Position numbers and translations under genes: made by a program. A stretch of 33,128 nucleotides of DNA, taken from positions 1 to 33,128 of the IMG/VR virus record IMGVR_UViG_3300023184_000348; one strand, 5' to 3'. Below are positions 1-33,128 of this stretch, in pieces. The notes under the pieces were generated by a model that was not told the origin of the DNA, searched no databases, and saw only the letters and a program-made list of their open reading frames with translations. Numbering within the stretch: the first letter of the stretch is position 1; every line of letters begins with the position of its first letter. Origin of the DNA: a virus.

Positions 1-15
1 GTTTATACCGCGCAC
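1..15. repeat. Terminal 15-base redundancy (copy at 33114-33128)
   Basis: The first 15 bases (GTTTATACCGCGCAC) are identical to the last 15 of the window. The simplest reading is a circular or terminally redundant assembly opened at an arbitrary point, because the gene order runs smoothly across the join: HNH gene, a gap of about 230 bases, then terminase small subunit. A genuine phage end cannot be excluded from sequence alone. Confidence 0.8.
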
Positions 16-32
16 GCTTAAGCAACTTTGTA

Positions 33-42
33 CCCGTACGGG
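33..42. other. Perfect 10-bp palindrome in the packaging-region gap, candidate cos core
   Basis: CCCGTACGGG reads the same on both strands and is followed by further G residues. It lies just downstream of the HNH stop and upstream (in transcription sense) of the terminase genes. In cos-type HK97-like phages the cohesive end lies between HNH and terminase small subunit, and actinophage cohesive ends are usually GC-rich overhangs of about 9-14 bases. A second, shorter palindrome (GCTTAAGC, 16-23) is adjacent. The assignment as cos is inference from position and composition only. Confidence 0.3.
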
Positions 43-56
43 GGATTGCCACGGGG

Positions 57-362
57 CTATCTGTTGCCTTTTTGTGAATTGTGTGAGCGACATAGCACGC
101 GCAGGTTGGTGATTTCTAATTTCAACCATGGTGCTTCGGATAGTGGGATTATATGATCAACAGTTAAATCTTTATTTGTGCAATTGTGAACAGAACAGAA
201 AGGTTGTTGCTCTCGTAACTGTTTGCTTAGCTTGTTCCATTGGTAATCATAACCACGCTGGCTACGGGTAGGCCGCTCCCTATCCTTAATGCGCTGACAC
301 TCTAAGCATCTACTTGCTCGCACTACTCGACCACATCCTGCACACGGTCTAGGCAATACCAT
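57..362 (-). CDS. HNH endonuclease, terminase-associated
   Basis: A 101-residue protein of the small phage HNH nuclease family. Near the N-terminus are two CxxC pairs (CAGC, CLEC) that probably form a zinc knuckle. The nuclease core follows with DHIIPLSE around residues 69-76 and NLRVLCRSHNSQK near the C-terminus, supplying the HNH metal-binding residues. The ATG has a GGAG seven bases upstream, inside the end of the preceding endonuclease VII-like gene, which it overlaps by 14 bases. On the circular map it is the last gene before the terminase small subunit. HNH proteins in this position are known to assist terminase in cos cleavage (the HK97 gp74 type), so a packaging role is likely. Confidence 0.85.
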   Translation of the reverse strand: MVLPRPCAGCGRVVRASRCLECQRIKDRERPTRSQRGYDYQWNKLSKQLREQQPFCSVHNCTNKDLTVDHIIPLSEAPWLKLEITNLRVLCRSHNSQKGNR

Positions 363-726
363 CGTAACGCTCCAAGTATTCTATTGCATACGATAAGAAC
401 ACAACTGAATCTTTGAACTGACCTAATCCTAAGTTGCAACTATTGCACAATAAACCACGCACCTGATTAGTTTCGTGGTTATGGTCAACACTTAATCTTT
501 TTGTTGTATCGTTTTCGTTGATTCCACAAATAGCGCAAGAGTTATTTTGTTCTTCAAGCAAATCTTTTCTATGACTTGATGAAATGTTGGTAACTCTTTT
601 GTGATGGTTTCTGCAATCATTACAAGTAGTTCTTCTTTTGTTAGGTGTTCGTTTATCGTGATGAAACTTTGTTAAAGGTTTATCTATATTGCACTTCTTA
701 CAAATTTGCGTGTTATTCGTCATCAT
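349..726 (-). CDS. Recombination endonuclease VII-like nuclease
   Basis: A 125-residue protein matching the endonuclease VII (T4 gp49-type) family. It has an N-terminal CxxC pair (CKKC) and a second (CNDC), then CAIC, the core DHNHETNQVRGLLCNSCN around residues 80-97 and a following LG turn. The family resolves branched DNA (Holliday junctions, replication forks) before packaging and often acts as a general HNH nuclease in phages. Two consecutive ATG codons are possible starts; the gene overlaps its upstream neighbour by 14 bases and its downstream HNH neighbour by 14. It is visibly AT-richer than the genes around it, which suggests separate acquisition. With two HNH-type nucleases side by side, which one serves packaging is not certain. 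Confidence 0.85.
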   Translation of the reverse strand: MMTNNTQICKKCNIDKPLTKFHHDKRTPNKRRTTCNDCRNHHKRVTNISSSHRKDLLEEQNNSCAICGINENDTTKRLSVDHNHETNQVRGLLCNSCNLGLGQFKDSVVFLSYAIEYLERYDGIA

Positions 727-895
727 CCTCTAAGGAACTTTCATATTGTTCCATTGAGACAAAGTAACGATTGTATGCTTCAAGTGTTGATGCAGTCGCT
801 CTTGTCAATAATGTTTCAATGCCCTCAAATGACATCTGTTGGTCTGTCATTATGTCTGTTGATACTTCACCAATGCTAACTGCAATGCTCAACAT
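713..895 (-). CDS. Acidic small protein of unknown function
   Basis: A 60-residue protein with no recognised domain. It is mostly helical in character, with a hydrophobic first quarter and a very acidic end (EDDDE). The ATG is preceded by GGAG at a spacing of eight bases and overlaps the stop of the 48-residue gene upstream by seven bases; its own end overlaps the endonuclease VII-like gene by 14 bases. This tight coupling supports it as a real gene. An internal ATG (MTDQQM) is an alternative start giving 45 residues. Confidence 0.6.
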   Translation of the reverse strand: MLSIAVSIGEVSTDIMTDQQMSFEGIETLLTRATASTLEAYNRYFVSMEQYESSLEDDDE

Positions 896-1035
896 TTAGT
901 TAGCTCCAATCGGCTATCAAGTAAATCGTCAATGAATTTATCAACGATGTGTTTCTTAGAATCAATTGTTTTGGAGCGTGTATCTACGGCGTGTGCTAAC
1001 GCCTCATCTATCTCTTGTATTGTCTCGGTATCCAT
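889..1035 (-). CDS. Small charged protein of unknown function (48 aa)
   Basis: Reading the minus strand from the ATG at 1035 gives 48 residues beginning MDTETIQEIDEALAHAV and ending in LELTKC. It is highly charged and probably all helix. The stop overlaps the ATG of the next gene by seven bases, the stop-start coupling seen throughout this genome, which is the main reason for calling it. It is the first gene after the hairpin at 1057-1079 and so may open the short transcription unit of small protein, endonuclease VII and HNH. No function can be proposed. Confidence 0.55.
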   Translation of the reverse strand: MDTETIQEIDEALAHAVDTRSKTIDSKKHIVDKFIDDLLDSRLELTKC

Positions 1036-1056
1036 ACCTATCCCATAAATGAATAA

Positions 1057-1079
1057 AGCCCAAACCTATTGGCTGGGCT
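1057..1079 (-). terminator. Hairpin, weak intrinsic terminator
   Basis: AGCCCA (1057-1062) and TGGGCT (1074-1079) form a perfect 6-bp stem with an 11-base loop. Read on the minus strand, the stem is followed by TTATTCATTT, a loose T-rich tail. It lies between the zinc-finger/HTH gene ending at 1146 and the small gene starting at 1035, so it could end or attenuate the replication operon. The short stem and interrupted T-run make it only a moderate candidate. Confidence 0.45.
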
Positions 1080-1145
1080 GATTAAGTGGATGGCAATACC
1101 TGTTAACGAAAGTGTAGCAAACGATTTAGAACTTTGTGTCAAGTT

Positions 1146-1877
1146 TTATCTGTTGGCAATGACTGCTGATAAGTCATACAAACTGCCACGGCGTTCAATG
1201 TTGTTGGCCTTGATTATCTTATGCACTTGGCGTTGGGTAATGCCAAGCCATAATGCAATTGCCTCTGCATCCAAGAAGAACTTACGGTTTGGATTAGACA
1301 TTGCCAAAGCTACAAGGCGCAATACAGTCCAGGATTGTTTGCACCCAAAGCAAGTCACATCTTGCATAAGGTTTTCAGCATCAATAACTACATACTTGCC
1401 ACAATCATCTGTTGGGCATGGGATGCGGCGGGGTTGCTCAACAAATTGCTTGGCAGCAGCCATTCCCTTTGCGTGCTGCTCTTTAATCTCCACATAGAAA
1501 TCTGCTGCCCAATCCTGGCCTAGTGTCCAATCAAGGTGGGCAATCTGAAAGTCGCAGGCAACCTGAACTTCTTGGTCAATGCTTGATTCTTTCTTCAGCA
1601 ACGCAGGCGGTGTCAACTGCCGTGCGCTACGAATCTCTGACTCCCAACTATGCAAAATGCCTAGCAACTCATTGGCCATTGAATAATCCAGCGCATTGAC
1701 ATTGACACCAATACTGCGCTCGGCGCTGACGGTGCCACTGCCTGATCGCCCAGGTGCTACAAAATCTTCAGCCTCTCGGCGCAAGAACGGAATTGCCATT
1801 AGCCACCCAATGATTGCCTTGTGACATCCACGGCAGGTGGTTGCATCTGTTGGGCGTTGGCAAATGTTGCAGTTCAA
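1146..1877 (-). CDS. Zinc-finger and helix-turn-helix DNA-binding protein
   Basis: A 243-residue protein with a treble-clef-like N-terminus (CNIC and CRGC within the first 20 residues), a central segment rich in tryptophan and acidic residues, a second four-cysteine ribbon (CPTDDC and CFGC, around residues 153-178) and a C-terminal helix-turn-helix from about residue 204 (AEAIALWLGITQRQVHKII). The start is a TTG at 1877 that overlaps the stop of the gene upstream by four bases (TTGA), with GAGGTG eight bases before it. Proteins of this layout are common in actinophage replication regions, but their role is not established. Binding to the palindromic repeats at 2240-2353, two genes upstream in the same operon, is a reasonable hypothesis. 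Confidence 0.6.
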   Translation of the reverse strand: MNCNICQRPTDATTCRGCHKAIIGWLMAIPFLRREAEDFVAPGRSGSGTVSAERSIGVNVNALDYSMANELLGILHSWESEIRSARQLTPPALLKKESSIDQEVQVACDFQIAHLDWTLGQDWAADFYVEIKEQHAKGMAAAKQFVEQPRRIPCPTDDCGKYVVIDAENLMQDVTCFGCKQSWTVLRLVALAMSNPNRKFFLDAEAIALWLGITQRQVHKIIKANNIERRGSLYDLSAVIANR

Positions 1878-2212
1878 AATGGCACCTCACTGGTTGTTGT
1901 GGTTTGTGGTCGTGGGAAATATTCGGGTGGCTCTGATACGAAGATGGTCATTGACCTGCAGGTGTGGGTGGCAAGAACGATTGGCTCTTTGGCACCCATT
2001 CGGGTTGTTGTCCTACGGGTAGCTTCAAAAGATTGGCTGGTTCGGTGGATTTGGTAGGTTCCAATGCCTGTGGATAACTTTTCAATTTCCTGAACAATGT
2101 TGAGTCGGTCTGTATCAAGTTTGACATCGCAACGGCTAGTTGCTGACACCCCTGACCACACCAAATTCCCACACTTTCGGCAGTTGATTGGTTTGAAATC
2201 TAACTCGCTCAT
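1874..2212 (-). CDS. Small putative zinc-binding phage protein
   Basis: A 112-residue protein with CRKC near the N-terminus (residues 11-14), a possible third cysteine at 28, and a later THTC segment that could complete a zinc site. The centre (YQIHRTSQSFEATRRT) and the Thr/Pro-rich tail look disordered. No catalytic motif is visible. The ATG lies about ten bases after a GGGGGTGG stretch and immediately downstream of the palindrome cluster at 2240-2353. The gene ends in a four-base overlap with the zinc-finger/HTH gene, so the two are probably made together. Confidence 0.5.
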   Translation of the reverse strand: MSELDFKPINCRKCGNLVWSGVSATSRCDVKLDTDRLNIVQEIEKLSTGIGTYQIHRTSQSFEATRRTTTRMGAKEPIVLATHTCRSMTIFVSEPPEYFPRPQTTTTSEVPF

Positions 2213-2239
2213 ATAGTCGTTCCACCCCCGATAATGATG

Positions 2240-2353
2240 GTGTTCCCTGTTCCGTATCTATATAGATACGGAACAGGAAGAACACCGATCACGCTCATTT
2301 CTGCCTGTGTTCCTCTTTTTAAAAAGGAACACAAAAGGAACAGGTGGAACACC
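2240..2353. repeat. Palindrome and iteron-like cluster, candidate replication origin or operator array
   Basis: A perfect 32-bp palindrome spans 2246-2277; its half-site is CCTGTTCCGTATCTAT and its centre is TATA-rich. It is flanked by a further inverted pair, GGTGTTC (2239-2245) and GAACACC (2280-2286). A second inverted repeat has 9-bp arms TGTGTTCCT (2306-2314) and AGGAACACA (2325-2333) around a run of T and A. Two more direct copies, GGAACAG (2337-2343) and GGAACAC (2346-2352), end at the helicase stop codon. GGAACA therefore occurs seven times on one strand or the other in about 115 bases. No T-tail follows, so this is not a typical terminator. The position next to the primase/helicase gene suggests an origin; an operator cluster is the alternative. 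Confidence 0.7.
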
Positions 2354-4465
2354 TTAGTTCACCACCAAATGTGTGATTTGGGCATCCACAAAATCAAAAT
2401 GTTCCTTACCAGCATCGGTGATATATAGGACAAATGACCTGTCATTGCCCTTATTCTCAATCCAGCCGCCTGTGGATAACTTTGTGATTCCATCCCCAAT
2501 TGCATCCTTTGTGCCGCTGACACCATCCTGAATTGACCTGCGATTTGCCCCAGGATGGTTGTGAATGAACTCGGCAATCTCTTTCAGCTTTTTGAATTCC
2601 TTGTTGGCCTCAAATTCATCTTCAGGCATTGGAACCCCAATCACATACTCCATCTGCGCCCTAGTCGAGTCAATGGTAAAAATGGCAGCCTCTTGGGTTC
2701 TATCTGACTTACGCCACATACCTGCAATCTTGCGGATGAACCCAGGGCGATCTTTAGTAACTCTCATTGTCAGCGTTCCCGTGCGCCCTGGTGCCAACGC
2801 CTCTAATGGCTCTACGAGATAGGCAGCGCCATCAATGGTGGCAAGTTTTGCTTGCCCGCCAATGGCAAACCGCCCGCGTGTTTCTGCGTTCTTTGTAATG
2901 TGGTCAATAAGCACAACGGCAGCGCCACTGGCGGTGGCTACTGTTCTTGGAAATATGCGCATCCAGCGGGTGATGGCATCGTTATCTTTTGTCTCGCCAC
3001 CCCACATTGTCAGGGATTCGGTGACACCATCAATAATGATCAGTTCAGCGCTATCAGCTTCAAGAATAGCCTGCCAGTAAGGGTCATCGGCATCGCGTGG
3101 ACCGTCAGGGCGGATGTAGGTGAAGTATTGCAAAAGGTTGGCACGGCTGACACCTAGCGCCTTGAGTCGGTTCACAATGTCAATAGCATCTGATTCAAAG
3201 TCAATATAGATAACCTTTTTGTCAGCCTTGAGACATTCTGCGGTGGCAATCTGAGCAACCCAGGATTTACCCGATTCGGATTCACCGTAAATGGAATGAA
3301 CTCGGCCAGTGTAAATAAGGCCGTGACCATCTGAGCGCTTCAGAATGGTTGCAATTGGGGCGGCAAATAGGCCGTCATAGTAATCCTTTAGTTGGATTGG
3401 TTTCCAACTTGATTCATCCTCTGCCAAATCGCCTTGTGTGGCTTGTGGCGGGGTCTGTAGGGCATTTGCTGGCATCAGATTATTGCTTAAATCAAAAGAA
3501 TTCAGCCCCTGCGCCCCGTAGCCTTGATTTCGCAGATCGTTGGCTGCTGCCTTGAAATCTCCGCCGTGTTTGAGTGTTGCATAAAAAGCAAACTTGGAAT
3601 ATGAAGTTTCTGCATCAAATTGCGTTGATGTTGAGAATACATAGAACTTATCGTTGCCGTTGAAGTTGGTGGTGGCCGATATGCCTTCGGCTTTGCCTGG
3701 TCTGCGCCAAATCGTTGCTTCGCTCTTGCGATAGACAACGCTCCAGCCAAGAGGCAGTAGCAATTCTTCCCAAGTGGTGCGGGAATTGTAATCATCGCCA
3801 GGTGTCAGGATGCCATCGTGCTTTGTTGCAACTTCTTGTTGGATGGATTCAGCTTTAGGCATCTCATCAAACATTGCAAAGATATTGTGAAGCGCGGCCC
3901 GTTGTTCCATTGTGATTGTCGGGATGGTTTCAATTGAGCCACCTATAAGTGTCCAATTGCCCCCGCTTGGGTGGGTAGTGCCACCTGAAGGTGCGGTAAT
4001 GGTAAATCCACCTTCAGATCGAGTCTCTGCCCAAACATCAACCCCGCCATTTTCGCCAGGCTTGCGTGCCAACTTTGTGTTGCCTGGCAATTCGCCGTTT
4101 GATACGCGGTAAAGCCAATGAAGCCCACCTGAAGGTGTGATTTCGACATAACCAGCGTTGAGGCGCTGCCACAAATCGCCAAGCCCTGAATTGTTTGCAA
4201 TCTCTGCAATATCAAGGTGCATCTTTTGAGCTACGGCGCGACCTTCAAGTTCAAGCATCTCTAAGTTGCCTGATACCTTGCCAGTAATTACACCAATGCC
4301 ATTAACATCATCTTTGAACCACATCAACAATTCATCTGCAATGGGCAACTCTTGCTGAAACCGCTGCCAAGCAAATGCAGGCCGTTTGGAACCATCATTG
4401 GCAACTGGAACTACTGAAATTCCTTGTGCAAGAAATCGCAAGGCGATTGGTAGTAGTTCACTCAT
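2354..4465 (-). CDS. Primase-polymerase / AAA-type helicase replication protein
   Basis: A 703-residue replication initiator-helicase. Residues 1-200 resemble the bifunctional primase-polymerase (PrimPol) domain, with the GIGVITG strand at 57-63 and GGLHWLYR at 113-120. The usual DxD-type acidic pair appears as glutamates in NLEMLELEG (67-75). A RepA-like AAA_25 ATPase follows, with Walker A GESESGKS at 394-401, Walker B LIIID at 475-479, and VLIDHITKN as the next conserved strand. The last 90 residues look like a winged helix (HNHPGANRRSIQDGV). The ATG overlaps the stop of the Mom-like gene by four bases and has AAGGGGG seven bases upstream. No DNA polymerase gene is visible, so host polymerase is probably recruited. 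Confidence 0.85.
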   Translation of the reverse strand: MSELLPIALRFLAQGISVVPVANDGSKRPAFAWQRFQQELPIADELLMWFKDDVNGIGVITGKVSGNLEMLELEGRAVAQKMHLDIAEIANNSGLGDLWQRLNAGYVEITPSGGLHWLYRVSNGELPGNTKLARKPGENGGVDVWAETRSEGGFTITAPSGGTTHPSGGNWTLIGGSIETIPTITMEQRAALHNIFAMFDEMPKAESIQQEVATKHDGILTPGDDYNSRTTWEELLLPLGWSVVYRKSEATIWRRPGKAEGISATTNFNGNDKFYVFSTSTQFDAETSYSKFAFYATLKHGGDFKAAANDLRNQGYGAQGLNSFDLSNNLMPANALQTPPQATQGDLAEDESSWKPIQLKDYYDGLFAAPIATILKRSDGHGLIYTGRVHSIYGESESGKSWVAQIATAECLKADKKVIYIDFESDAIDIVNRLKALGVSRANLLQYFTYIRPDGPRDADDPYWQAILEADSAELIIIDGVTESLTMWGGETKDNDAITRWMRIFPRTVATASGAAVVLIDHITKNAETRGRFAIGGQAKLATIDGAAYLVEPLEALAPGRTGTLTMRVTKDRPGFIRKIAGMWRKSDRTQEAAIFTIDSTRAQMEYVIGVPMPEDEFEANKEFKKLKEIAEFIHNHPGANRRSIQDGVSGTKDAIGDGITKLSTGGWIENKGNDRSFVLYITDAGKEHFDFVDAQITHLVVN

Positions 4466-5088
4466 TCACTTGCCCCCTTTGGATACGGCTTACTTTCTAA
4501 TTGCAATTGCTTTAACAATGTTTTCTTATGGTTCTTACCATTAGGCAGTAAATATAAGTACCTATGTTTGCCTTCGCGTTTGACTGGTTGCCAGCCCATT
4601 TCTTTTGCATCGGCAGGTTTTATATTGACACCATTTTGGCGTGGGTGCCTAAGTCTGCCATCTTGATCTAAATAAAATGTAGCCTTGCCTGAAGTGCCTG
4701 TGTAAATAGCATTTGTTGCTTGGTAAATAGTTCCCAAATGTCCTTCAGTTGCATCAGCAAATGATAAAACTGCATTGTAATTAGGCCGATCTTTTTTAAG
4801 TGCCTTCAATGCTCGAACTATAAACCAAGATTCACTATTTTTAGGCACCTCATCTAGTAGCACCAGCCGATGAAGTTCAGTAACTGATCTCTTATGCTCT
4901 AAACCAAACACGCTTGCACATACAGCTTCACTGCAAGGGTTTGCAAATGCACACACCCCAACCAAATCCAAACCGTCAAACATCCCATAAGTCATTGGTC
5001 CGTTGTGAATACCGTGTGAATAATGATGTGTTTTTACAAACTCTTTACCCAATTTTGAAGGTATTTTATCCACCCAATAGTTGCTCAT
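4462..5088 (-). CDS. Mom-like DNA adenine modification protein (GNAT fold)
   Basis: A 208-residue protein resembling the phage Mom family, whose Mu member converts adenine in DNA to N6-methylcarbamoyladenine and so protects against restriction. Visible landmarks are THHYSHG (residues 20-26), VCAFANP (45-51), ELHRLVLLDE (71-80), and SFADATEGHLGTIYQATN (109-126), the conserved acyltransferase-like core, followed by IYTG. The basic C-terminus suits DNA binding. The ATG has AGAGG six bases upstream. The gene is coupled by four-base overlaps both to the 38-residue gene upstream and to the helicase downstream. The segment is distinctly AT-rich: about 35% GC in one counted 60-base line (4741-4800), against 55% in a line of the helicase gene (4021-4080). 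The enzyme assignment is from motifs only. Confidence 0.75.
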   Translation of the reverse strand: MSNYWVDKIPSKLGKEFVKTHHYSHGIHNGPMTYGMFDGLDLVGVCAFANPCSEAVCASVFGLEHKRSVTELHRLVLLDEVPKNSESWFIVRALKALKKDRPNYNAVLSFADATEGHLGTIYQATNAIYTGTSGKATFYLDQDGRLRHPRQNGVNIKPADAKEMGWQPVKREGKHRYLYLLPNGKNHKKTLLKQLQLESKPYPKGASE

Positions 5089-5201
5089 CCATTGCCTCTG
5101 ATGAATTCTGCAATATCATCTTTTGTTTGATATTCAAGCCAATCAACCAATTCAATTTCACGGGCAATTAAATCTCTGATTTCTGAAGATATTTTAGGCA
5201 T
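5085..5201 (-). CDS. 38-residue protein between methyltransferase and Mom-like genes
   Basis: The minus strand from the ATG at 5201 encodes 38 residues beginning MPKISSEIRDLIAREIEL and ending FIRGNG. It overlaps the methyltransferase stop by eight bases and the Mom-like start by four (ATGA), so it is embedded in the translational chain. It looks like a single amphipathic helix pair. Mu mom needs the small partner Com for translation, but this protein has no cysteines and does not resemble Com. Function unknown. Confidence 0.55.
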   Translation of the reverse strand: MPKISSEIRDLIAREIELVDWLEYQTKDDIAEFIRGNG

Positions 5202-6600
5202 CTTCCCCCACCATCCGCGAGATAATCCAATCAACAACAGGCACGGCTACCGCGTTGCCCATTTGCTTGTATCTATGCCCATCAGTTTGCCCATCAGTCC
5301 AGTTATCAGGGAATCCTTGAAGGCGTTCACATTCAATTGGCGTTAGTCTGCGCACAACTGAAGATGCAAAAACAGTTCCCATTTTATCTAAATCTGAGCC
5401 TGTTCTTAAAGTTTGATTTGTTTCTGAAATTGTGTGGTTGTAAGCATCAAAAGCAAGAATTGGAGAATTGTTATTTGTCATTCCAGCTTTAAGAGTTCCT
5501 ACGCCTTCAGAATAATTAGCAAAATCTGATGGTGAAAAAGCAACTGCCATTCCTGCGCCCCCTGTTCTAAGAGTTGGCGAGTTTGTTTCACTTGCTTGCA
5601 CATCTAAACCTTGAGTATGACTAAAAATCATAGGCACAATTACAACTCCGTGCCGTGCCTGAGAACTTGAAGTTAATGTATAACCTGGTTCATTAGCCCC
5701 TAAAAATCCTGAACCGCTAGGTCCAGCACTATCATTTCTACCAATCATTGCACCGTGCATAGGATAAGCAAGCATTGGCACATTATTGCCACCTGTACCC
5801 ATTGTGGCTGTCAAAGTGTTAACAGTATCGTTTTGAATTCTTGCACCATCTTCCCTGTGAGGTGCAAATAAAACTAAATGACCACTATTTACATCTTGAT
5901 TTACAACAGTTGATTTGTGATATAACTCTGCTGGCAAGCAATTAGCTATTTCTCCACCATTTGAGAGCATTGCTCCAACGCTTTTTGTAATTGATTTGGT
6001 AACACTTTTCCGCGTTTTTCCGCCCTGCGCAAGATACCCTGCGCGGCCTTCGGCGATAGCGAGTATTTCTTCAGGTGATCTCCCTGAGTCTCCAAGACAT
6101 CCGACAATGAACACTCGACGGCGGCGTTGGGGTACTCCGAAGTGTTGAGCATCAAGTACCCTGTAGGCAACGCGATACCCGCGTTCGACCAACGCTTCAA
6201 GAACAACGGCCATGTCTGCACCGTTGTTTGAGTTAAGTAAACCAGGGACATTTTCAAGGATAAAATTTTGCGCTCTTGTTTCGTCAAGCAATCGGCAGAT
6301 TTCCCAGAATAATCCTGATCGAGAACCACCCAATCCTGCTCGTTTTCCAGCCACTGATAAATCTTGGCAGGGGAATCCACCTGTGATGATTCCGTTTCTT
6401 GGTTCAAATCCTGCTGCGATAAGTTGTTCACCTGTTACCCCCGTTATATCTCCAAATATGGTTGATTGTGGAAAATGCTTCTTCAATACTTCTTGTGCCT
6501 TTTTATCTATCTCAACTGATGCAACTACTTTCACATCATTGCGTTCAAGAGCTAAATCAAAGCCACCAACACCTGCGAATAAACTAACTGCAGTTCTCAC
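5194..6600 (-). CDS. DNA cytosine-5 methyltransferase
   Basis: A C5-cytosine methyltransferase of 468 residues. It has motif I at 6-18 (SLFAGVGGFDLAL), the catalytic Pro-Cys loop GGFPCQDLSVAGKR at 74-87 with Cys78 as nucleophile, ENVPG at 116-120, QRRRRVFIVG at 158-167, and near the C-terminus LTPIECERLQGFP and YKQMGNAVAVP (motifs IX and X). The target-recognition region is long and holds repeated units of the form TLT-x-GGN-x-P, as in multi-specific phage enzymes. A GTG at 6600 is preferred over the ATG at 6615: it has GGGGGG six bases upstream and overlaps the FmdB-like stop as GTGA, while the ATG leaves motif I atypically far in. It probably protects phage DNA from host restriction together with the Mom-like protein. 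Confidence 0.93.
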   Translation of the reverse strand: MRTAVSLFAGVGGFDLALERNDVKVVASVEIDKKAQEVLKKHFPQSTIFGDITGVTGEQLIAAGFEPRNGIITGGFPCQDLSVAGKRAGLGGSRSGLFWEICRLLDETRAQNFILENVPGLLNSNNGADMAVVLEALVERGYRVAYRVLDAQHFGVPQRRRRVFIVGCLGDSGRSPEEILAIAEGRAGYLAQGGKTRKSVTKSITKSVGAMLSNGGEIANCLPAELYHKSTVVNQDVNSGHLVLFAPHREDGARIQNDTVNTLTATMGTGGNNVPMLAYPMHGAMIGRNDSAGPSGSGFLGANEPGYTLTSSSQARHGVVIVPMIFSHTQGLDVQASETNSPTLRTGGAGMAVAFSPSDFANYSEGVGTLKAGMTNNNSPILAFDAYNHTISETNQTLRTGSDLDKMGTVFASSVVRRLTPIECERLQGFPDNWTDGQTDGHRYKQMGNAVAVPVVDWIISRMVGEDA

Positions 6601-6767
6601 TTGCTTCCCCCCCATCCTTCACCCTTGAAGATGGTTCCCCCAAGTGAATACTTGCGTTGCATTAACTTCTTCTTGCAACCTTCGCAGATGATTCGCTTTT
6701 CATCATCCATTTCAAAAAACACTTCAGCAATATGCCCACAATCGCAAGTGAATTCATAAAAAGGCAT
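6597..6767 (-). CDS. FmdB-like zinc-ribbon protein
   Basis: The minus strand from the ATG at 6767 gives 56 residues. MPFYEFTCDCGH, a second pair CEGC at residues 28-31, and the ending GGTIFKGEGWGG match the FmdB-type zinc-ribbon family (Zn_ribbon_8), in which short N-terminal strands carry the first metal ligands. The family is thought to be regulatory, but its function in phages is not established. The gene ends in a four-base GTGA overlap with the preferred methyltransferase start, so it is probably the first gene of the FmdB, methyltransferase, small protein, Mom and helicase chain. Confidence 0.75.
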   Translation of the reverse strand: MPFYEFTCDCGHIAEVFFEMDDEKRIICEGCKKKLMQRKYSLGGTIFKGEGWGGSK

Positions 6768-6794
6768 CTGTTCCCCCGTTCGTTAAGTCTTGCG

Positions 6795-6867
6795 TGGCGT
6801 TGCAGGAATCGAACCTGCAGTTGCATCCCCCGATGCAATCCCTCATCTGTGAACCATCACAACGCCG
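6795..6867 (-). ncRNA. tRNA-like element, degenerate or atypical
   Basis: Read on the minus strand, this stretch of about 73 bases has a 6-bp acceptor-like stem (GGCGTT with AACGCC). It also has a canonical T arm, GCAGG-TTCGATT-CCTGC, with the invariant TTCGA loop. A small D-arm-like hairpin GTGA-TGGT-TCAC and a central hairpin TTGCAT/ATGCAA with a CGGGGG loop are also present. The central loop has no U33 and no normal seven-base anticodon loop, so no amino acid can be assigned. It lies between the SSB-like and FmdB-like genes and follows a hairpin. Options are a decayed tRNA, a tRNA mimic, or an RNA processing signal recognised by RNase P or RNase Z. Confidence 0.4.
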
Positions 6868-6870
6868 ATC

Positions 6871-6901
6871 TCTTGGGGCAGAAAGGACAAGCACCCCAAG
6901 A
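6871..6901 (-). terminator. 8-bp stem hairpin downstream of the SSB-like gene
   Basis: TCTTGGGG (6871-6878) and CCCCAAGA (6894-6901) form a perfect 8-bp stem with a 15-base loop, starting a few bases after the stop of the SSB-like gene. No T-run follows on the minus strand; the tRNA-like element starts immediately instead. It could be a processing or 3'-protecting hairpin rather than an intrinsic terminator. Confidence 0.45.
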
Positions 6902-6904
6902 AGT

Positions 6905-7360
6905 TTAGTTAACTGGTTTTGCTCCCAATTGTGCCAGCAACGCCTGCACTGCAGGGTCGTTGATGTTGGCACTGGCAGGTGCCGCTGGCGCTGGCGCTTG
7001 GCCGCCGCCACCTGCGATAAATGCGTTTGCCTTAGCCACTGCATCTGCATCGCCTGTTGCATCTATCAAAATCCACGGCGCAGACTTACCAGGCTTTGCA
7101 GTTCCCTGACCAATGCGTGCCAATACCTTTTGGCCGATCTTTGTTTTCAATGCGTTCTTCAAAGCTACATTGAAGAAAAGAACTGAATCGTGATTGAATC
7201 CAGTATCTAAATCGTTGATGCGTACTTCAATTGCATCTGCCTCGCCGTGAACAGTTGGAATACCTGTTTTGTATTCAAGTGCTTCAAGGATGAGCAAGTG
7301 TCCGTTCAAATCGGCAACTTTTACCGATTCTGTGTTATTGCTAGGTGCTGAAAAAGCCAT
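6905..7360 (-). CDS. Putative single-stranded DNA-binding-like protein
   Basis: A 151-residue protein that begins with a short conserved segment (MAFSAPSNNTESVKVADLNG) and continues as a compact beta-rich domain of about 110 residues. It contains VHGEADAIEVRINDLD and the strand-loop ARIGQGTAKPGKSAPWILID. A Gly/Pro/Ala-rich flexible linker (about 115-130) and a short C-terminal helix follow. This layout of OB-like domain, disordered linker and short tail fits single-stranded DNA-binding proteins. Close relatives are widespread in actinophages beside exonuclease genes, as here next to the Cas4-like gene. The ATG has GGGGGAA at good spacing. The binding role is inferred, and the C-terminus lacks the usual acidic SSB tip. 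Confidence 0.5.
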   Translation of the reverse strand: MAFSAPSNNTESVKVADLNGHLLILEALEYKTGIPTVHGEADAIEVRINDLDTGFNHDSVLFFNVALKNALKTKIGQKVLARIGQGTAKPGKSAPWILIDATGDADAVAKANAFIAGGGGQAPAPAAPASANINDPAVQALLAQLGAKPVN

Positions 7361-7396
7361 TTGGCTTTCCCCCGTTTCTTTTTGGTTGGGTGTTGC

Positions 7397-7510
7397 TTAG
7401 TTTGTTGGTGAATCCAACTCTGTAGGCGGATTGAGTTCCGCCAATTCTTTTGCGATGTCGTTGATCGTTTTGGCTGGGATTCCACATCCGCAACCGTCAC
7501 GCTCACACAT
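7397..7510 (-). CDS. 37-residue cysteine-rich small protein
   Basis: The minus strand from the ATG at 7510 encodes 37 residues starting MCERDGCGCGIPAKTIN. Three cysteines lie within the first nine residues and an acidic helix follows. The ATG overlaps the TAA of the Cas4-like gene by one base (TAATG), the usual coupling in this genome. The cysteine cluster could bind a metal, but with so few ligands this would need a partner or a dimer. Function unknown. Confidence 0.5.
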   Translation of the reverse strand: MCERDGCGCGIPAKTINDIAKELAELNPPTELDSPTN

Positions 7511-8253
7511 TATTTTTCACCTGTATCGCCATTGCAGGCAACCGATAGATCGGTGCTGAATGGTCGGTAATACGGGCAATACATACACATTCGGCTTGGT
7601 GTAGCAGGAATCAATGGCCACATCTGAGGATTTTCTTCAACATCAATTGTTGAAAGTAACTCATAAACGCTATCCAAACGAGCAAGGGCAGATTGCGCTG
7701 CCGCTTCATCGTAATCAAATAGTTCAATGTGCATATCATCAATGGAACCGCCTGTTGGCAAGAAGATAAGGCCAACCTTATTTACTTGCACACCTTGCTG
7801 GGCTTTTCCGTAGCCGTAAAGCTGAACCTGCGTAATCTGTTGGCTGGTGGCACCTTCACTGCGCTTGGCTTTGACACCTGCAGGTGATGTGGTTTTCCAA
7901 TCCAACACATAACCCTTTTCTTTGTCAAAAAGGTCAACGGTACCTGTTAGGTTTGCACGAATTTGAACTTTTTGTTCTACTTCGTAGCGATCAGGATGCT
8001 TGGCAAAGATATCTTCAAGAAATGAGTGGATGGCGGTGCCGACATTGGCAGCCCAGGAACCGCCACCCGACTCATTGACCTTTTCCCAATCCAGCAACTT
8101 GTAGGCAAGCCTGCGTACACATTCCTGCCCAACTTCGCTTGGCCCAATATAAACCTGTTGGCTTCTTGGTGACCACTTACTTGCCTCTGTGATTATATGA
8201 ATCAACTCAAGGCTAAGTTCTTTTGCTGGTGTGTTCAAAGGTGTAAAAGTCAT
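7510..8253 (-). CDS. Cas4/RecB-like exonuclease with probable Fe-S cluster
   Basis: A 247-residue PD-(D/E)XK nuclease. The motifs fall in order: Cys45 (QECVRR), GTAIHSFLE with His76, GTVDLFD with Asp107, DWKT with Asp118 and Lys120, QVQLY (Gln142, Tyr146), then Cys223, Cys226 and Cys240 near the C-terminus. One N-terminal and three C-terminal cysteines are the 4Fe-4S pattern of Cas4 and AddB-type nucleases. In actinophages this protein is a standard component of the recombination module and is not linked to a CRISPR array; none is present here. It probably resects DNA ends for recombination with the neighbouring SSB-like protein. GAGGATG precedes the ATG. Confidence 0.85.
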   Translation of the reverse strand: MTFTPLNTPAKELSLELIHIITEASKWSPRSQQVYIGPSEVGQECVRRLAYKLLDWEKVNESGGGSWAANVGTAIHSFLEDIFAKHPDRYEVEQKVQIRANLTGTVDLFDKEKGYVLDWKTTSPAGVKAKRSEGATSQQITQVQLYGYGKAQQGVQVNKVGLIFLPTGGSIDDMHIELFDYDEAAAQSALARLDSVYELLSTIDVEENPQMWPLIPATPSRMCMYCPYYRPFSTDLSVACNGDTGEK

Positions 8254-8256
8254 TTG

Positions 8257-8574
8257 TTATTCATCCTCATTTACAATTGAAAATCGGCGAGAGGTGGACT
8301 TTACCTCAAGTGCCTCAATTACCTGCGCAGGCAAGATTTCCCTAGCGCGTTTGGTGTCAAATCGTGTTGATTCAACAAATGACCATCGAACAACTGGGCG
8401 GTTTAAGAACATACCCATTTGATTATCTCCAAGTGCAGCCTCAATGTGCGAACGAGCAACATCGGCTACTTCTTGAAGTTCTTTGATCTTGGCTACAGCA
8501 TTTTTATATTGCTCAAGCCAAGCGGCGGTGTTGGCATCAAAATCCACCACGCCTGTTTCTATTTCCACGCTCAT
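8257..8574 (-). CDS. Conserved phage protein, partner of the Cas4-like exonuclease
   Basis: A 105-residue protein with an N-terminal helical coiled-coil (WLEQYKNAVAKIKELQEV) and a C-terminal section resembling phage proteins encoded beside exonucleases (VRWSFVESTRFDTKRARE, then TSRRFSIV). No catalytic residues are evident. The ATG at 8574 is preferred because GGGGG lies five bases before it; an ATG at 8586 would add four residues and overlap the lysozyme-like stop by one base. Three bases separate its stop from the exonuclease start, so the two are probably coupled. The recombination role is an inference from position. Confidence 0.55.
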   Translation of the reverse strand: MSVEIETGVVDFDANTAAWLEQYKNAVAKIKELQEVADVARSHIEAALGDNQMGMFLNRPVVRWSFVESTRFDTKRAREILPAQVIEALEVKSTSRRFSIVNEDE

Positions 8575-8585
8575 ACTAACCCCCA

Positions 8586-9017
8586 TTAGTAATAGTTTTT
8601 TTGCTTAAAATGATTCCAAGCCCCACACGGACCTGATGAACCATATTTTCGGCCAATGTAGGCCAGTGCTGCAATCGTTTGGGCAACAGTTGATTTGCTG
8701 CGCTTCATTCCAAGATTGCGATAAGTGCCATCCAGTAATTGACCAACTCCGCTGGCCGTACTGGTTGGGTTGTCCTTATCCTGCCAAGCGCTTTCTTTGC
8801 TCATTAGGGCATTGAAACACTTGAACTGGTGTGCCGTCAGTAGCTCTCGCGCTACTTCCTTTGGATTCACCTGCATTAAATGTGGCCGATCTTTGTAGAT
8901 AACCAATTCAGGTACTGCAGGTTGAGCCGTAATTGCTTGAACCATCAATGAAGTGCTAACGCTAACCACCACGATCAGTGCCAGCCTTTTGATGAGTCTT
9001 TTGTCTGTTGGTGTAAT
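8586..9017 (-). CDS. Secreted lysozyme/transglycosylase-like protein, probable ATT start
   Basis: The domain resembles the small SLT/lysozyme fold: FNALMSKESAW carries the likely catalytic Glu, then NPTSTASGVGQLLDGTYRNLG and a C-terminal AWNHFKQKNYY. The first conventional start is a GTG at 8972 (128 residues), but it lacks a Shine-Dalgarno sequence and cuts a signal peptide in half. The frame is open upstream and encodes KRLIKRLALIVVVSVSTSL, a textbook basic-hydrophobic leader. An ATT codon at 9015-9017 lies exactly seven bases after AAGGAG (9025-9030), within the end of whiB. Starting there gives 143 residues with a probable cleavage after AITA. It may remodel peptidoglycan early or during exit. 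The ATT start is inferred. Confidence 0.7.
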   Translation of the reverse strand: MTPTDKRLIKRLALIVVVSVSTSLMVQAITAQPAVPELVIYKDRPHLMQVNPKEVARELLTAHQFKCFNALMSKESAWQDKDNPTSTASGVGQLLDGTYRNLGMKRSKSTVAQTIAALAYIGRKYGSSGPCGAWNHFKQKNYY

Positions 9018-9424
9018 GGTGCTGCTCCTTGTTCAGTTGCAGTCAACTTTTTTAATATTCGCCTGACATAGCCAGGTGAAGTATTAAGTCGAACTGCAAT
9101 TTCGTTGGCAACTAACCCTTTTGCGTGCAGTTGGATAATTCGTAACGCCATCCCTTTGAAGGCATAATCCTTATCTTTTGCAACAACGGCATCTCTTTCG
9201 GCTGGCGTTGAGCCACCCCAAATACCGTGGGTTATTTGCTTTTCTAGTGCGTACTCCAAACACTCCTTACTGTGAATACAACTTGCGCATATTGCTTTAA
9301 GTTGGTGCAGTCTTTCTGCCTCTTGTGTGCGGTTATCAGGAAAGAATAAATCCTTATCCTCAATCTCTGCACACTTGGCTTCATCAAAGCGGGGTAGATC
9401 AACAAAGAAATCAAAAGTTTTCAA
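8975..9424 (-). CDS. WhiB-family iron-sulfur regulator with C-terminal helix-turn-helix
   Basis: A 149-residue protein with the four WhiB cysteines at 18, 46, 49 and 55 (one, then CxxC, then C after five) and the GIWGG turn at 67-71. These ligate a 4Fe-4S cluster and contact sigma factor in host WhiB proteins. Unlike a minimal WhiB it continues into a helix-turn-helix at about 94-127 (IIQLHAKGLVANEIAVRLN, then SPGYVRRILKKL). The start is a TTG overlapping the stop of the resolvase-like gene (TTGA). Phage WhiB proteins are known to interfere with host WhiB regulation; with its own DNA-binding domain this one might act directly on phage or host promoters. The family strongly supports an actinobacterial host. 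Confidence 0.92.
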   Translation of the reverse strand: MKTFDFFVDLPRFDEAKCAEIEDKDLFFPDNRTQEAERLHQLKAICASCIHSKECLEYALEKQITHGIWGGSTPAERDAVVAKDKDYAFKGMALRIIQLHAKGLVANEIAVRLNTSPGYVRRILKKLTATEQGAAPLHQQTKDSSKGWH

Positions 9425-9771
9425 TGCTTTTCATCCAGCCATTGTTGAAGGTCTTGGATTACCCAAGATTGTTCAATCCCAGCGCTACGGCGCTTGAGAA
9501 TGACATAATGCAATGGAACTTCGGCTAAACCGCGTGCCTTTGCATAGTTTTCTGCCTCAACTTCAGCTTCACACCAAAATTGAGGAAGGTTAGGTTTTCC
9601 CCAGTTCTTTAACTCAAGGATATATTGCTTGCCAGCAATGATTGCGACTATATCGCCTTCATCGTGCTTGCCAGCCTTCACCAAACGCTCACATAAAGCA
9701 CCAGCACTGCGAAGCCAACGCATAACATCGGTTTCAAATTGTGCGCCTTTGCGCCCGTTGGGATTAGCCAT
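9421..9771 (-). CDS. Holliday-junction-resolvase-like PD-(D/E)XK nuclease
   Basis: A 116-residue protein with the small archaeal-type resolvase pattern: an N-terminal helix carrying Glu13 (GAQFETDVMRWL), HDEGDIVAI with Asp40, and YILELKNWGK with the ExK pair Glu53 and Lys55. Length and motif order match phage and archaeal Hjc-like resolvases that cut four-way junctions. It sits in the recombination and regulation operon beside the WhiB gene, whose TTG start overlaps its stop. It could equally be a structure-specific nuclease of another specificity. Confidence 0.7.
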   Translation of the reverse strand: MANPNGRKGAQFETDVMRWLRSAGALCERLVKAGKHDEGDIVAIIAGKQYILELKNWGKPNLPQFWCEAEVEAENYAKARGLAEVPLHYVILKRRSAGIEQSWVIQDLQQWLDEKH

Positions 9772-9775
9772 TGAG

Positions 9776-10141
9776 TTACTTAACCGCCTTCAATGATGGG
9801 TAGTTGGTGCCAGCCTCACGACTGATGCGGGCAAACTTAACTGCTCGAATCAAATCTTCAGCCAAAATAAGTGCTTCTTGCTCTGTCATATTGCAAAGCA
9901 ATGGTGCGTTCTCGCTCAAATTATCGCGGGCGTTATCTAAGTGTTCAAAATAGTTTTCAGATTTCACACTGCGATCTGCAGAGTGGCGCAACAAATCCAA
10001 ATCATCTAACTCGTATGCCCCAACAATATCTTGAACCAAATCTTTTACTGCATCTTGTTCTTCAAGATATAAAGCAATACTGCCATCTGAATGATTATGT
10101 ATTGAAAATAGCGGTTCGCGTGGTTGCTTTTCAAAAATCAT
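9776..10141 (-). CDS. Acidic helical protein of unknown function
   Basis: A 121-residue acidic protein with no recognised family. The first 30 residues contain two probable strands (PLFSIHNHSDGSIALYLEE). The rest is helical, with DAVKDLVQDIVGAYELDDLD and EALILAEDLIRAVKFARIS. The ATG overlaps the stop of the membrane microprotein upstream by four bases (ATGA). Four bases separate its stop from the resolvase-like gene, so it belongs to the same operon. An antagonist of a host protein would fit its size and charge, but there is no direct evidence. Confidence 0.5.
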   Translation of the reverse strand: MIFEKQPREPLFSIHNHSDGSIALYLEEQDAVKDLVQDIVGAYELDDLDLLRHSADRSVKSENYFEHLDNARDNLSENAPLLCNMTEQEALILAEDLIRAVKFARISREAGTNYPSLKAVK

Positions 10142-10230
10142 TGGCCTTCACCAATTTCAAAAGCTGCAACAATGATTGCATACACTGCAAGAATTCCAAT
10201 AATTCCGCAGACTAATCCTAACCAAAACAT
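10138..10230 (-). CDS. 30-residue membrane microprotein
   Basis: The minus strand from the ATG at 10230 encodes 30 residues: MFWLGLVCGIIGILAVYAII, then VAAFEIGEGQ. It is essentially one transmembrane segment with a short acidic tail. AAAGGGAAAG precedes the ATG at suitable distance and the stop is coupled by ATGA to the next gene. It is the first gene downstream of the inverted repeat at 10243-10284. Single-segment peptides of this kind can depolarise membranes or regulate membrane proteins; no specific role can be given. Confidence 0.5.
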   Translation of the reverse strand: MFWLGLVCGIIGILAVYAIIVAAFEIGEGQ

Positions 10231-10242
10231 TTCTTTCCCTTT

Positions 10243-10284
10243 CCGTTCAAAGTAGGTATGCACATACTACACACATTTGAACGG
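10243..10284 (-). promoter_or_regulatory. Inverted repeat in the promoter region of the minus-strand early operon
   Basis: CCGTTCAAA (10243-10251) and TTTGAACGG (10276-10284) are perfect 9-bp inverted arms. Inside them GTAGGTATG (10252-10260) and CATACTAC (10263-10270) form a second near-perfect pair. The element lies between the HslV-like gene's stop and the 30-residue gene's ribosome site, so it is well placed as operator plus promoter for the operon running to 6905. No strong -35/-10 pair stands out. Confidence 0.5.
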
Positions 10285-10294
10285 TGCAACGCAC

Positions 10295-10858
10295 TTAGAC
10301 TCGCTGAACTTCAATCTGAAAAGGTGGGGCGGTGTTGATGTCATATTTGGCGGCAATGGCAAGGGCTGAGTGGATAGCATCGGTTACGCTGGCGATTGTG
10401 GCCGCCTCAATGCCGTGTTCAAAGGTCAGTGCATAAGTTAAAACGCCCAACGCATAATCTGAGCCTGAGCCAATGGCATAAATGCCGTTTTCGTTTTGGC
10501 TTATGCTCATATCACTGCCGATTTCAAAGACATTGCCAGCAAATACGAGCAAGAAACCAAACATAGCTCCATCCCTGTTGAAGTCATACTCACCCAGTTT
10601 GAAGGCCTTAATAATGCTTGGGATAACCTTTTTGCCCATAAACTTAACAGGGTCGGTGCCATCATAAAGAGGCGGTTTCCAGTCGTACATCAAAATATCG
10701 CCTGGGCGTGCCTCGCCTCGAACTCCCAAGAAGTATTTCCCAATTTTGACAATTTTAGGGGTCGTAGGGGAAATGATGATTCGGTCACCGTCTGTGATCT
10801 GAGAATCTGCCCCTAGCACGACACCAGCGGGCGTTTGGCAGGCAATTATGGTGGTCAT
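10295..10858 (-). CDS. HslV/proteasome beta-like Ntn-hydrolase peptidase
   Basis: A 187-residue protein that starts MTTIIACQTPAGVVLGADSQ. After loss of Met it would expose Thr1. Asp17 (GADSQ) and Lys34 (TTPKIVKIG) follow at nearly the spacing of the Thr1-Asp17-Lys33 active site of HslV and proteasome beta subunits. The segment YAIGSGSDYALGVLTYAL matches the conserved AIGSG-x-YA turn of HslV. The length is close to HslV's. A longer frame to 10957 exists but would bury the threonine. The ATG has no ribosome site; AGTGTA on the plus strand at 10865-10870 (TACACT on the coding strand) lies six bases before it, so the message may be leaderless. No ATPase partner is encoded. Substrates are unknown; host-protein turnover is a guess. 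Confidence 0.8.
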   Translation of the reverse strand: MTTIIACQTPAGVVLGADSQITDGDRIIISPTTPKIVKIGKYFLGVRGEARPGDILMYDWKPPLYDGTDPVKFMGKKVIPSIIKAFKLGEYDFNRDGAMFGFLLVFAGNVFEIGSDMSISQNENGIYAIGSGSDYALGVLTYALTFEHGIEAATIASVTDAIHSALAIAAKYDINTAPPFQIEVQRV

Positions 10859-10864
10859 TGGCCA

Positions 10865-10870
10865 AGTGTA
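10865..10870 (-). promoter_or_regulatory. Possible -10 element for a leaderless HslV-like transcript
   Basis: On the coding (minus) strand TACACT is followed by six bases and then the ATG at 10858. That spacing would place transcription initiation at the A of the start codon. No purine-rich ribosome site is present, and leaderless messages are common in actinobacteria. The two GGCGTGA copies at 10877 and 10887 overlap the spacer and -35 area, so a bound regulator would block the promoter. Confidence 0.4.
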
Positions 10871-10876
10871 GGGCAA

Positions 10877-10954
10877 GGCGTGAAAAGGCGTGAGAACCCT
10901 AGCAATTCCCCAATTTCTTCGGGTTCCCACGCCTAGATTTGAGCCTAACACGCC
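10877..10954. promoter_or_regulatory. Operator-like array of GGCGTG motifs in the divergent control region
   Basis: GGCGTGA occurs at 10877-10883 and 10887-10893, ten bases apart. The reverse form CACGCC occurs at 10928-10933 and 10949-10954, 21 bases apart, so successive copies lie on one face of the helix. GGCGTGAGAACCC (10887-10899) and GGGTTCCCACGCC (10921-10933) form a 13-bp inverted repeat with one mismatch. The array sits between the HslV-like gene and the divergent plus-strand island, making it a good candidate for control of both. The ribbon-helix-helix protein of that island is the obvious candidate ligand. Confidence 0.55.
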
Positions 10955-11004
10955 CAAAAGCCGTTATCAAATTGTTATGTGTCTTGGGGTCAAATGTTGC
11001 GTAT

Positions 11005-11016
11005 CTGTATATACAG
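11005..11016 (+). promoter_or_regulatory. 12-bp palindrome containing a TATATA -10-like box
   Basis: CTGTATATACAG is a perfect palindrome. Its TATATA centre could be the -10 box of the plus-strand island, with TTGGGG at 10984-10989 as a weak -35 at about 18 bases. A repressor binding the palindrome would directly occlude it. Downstream, ATTGGG (11033-11038) and CCCAAT (11048-11053) form a small hairpin in the presumed 5' leader, shortly before the ATG at 11069. Confidence 0.4.
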
Positions 11017-11068
11017 GTGCTAAGTTTATCTCATTGGGGGAACGGCTCCCAATAGAACGGATAGCAAA

Positions 11069-11257
11069 ATGTTTCTAAAAATCTCACACACTCGTTATGT
11101 GTCACTTGATGGCAAGTTTGAAATTGTAAATATCGGTGGCGGTTTGTGGACTGTTAGCAAGCAAAATGACAATGACAAATTCTTTTCACTTTATATTGAT
11201 CGCCCATTTAAGGGTGCGCTTGAAGCGATGGCAGAATTGCGAAAGGTGGCTGCATAA
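11069..11257 (+). CDS. 62-residue protein, first gene of the plus-strand island
   Basis: A compact protein of probable beta-strand character: MFLKISHTRYVSLDGKFEIV, then WTVSKQNDNDKFFSLYIDRP, then a short helix ALEAMAELRKVA. Short proteins of this pattern are frequent in actinophage early regions; the family has no known function. There is no strong ribosome site, and a hairpin lies shortly upstream, so translation may be regulated. The stop overlaps the next ATG by one base (TAATG). It is the only cluster read rightwards in the window, divergent from the HslV-like gene. Confidence 0.6.
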   Translation: MFLKISHTRYVSLDGKFEIVNIGGGLWTVSKQNDNDKFFSLYIDRPFKGALEAMAELRKVAA

Positions 11258-11379
11258 TGTTTTCAACCAACTACACCTGCAAGTGCAATGCCTGCAAAGA
11301 AACATTTGAATCAGTTATGAAGGTCAATTTATGTCTGCCTTGCTTTGAGGCATACCTAGCGAATATGGAGAATAATTAA
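11257..11379 (+). CDS. 40-residue zinc-ribbon microprotein
   Basis: Translation from the ATG at 11257 gives 40 residues with CKCNACK near the N-terminus and LCLPCF near residue 28. Two cysteine pairs of this spacing form a minimal zinc ribbon. AGGTGG lies eight bases before the ATG and the gene is coupled to its neighbour by a one-base overlap. Such minimal ribbons usually bind nucleic acid or another protein; no target can be named. Confidence 0.6.
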   Translation: MFSTNYTCKCNACKETFESVMKVNLCLPCFEAYLANMENN

Positions 11380-11380
11380 A

Positions 11381-11557
11381 ATGGGTGCTTACAAAGAATT
11401 GGTAATTGATATTGCAGATACTATGTATCAAATCAGCCGTGATCTAAATACTGCATCTGAATCAGGCGATTTTGATGAATTCAAGCAATCACTTCGCAGA
11501 GCAATTGTTAACTCTGCACTAACCATTGCACACATTGAAGAATTGGAAAACAACTAA
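11381..11557 (+). CDS. 58-residue helical protein of unknown function
   Basis: From the ATG at 11381 the frame encodes 58 residues starting MGAYKELVIDIADTMYQISR and ending HIEELENN. It is acidic and almost wholly helical, probably a two- or three-helix bundle. GGAG lies ten bases before the start, and its TAA overlaps the next ATG by one base. The amino acid composition looks like a genuine protein, but no family is recognised. Confidence 0.55.
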   Translation: MGAYKELVIDIADTMYQISRDLNTASESGDFDEFKQSLRRAIVNSALTIAHIEELENN

Positions 11558-11721
11558 TGATTACAAAGCGTGGCAAGCGCGTACGAGCAGTTGCAATTGC
11601 AGTTGGCATCTTTGTGGTTTGGCAGGTTGCCAGCAACCTTTGGTGGGTTGGCATTGATGCACCAACGGCTGAGTTTCTTGGCTGGTGTTGGGGTTCAATG
11701 AATGAGTGTGTGGTTCTATGA
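11557..11721 (+). CDS. 54-residue single-pass membrane protein
   Basis: The product begins with a basic segment (MITKRGKRVRA) followed by a transmembrane helix (VAIAVGIFVVWQVASNLWWV) and a short external or cytoplasmic tail with two cysteines (WCWGSMNECVVL). The basic N-terminus predicts a cytoplasmic N-end. The ATG overlaps the previous stop by one base, and the stop overlaps the start of the ribbon-helix-helix gene by four bases. Function unknown; membrane-targeted superinfection exclusion is one possibility for this location. Confidence 0.55.
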   Translation: MITKRGKRVRAVAIAVGIFVVWQVASNLWWVGIDAPTAEFLGWCWGSMNECVVL

Positions 11722-11843
11722 CCCCATTGCGATCAATCCGCGTGGCCACCGACCTTTGGCAGTCGGTACAAGCCAAAGCAAAAGAAAAAGGCACAACCGT
11801 TAGCGCAGTCATAACAAAGGCATTGCGCGAATACATTAAGTAA
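11718..11843 (+). CDS. Ribbon-helix-helix DNA-binding protein
   Basis: The frame from the ATG at 11718 (ATGA overlap with the previous gene) encodes 41 residues. LRSIRVATDLWQSVQAKAKEK, with strand residues at about 4-9 followed by helix A, then GTTVSAVITKALREYIK as helix B, fit the Arc/CopG/MetJ ribbon-helix-helix fold, whose dimers bind palindromic operators through the strand residues. It closes the plus-strand island and is directly followed by a strong terminator. It is the best candidate for the protein that reads the repeats in 10877-11016, which would make the island self-regulating. Confidence 0.75.
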   Translation: MTPLRSIRVATDLWQSVQAKAKEKGTTVSAVITKALREYIK

Positions 11844-11852
11844 TTGAAAGCA

Positions 11853-11894
11853 CGAAACCGCCACTTGCAGGAACGGCTGCAGGTGGCGGTTTCG
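11853..11894. terminator. Strong bidirectional terminator between converging operons
   Basis: Arms 11853-11870 and 11877-11894 pair over 18 bp with a single G-T type mismatch and a six-base loop (GAACGG). The stem begins CGAAACCGCCAC and ends in GTGGCGGTTTCG, so T-rich ends are present for both reading directions. It stands between the plus-strand ribbon-helix-helix stop (11843) and the minus-strand stop at 11921, exactly where the two transcription directions meet. Confidence 0.9.
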
Positions 11895-11920
11895 TTATGG
11901 GGGCGTTTTGCGCCTAAGTC

Positions 11921-12217
11921 TTAATCTATATACTGAGCAAGTTCAGCGCAAATGGCAGCATACGCTGCCAAATCTATTGCTGAATCTAAGTGGTTTGGTT
12001 TTGCAGATAGTCGAGCAAGTTTCATTGCTGCCATACATAGAGCTGCAACTTCGGGCGGTACGGCATCACCTGGTTGTGCTTGCTCAACATATCGTTCTAA
12101 AACAATTCCTAAAATTACGCCAATGCGCTTATGGTTAATGCGTGGTTCATCGTAGGAAACATTGCGATCACCGTATGTTAGGCGCTTTGCTTCATCTAAT
12201 ACTTCGCCTCTATCCAT
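11921..12217 (-). CDS. DUF6378-like phage protein
   Basis: A protein of 98 residues from the preferred ATG at 12217. The pattern RGEVLDEAKRLTYGDRN near the N-terminus, then NHKRIGVILGIVL and a helical end with PPEVAALCMAAMKLAR and HLDSAIDLAAYAAICAE, matches a widespread phage family of unknown function known as DUF6378. The ATG at 12217 has GGGGG upstream and overlaps the glycosyltransferase stop by eight bases; starts at 12223 and 12244 are possible but lie further within that gene. It is the last gene of the long late operon before the bidirectional terminator. Confidence 0.65.
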   Translation of the reverse strand: MDRGEVLDEAKRLTYGDRNVSYDEPRINHKRIGVILGIVLERYVEQAQPGDAVPPEVAALCMAAMKLARLSAKPNHLDSAIDLAAYAAICAELAQYID

Positions 12218-13286
12218 TTGCATCCCCCATCTCATACCAGCCATCGCCCCAAAGGGTCAACAAACGCTTAAAGTATGCCTCGTATTGAAGGCCGATAGTA
12301 TCAAGGTTATAGAGCGAAATTGCACGATTGCGGATTTCTTCGCGGTTGAGTTTTTTCACATCTTCGGCTGCCTGCATAAATTCAGCCAAAGTGCGGCATC
12401 TAAACCCTGAAATCCCATCGGGATTGTTCTCTGTAAATGCGCCCCAATCAGTTGTGATTGTTGGGGTTCCGCAAGCCTGCGATTCGATTACAACATTGCC
12501 AAAAGGTTCAACATAAAGTGTTGGTGCAAAGGTGGCGGTGGCACCGCCCATTAGCTTTGCGCGTTCGGCAGGGCCAACGCTGCCAACAAATTCACCGTAA
12601 CCTGATTGCTCACCAGGCCCTGCCAGTATCAGCCGTTTGCCAAGTCGCTGGCAGACTTCTTGGGCAATGCGGTATCCCTTGCGATCAATCAAGCGACCAA
12701 TGAACAGGTAATACTCGCCATTTTCATCACCTAAACCATCGCCCAATGGGAACATTTCAGGTTCCAAATACCCTGGGATAACGGCATCAAAAAATTGCCC
12801 ATCTGCCGTTGTTGGGTTTTTCCACCCTGCATAGATTGAGTGCATCCAGGCATAGGACTCAAAGACACGATATTTGGCAAACACGCCGCCGTAGCCAACG
12901 CCAAACTCCACGGACAAGTGGGCTGGGAAGGCATCGGCGATTGGCTTTTGTGCGCTGCCACCTATAAGGCAGATGAAATCTTCTTTTTGGATGCGCTCAC
13001 CGATTGCCTTGATTGCGTTGGCATTGAATTCATCCCACAAAGGACCGTTAAACGGGAACTGGGTGTAGTGGGCAACGGTTGCTACCGCCTCGGCACGCTT
13101 GGAATCTGCAACGCAAGTGATCAGTTCAGTAACAGGTGCCTCAACGGATTCGCCTGCATACAAGAATACTTCGTGGCCAAGATCGTGCATCATTATGCAA
13201 AAGCGGCGCACCTTTTCAGTAAAGGCGCATCCTGCAAACTCTTTTGTTACCTGTGTGTGTGGCAGTGCCACAATGTGAAAACGCAT
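12210..13286 (-). CDS. GT-B glycosyltransferase (group 1 / GT4-like)
   Basis: A 358-residue glycosyltransferase with two Rossmann-like halves. The C-terminal half has YYLFIGRLIDRKG at about 190-202, RLILAGPGEQSG, and the nucleotide-sugar motif YVEPFGNVVIESQACGTPTI, whose Glu pair (EPFGNVVIE) is the usual retaining GT4 signature. GGGGGAAC precedes the ATG. It comes after the fibre and tail-tip genes, so it may decorate a virion protein such as the Thr-rich collagen-like fibre, or modify host surface glycans to block re-infection. The acceptor cannot be told from sequence. Confidence 0.88.
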   Translation of the reverse strand: MRFHIVALPHTQVTKEFAGCAFTEKVRRFCIMMHDLGHEVFLYAGESVEAPVTELITCVADSKRAEAVATVAHYTQFPFNGPLWDEFNANAIKAIGERIQKEDFICLIGGSAQKPIADAFPAHLSVEFGVGYGGVFAKYRVFESYAWMHSIYAGWKNPTTADGQFFDAVIPGYLEPEMFPLGDGLGDENGEYYLFIGRLIDRKGYRIAQEVCQRLGKRLILAGPGEQSGYGEFVGSVGPAERAKLMGGATATFAPTLYVEPFGNVVIESQACGTPTITTDWGAFTENNPDGISGFRCRTLAEFMQAAEDVKKLNREEIRNRAISLYNLDTIGLQYEAYFKRLLTLWGDGWYEMGDANG

Positions 13287-13305
13287 AGTTCCCCCGAACT
13301 GTTAG

Positions 13306-13533
13306 TTATAGAACGAGTAGTGCGGCTTCTTCAGCAGTTAGCGGTGTACCTGCAACCAACTTGGCGCGAGCTGAAACCTTGAGGGCTTTAACGCGGGCGG
13401 CTTCGGCTTCGGCTGCAATGCGATCTGTCTCTGCCTGGGCTGCCATCGCTTCACGCTCTGCTAATTCGTCAGCCGTCAACGGGCGCTCAATTGTCTCGCC
13501 TGTTTCGCAGTTATGTTCAATTGCTATTGTCAT
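13306..13533 (-). CDS. Short coiled-coil protein behind the tail-tip genes
   Basis: From the ATG at 13533, which follows GGGAGAAAA, the frame encodes 75 residues. A small N-terminal motif (HNCETGETIERPLTADELAE) is followed by an Ala/Glu/Arg-rich coiled-coil and a short hydrophobic end. The frame continues upstream to 13665 but that part overlaps the neighbouring gene and has no ribosome site. The first 25 residues recall short phage proteins encoded beside tail fibres, so a fibre-associated or fibre-assembly role is possible but unproven. Confidence 0.6.
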   Translation of the reverse strand: MTIAIEHNCETGETIERPLTADELAEREAMAAQAETDRIAAEAEAARVKALKVSARAKLVAGTPLTAEEAALLVL

Positions 13534-13541
13534 TTTTCTCC

Positions 13542-14054
13542 CTATGAGTTCTTGATGCCGTATAAGTAAATAGTTGTATTTGCGGCTAACCCTGATGCAG
13601 CCGAAACTGCAATTGATGTAATTGCCGATGTCGTTCCATAAAGATTGCCCGCCATCCATCCCCATTGCGAATTACCTGTAACGCTATCTACTGAATATGA
13701 TTTCTGAAAAGTCGTATTTGCGTAATTTGGAAAATACATTTCAAGATTGTTAAATGTATTAACGCCACCACCAGTTGTTGCGCCAGTAATTACATTTCCT
13801 AAACCGCCACCATATCCACTACTAGAATAACTTGATACCGTAGCGGTTCCTTCGTTTACTATGTTTTTGAATGATATGGATGTTGAATTATTAGGGCTAA
13901 CTGTAAGGTATTGCAAGGAACTTCCTGTTGAACTTTGGGATGATATTTTTATTAAAAGGTCGTTGTAAATTTGAGGTATTGACGACAAAGTTACCGAAGC
14001 AACTCCACCTGCGGCAACGGTTGCAGAACCAATAGGCGTATATGTATTAGGCAC
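13542..14054 (-). CDS. Tail-tip/adhesin-like beta protein, paralogue 3
   Basis: A 170-residue Ser/Thr/Gly/Asn-rich protein built on the same plan as the two genes before it: an N-terminal YTPIGSATV strand, SVTLSSIPQIYNDLLIKI near residue 20-37, a variable middle, and the end AITSIAVSAA then IYLYGIK. The start is a GTG with GGGG six bases upstream, overlapping the previous gene by eight bases. It lacks the LRFNGDSGNNYS strand conserved in the other two, making it the most diverged copy. The design suggests a beta-sandwich virion surface or receptor-binding protein. Confidence 0.6.
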   Translation of the reverse strand: MPNTYTPIGSATVAAGGVASVTLSSIPQIYNDLLIKISSQSSTGSSLQYLTVSPNNSTSISFKNIVNEGTATVSSYSSSGYGGGLGNVITGATTGGGVNTFNNLEMYFPNYANTTFQKSYSVDSVTGNSQWGWMAGNLYGTTSAITSIAVSAASGLAANTTIYLYGIKNS

Positions 14055-14544
14055 TTTTTACCCCAAACAATGTAAATGTTGAGCCAACAATCCAAGTTGT
14101 CGAACTTTGGATTACTTCAATTGAAGTAATTGCTGCCGTATTTCTCCACATTGAAGCGGTAGCAGATATTAAACTAGACGCAGATGAACCGCGACCCAAT
14201 ACCACTTTATTTGTTGTTGTGTTTACATAATTTTGTATGTTGTAAACAACTGGGGTAACTTCGCTTACTGTGCTGTTTGCAATAAAAGCCCAACCCGCAT
14301 AAGTTGCAGTTGTTCTGTCAGTAGAAGCGGCTGAACCATCACCTGTTAAACGAACCATAGAATAATTATTTCCAGAATCACCATTAAATCTTAATCCCGA
14401 AGCATTGTTGCCAACACTTGCAGATACTCTACCCGAAATAACCAAAATTAAATCGGTGTAAGTTGATGGAATTGAGGAAAATGTAACGCTTGCAGCCGTA
14501 CTTGTTAAAGTGCTAGTTGCTATAGGTTCATATGTTATTGGCAT
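14047..14544 (-). CDS. Tail-tip/adhesin-like beta protein, paralogue 2
   Basis: A 165-residue relative of its two neighbours. Shared landmarks are YEPIATSTL, ASVTFSSIPSTYTDLILVIS, GLRFNGDSGNNYSMVRLTG, and at the end WRNTAAITSIEV and FTLFGVK. Its ATG overlaps the TAA of the preceding gene by one base. There is no signal peptide or catalytic motif. Like paralogue 1 it is AT-rich. Its place among fibre genes supports a structural, probably host-contacting role. Confidence 0.6.
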   Translation of the reverse strand: MPITYEPIATSTLTSTAASVTFSSIPSTYTDLILVISGRVSASVGNNASGLRFNGDSGNNYSMVRLTGDGSAASTDRTTATYAGWAFIANSTVSEVTPVVYNIQNYVNTTTNKVVLGRGSSASSLISATASMWRNTAAITSIEVIQSSTTWIVGSTFTLFGVKSA

Positions 14545-15149
14545 TATTTTACCCCATAAAGTGCTATTGAACTTCCAGTTGCAAAAGCACCATTAGATAA
14601 TACAGTTAATGAAGTAATTGCGGCAGTATTTGCCCAAACTCCACCACCAAACCAAACCGTACCATTGTAATTTGCATTTCCATTATTATCGTAACCGCTT
14701 AAAGAACGAAATGTTGAATTTTTTGCTGTGCTATTGCTGTCAAGAATATCAATTATAGAAGTTGAAAAAACATTAGCCGTTTCGTTTGCTGCGGGAAATT
14801 CGTTTACTAAATAAACATTTACATTTGCGTTTGAACCACCGCCAGTACCGCTACCGTTTCCAGTAAAATAATAATAACTATAATTATTTCCAGCGTCTCC
14901 GTTTAAGCGTATATATAACTGCTCAGATGAAAATGCTCTAACGCCTCGGACAATTAAGCGTACTTGTAAATGCTTGTAAGTTGTCGGTATTGAGGAAAAT
15001 GTAAATGCTGATGCGCTACCGTTGCCCGAATAAGTTGCAATTGATTCATATGCGGCACCCACAAATGCATCATTACCTGCAAGCATAGAAATATAACGAT
15101 TGAGCGACTTGACGCCGCCTTCGTTAGTCAGTTTGGCAATATAGGCCAT
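14544..15149 (-). CDS. Tail-tip/adhesin-like beta protein, paralogue 1
   Basis: The longest copy, 201 residues. It has an additional N-terminal 35-residue segment (IAKLTNEGGVKSLNRYIS) that could anchor it to the virion. The shared body follows: YESIATYSGNG, FTFSSIPTTYKHLQVRLIV, LYIRLNGDAGNNYSYYYFTG, and the ending VWANTAAITSLTV then SIALYGVK. One counted line inside the gene (14701-14760) is only about 28% GC, much lower than the structural genes around. The ATG overlaps the upstream neighbour's TAA or stop region by one base (TAATG style). Confidence 0.6.
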   Translation of the reverse strand: MAYIAKLTNEGGVKSLNRYISMLAGNDAFVGAAYESIATYSGNGSASAFTFSSIPTTYKHLQVRLIVRGVRAFSSEQLYIRLNGDAGNNYSYYYFTGNGSGTGGGSNANVNVYLVNEFPAANETANVFSTSIIDILDSNSTAKNSTFRSLSGYDNNGNANYNGTVWFGGGVWANTAAITSLTVLSNGAFATGSSIALYGVK

Positions 15150-15454
15150 TATGCGATTTCCACGCCCGCAATATGAAAGTTGATCGTGGTTGCAGATGCG
15201 CCACCTTTGATTGTCTTTGCAGTAGCCAAAGGTTGCTTCAAAGGAATCACGGTTGAGTCATAAGCGCCAACTGATACTGTTGTTGCAATTGAAACATCAT
15301 CTAGCGCCATTGTGAAAGTTCCAGCAGTTCCTGCAGTATTTACAACAAGAACTTCAGTAACAACCGTGGTTGTTGATGCTGGCACTGTGTAGAGTGTCGT
15401 TGTTGTAGTCGTTGTTGCAGCTCCGCGAAAGAGCGCCTTTGAAGTAGTTGCCAT
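15149..15454 (-). CDS. Small beta-sandwich virion accessory protein
   Basis: A 101-residue protein made mostly of strands: LFRGAATTTTTTTLYTVPAS, TVVTEVLVVNTAGTAGTFTM, and a closing TINFHIAGVEIA. The pattern of an Ala/Thr-rich start followed by a single domain with two sheets recalls small decoration or fibre-linking proteins found beside phage fibres. It lies between the collagen-like fibre and the tandem tail-tip proteins. GGAG precedes the ATG. The role is inferred from context and fold-like appearance only. Confidence 0.55.
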   Translation of the reverse strand: MATTSKALFRGAATTTTTTTLYTVPASTTTVVTEVLVVNTAGTAGTFTMALDDVSIATTVSVGAYDSTVIPLKQPLATAKTIKGGASATTINFHIAGVEIA

Positions 15455-15472
15455 TAGTTACAACTCCATTTC

Positions 15473-17647
15473 TTATTGTGCTTGCATTATTTGTAAAATT
15501 GCAATGTCATCTGCCCATCTTAGCCCAGTTGTTGCTGAACTATCAGGAACGAGAACCTGCCCATTTGCGCCAATTGGTAGGCGTGTTACTACGGTTGAGA
15601 ATGTAGCAAGATCACCTTTTGTTGTTACCGCTGAAGGACCAGTTGGTCCTGTTGGTCCAACCGGTCCAGTTGCACCGATTGGTCCTGTTGCACCTATCGG
15701 TCCAGTTGCTCCAACAGGACCAGTAGCCCCAACACTGCCAGTGGCACCAACAGGGCCAGTAGGTCCAGTAACACCTGTTGCTCCAATCGGTCCAGTTGCA
15801 CCTGTTGGTCCAACAAGATTTACACCTGCAGGCCATACACCTGCAGCTTTTGGACCAAAGATTTGATTAGTAGCGGTGTTGATGTAGAAATCACCATTAA
15901 CACCTTCGGTTGTTGGGTTAACAGTTCCACTAAGGACTGTATAACCTGCAACACCAGTTGCACCAACAGGTCCAGTTGCACCGATTGGTCCAGTAGCACC
16001 TACTGCTCCCTGGATGCCTTGAATTCCTTGTGGTCCAGTTGCACCTGTTGCACCCGCAGGTCCAGTTGCACCTGTTGCTCCATCAATGCCTGCAACACCA
16101 GTTGCTCCAATTGGACCAGTAGCACCAATTGGTCCAGTTGCACCAACAGGTCCAGTTGCACCAACATCGCCTTGAACGCCTTGTGGTCCAGTTGCACCGA
16201 TTGGTCCAGTTGGACCTGTTGCACCAGTTGCTCCATCAATACCTGCAACACCTGTTGCACCGACTGGGCCAGTGGCACCTATCGGACCCGTTGGCCCTGT
16301 AGCGCCAGTGGCACCGATTGGGCCAGTGGCACCAGTCGGGCCAGTGGCACCGATTGGACCTTGTGGGGCTTGCAGTGAGGTAATTACATATGAATAATGT
16401 TGTGAGCCTTGTGTGTACCAAGTAAGGCTTTTTGCACCACCTGATTGAACCGAACCGTAGATTTCAACGATCATTCGATTGGTTGGGTCAACAGTAGTTG
16501 ATGGCAAAACAATCTCTGTTTTAACCTCAACAGGATTTGTTGAGTTGTAGCTCACAAGTGTTGGGTCAGTATCACCAATTGTTGAAAGAACTGTTCCTGC
16601 AGAATTTGCCAATTTTAAGCGTGCAAACATTTGCACATTGTCAGCATTATTTGTTTTTAAAGCATAGAAATAAAAACGCTGAATACCTGCAGGAATGAGT
16701 GAAAAGGCAAATTGCGGTGTTATATATGACTGAATAAGAACTGGTGTAACTGTTGCTGAAATTGCAATTGATTGCTCTGCAGCCGTAACTGGTTCAGTTC
16801 CTAATTGCTTGAATCCAGTTAACTCTGTGACTGTTTCGTTGAAATAGTAAAAACGGCCAGTTGTGTAACCTTGAGGACCTGTTGCACCTGTTGCACCTAA
16901 TGGTCCAGTTGCACCTGTAGCTCCGATTGGACCAGTAGCACCTGTTGCACCAATTGCGCCTGCAGTTCCTGTTGCACCTACTGGACCAGTTGCACCTGTT
17001 GCGCCAATTGGACCTGTAGCACCAGTTGCACCTGTTGGACCTTGAATTTGACCAGTGTTAAGCCACGCTGAAGTTGAAACACTCCACACATACAGATCAG
17101 CACCGACAATGTAAGCATCGCCAGCATTTCCTGTTGGGTGAGCAGCAACTAATTCTGCATATGTTGCATAAGAACCAAGAATTGTAAGCCCAACACCTTG
17201 AGCGCCAGTTGCACCTGTTGGACCAGTTAAACCTTGTGGACCTGTAGCACCAGTTGCACCAGTAACTCCAGTTGCACCTTGCGGTCCAGTTGCGCCAACA
17301 TTTCCTTGCACGCCTGTTGCGCCAGTTGCGCCAACTACTCCCTGAATACCTTGAATACCCTGGATGCCTTGAGGACCTGTTGCACCTGTTGGGCCAACAA
17401 CACCTGTTGCACCTGTTGCACCAACATTTCCTTGAGGCCCAGTTGCACCTGTTACTCCAATTGAACCTGTAGCACCAGTTGCACCTGTAGCACCCGTGGC
17501 ACCTACTGTTCCTTGAGGACCAGTTGGACCAGTTGGACCTTGTACGCCTTGTGGACCTTGAAGGTTTGAAATAATAACTTCGGCAGGACTTGCAATTTCT
17601 GCAATAACATCAGTTGTGCTTGATGATACATAAACGATTGAACTCAT
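15473..17647 (-). CDS. Collagen-like tail fibre
   Basis: A 724-residue protein with several long Gly-X-Y tracts, dominated by [14 protein letters not shown] and GPQG units. They begin near residue 30 and alternate with at least two non-repetitive domains. One, of about 50 residues, starts [16 protein letters not shown]. Another, of about 160 residues, starts near [17 protein letters not shown] and looks like a beta-sandwich. The N-terminal 28 residues probably attach to the tail. Phage collagen-like tracts form trimeric stalks. Here Pro and Thr fill the X and Y positions, so stability may come from Thr glycosylation, which would suit the glycosyltransferases in the same operon. The repeats make the locus prone to length change by recombination. 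Confidence 0.85.
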
Positions 17648-17991
17648 CGAGTCACCTCTGGACTGATGAGCAATTCACCCTGTACCAAGCGTGTAACTGT
17701 TGCATTTGAAGCAATAAGTTCTAAGTCATAAACATATGTGCCTGCAGGCAAAAGTGTTGTTTGTGTTGCGGTCTGATCTAAGCTGATTGTTCCAGCCGAA
17801 CCGCCAAGAGTAATACCACCATTGCTTGTTGTAAGCGAAAGGATTACTTCAGTATCCTCAACATCAACGCGTGCTGCTAGGCGAGCAGTGTACCCAGTTA
17901 AGTTCACTGGTACAGTGTTGATTTTCCAAGTTAACAAAAGATTGAAAGTTGCCCCTTGTTCAATCGTAAAATCTAAGGTACCTGCTGCCAT
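17644..17991 (-). CDS. Conserved beta-rich tail/fibre accessory protein
   Basis: A 115-residue protein with the pattern [38 protein letters not shown], then [11 protein letters not shown] and [17 protein letters not shown]. It belongs by appearance to a common family of short phage proteins encoded just before fibres, whose N-terminal strand pattern resembles baseplate and fibre connector domains. It has GGAG before its ATG and overlaps the fibre start by four bases (ATGA). A fibre attachment or connector role is the most likely. Confidence 0.6.
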
Positions 17992-18018
17992 TTAATTACT
18001 CCAAAATTTAAGGGTGGA

Positions 18019-18204
18019 TTACTTTGAGCCTCTGCCGAAATCTACGGCTGATGAATCTAGCCACTTCAGGATTGGACCAGCAGCGCCAGCAAGGGCAGCA
18101 AGGCCAAGAGTTTTTAAATCAGTCTCGCCTGCAAGGTATAGGGCAATTGCAGATGCTGCAGCAGCGCGGAACCAAGTTAGGCTGATTTGCTTGAATTTTT
18201 CCAT
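18019..18204 (-). CDS. Small membrane protein, possible holin
   Basis: A 61-residue protein with a hydrophobic, Ala-rich body (WFRAAAASAIALYLA, then TLGLAALAGAAGPILKWL) that can form two short transmembrane helices. The ends are charged. It follows the endolysin gene with a 12-base gap. Actinophage holins often look like this and sit next to the endolysin, so a holin function is likely. The other membrane protein on the far side of the endolysin (18711-18905) is the rival. Confidence 0.6.
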   Translation of the reverse strand: MEKFKQISLTWFRAAAASAIALYLAGETDLKTLGLAALAGAAGPILKWLDSSAVDFGRGSK

Positions 18205-18216
18205 TTGATTGCTCCC

Positions 18217-18714
18217 TTATTTCTTGCCGTGGACTTTGCAGCAAGTGCAAACTTCGGCCTTATATGCTTTTTTAGCAGGAATCGGTACGATTTTAGCACC
18301 GATTTGTGTAATTATTTTGGGCTGATTAAGCCACCAAAACCAGGGTGAAGTATCTTTTGCCATATCTTCCTTGATGGAAATGTGAAGATGCTTATTGTGC
18401 TGGTTGCTACCCGTGTATTTGCGGTTGCCATCTTTGGCCTTTGCCTTTGACCAAATCTTTCCGTTGAAAATCAAGTAATCAACGCGTGCATCTTCTTTTA
18501 GCTTTTCAAAGATTTCAGCACAATCAATGCCGCCTTTAGGGTCGTGGGTAAGGTCCACGGCTAGGCCAGTATTGTGATCTGACTTTGGATTTTGCATTTG
18601 ATGGGCGGCAGATGGCAATAAGCCATCAGATGCCTTCTTGCGCAATGGCTTCAGGGCGGTGGCTTGGCGTAGCACTGCCACTGCCGCTGGTGATGCTTTC
18701 TTTGCTAACTTCAT
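18217..18714 (-). CDS. Endolysin, M15-type peptidase
   Basis: A 165-residue enzyme with the zinc peptidase motifs of the VanY/M15 group: SDHNTGLAVDLTHDP at 45-59, with the metal-binding His and Asp, and NKHLHISI near residue 107 with the last metal-binding His. It would cut peptide bonds in host peptidoglycan at lysis. No signal peptide is present, so export through a holin is expected. The C-terminus carries CTCCKVHGKK, an odd three-cysteine tip that might bind metal or aid dimer formation. The ATG overlaps the stop of the preceding membrane protein by four bases. Confidence 0.85.
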   Translation of the reverse strand: MKLAKKASPAAVAVLRQATALKPLRKKASDGLLPSAAHQMQNPKSDHNTGLAVDLTHDPKGGIDCAEIFEKLKEDARVDYLIFNGKIWSKAKAKDGNRKYTGSNQHNKHLHISIKEDMAKDTSPWFWWLNQPKIITQIGAKIVPIPAKKAYKAEVCTCCKVHGKK

Positions 18715-18905
18715 TTGTTTTTGACCATTTCAAGGACTAATTCCATTTGGGCTTCAAGGCGGTTGATTGAATCGCGCATTGAACTGCCACCATTGGGCTT
18801 GAGTTCGGCTAGGTAATGCTTTACCAGCCATCGCACCGAACCCGCAAATGCAGACACGATTGCGATAATAGATACGATTAGGCCAGCCCAGTTTGATGGG
18901 GTCAT
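18711..18905 (-). CDS. Membrane protein with coiled-coil tail, holin or lysis accessory
   Basis: A 64-residue protein with one N-terminal transmembrane helix (WAGLIVSIIAIVSAFAGSV), a basic stretch, and a C-terminal helix with heptad character (INRLEAQMELVLEMVKNK). It overlaps the endolysin start by four bases, so the two are made together. This single-helix plus coiled-coil plan is typical of small lysis proteins placed immediately before endolysin genes. Whether this or the 61-residue protein makes the lethal pore cannot be told. Confidence 0.6.
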   Translation of the reverse strand: MTPSNWAGLIVSIIAIVSAFAGSVRWLVKHYLAELKPNGGSSMRDSINRLEAQMELVLEMVKNK

Positions 18906-18921
18906 TTGCGCGGTTCTCCCG

Positions 18922-19032
18922 TTATGAGTTAGTGGTCAGTTGTGCTTTTAGAACTGCGTTTTCTTGGGCAAGTACGCCGATAGTTTCGCGCATATTCTTT
19001 AAAACTTCTTGAATGTCTATTTCTTGCTCCAT
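18922..19032 (-). CDS. 36-residue coiled-coil protein in the lysis cassette
   Basis: The minus strand from the ATG at 19032 encodes MEQEIDIQEVLKNMRETIGV followed by LAQENAVLKAQLTTNS, a single amphipathic helix with leucine heptads. It starts directly after the stop of the S74 fibre gene and ends 17 bases before the next start. The heptads resemble the tail of the membrane protein that follows, so heteromeric coiled-coil pairing is conceivable. Otherwise no function is visible. Confidence 0.5.
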   Translation of the reverse strand: MEQEIDIQEVLKNMRETIGVLAQENAVLKAQLTTNS

Positions 19033-20421
19033 TTACTTCCCCTCTAGTGCTTGGATTCTTGCTTCTTGCTCTTGTGCCAACTGTAGTAAAAAGATTGGCA
19101 ATTTTTCGTAGGCAAAGTAATCAGGCACGCCAGTTGCATCATATTGAATTAACTCATCAAGGCCTAATTCTTGCGCTTCTTCAGCAATAAAGCCGTGTTG
19201 AACTTGTTGATTAGGGTCAAATTCAGGCTTGTATTTGAAAGTTTTAACATCTAAATTAAGCAACGCATTTGAATCAATTTTGTATGATTGGATTTCGTGC
19301 TTCTTGCGGCGTGTAGATGCCGTTGTTCCAAAGTTTCCACTGCTATCAATAATCATTGTTCGAGTTGATGCGGTACGAGCTACAGAATATGTAAATGGTG
19401 AGCGAAGTGTTCCTGATGAACTCAAGTAATCAAATTGCGCCGAACCAGTACCTGCAGTAATTGAGTTGGTTGTTAGCGTTCCATCAACCTGAACAGTGCT
19501 GAAAAAGCGCATTGTTCCAGTCATATTGTTGCCACTAGTTGTAATTGAAATTGAATTAGAACCATCGGCTGCCATTGATGCGGTGGTACTTGAAACCGCG
19601 CTTCGTGGATAACCAGTTGTGCTTGGGCTTGTACCATAATGCATCATAAACTGGCCTGAACCAATGCCTAGCAACCAGCCTGCATAAGTGCCACCAAATT
19701 TGATGCCAAGTGCATTATTTGGACCATCTAAAACAACTGCATTTGAACCAGTGCTTGTGGTGATAATGCCACCGCTAATGACACCGCCACCCACACCGAT
19801 CATTCCAGTTGAGTTGATTGAAAAACCATTGCTTGCGGTGCCAAAGTAACCTGCAGTTGCATTGATTGTGCCTGTAATGGTTGCACCTGTTGCAGTCAAT
19901 AAACCGCTGCCATCAATGATGGCGTTACCTGCAATGTTGAGCGTTCCACCCGTAATGGTTGAACCAGTAACTGAACCTGAAAATACGGCTGCACCTGTTG
20001 AGGCGCTGATTGAGAAAGTAGCAGTGCCACCTGAGTTGTAACCAGCAAGGCCAAGTGAGTTAAGAACAACACGCGCACCGCTAGATGAAGATGAACCTGA
20101 ATAAACTGTGATGCCGTTGGCTGCAATTGCAGTCATTTGGTTTGAAGCATTAACAATTGTGCTTGCGCTTGGTTGCAAAGAACCTATTGCAGCATTGTAT
20201 GCAGTTGCAGCATTGGCAAGGGCGGTATTGGCGGTGCTTTGCGCAGTTCCTGCGGTAGCAGCAGCAGATGCAGCTTGAGCAGCAGCAGCAGCAACGGCAG
20301 CATCAGTTGCTGCTAACTGCTCGGTTGTTGCTGCTAAAACTGGCACAACATTAGTAACTGTGAAATCTGAAGTTAATGAAACTGTAATAGGGGTATTAGT
20401 GATTTGTGGACATAATGGCAT
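19033..20421 (-). CDS. Tail fibre with C-terminal S74 intramolecular chaperone
   Basis: A 462-residue fibre. An Ala-rich helical stretch (about 30-75) precedes a long Ser/Thr/Gly-rich shaft of beta character. The last 95 residues are the S74 (endosialidase-type) chaperone: STRRKKHEI holds the Ser and Lys of the self-cleaving dyad, followed by LLNLDVKTFKYKPEF, HGFIAEEAQELG and the coiled-coil LPIFLLQLAQEQEARIQALEG. In this family the chaperone drives trimer assembly and is then cut off. It lies between the minor tail gene and the lysis cassette, consistent with a receptor-contacting fibre. Confidence 0.85.
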   Translation of the reverse strand: MPLCPQITNTPITVSLTSDFTVTNVVPVLAATTEQLAATDAAVAAAAAQAASAAATAGTAQSTANTALANAATAYNAAIGSLQPSASTIVNASNQMTAIAANGITVYSGSSSSSGARVVLNSLGLAGYNSGGTATFSISASTGAAVFSGSVTGSTITGGTLNIAGNAIIDGSGLLTATGATITGTINATAGYFGTASNGFSINSTGMIGVGGGVISGGIITTSTGSNAVVLDGPNNALGIKFGGTYAGWLLGIGSGQFMMHYGTSPSTTGYPRSAVSSTTASMAADGSNSISITTSGNNMTGTMRFFSTVQVDGTLTTNSITAGTGSAQFDYLSSSGTLRSPFTYSVARTASTRTMIIDSSGNFGTTASTRRKKHEIQSYKIDSNALLNLDVKTFKYKPEFDPNQQVQHGFIAEEAQELGLDELIQYDATGVPDYFAYEKLPIFLLQLAQEQEARIQALEGK

Positions 20422-20431
20422 CAGTTACCCC

Positions 20432-21571
20432 CTAGATTGTGATTGAATATGGGTTAATGGCTGAAGTTGTGTAAGACACAAGCCAATTGTTTTGTGTAAT
20501 GGTGTGTGCCATTCCTTCAACTACAAGGTTCCACTGAATAGTGCGGCCATCATAGGTTGTGCGCAAAACGCTTACCTGATCGGCCAATTCTGTTGCTAGA
20601 AAGTCAGGATAAAGCAACCCATAAGTGCCAACCGCCAAAGCGTTAAAATCAATGCGCTCAACATAGGTATCAGGTGTTGCATTTTTGCGTGACTCATATA
20701 AAGCTAGATTTTGAGCATTTGAATCAGTTGCAACAGGTGCATCAATAACATTTTTAGCAATTCCATAAGCACTAACGCTTGGGTTATATCGTGATGTGTA
20801 TTGCTTAGTTGTATTTGTGCGGCTCACAACCGCCTGATTTACTACATAGTAAGTGCCAGGATTTGTATAAAGTTGGCTATAAGGCACTGTATTGCTTGCC
20901 TGATTGTCAGTAAATAGTAACTGAGTTGGGCGGCTGAACTTGTCAGCCAAAGGTACTAATGTTGCAACACCTGAGCGTGAAATATAAAAACGCCCAGCAA
21001 TGGCATCAACTGCCTGGTAGATCAGCGCCATACAAGAGCGATTTTGAACTGTTGCCAACATTCCAACTGTTCCAGTAAGACTGGTTGAGCCTGTCCATCC
21101 CGCATAGGTCAACATTCTGCCAACGCGTGTGGCTGCGGTTTCGGCAAAGCCTGCAGTTGCCAGTGCTGGTGCCTGGGCATCGGCAATATAAGCAATGCCA
21201 TCAACAAAGGTCATTGCTACGCTAGGTGCTTCACCCTGATTAACTTTGGTTTCTTCAAGAAAGCCGTAGTAAAGGTAATAAGGTGTTCCACCAATTGTTG
21301 CCACAATGCGCATTTGCAAACCATCGCGCAGGATATTTGTGCCTGAAACTACCCACGGGTTTGAAACGCTGGTGTTATCAGGGTCGTAATAACCGCTTGT
21401 ATTGTTAAAAGTTACAACTGAAATGCCTGCCTGATCGCGCTCACTTTGGCGTGTTCGACCACGGCGAATGTCAATGCGCACAACATCGGTTGTTGTTACT
21501 GAAGTCCAAGTTCCACTTTTCAAGAATTGAACAGCAACTGCAGGTGTGGTTACTCCGTCAAAGGCTGGCAT
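20432..21571 (-). CDS. Minor tail protein (tail hub-like)
   Basis: A 379-residue protein encoded immediately after the tape measure and before the fibres, the position of the tail-tip hub. The sequence is beta-rich throughout: RIDIRRGRTRQSERDQAG and VVTFNNTSGYYDPDNTS near the N-terminus, then YYLYYGFLEETKVNQG and the end WLVSYTTSAINPYSITI. The N-terminal GRTRQSERDQAGI pattern is common in actinophage minor tail proteins. Its ATG overlaps the stop of the tape measure gene by one base. Confidence 0.75.
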   Translation of the reverse strand: MPAFDGVTTPAVAVQFLKSGTWTSVTTTDVVRIDIRRGRTRQSERDQAGISVVTFNNTSGYYDPDNTSVSNPWVVSGTNILRDGLQMRIVATIGGTPYYLYYGFLEETKVNQGEAPSVAMTFVDGIAYIADAQAPALATAGFAETAATRVGRMLTYAGWTGSTSLTGTVGMLATVQNRSCMALIYQAVDAIAGRFYISRSGVATLVPLADKFSRPTQLLFTDNQASNTVPYSQLYTNPGTYYVVNQAVVSRTNTTKQYTSRYNPSVSAYGIAKNVIDAPVATDSNAQNLALYESRKNATPDTYVERIDFNALAVGTYGLLYPDFLATELADQVSVLRTTYDGRTIQWNLVVEGMAHTITQNNWLVSYTTSAINPYSITI

Positions 21572-23139
21572 TATCTATCAAACGCTCCAACAGTTCCAAA
21601 GCTACGGCGAGTTGTGCGTTCAATGCCATTCACAATGGATGTTACTAAATCTTCACCAGTTACTACTGAACCAGCATTGTTGACAATTACATTCACACCG
21701 CTATTTGGCTTGTATGCGAGTGAACCTGAACCACCAATTGCAATGGTTGAGGAACCTGAAAGTCTTGCTTGGCGTGCTAAGTTTTGGCGCACCGCTTCAG
21801 CGTTGATCTTATCCTGCAAACTTACAGTCTTTGTTAAAGTTTTATTTGTAACTTTGAGTGAATCAATAAACTTTTGCAAGGCTGCAGTAGTGCTATCAAC
21901 AGTTGTTGTAATTACTGGTGGCTTAGCGCCAAAGTTATTAGGGAAACCTAGCGCTGGCGCAATTCCCTTTGCTGCTCCACTTGAATTTATTTTTGGCAAT
22001 GGGTTGCCTGTTGATGGCACTGTTTTACCACCTGAGCCACCTGAAGTTGAACTAGGTGCCATTACCCCAATACCTACGGCTGCAATAATTCCTGCAACGG
22101 CTGCTGCACCTGCTGCTGCGCTTACTCCACCTGTTGCAAAGGCTGATGCGATTGCTGCCCCTGCTGCGGTGGCGCGAAGCGTTGCCATTGCAGCGGTGAC
22201 TTGTCCAAGCATAATAATAAAAGCTGAAGCGCGACCAATAGCAAACATTCCAACAATGATTGCTGCCATTGTCTTTACAAGCCCCATATTATTTGAAACC
22301 CAATCGCCAAATGAGATTGAGACTGCAAGCAACTTAACTGCAGCATCTGCAGCGATTTGAAAACTAGCGGCTAACTTGTCCTTATTGAGCGCAATAAATG
22401 CTTCAATTCGTGGCAAAACCTGTGTTGAAAGTGTAGTTGCAAACTTTTCAATAACTGGCAAAAGCGCATAACCAAGAGTTTCAAGGATTTCGCCAAAGGC
22501 AATTTTTAACCCAGCAAGGCGGTATTCAAGAGTTTGTGAACGCTTAGATGCAGCACCTGATGTTTGCTTATTGACTTCTTCAAGAGCCTTAGCAAAATCT
22601 TTAGATTTAATTGTTGCATTGCTCAAGCCTGGTACAAGAGTTTTTAGTGCTTTGAACTGGCCACTTGTTGCCTTAATAATTGCGCCAACTGCAGTTCCTA
22701 AATCGGCACCTGAAGATGCGCTTACATCTAAGGCAGTTTGCATCAATCCTTGTGCTGCCGTAATTGACCCCGTGGCAGCCGTTAGTCGAGCCATCGCAGG
22801 GCGCAAATCATCATCTACAACAGAAAATTGCTTTTGTAGCGAAGTTATGTAGCTTTCAACACCACTAATTGCTTCATTGCTGGCACCTGCAGTATTACGC
22901 AAGGCATTAGCAAGAAGAACTTGAGATTTCTGATCTGCAATTGCAGCCTGAACTGCATCTTTGCCAATCTTAAATGCAAGCGCGGCTGATGCTGCTGCAG
23001 CAACACCAAAAGCCCGTGATGATTTCCTAGCAAAACCATCAATGTTTTTGCCAAGTTTGGAAATGTCTTTTTGAGCAGCCTTTGAACCTTTATCAGAATA
23101 TTGGGTGAGGATGCGGGCTACAACTGCGCCAACTGCCAT
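21571..23139 (-). CDS. Tape measure protein
   Basis: A 522-residue protein, the longest of the tail module apart from fibres. It has an N-terminal helical region (YSDKGSKAAQKDISKLGKNI), a long Ala-rich coiled-coil-forming body, two hydrophobic stretches (about 270-350, including VKTMAAIIVGMFAIG) and a Gly/Ser-rich end. By the rule of about 1.5 angstrom per residue this predicts a tail of roughly 80 nm, a short siphovirus tail. Placement after the tail chaperones and before the minor tail protein confirms the role. Confidence 0.88.
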   Translation of the reverse strand: MAVGAVVARILTQYSDKGSKAAQKDISKLGKNIDGFARKSSRAFGVAAAASAALAFKIGKDAVQAAIADQKSQVLLANALRNTAGASNEAISGVESYITSLQKQFSVVDDDLRPAMARLTAATGSITAAQGLMQTALDVSASSGADLGTAVGAIIKATSGQFKALKTLVPGLSNATIKSKDFAKALEEVNKQTSGAASKRSQTLEYRLAGLKIAFGEILETLGYALLPVIEKFATTLSTQVLPRIEAFIALNKDKLAASFQIAADAAVKLLAVSISFGDWVSNNMGLVKTMAAIIVGMFAIGRASAFIIMLGQVTAAMATLRATAAGAAIASAFATGGVSAAAGAAAVAGIIAAVGIGVMAPSSTSGGSGGKTVPSTGNPLPKINSSGAAKGIAPALGFPNNFGAKPPVITTTVDSTTAALQKFIDSLKVTNKTLTKTVSLQDKINAEAVRQNLARQARLSGSSTIAIGGSGSLAYKPNSGVNVIVNNAGSVVTGEDLVTSIVNGIERTTRRSFGTVGAFDR

Positions 23140-23142
23140 TTG

Positions 23143-23706
23143 TTATGCTCGCTCTCTGTTCAAATGTTTCTGCAAATCTGCCTTTGCTTGTTCCAAAGCG
23201 CGATTTACATTTGCTTCAATCTTGTTTCTATCTTTATCTACAACACGCCATACTACACGCGAAGCCTTACCGAATCTGTTGCCAATTGTGCGCAGGAATT
23301 GTCCACTTGAGGATTGAGCAGTCATTGCTTTAGTACCTGATGCTTTTTTGCCAGCAACTTCAAAGATTGCACCTGCTGCAGATTTGTTAAGCAAAGCACC
23401 AGCGCTTGTTGTGTAATCGCCACGAACTTTACCCTGGGCTTTAGTCTTAGTGATCTTTGATTTGATCTCTCCAGCGTTCCACCCAGGCCAACCTGCACCA
23501 CCGCGAGTTTTACCCTTGATGGGGTCAGTTTTACGCCAACCACTCATAGGTGGGTCCTCGCTGATTAAATTTCTTGCATCACGCTCTGCACCTTTAAGTT
23601 CAGTATTGATAACTTTATTGAAGCGTTTAACTGCATCTTTATCAAACTCTTTTAGCGCATCCAAAGTTTCTTTGATACCTGTAAGAACAATTACTTCATC
23701 CGCCAT
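23143..23706 (-). CDS. HK97 gp10-like tail completion/connector protein
   Basis: A 187-residue protein whose N-terminus (VLTGIKETLDALKEFDKDAV) and following ELKGAERDARNLI resemble the HK97 gp10-like head-tail joining family, with a basic Gly/Lys-rich centre. The ATG sits eleven bases inside the frameshifted chaperone extension. Such proteins normally come before the tail tube genes; here the gene lies between chaperones and tape measure. It may therefore be a relative serving at the tail end, or a displaced completion protein. Confidence 0.55.
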   Translation of the reverse strand: MADEVIVLTGIKETLDALKEFDKDAVKRFNKVINTELKGAERDARNLISEDPPMSGWRKTDPIKGKTRGGAGWPGWNAGEIKSKITKTKAQGKVRGDYTTSAGALLNKSAAGAIFEVAGKKASGTKAMTAQSSSGQFLRTIGNRFGKASRVVWRVVDKDRNKIEANVNRALEQAKADLQKHLNRERA

Positions 23707-24102
23707 TGGCTTTAGCTCGTTCCTTCATATATATCGTGATTGCTTCAAGGATTCCTTCGGGAGCATCTAACAAATCACTGATTGGAATACCTGTTTCAAC
23801 CGCAACGGCTGCAATCGTATAGGTCAGGCTGTTGCGGTGGATTCGAAAGAACTATCACTATCCAATTCTGCGGAAACGATAGTGTCTAAAAATTCAGGTC
23901 CAAAAAGTTTTACTACAACTCCATTAACCTGCATTGCTTTCCAAGCAAGCCAATAGATATATTCTACTTTTTGCTGCTCCCCCAGCAACTTGGGCATACC
24001 AGCACCAAAGTTTTGTTCAAATGCAACAATGATGCGAGGCGTTAACTTGTAAGAGGCCTCAACACCATCAGTTGTTTTTACCTTAACTGCTAATCCATCC
24101 AT
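23696..24102 (-). CDS. Tail assembly chaperone long form (-1 frameshift product)
   Basis: A second chaperone frame continues past the stop of the short chaperone and encodes HRNSLTYTIAAVAVETGIP, then SDLLDAPEGILEAITIYMKE, the conserved second domain of siphovirus tail chaperones. It lies in the -1 frame and has no start of its own. Three stop codons (TAG, TGA, TAG) close that frame just before the site, so slippage must occur within 23826-23851. The best site is the Phe codon TTC preceded by TCT (reading TTC as TTT after a one-base back-slip). The joined product would be about 135 residues, made as complement(23696..23845, 23845..24102). Confidence 0.8.
23824..24102 (-). CDS. Tail assembly chaperone, short form
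   Basis: A 92-residue protein read without frameshift: VKVKTTDGVEASYKLTPRII, then FEQNFGAGMPKLLGEQQKVE and YIYWLAWKAMQVNGVVVKLF. Size, gene position between tail tube and tape measure, and the overlapping -1 extension are those of the lambda gpG / gpGT arrangement. The short form is expected in excess and coats the tape measure protein during tail assembly. Its last residues (SSFESTATA) overlie the slip window. Confidence 0.8.
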   Translation of the reverse strand: MDGLAVKVKTTDGVEASYKLTPRIIVAFEQNFGAGMPKLLGEQQKVEYIYWLAWKAMQVNGVVVKLFGPEFLDTIVSAELDSDSSFESTATA

Positions 24103-24120
24103 CTTTTCCCCCTTAGTAGA

Positions 24121-24546
24121 TTATGAAATTGCTTTTGTAATAACGCCTGAAATTGGCCAAGTCACGCTTGCGGTTACTAACTCACCAACGGCACCTGATA
24201 ATGGCTGCCATTCTGAGATCAACGCGTTAAATGTATATTTTGGATTGCTTGCGCTAACTGCTCCGTTAACTGGGCGAATTTCCATTGCTACTGTAGTTCC
24301 AACAGTTGTTGTTGCAAGTGATGTGCCATTGATAAGTTCTTCAAGGGCATTGTCTGCAAAATCTTGGTTAAATTCAAATGTAACCTGATTATCAAACAAT
24401 CCACCAACGCGTGTGCGAGCTGATGAGCCGAGGCCTGTGGTTTCAATAACATCTACGCTAGAACTTAATGAGACTGAGGTCACATATGTCGAGATATCAT
24501 TGCTTGCGTAAAGAACATAAGCATTTGTAAGAACTAAACGCGCCAT
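24121..24546 (-). CDS. Major tail tube protein, copy 2
   Basis: A 141-residue tail tube-type protein. It shares with the gene before it MARLVLTNA, ETTGLGSSARTRVGGL, VTFEFNQDF, AVSASNPKYTF and WQPLSGAVGELVTASVTWPI. By eye the two are about half identical along the whole length. The second half ends in TWPISGVITKAIS, the closing strand of the tube fold. It begins directly after copy 1 with no gap. Either the tail uses two related tube subunits, or one copy forms a special ring. Confidence 0.8.
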   Translation of the reverse strand: MARLVLTNAYVLYASNDISTYVTSVSLSSSVDVIETTGLGSSARTRVGGLFDNQVTFEFNQDFADNALEELINGTSLATTTVGTTVAMEIRPVNGAVSASNPKYTFNALISEWQPLSGAVGELVTASVTWPISGVITKAIS

Positions 24547-24969
24547 TTATGCAACCGCCTTTGTGATGTTTCCTGAGATTGGCCAAGTTGCAGAAATTGT
24601 TGCCAACTCGCCAACTGCGCCTGATAGTGGTTGCCATTCTGCAACAACTGCTGAAAATGTGTAACTAGGATTGCTTGCAGATACTGCCGCTGATGTTGGC
24701 TTTACAACGCAAGTTGTAACTGTTCCAACAAGTGATGAACCAACTGCGTTGATTGTCACTTCAGGTGCTGATGTTGCAAAATCCTGGTTAAATTCAAAAG
24801 TAACTGAGTTATCAGCAAGGCCACTTACACGGGTACGCGCTCCACCTGATGCCATACCTGTTGTATCAACCACATCTTCGCTAGTTGAAATTGCCACGCT
24901 CGTAATAAACTCGCTGAGATTGATGCCGTTGATTACAACTGAAGCATCTGTTAGGACAATACGGGCCAT
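24547..24969 (-). CDS. Major tail tube protein, copy 1
   Basis: A 140-residue protein, paralogue of the following gene: MARIVLTDASVVINGINLSE, DTTGMASGGARTRVSGL, VTFEFNQDF, AVSASNPSYTF and EWQPLSGAVGELATISATW. The position after the tail terminator-like gene and before the chaperones is that of the tail tube protein. Its ATG overlaps the previous stop by one base. Differences between copies concentrate in the first 50 residues and in the loop after the FEFNQDF strand, which probably faces outside. Confidence 0.8.
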   Translation of the reverse strand: MARIVLTDASVVINGINLSEFITSVAISTSEDVVDTTGMASGGARTRVSGLADNSVTFEFNQDFATSAPEVTINAVGSSLVGTVTTCVVKPTSAAVSASNPSYTFSAVVAEWQPLSGAVGELATISATWPISGNITKAVA

Positions 24970-25136
24970 TATTTTGTTTCCTCTACTGTTGCTGGTTTGA
25001 TTGCTGCTGATTTCTTTATGTGTTCGCCTGCAACTAGGGCATCTGCGTTCAGTCCTAGATCAAGCAATTCTTTATCGGTGATTGTTTCGCCTTTTTTCTT
25101 CGCCTCGAAATTGTCCGAGGTAACTATGTAGCTCAT
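24969..25136 (-). CDS. 55-residue protein between tail terminator and tube genes
   Basis: The ATG at 25136, preceded by AAGGA, gives 55 residues: MSYIVTSDNFEAKKKGETIT, then DKELLDLGLNADALVAGEHI and a Lys/Glu-rich tail. A start 18 bases further upstream is possible but leaves the ribosome site inside the coding region. The pattern of a small domain ending in EHI and a charged tail is seen in other phages at this spot in the head-tail joining cluster. Its role is unknown. Confidence 0.6.
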   Translation of the reverse strand: MSYIVTSDNFEAKKKGETITDKELLDLGLNADALVAGEHIKKSAAIKPATVEETK

Positions 25137-25144
25137 TTTTTTCC

Positions 25145-25543
25145 TTATCCCCAAACGGTGAGACGGTATCGGTATGAAAGAAACTCAATATCCCCTGCGG
25201 AATAACTACCCGCTTCGGCTGATGTGACACGCAAAGTGTTGCAAGCCCCACCAAGAGTTAGATCAGATTCAATTGCTGCCTTGATTGAGAAATCCCCGCT
25301 ACCTGCAAGGTACTTATCAAGTTCGTTTTGGCCTGAGCGCTCTGTGAAGCGTTGCACCAAAACAACAACATCTAGGTTTGCCTGGTCTAAGCCACGGGCA
25401 TTGTTCAAATCAAAAGTAAAGTCCAACTGGCCAACAATGGCTGCAGGGGCAACTGGCACGCTTGGCAGTAACTCGTACACACGCATACCCTTTATAGCCT
25501 CTAGGTTGGCTTTTAAGCCGTTTCTAACGGCACTTGGTAACAT
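25145..25543 (-). CDS. Tail terminator-like protein
   Basis: A 132-residue protein with MRVYELLPSVPVAPAAIVGQ, DVVVLVQRFTERSGQNELDK and the ending IEFLSYRYRLTVWG, a mixed alpha-beta pattern seen in a family conserved across actinophages. Size and order (after the gp6-like adaptor, before the tube) fit the tail terminator, which caps the tail tube and binds the head connector. The start ATG overlaps the stop of the adaptor gene by one base. Confidence 0.65.
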   Translation of the reverse strand: MLPSAVRNGLKANLEAIKGMRVYELLPSVPVAPAAIVGQLDFTFDLNNARGLDQANLDVVVLVQRFTERSGQNELDKYLAGSGDFSIKAAIESDLTLGGACNTLRVTSAEAGSYSAGDIEFLSYRYRLTVWG

Positions 25544-26151
25544 TACTTAGCCAACCCATTATTCTTGCGTAATGGGCGCAGCAACGCCTCAACATCGGCA
25601 TCTAGCTTTGCAGCCAAGCGTACTGTTCCTAAATCTGTATTTCCAGCAATGCCAAATGGTGACTGGTTACGAAGAAACAAACGAGATGCCTGAATCTTTG
25701 CAGCAGTTTTTACCTCATAAGGCACCGCCGACCATCCAAAAACACCCTTAACCCGTACTGATTGTGGCAGGTTCCACGGGAAAACATAAGCGCCAACTGC
25801 CAAAATGCGAGACATTGGCCAACCGCGTGAAGGATTGTTGACTGGTTCAAACATTGAATCGTCAGTAGTCCACACAACTCCGTAGGTACGGTCAAAATTA
25901 TCATCTGTTGCAATTTCGCTAATGCTTACAAAATCATCAACTGGCAAAATCCAATAGTCAGTTGGTGTGTAGTAACGGGTTGCAGGTACTTCAGTTGTAC
26001 CATCTTTGTAAAAGAATCGGCCGCAATAATCATCAATTTGGCGTGAAGCGGTTGCAATCGCAACTTCAAGGGCTGCATTGTCCATTGAATCTTCAAGGTT
26101 GAGTGCAGCTTTTACATCGTTGAGTGTCGTGTAACCGTTAGTTATCGCCAC
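25543..26151 (-). CDS. Head-tail adaptor (HK97 gp6-like)
   Basis: A 202-residue protein with the gp6/gp15-type connector pattern: an N-terminal helical domain TTLNDVKAALNLEDSMDNAA, then ASRQIDDYCGRFFYKDG, a central beta domain with YYTPTDYWILPVDDFVSISE, and a closing helical region (VKTAAKIQASRLFLRNQS). It forms the ring beneath the portal. The start is a GTG at 26151. The 99 bases between it and the glycosyltransferase stop hold no recognisable gene. Confidence 0.8.
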   Translation of the reverse strand: MAITNGYTTLNDVKAALNLEDSMDNAALEVAIATASRQIDDYCGRFFYKDGTTEVPATRYYTPTDYWILPVDDFVSISEIATDDNFDRTYGVVWTTDDSMFEPVNNPSRGWPMSRILAVGAYVFPWNLPQSVRVKGVFGWSAVPYEVKTAAKIQASRLFLRNQSPFGIAGNTDLGTVRLAAKLDADVEALLRPLRKNNGLAK

Positions 26152-26250
26152 GCTTGGTTCTCGTTTCTACTTTGGGAAGCATTGCGCGTTCCAGTTGTGG
26201 AACGGCGGTAGCGGTTTCCTTTGATTTTACCTTAATTCTTAAAATTCTTT

Positions 26251-26928
26251 TTATGCGTTCCATATATCGTGCTGCCGATCATCTAGCCAATAGCTTTTAG
26301 AATGAGGCAGTATTGCCCCTGTGTGAGCATAAATTGGGAAACCTAGTGAGCGAACTCGGCGGCAAAACTGTAAATCTTCGCCTATCCATTCGCCGTTGAT
26401 TGGTCCATCCCAAAACCAACACCAATCTTGCCCCTGGTGTGGGTCTGCATCTGCTCTGATTGCTTCAAGAACACTGCGGTGGATGAGCAAACATCCAGTG
26501 CCTGCAGCATCTACTTGGAAAACTGAATCTTTATCGTATTTGTTTAGCGGTAAGAAACCTTCAGGGGCATCTTGAAAAATTGTTGGCACTGGTTGTGGGT
26601 ATGGATAGCCTGTTTCAAAACTAGCAAATACCAAACCTGCTACAACTGGGCGCTCGGTATCGTGCGCAGCTTCAATTAACTTATCAAATGCTTCAACAGA
26701 TAGTTGCTCATCTGAATCCATCATTAGCAACCAATCAGATTTGGTTTCTAAAAATTGTTTGACCAAACGATTGCGTTGTTTGGAAAGCAAGCCTGAACCT
26801 TTAATACGAATGAATGGCCCAAGTCTTGATGATCGTGACTGAGCAACCTGAATTAAACTAAATGCAAACCCGCCATTAACCGTTCCTGGGTCACAACTAC
26901 CAATTGAAACTTTATGCGCTGACTTCAT
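26251..26928 (-). CDS. GT-A family glycosyltransferase within the head module
   Basis: A 225-residue GT-A type enzyme. WLLMMDSDEQLSVEAF at about 66-81 contains the metal-binding DxD, RPVVAGLVFASFETGYPY follows, and WIGEDLQFCRRVRSLGF near residue 180 supplies the catalytic acidic pair region. It resembles glycosyltransferase family 2-like phage proteins. GGGGGAA precedes the ATG. It is inserted between the capsid gene's terminator and the head-tail adaptor, so it may glycosylate capsid or connector proteins; its substrate is not visible. Confidence 0.8.
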   Translation of the reverse strand: MKSAHKVSIGSCDPGTVNGGFAFSLIQVAQSRSSRLGPFIRIKGSGLLSKQRNRLVKQFLETKSDWLLMMDSDEQLSVEAFDKLIEAAHDTERPVVAGLVFASFETGYPYPQPVPTIFQDAPEGFLPLNKYDKDSVFQVDAAGTGCLLIHRSVLEAIRADADPHQGQDWCWFWDGPINGEWIGEDLQFCRRVRSLGFPIYAHTGAILPHSKSYWLDDRQHDIWNA

Positions 26929-26952
26929 AGATTCCCCCGAATCATTTAAGAA

Positions 26953-26994
26953 GTAAGAGGCGGGTTAGTCGGGGGAGAAAAACCCGCCTCTTAC
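26953..26994 (-). terminator. Terminator behind the capsid gene
   Basis: GTAAGAGGCGGGTT (26953-26966) and AACCCGCCTCTTAC (26981-26994) pair perfectly over 14 bp with a 14-base loop. Read on the minus strand, the stem is followed by TTCTTAAATG, a short T-rich end. It lies 16 bases after the capsid stop, where phages often place a partial terminator to raise the ratio of capsid to downstream products. Confidence 0.85.
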
Positions 26995-27009
26995 AATTTT
27001 AACTTTCGA

Positions 27010-28362
27010 TTAGAAAGTTGGTGCGACCAAACCAGTGCCTGAAATAATTGAGGCTGCTAGTGGGTAACGCTCTGCAGTAAATGCGCCGAAGCCATAAACA
27101 ACAGACTTGATTGTGAGTGATGAAGCACCAGTTGCATCAAATGACAATGCGAATGGTGAACCTGGCTGCTCCCAAAGGTGCATTTCAGGTGCTGCTACGC
27201 AGTAGATTTCATCCTGGTTTGTTGCTGCGCCGTATGTTGTTCCAACATTTGCATCAGCGATGATAGGCAAGCCCATCATTGAGTAACCTGAGTTACCGTA
27301 TCCTGCTGCGCCTGCGCCTGCTGCTGATGAGTTCATTGGACCATTTGCAGTTGGAACTACCAATGGGCGGCCTGTTGTGTCAGTTGCTGCTAGCAAGAAA
27401 GCTAGACGGCGTGGGTGCATAATCCAGTGTGTTGGTGTCTCAAAGACATTTGACTGAATCTTTTGGATTGCATCAGCCAACTTTGGATATAGAAGTGCAA
27501 CTGTTGGTGTTGTTGCAGTAAATGTTACTGCGTTTCCACCTGAGTTACGGATACCCTTGAACTGTCCGTTGTTGCCTGTTCCGTTTAGAACCTGAGCATC
27601 AACAGTTGTGTGCCATGAACGGATGAGGTCAGCAACAACGAATGTGTCAATGCCTGTTCCGCGCTCAATTGCTTGGCGTGATAGGTCTTGCTGACCAGCG
27701 ATTGTGCGTACTGGAACAGAAAGTAGTGTGTCATCAGCATCTGTATTTGATACTGAAGTGTTCTGTGTTTCCTGAACTGCAGTTGATGTACCAGTTGTCA
27801 TGCGAGAAATCTCTAGTGACATACCAGCAGCAGGAAGTGTGTGCTTTGCAGTTGCGAAATCTGCAGTTGGTCGGCCTGCGCGTGCATAAGGTGCAGCGAG
27901 GTCAACTAGGTACTGAGGAACAACTAGGCCTGCGAAGTTTGATGTATCAACTGCGCGGTTCTCAATTGTTTCTTCCTTTGTGTGGCGTGCTAGGCGCTCT
28001 TGCGCTGCATAGTCTCCACGAATCTGAGCGTTGAATACATCCTTTACGAATGAAACTCCAGCTTCAGGGTTGTATGTGCGTGCTTCGCGAGTAACAACTG
28101 CTCCGCCCACCTTTGGTGTGATTACTGCTGCAACTGATGAGCGCATTTCTGCAACCTTTGCATCTGCTGCTGCCTGTGTTGTGAACTTTTCAATCTTTGC
28201 ATCTAGTGCGCGTGCTTCTTCAACGAGAGCATCAACCTTTTCGGTTTCCTCTGCAGTAAGATCGGTGCGAGATTCTGCGGCTACTGCCTCAAGAACTGCA
28301 TCCATTTCTGCCTTAACTGCATCACGGCGCTCAAGAGCAACATCAACATATGACTTTGACAT
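27010..28362 (-). CDS. Major capsid protein, HK97 fold
   Basis: A 450-residue protein starting MSKSYVDVALERRDAVKAEM after GGAGAAAA; upstream extension to 28404 lacks support. Residues 1-110 form the coiled-coil delta domain removed by the prohead protease. The mature domain includes VPQYLVDLAAPYARAGRPTA, SVPVRTIAGQQDLSRQAIER (the conserved spine helix area) and WIMHPRRLAFLLAATDTTGR, typical of the HK97 capsid family. The position after portal and protease, and the strong terminator behind it, agree. Confidence 0.92.
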   Translation of the reverse strand: MSKSYVDVALERRDAVKAEMDAVLEAVAAESRTDLTAEETEKVDALVEEARALDAKIEKFTTQAAADAKVAEMRSSVAAVITPKVGGAVVTREARTYNPEAGVSFVKDVFNAQIRGDYAAQERLARHTKEETIENRAVDTSNFAGLVVPQYLVDLAAPYARAGRPTADFATAKHTLPAAGMSLEISRMTTGTSTAVQETQNTSVSNTDADDTLLSVPVRTIAGQQDLSRQAIERGTGIDTFVVADLIRSWHTTVDAQVLNGTGNNGQFKGIRNSGGNAVTFTATTPTVALLYPKLADAIQKIQSNVFETPTHWIMHPRRLAFLLAATDTTGRPLVVPTANGPMNSSAAGAGAAGYGNSGYSMMGLPIIADANVGTTYGAATNQDEIYCVAAPEMHLWEQPGSPFALSFDATGASSLTIKSVVYGFGAFTAERYPLAASIISGTGLVAPTF

Positions 28363-28473
28363 TTTTCTCCAATGAGTGTTTGTAATTGTTTGAGGTGGTG
28401 GCAATGCTCTCCACGGCGCTTTTAGGGTGTGGGATTTGCTCCGACTTCGATCTGCTACTTGTGCAGCAGAAAC

Positions 28474-29427
28474 TTATTTTGTGTTGTTAATAATTGCTTG
28501 AGCAAGGCGCAGGGAAATTGAACGACCTGCAGTTGCTGGCATATCTGTTGGCTCTAACTCAACTTCAGGTTCTTCAACCTCAACAGTTGGGGTAAGTGTG
28601 TTAAGCCCTAGTAATACTTCAAGCATTGTCTTGCCTTCTTCAAGGCTATCGTAAGACTCTGAAACCTTTTCAAGAATTGAATTGATAACAAGAGTTGATT
28701 CGCCATCTAGTGCGCGACCTTCTTTGAGAGCATCCATTGCATTTTGCAATGCTTCGCGTGCTTCAACTGTTGTTGTTGGGTAGGCAGGGTAAGTAACCAC
28801 TGAAACATCTCCATCTGCTAGTGAAACTTCAGTTAGGGTGCGAGTTGAGCGATCTTCGCTCCACTTTTGACGAATGACACGGAAAGCAAAACTCATTTGG
28901 TCAACATCTCCGCGCTCAACTAACTTGTAAAGGTCGCGGCCTTCGCTGGTATCTGCAATCTCTGCATCCATAAACAAACCACGATCATCTTCAATTAATG
29001 TAAGTGTGCCGTTCTTTGTGCGAGCTAGTGGCAAACCTTCGTGGTTAATAAGCAAACGCACATCAGGTGTTTCGCTCAAGGTTTTACGAAAAGCACCTGG
29101 GGCGATTGTCTCTTTGAATGGTAGCGGAACGCTTGCATCATTAAACACTGCAGCATAACCGCGTAAGCGCATTGTTCCATCTTCGGCTTGGCGTGCTTCA
29201 ACATCTTGTACCGTAAATGTACGGCGTTCAATTTCTTTCACTTTGCTCCTTGAGTTAACTTCCCCGCCTGGTTCCATATCTTCAGAGATTGAAACTGCAA
29301 CCATTTGATCTATTGCTTCTTGTTTTGTACCGTGACAAGCAAGTGTTGTATAAGAACCATCTGTTTCTTGCTTTACTGTTGCCCATCCTGAGCAGTCGGC
29401 TTGTTTATCTGAAACAAAATATGGCAT
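28474..29427 (-). CDS. HK97-family prohead protease
   Basis: A 317-residue protein with an N-terminal 50-residue cysteine-containing module (SGWATVKQETDG, CHGTKQEAIDQM) of the type often fused to actinophage proteases. The protease follows: RLRGYAAVFNDASVPLPF, INHEGLPLART with catalytic His129, and GDVDQMSFAF with catalytic Ser179. The C-terminal helical tail (from about 225) may serve as scaffold. It matures the capsid by removing the delta domain. The start lies just behind the portal stop, with GAGG upstream. Confidence 0.92.
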   Translation of the reverse strand: MPYFVSDKQADCSGWATVKQETDGSYTTLACHGTKQEAIDQMVAVSISEDMEPGGEVNSRSKVKEIERRTFTVQDVEARQAEDGTMRLRGYAAVFNDASVPLPFKETIAPGAFRKTLSETPDVRLLINHEGLPLARTKNGTLTLIEDDRGLFMDAEIADTSEGRDLYKLVERGDVDQMSFAFRVIRQKWSEDRSTRTLTEVSLADGDVSVVTYPAYPTTTVEAREALQNAMDALKEGRALDGESTLVINSILEKVSESYDSLEEGKTMLEVLLGLNTLTPTVEVEEPEVELEPTDMPATAGRSISLRLAQAIINNTK

Positions 29428-30822
29428 TTACTTAACCTCATATGCTGCGCTTGGGTCGGCTGGGTCAATTGTTGAAATCTGTTGCAACTGACTTGAAGGC
29501 AAACCAGTGTGCTTCATATCAGGCAAACCAACTGCCTTTGTAACTGCTGCTGGGTCAAAGCCAACCTGAATCAATGCTGCAGCAATTTCGGTGCGTAGCT
29601 TGAGGCCAACATCCTTAGCATCTGAAGCATCAATGTTTTGCAATGGAACGCGGTATTGGTCACCATCTGCAATTGGTGACATATCTTCGTAGGCATGAAC
29701 ATCGTTGAGTGAAAGAAATCCTTCACGCAAGCCCTTTGTGTAGGCATCGTAACGCTCATTTGTTGTGCCGCGTAGCAGTGCATCAAGGTTAAAACGAATG
29801 AATCCGTCAGATTCAGGTAGCAATGTTGATAGTGACTGCTCAATTCGCTCCAAGATTGGGCGTAATGAATACTGAACGAATGAAAGATTTTGTGCTTCAA
29901 CTGATGCAAATGACATTGCACCCGCAACTGGATGGCCAAGAAGCGCCAATGGGATGCGGTAAATGCGAGCAATTTCTTCAACTGAGAAGCGGCGCGTATC
30001 TAACAATTGCGCATCTTGTGCGTTAATTGTTAGTGGCTTGAAAGCTGCACCGCCTGAAAGAATACCGATCTTGCCAGCGCGGTATGGGCCAGTATGAGTT
30101 AAGTTCCAATCTCGACCAATGTCTGCTGCCTGTTCTTCAGTTAATTCACCTGGCACTTCAATTACACCGCCAGGGTTGGCAGCGTTGCCAAAGTAAGAAG
30201 CGGCATAAACATCTGCTGCCATTGCTGAGCCAAGTGTTGTACGGCAGGCAGCAATTGGTGAGAGTCCGTAGAATTCACCAGGCAAGCGGAAATCAGGAAT
30301 GTGCAAAAGTTCTTTATCTGTCAAGCGCTGCTCATAAACGCCTTGTGAGTCTTTAATTTTTACATAATAAACAAGCGGTTCACCTGGGGCTAGACGCTCA
30401 ATGCGAATGTTACGAGGATTCAAAACATAGAGTTCCTGAACATCGCCCATATCATCGCGCACTGTGAGGATGTAAGCGTTGCCATCTAACTTGAACGAGG
30501 TAACAATCTGCTCATAAAACTCAAGGCGTGTTGTTTCAGGGTTAGGGCGTGCAACCCATGCAGGCTGATCGCCATACACGGTTGAATAAGAAAGGCGATT
30601 GCGACCACGGCGCACATAAGCGCCAACTGGTAATGATGAAATTGTGTCTGACAATAGGCGCACGCAAGAATAAACTGTTGACATACGGATTGCAGTTTCA
30701 GAATCAACAACCACACCAGCGTTGGTTGCAAATGCTGGACGGCCTGGAATCAATGGTTCAATGTATTGATTATTCATTGAACGCTTATTGCCTGAACCCG
30801 CCAAACGCTTTGATAAACTCAT
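29428..30822 (-). CDS. Portal protein, HK97 family
   Basis: A 464-residue portal subunit. RMSTVYSCVRLLSDTISSLP (about 46-65) is the conserved N-terminal helix. ELYVLNPRNIRIERL, LLHIPDFRLPGEFYGLSPIA and FSVEEIARIYRIPLALLG are the conserved core and stem elements. It forms the twelve-fold ring through which DNA enters. Its ATG overlaps the TAA of the membrane microprotein by one base. The last 60 residues are less conserved and probably face the capsid interior. Confidence 0.92.
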   Translation of the reverse strand: MSLSKRLAGSGNKRSMNNQYIEPLIPGRPAFATNAGVVVDSETAIRMSTVYSCVRLLSDTISSLPVGAYVRRGRNRLSYSTVYGDQPAWVARPNPETTRLEFYEQIVTSFKLDGNAYILTVRDDMGDVQELYVLNPRNIRIERLAPGEPLVYYVKIKDSQGVYEQRLTDKELLHIPDFRLPGEFYGLSPIAACRTTLGSAMAADVYAASYFGNAANPGGVIEVPGELTEEQAADIGRDWNLTHTGPYRAGKIGILSGGAAFKPLTINAQDAQLLDTRRFSVEEIARIYRIPLALLGHPVAGAMSFASVEAQNLSFVQYSLRPILERIEQSLSTLLPESDGFIRFNLDALLRGTTNERYDAYTKGLREGFLSLNDVHAYEDMSPIADGDQYRVPLQNIDASDAKDVGLKLRTEIAAALIQVGFDPAAVTKAVGLPDMKHTGLPSSQLQQISTIDPADPSAAYEVK

Positions 30823-30962
30823 TAGTTAGCCTTTTCTGTAACCCATACTAGAAACACACCTGCAACAACTAGAGCTAATGGAACTGAAACCATTGCTAAA
30901 CCCGTGGTTGCAAGTGACACACCCACGACCTCAACAACAATTGAAAAATCAATCTTCTTCAT
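30822..30962 (-). CDS. 46-residue membrane protein between terminase and portal
   Basis: The minus strand from the ATG at 30962 (GGGAGCAAA upstream) encodes 46 residues: MKKIDFSIVVEVVGVSLATT, then GLAMVSVPLALVVAGVFLVW and a short tail ending in KAN. Two hydrophobic segments are likely to span the membrane. It is coupled to the portal start through a TAATG overlap. Small membrane proteins at this position occur in other actinophages without known function; anchoring procapsid assembly at the membrane is one speculation. Confidence 0.6.
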   Translation of the reverse strand: MKKIDFSIVVEVVGVSLATTGLAMVSVPLALVVAGVFLVWVTEKAN

Positions 30963-30970
30963 TTTGCTCC

Positions 30971-32500
30971 CTATACCTGAATTGAAAAGAATCGTGCAAC
31001 TGGTGCTGGTGGTTCGGCTGGTTGAGTAGCGCGATCATAGCCAAAGATTGATGCAACTGCGGCATCCACCTTGCGGCGGCTACTTGCCTTTGCAACCATC
31101 ACGCCACGACTAGATTGTTTTGTTACGCAGTTTGCAATATGGCGTGCAAGTCGTTCATCTCCATCGTGTGTGAATGATTGATTCACAACGGCTTCGTAGA
31201 ACTTTTGTGTTGCGGGTACCATATTTGCAGCACTGTTGGGGTAACTAACAACTGGCAAGCCTTCTTCATCAAGAACCATAAAAGTTCGTTGCCATCTTGC
31301 TGGGTCAAATACGATTTCTTTGACATTGAATCGTTCATCTCTGAATGTGCTAACAATTGTTTCTTCGACCTCTGCAACTGGGATATGCCAACCTTGTTCA
31401 GCATCATCGGGGCGTTCCCATAATCCAACAACCATTAAGTGAGGCTTTTCGCCACCCAATAACCACATCACAAGTGCAGTTGAGTCGTTTGAAAACGCGC
31501 CATCAAAGGCAAGGATTACATCTTCGCCAGGTTCAGGAAATCTATCGGTGTCCTTGAGCGCTTCCCAAGCACCAGTTGGCAACCATGCAACTGAAGTATT
31601 TACAAAACAATTCAAGCGCTTGGTGCGAAATTCAGCTTCAGGGGTGCGCAATACCGCGCTCTGCATTTCCTCACGGTCCACAATGTCATTAAATCCTGGG
31701 TTGGCTTCAATCCAAAGTGATTCGTCACGGTGATCGGCTTCAGGTTGAGTTGGTTCCCACCACGAAAAGAAAAATGATGGGTCTTTAGTTTCGCCCTTAA
31801 CAATCTTTTGTCCATACTGGTAAAGCGAGTAACAAAGAGAATCTTGGCCGTTGCTTTGTGTCTTAACACCTGCCGTTGTGATTCCCAAAAGAAGTGAATC
31901 GGCACGCGCACCACCAGCAAGTGAAAGCACATTCCAAAGTTCCCAAGAAGGCTGGGCGTGAACCTCATCAAAGATCACAAGCGGTGAAGGGTTCAAACCT
32001 TCTTTTGAATACGCTTCGGCAGAAAGTACGCGGTACACGCTGCCTTTATCTTTGAACTCAATGGCATCGCGGTACAGGGTGAACATTGAAGATAGTTCTT
32101 CATCAAGTTCAATCATTCGCTTTGCAGTTCCAAACACAATGCGTGCTTGGTCGCGGTCTGCCGCGCAAGAATAAATTTCTGAACCATTGCCGCCAAGTGT
32201 CAATCCTGCCAAGCCCATTGATGCGGCCAAAGCTGATTTGCCATTCTTGCGTGACATTCCAACCAGCGCGGTGCGGTGTCTGAATCTGCCATCTTCACGG
32301 CGGGCAAGAGTGTGCTTCAATAATTCCTTTTGCCATCCGCGCAGTTCAAGCAACTTGCCTGCAGGTGATGCAACAGAATCTTTTGTTACTCGACAAACGG
32401 CTTCGGCAAAGTTTGCATACAACTCGCCATCGCCACGCATCTGATCTTCAATTGGCACTGGCGTTAACCAGCGCGGTGGCCAACCTGCAACATCAGCCAT
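30971..32500 (-). CDS. Terminase large subunit
   Basis: A 509-residue packaging motor. The ATPase has the Walker A variant MSRKNGKSA (82-90) and Walker B VIFDE at 175-179, followed by a coupling-motif region (GITTAGVKTQ). The nuclease domain starts near residue 326, with AFDGAFSNDS (Asp333) and EIVFDPARW as metal-binding segments. The overall size and sequence are of the HK97-like Terminase_1 type, usually linked to cos or cos-like packaging. It overlaps the small subunit stop by eight bases. Confidence 0.95.
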   Translation of the reverse strand: MADVAGWPPRWLTPVPIEDQMRGDGELYANFAEAVCRVTKDSVASPAGKLLELRGWQKELLKHTLARREDGRFRHRTALVGMSRKNGKSALAASMGLAGLTLGGNGSEIYSCAADRDQARIVFGTAKRMIELDEELSSMFTLYRDAIEFKDKGSVYRVLSAEAYSKEGLNPSPLVIFDEVHAQPSWELWNVLSLAGGARADSLLLGITTAGVKTQSNGQDSLCYSLYQYGQKIVKGETKDPSFFFSWWEPTQPEADHRDESLWIEANPGFNDIVDREEMQSAVLRTPEAEFRTKRLNCFVNTSVAWLPTGAWEALKDTDRFPEPGEDVILAFDGAFSNDSTALVMWLLGGEKPHLMVVGLWERPDDAEQGWHIPVAEVEETIVSTFRDERFNVKEIVFDPARWQRTFMVLDEEGLPVVSYPNSAANMVPATQKFYEAVVNQSFTHDGDERLARHIANCVTKQSSRGVMVAKASSRRKVDAAVASIFGYDRATQPAEPPAPVARFFSIQV

Positions 32501-32954
32501 TCTTTTTTTGCTGCTCTAACAACTGGGCCAATTTGCCCTTAGCCGTTACTTCAGCAACCCCCAATTTACTGCGATCAATTGGTGTCAATCCCAATAGTGA
32601 TAGCAGTTTTACAATGTCACTTTCAACAGTGTTTAACATTCCAAACAACGGGTTTGCATACGCATAGCCTTTGTCGGTGTAAAGAACAAACTCTGATTGA
32701 GCCATCTTTGCCTGTAGCTCGTACTTCTTATCCATCTTTTCACAAAGTTCAACGAGCAACTTACTATCGCTGGTTGCAATCCACGGTGCCATTTCGCGCA
32801 CATCGGACCAAAGTTTTTTTCCGTTATCGCTCAAATGAACTGGTGCATCGCCTTTGATTTGTGGCAATGCAATCACATTCTTTAGATCAGGCAGTTTCTG
32901 TTTGCCTGGGTTTCCGTTCTTGCGTTTAACTTCATTCGGTTTTGCTGCGCTCAC
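32493..32954 (-). CDS. Terminase small subunit, P27-like
   Basis: A 153-residue protein of the P27 small terminase family. It has the N-terminal basic KRKNGNPGKQKLP, then WSDVREMAPWIATSDSKLLVELCEKM (read as 95-120 region helices), and a C-terminal LLSLLGLTPIDRSKLGVAEV. Small subunits recognise the packaging site. The start is a GTG at 32954, with a short GGAA upstream. The intergenic region directly upstream contains a tandem 10-bp repeat that could be its binding site. Confidence 0.85.
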   Translation of the reverse strand: MSAAKPNEVKRKNGNPGKQKLPDLKNVIALPQIKGDAPVHLSDNGKKLWSDVREMAPWIATSDSKLLVELCEKMDKKYELQAKMAQSEFVLYTDKGYAYANPLFGMLNTVESDIVKLLSLLGLTPIDRSKLGVAEVTAKGKLAQLLEQQKKNG

Positions 32955-33128
32955 TTGTTTCCATTCGCTTAGGAATCTAACGCCCCCGTTAGTTTCGATT
33001 ACCTTGCTTTTTCAAAATTTGGACATTTGGTACAAACCAGTTCAAACCAGTTCAAACCAGTTCAAACCCCCCACATTCAAAACTTCGGCGCTCTGCGTTT
33101 GCAGGGCATCGGGGTTTATACCGCGCAC
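32955..33128. other. Intergenic packaging region (continues across the join to 56)
   Basis: About 230 bases without a gene on the circular map, between HNH and terminase small subunit. It contains a 16-base hairpin CTAACG-CCCC-CGTTAG at 32977-32992, the tandem decamers at 33033-33068, and the palindrome at 33-42. A promoter for the late operon is expected here too, read to the left, but no convincing -35/-10 pair could be fixed by eye. Confidence 0.6.
33033..33068. repeat. Tandem 10-bp repeats, candidate terminase-binding site
   Basis: The decamer CAAACCAGTT is repeated without gap at 33033-33042, 33043-33052 and 33053-33062, followed by a partial fourth copy CAAACC. A period of ten bases puts each copy on the same face of the helix. 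It lies 78 bases upstream of the terminase small subunit start. Small terminases are known to wrap around regularly spaced repeats near cos or pac, so this is a natural candidate; regulatory binding is the alternative. Confidence 0.7.

Follow-up and report, generated by a model that had tools for sequence, protein, structure and literature searches.

Group I of the proteasome homologues comprises HslV, BPH, AAH, CPH, and PPH (Fuchs et al. 2021, PMC8665760). That survey already documented proteasome homologues encoded by phages: both PPH and AAH were carried by phages, none of the new homologues had a co-occurring AAA+ partner, and AAH was not seen in any Actinobacteria-specific phage (PMC8665760). 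The superfamily also includes connectase, a member turned monomeric ligase (PMC8665760). Our literature search found no paper reporting the function of a phage-borne proteasome homologue, and the branch borne by actinophages has hitherto been uncharacterized. Homologues in isolated actinophages, already annotated as “protease,” belong to the same protein family (PHROG 1040) and the same actinophage branch as the peptidase described here. They are encoded by the Planktophila phages E7 and F5 (OX376640-1), Actinomycetia phage DSL-LC01, Arthrobacter phage Hum25, and Microbacterium phage Pumpernickel. Phages E7 and F5 were isolated on Ca. Planktophila LanE-43 (PMC10202952).

The DNA analyzed here (the window) is the whole 33,128-nt sequence of a freshwater virus, IMG/VR record IMGVR_UViG_3300023184_000348. 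The original prediction had placed in it a peptidase gene whose product begins TTII after removal of the initiator Met, and this open reading frame is present as described (Table 1), with the N terminus MTTIIACQ. The protein matches Pfam PF00227 (Proteasome, E = 7e-8), being the only match to this family in the window genome, and PHROG 1040 (“peptidase HslV family,” E = 3.7e-27). Since the peptidase lacks a propeptide, Thr1 would be exposed by the methionine aminopeptidase of the host.

Table 1. Coordinates of the peptidase locus and of other features of the window
Feature	Position	Strand	Remarks
Primase-helicase with RecA-like AAA_25 ATPase domain	2354-4465		
WhiB-type regulator (actinophage marker)	8975-9424	-	
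RusA-like Holliday junction resolvase	9421-9771	-	
Next operon gene, no known family	9776-10141	-	
Single-TM micro-ORF, 30 aa	10138-10230	-	MFWLGLVCGIIGILAVYAIIVAAFEIGEGQ; own Shine-Dalgarno; previously unannotated
Proteasome-like threonine peptidase CDS	10295-10858	-	187 aa; ATG immediately 5' of Thr; no propeptide
Asp166-like codon (residue 173)	10340-10342	-	Invariant in the actinophage branch
G-S-G turn codons (residues 130-132)	10463-10471	-	G130 and G132 invariant; S131 is Ser or Thr
Gly47-like glycine codon (residue 48), candidate oxyanion hole	10715-10717	-	Invariant in the actinophage branch
Lys33-equivalent codon (residue 35)	10754-10756	-	Invariant; aligned with beta5 Lys33
Asp17 codon (residue 18)	10805-10807	-	Invariant (61-row alignment)
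Catalytic Thr1 codon (residue 2)	10853-10855	-	Invariant in 61 relatives
TACACT, -10 of leaderless promoter	10865-10870	-	6 nt before the peptidase ATG
RNA hairpin, 13-bp stem, AAUU-GGGG-AAUU tip	10887-10933	-	Predicted 5' end of the P1 transcript
Predicted promoter P1: TTGATA, 17 nt, extended -10 TGTTAGGCT	10942-10970	-	Layout kept in 28/30 aligned relatives
Perfect palindrome CTGTATATACAG	11005-11016	.	Between divergent gene blocks; recurs in many relatives' upstreams
S78 prohead protease, separate from the peptidase	28474-29427	-	

An AF2 model built from 16 close sequences was poor (pLDDT 50) and was superseded by a run on the 61-row alignment, which gave a pLDDT of 93.1 and a pTM of 0.88. 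This model carries the strands and the four main helices of the family, including a helix at residues 70 to 88, and no additional domains. In a Foldseek search against the PDB, the top match was BPH of Thiobacillus denitrificans (5ovs; E = 7.9e-11, TM 0.74), followed by HslV and 20S beta subunits. More than 1,200 PDB matches were obtained at E ≤ 0.001 and, among the matches listed, all were proteasome, HslV, or BPH structures. The search of viral structures showed that the same fold occurs in many phages. Likewise, the family profile run against solved chains ranked BPH of Cupriavidus (5ovu) first (E = 2.8e-11) and HslV next. As modeled, the protein is an alpha-beta-beta-alpha Ntn fold and a member of the PF00227 superfamily, as the original prediction had implied. 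Its HslV label fared less well: the protein scored 32.1 bits, compared with an equivalog cut-off of 137 bits (NF003964), and 30.1 bits, compared with 157.75 (TIGR03692), and its nearest solved relative is BPH by both profile and fold. HslV orthology was accordingly rejected.

BPH (5ovs, 5ovt, and 5ovu) shares with the phage peptidase Thr1, Asp17, Lys33, the Gly47-like glycine, the GSG turn, and Asp166, and apparently acts without an unfoldase of its own, as is proposed for the phage peptidase. The two differ in sequence (about 19% identity) and in setting, BPH being cellular and not phage-borne, and the ring of the phage protein is a putative one. HslV (ClpQ) is close in fold, catalytic residues, and subunit size, but the Escherichia coli enzyme has a Cys at the Asp166 column, where the phage peptidase has Asp, and no HslU-type AAA_2 ATPase (PF07724) was found in the window or in seven sister genomes. 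The 20S beta subunits (actinobacterial PrcB, archaeal, and eukaryotic beta5) have the same fold and catalytic residues, whereas the phage peptidase has neither a propeptide nor an alpha subunit and is 16 to 19% identical to them.

In the phylogenetic tree, the window protein falls within an actinophage branch (90/99), together with the IMG/VR sets, the proteins of DSL-LC01, E7, Hum25, and Pumpernickel, and one from contig L217. Gly47, Asp166, and a Thr-Thr pair following the start are common to all members of this branch. A separate clade (100/99) holds rhizobial, Paraburkholderia, Streptomyces, and Bacillus plasmid proteins, along with proteins of Geobacillus, Moorella, Vibrio, Aeromonas, and Xanthomonas phages. 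Its members mostly start with MTC, have Ser or Thr in place of Gly47, and lack Asp166, unlike the window peptidase. This clade probably corresponds to the AAH of Fuchs et al. 2021, an identification based on host range. A cellular AAH-like homologue, in a Sinorhizobium fredii plasmid (L359, 3001-3546), lies between nifQ and iron-sulfur/nifS genes. AAH and PPH resemble the window peptidase in being compact, phage-encoded group I proteins without an AAA+ partner; PPH differs in having about 140 aa and no helix H2, while the window protein has 187 aa and the helix at residues 70 to 88. BPH is not part of the actinophage branch; a long branch connects it with Tunturi_5. Some of the deep joins of the tree are long-branch joins of which we are unsure. 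On sequence grounds, the peptidase thus appears to be a proteasome-like protein of group I, on the HslV/BPH side, in an actinophage-specific branch distinct from the AAH-like clade.

Relatives were also sought in genome collections. The mixed alignment (A4) had no stretch conserved enough for scanning, and the first genome-collection scan returned no peptidase relative. The second returned a single one, on contig L217, which had been binned in a “cyanobacterium” MAG. Apart from L217, the peptidase profile had no match in the 291 genomes of that MAG's phylum, which lends no support to a relationship with CPH. The contig holds the only WhiB gene of the MAG, and we therefore read it as a misbinned actinophage. 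In this large phage contig (6216-8555), the peptidase follows a thioredoxin gene, and genes for WhiB and a GroES-like Cpn10 lie immediately upstream.

Scans of IMG/VR gave 53 and then 148 close relatives (best 80 of 148), as well as 244 more distant ones (best 80 of 244). Conservation was read from an alignment of 61 relatives, reaching down to 27% identity to the window peptidase. The original prediction of an intact active site, with Asp17 and Lys34 at HslV-like spacing and an AIGSG-x-YA turn, was borne out. The catalytic set, Thr, Asp, and Lys included, is invariant in these relatives, and in the window protein the turn reads AIGSGSDYA (residues 128 to 136); the lysine, which is Lys34 in Thr1 numbering after a one-residue insertion relative to the canonical Lys33, is nevertheless aligned with it. 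There are 13 invariant columns in the alignment (M1, T2, T3, Q8, D18, K35, G48, R51, P80, G130, G132, D173, and P179), and the residues named beforehand as catalytic (T2, D18, K35, G48, and D173) all fall within these 13 of the 187 columns (P of about 7e-7), which rules out a chance resemblance. Among the 215 loci parsed for the N terminus, for which start codons were picked next to T, S, or C and none failed, the first residue after the start M, V, or L was Thr in 214 and Ser in 1. The alignments show an active site that is complete as far as sequence can tell, comprising Thr1, Asp17, Lys33, the Gly47-like Gly, GxG, and Asp166. The median pairwise dN/dS of the peptidase in the close clade was about 0.14, showing purifying selection at the level of the sequence. 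The strict conservation of Thr1, Asp17, and Lys33, together with this selection, favors a working enzyme over a dead decoy.

The peptidase gene heads a minus-strand block, as originally described, with small plus-strand genes diverging from it. The HNH genes found at the start of the window adjoin, in relatives, the gene for the terminase small subunit found at its end, so the window represents an almost complete genome in circularly permuted form. Its best terminase relatives belong to Pontimonas phage phiPsal1 and the phiC31 group; with the WhiB gene, they point to an actinobacterial host. The peptidase was found in all 13 contigs of at least 28 kb with a related terminase (window included). 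Five contigs below 28 kb with a related terminase lack it, and both of the two that were checked end beside the locus. The peptidase is a core gene of this phage lineage, and its branch is abundant in freshwater actinophages. The homologue of E7 and F5 is 34% identical to the window peptidase; since these phages grow on a culturable Ca. Planktophila, the use of a proteasome-like protease by a phage is directly testable. At this level of identity (about 34%), the homologues of isolated actinophages differ from the window in their neighborhoods (portal module, tRNA cluster) and have no micro-ORF behind the peptidase. A search of a defense-system library gave no match. Elsewhere in the window, a Mom-like DNA modification protein (4462-6615, minus strand) adjoins a DNA methyltransferase, the two being likely an anti-restriction pair, and the tail region encodes a collagen-like repeat protein of 724 aa (15473-17647, minus strand).

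A promoter of the gene's own, also part of the original prediction, is strongly supported by sequence comparison. The close clade has 76 distinct upstream sequences, and in every one a TANNNT motif stands 6 to 8 nt before the ATG, against a background of 6%; none of the 76 has a Shine-Dalgarno-like motif there, pointing to a leaderless promoter. Leaderless layouts are common in actinobacteria. A simple promoter scan called no promoter upstream of the peptidase; TANNNT, as well as the TTGATA-17-TGnTANNNT arrangement described below, was recognized only by comparing relatives.

We consider it reasonably probable that the protein is a working homo-oligomeric, ATP-independent threonine peptidase that acts early in infection with a role in takeover or recycling. 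Its subunits would form a homo-oligomeric ring, hexameric or heptameric and single or double, with Thr1 inside. Gene order and promoter, the two indications of timing, suggest that it would be made early in infection, from a gene that heads the replication/takeover block behind a conserved leaderless promoter. It could then cleave peptides and unfolded or specifically recognized host proteins without an ATPase of the phage's own, and the gain may lie in amino acid recycling and/or in the removal of host proteins during takeover.

The ring might instead depend on a host AAA+ unfoldase or adaptor (e.g., ARC/Mpa or a Clp ATPase) and redirect host energy-dependent proteolysis to chosen targets, which we regard as unlikely. 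HslV and the proteasome normally need an unfoldase, yet neither PF07724 (HslU/Clp) nor PF00004 (ARC/Lon/FtsH type) was found in the window and its seven sister genomes, and actinobacteria have Clp ATPases and often ARC/Mpa. The absence of HslU and ARC/Mpa had been predicted and stands; the wider claim that the phage encodes no other ATPase does not, given the AAA_25 domain of its primase-helicase. The AAA matches found in larger phages showed no tie to the peptidase. Dependence on a host unfoldase is, however, at odds with the lack of any AAA+ partner co-occurring with the new homologues of Fuchs et al. (PMC8665760).

Another alternative concerns the ring itself. Within the actinophage branch, the H3-H4 segment (family residues 132 to 173) varies in length from 25 to 43 residues, and this variation makes a conserved double ring doubtful. 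In proteasomes, the H3-H4 region makes ring-to-ring contacts. Among close relatives, its lengths step by about five residues (31, 36, and 41). A highly variable contact region, as well as the precedent of connectase in the superfamily (PMC8665760), would suit a specific endopeptidase, a ligase, or another Ntn hydrolase working as a monomer or small oligomer and not compartmentalized. Nevertheless, the full proteasome active-site set is invariant, including Asp166 and the Gly47-like Gly, and the subunit is compact, its AF2 model lacking the two-helix S3/S4 insertion that defines connectase, all of which makes a noncompartmentalized enzyme improbable.

A role in processing capsid or virion proteins is very improbable for the window peptidase, although it finds some echo in its relatives. 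In Planktophila phage E7 (L432, 5698-8036; OX376640.1), the portal gene is followed, 17 nt on, by the start of the peptidase homologue, and a search for head proteases of the S78 or ClpP type gave none, so the homologue might be used in head assembly there. Several distant members of the branch have a portal-like gene and a calcineurin-like phosphoesterase gene beside the peptidase. The window, in contrast, has an S78 prohead protease of its own, which makes head processing by the peptidase unlikely and rules out that it replaces a ClpP-type or S78 head protease. Moreover, its gene lies about 18 kb from the head genes, has its own promoter, and leads the replication/takeover block. Finally, the originally proposed co-assembly with host 20S or HslV subunits, as a decoy or poison blocking or retargeting them, is extremely unlikely: the phage peptidase and host beta subunits have a common fold and actinobacterial hosts may have a 20S proteasome, but the invariant catalytic residues and the dN/dS of 0.14 are in keeping with an active enzyme, its nearest relatives of solved structure are homo-oligomers, and identity to 20S beta is only about 16 to 19%.

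The peptidase has two previously unreported neighbors, a hairpin RNA and a micro-protein, which offer new handles on its regulation and location. Upstream of the leaderless promoter lies the predicted promoter P1, whose extended -10 reads TGnTANNNT across relatives, and the hairpin begins 7 or 8 nt after this -10. In the hairpin alignment, 99.2% of the cells are paired, and changes on both sides of the stem (covariation) exceed those of all shuffles. The non-Watson-Crick cells comprise 38 G-U/U-G against 0 A-C (and 3 C-C), indicating that it is as peptidase-strand RNA that the structure is conserved. Its fold has a z score of -4.2, and Rfam gave no match. In all 60 IMG/VR contigs that have the core motif of the hairpin, the motif precedes the peptidase start, or a repeat insertion in front of that start. 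The hairpin could act as a small RNA, as an attenuator, or as a 5' leader. In four loci (L018, L031, L309, and L342), an inserted repeat of CCACCGCCACCACCGCC units separates the hairpin from the peptidase start. Farther upstream, the palindrome CTGTATATACAG is a possible operator.

Downstream, the TGA of the micro-ORF overlaps the ATG of the next gene (ATGA). The micro-ORF lies 60 to 72 nt after the peptidase stop in all 115 close relatives with enough sequence, each time with a Shine-Dalgarno and one hydrophobic segment, in 57 distinct sequences ranging from MFWLGLVCGFIGIICLYLIIIAAFEIGEGR to MELFLLGTGTVLAMLLIFWMVFSNDDFLGDELRKSPFDGDNNA; it was found behind none of the 67 peptidases of the distant set. 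A dN/dS of 0.15, with third codon positions the most variable, indicates purifying selection. Co-transcribed with the peptidase, the TM micro-protein could serve to tether or gate it, or could be an unrelated member of the operon, and their adjacency could be explained by shared operon order. It is a tentative and rather unlikely proposal that the two form a module in which a self-compartmentalized threonine protease, which the 30-residue protein would dock to or gate at the membrane of the host, is controlled by a leaderless promoter and a hairpin RNA and would serve unfoldase-free host takeover. A separate search for the micro-protein found it behind the peptidase in 68 of 69 places, the remaining one being a partial, chance-like match. 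In addition, there are 15 loci where the micro-ORF accompanies the peptidase and the next two operon genes, the one at 9776 and RusA, were not detected.
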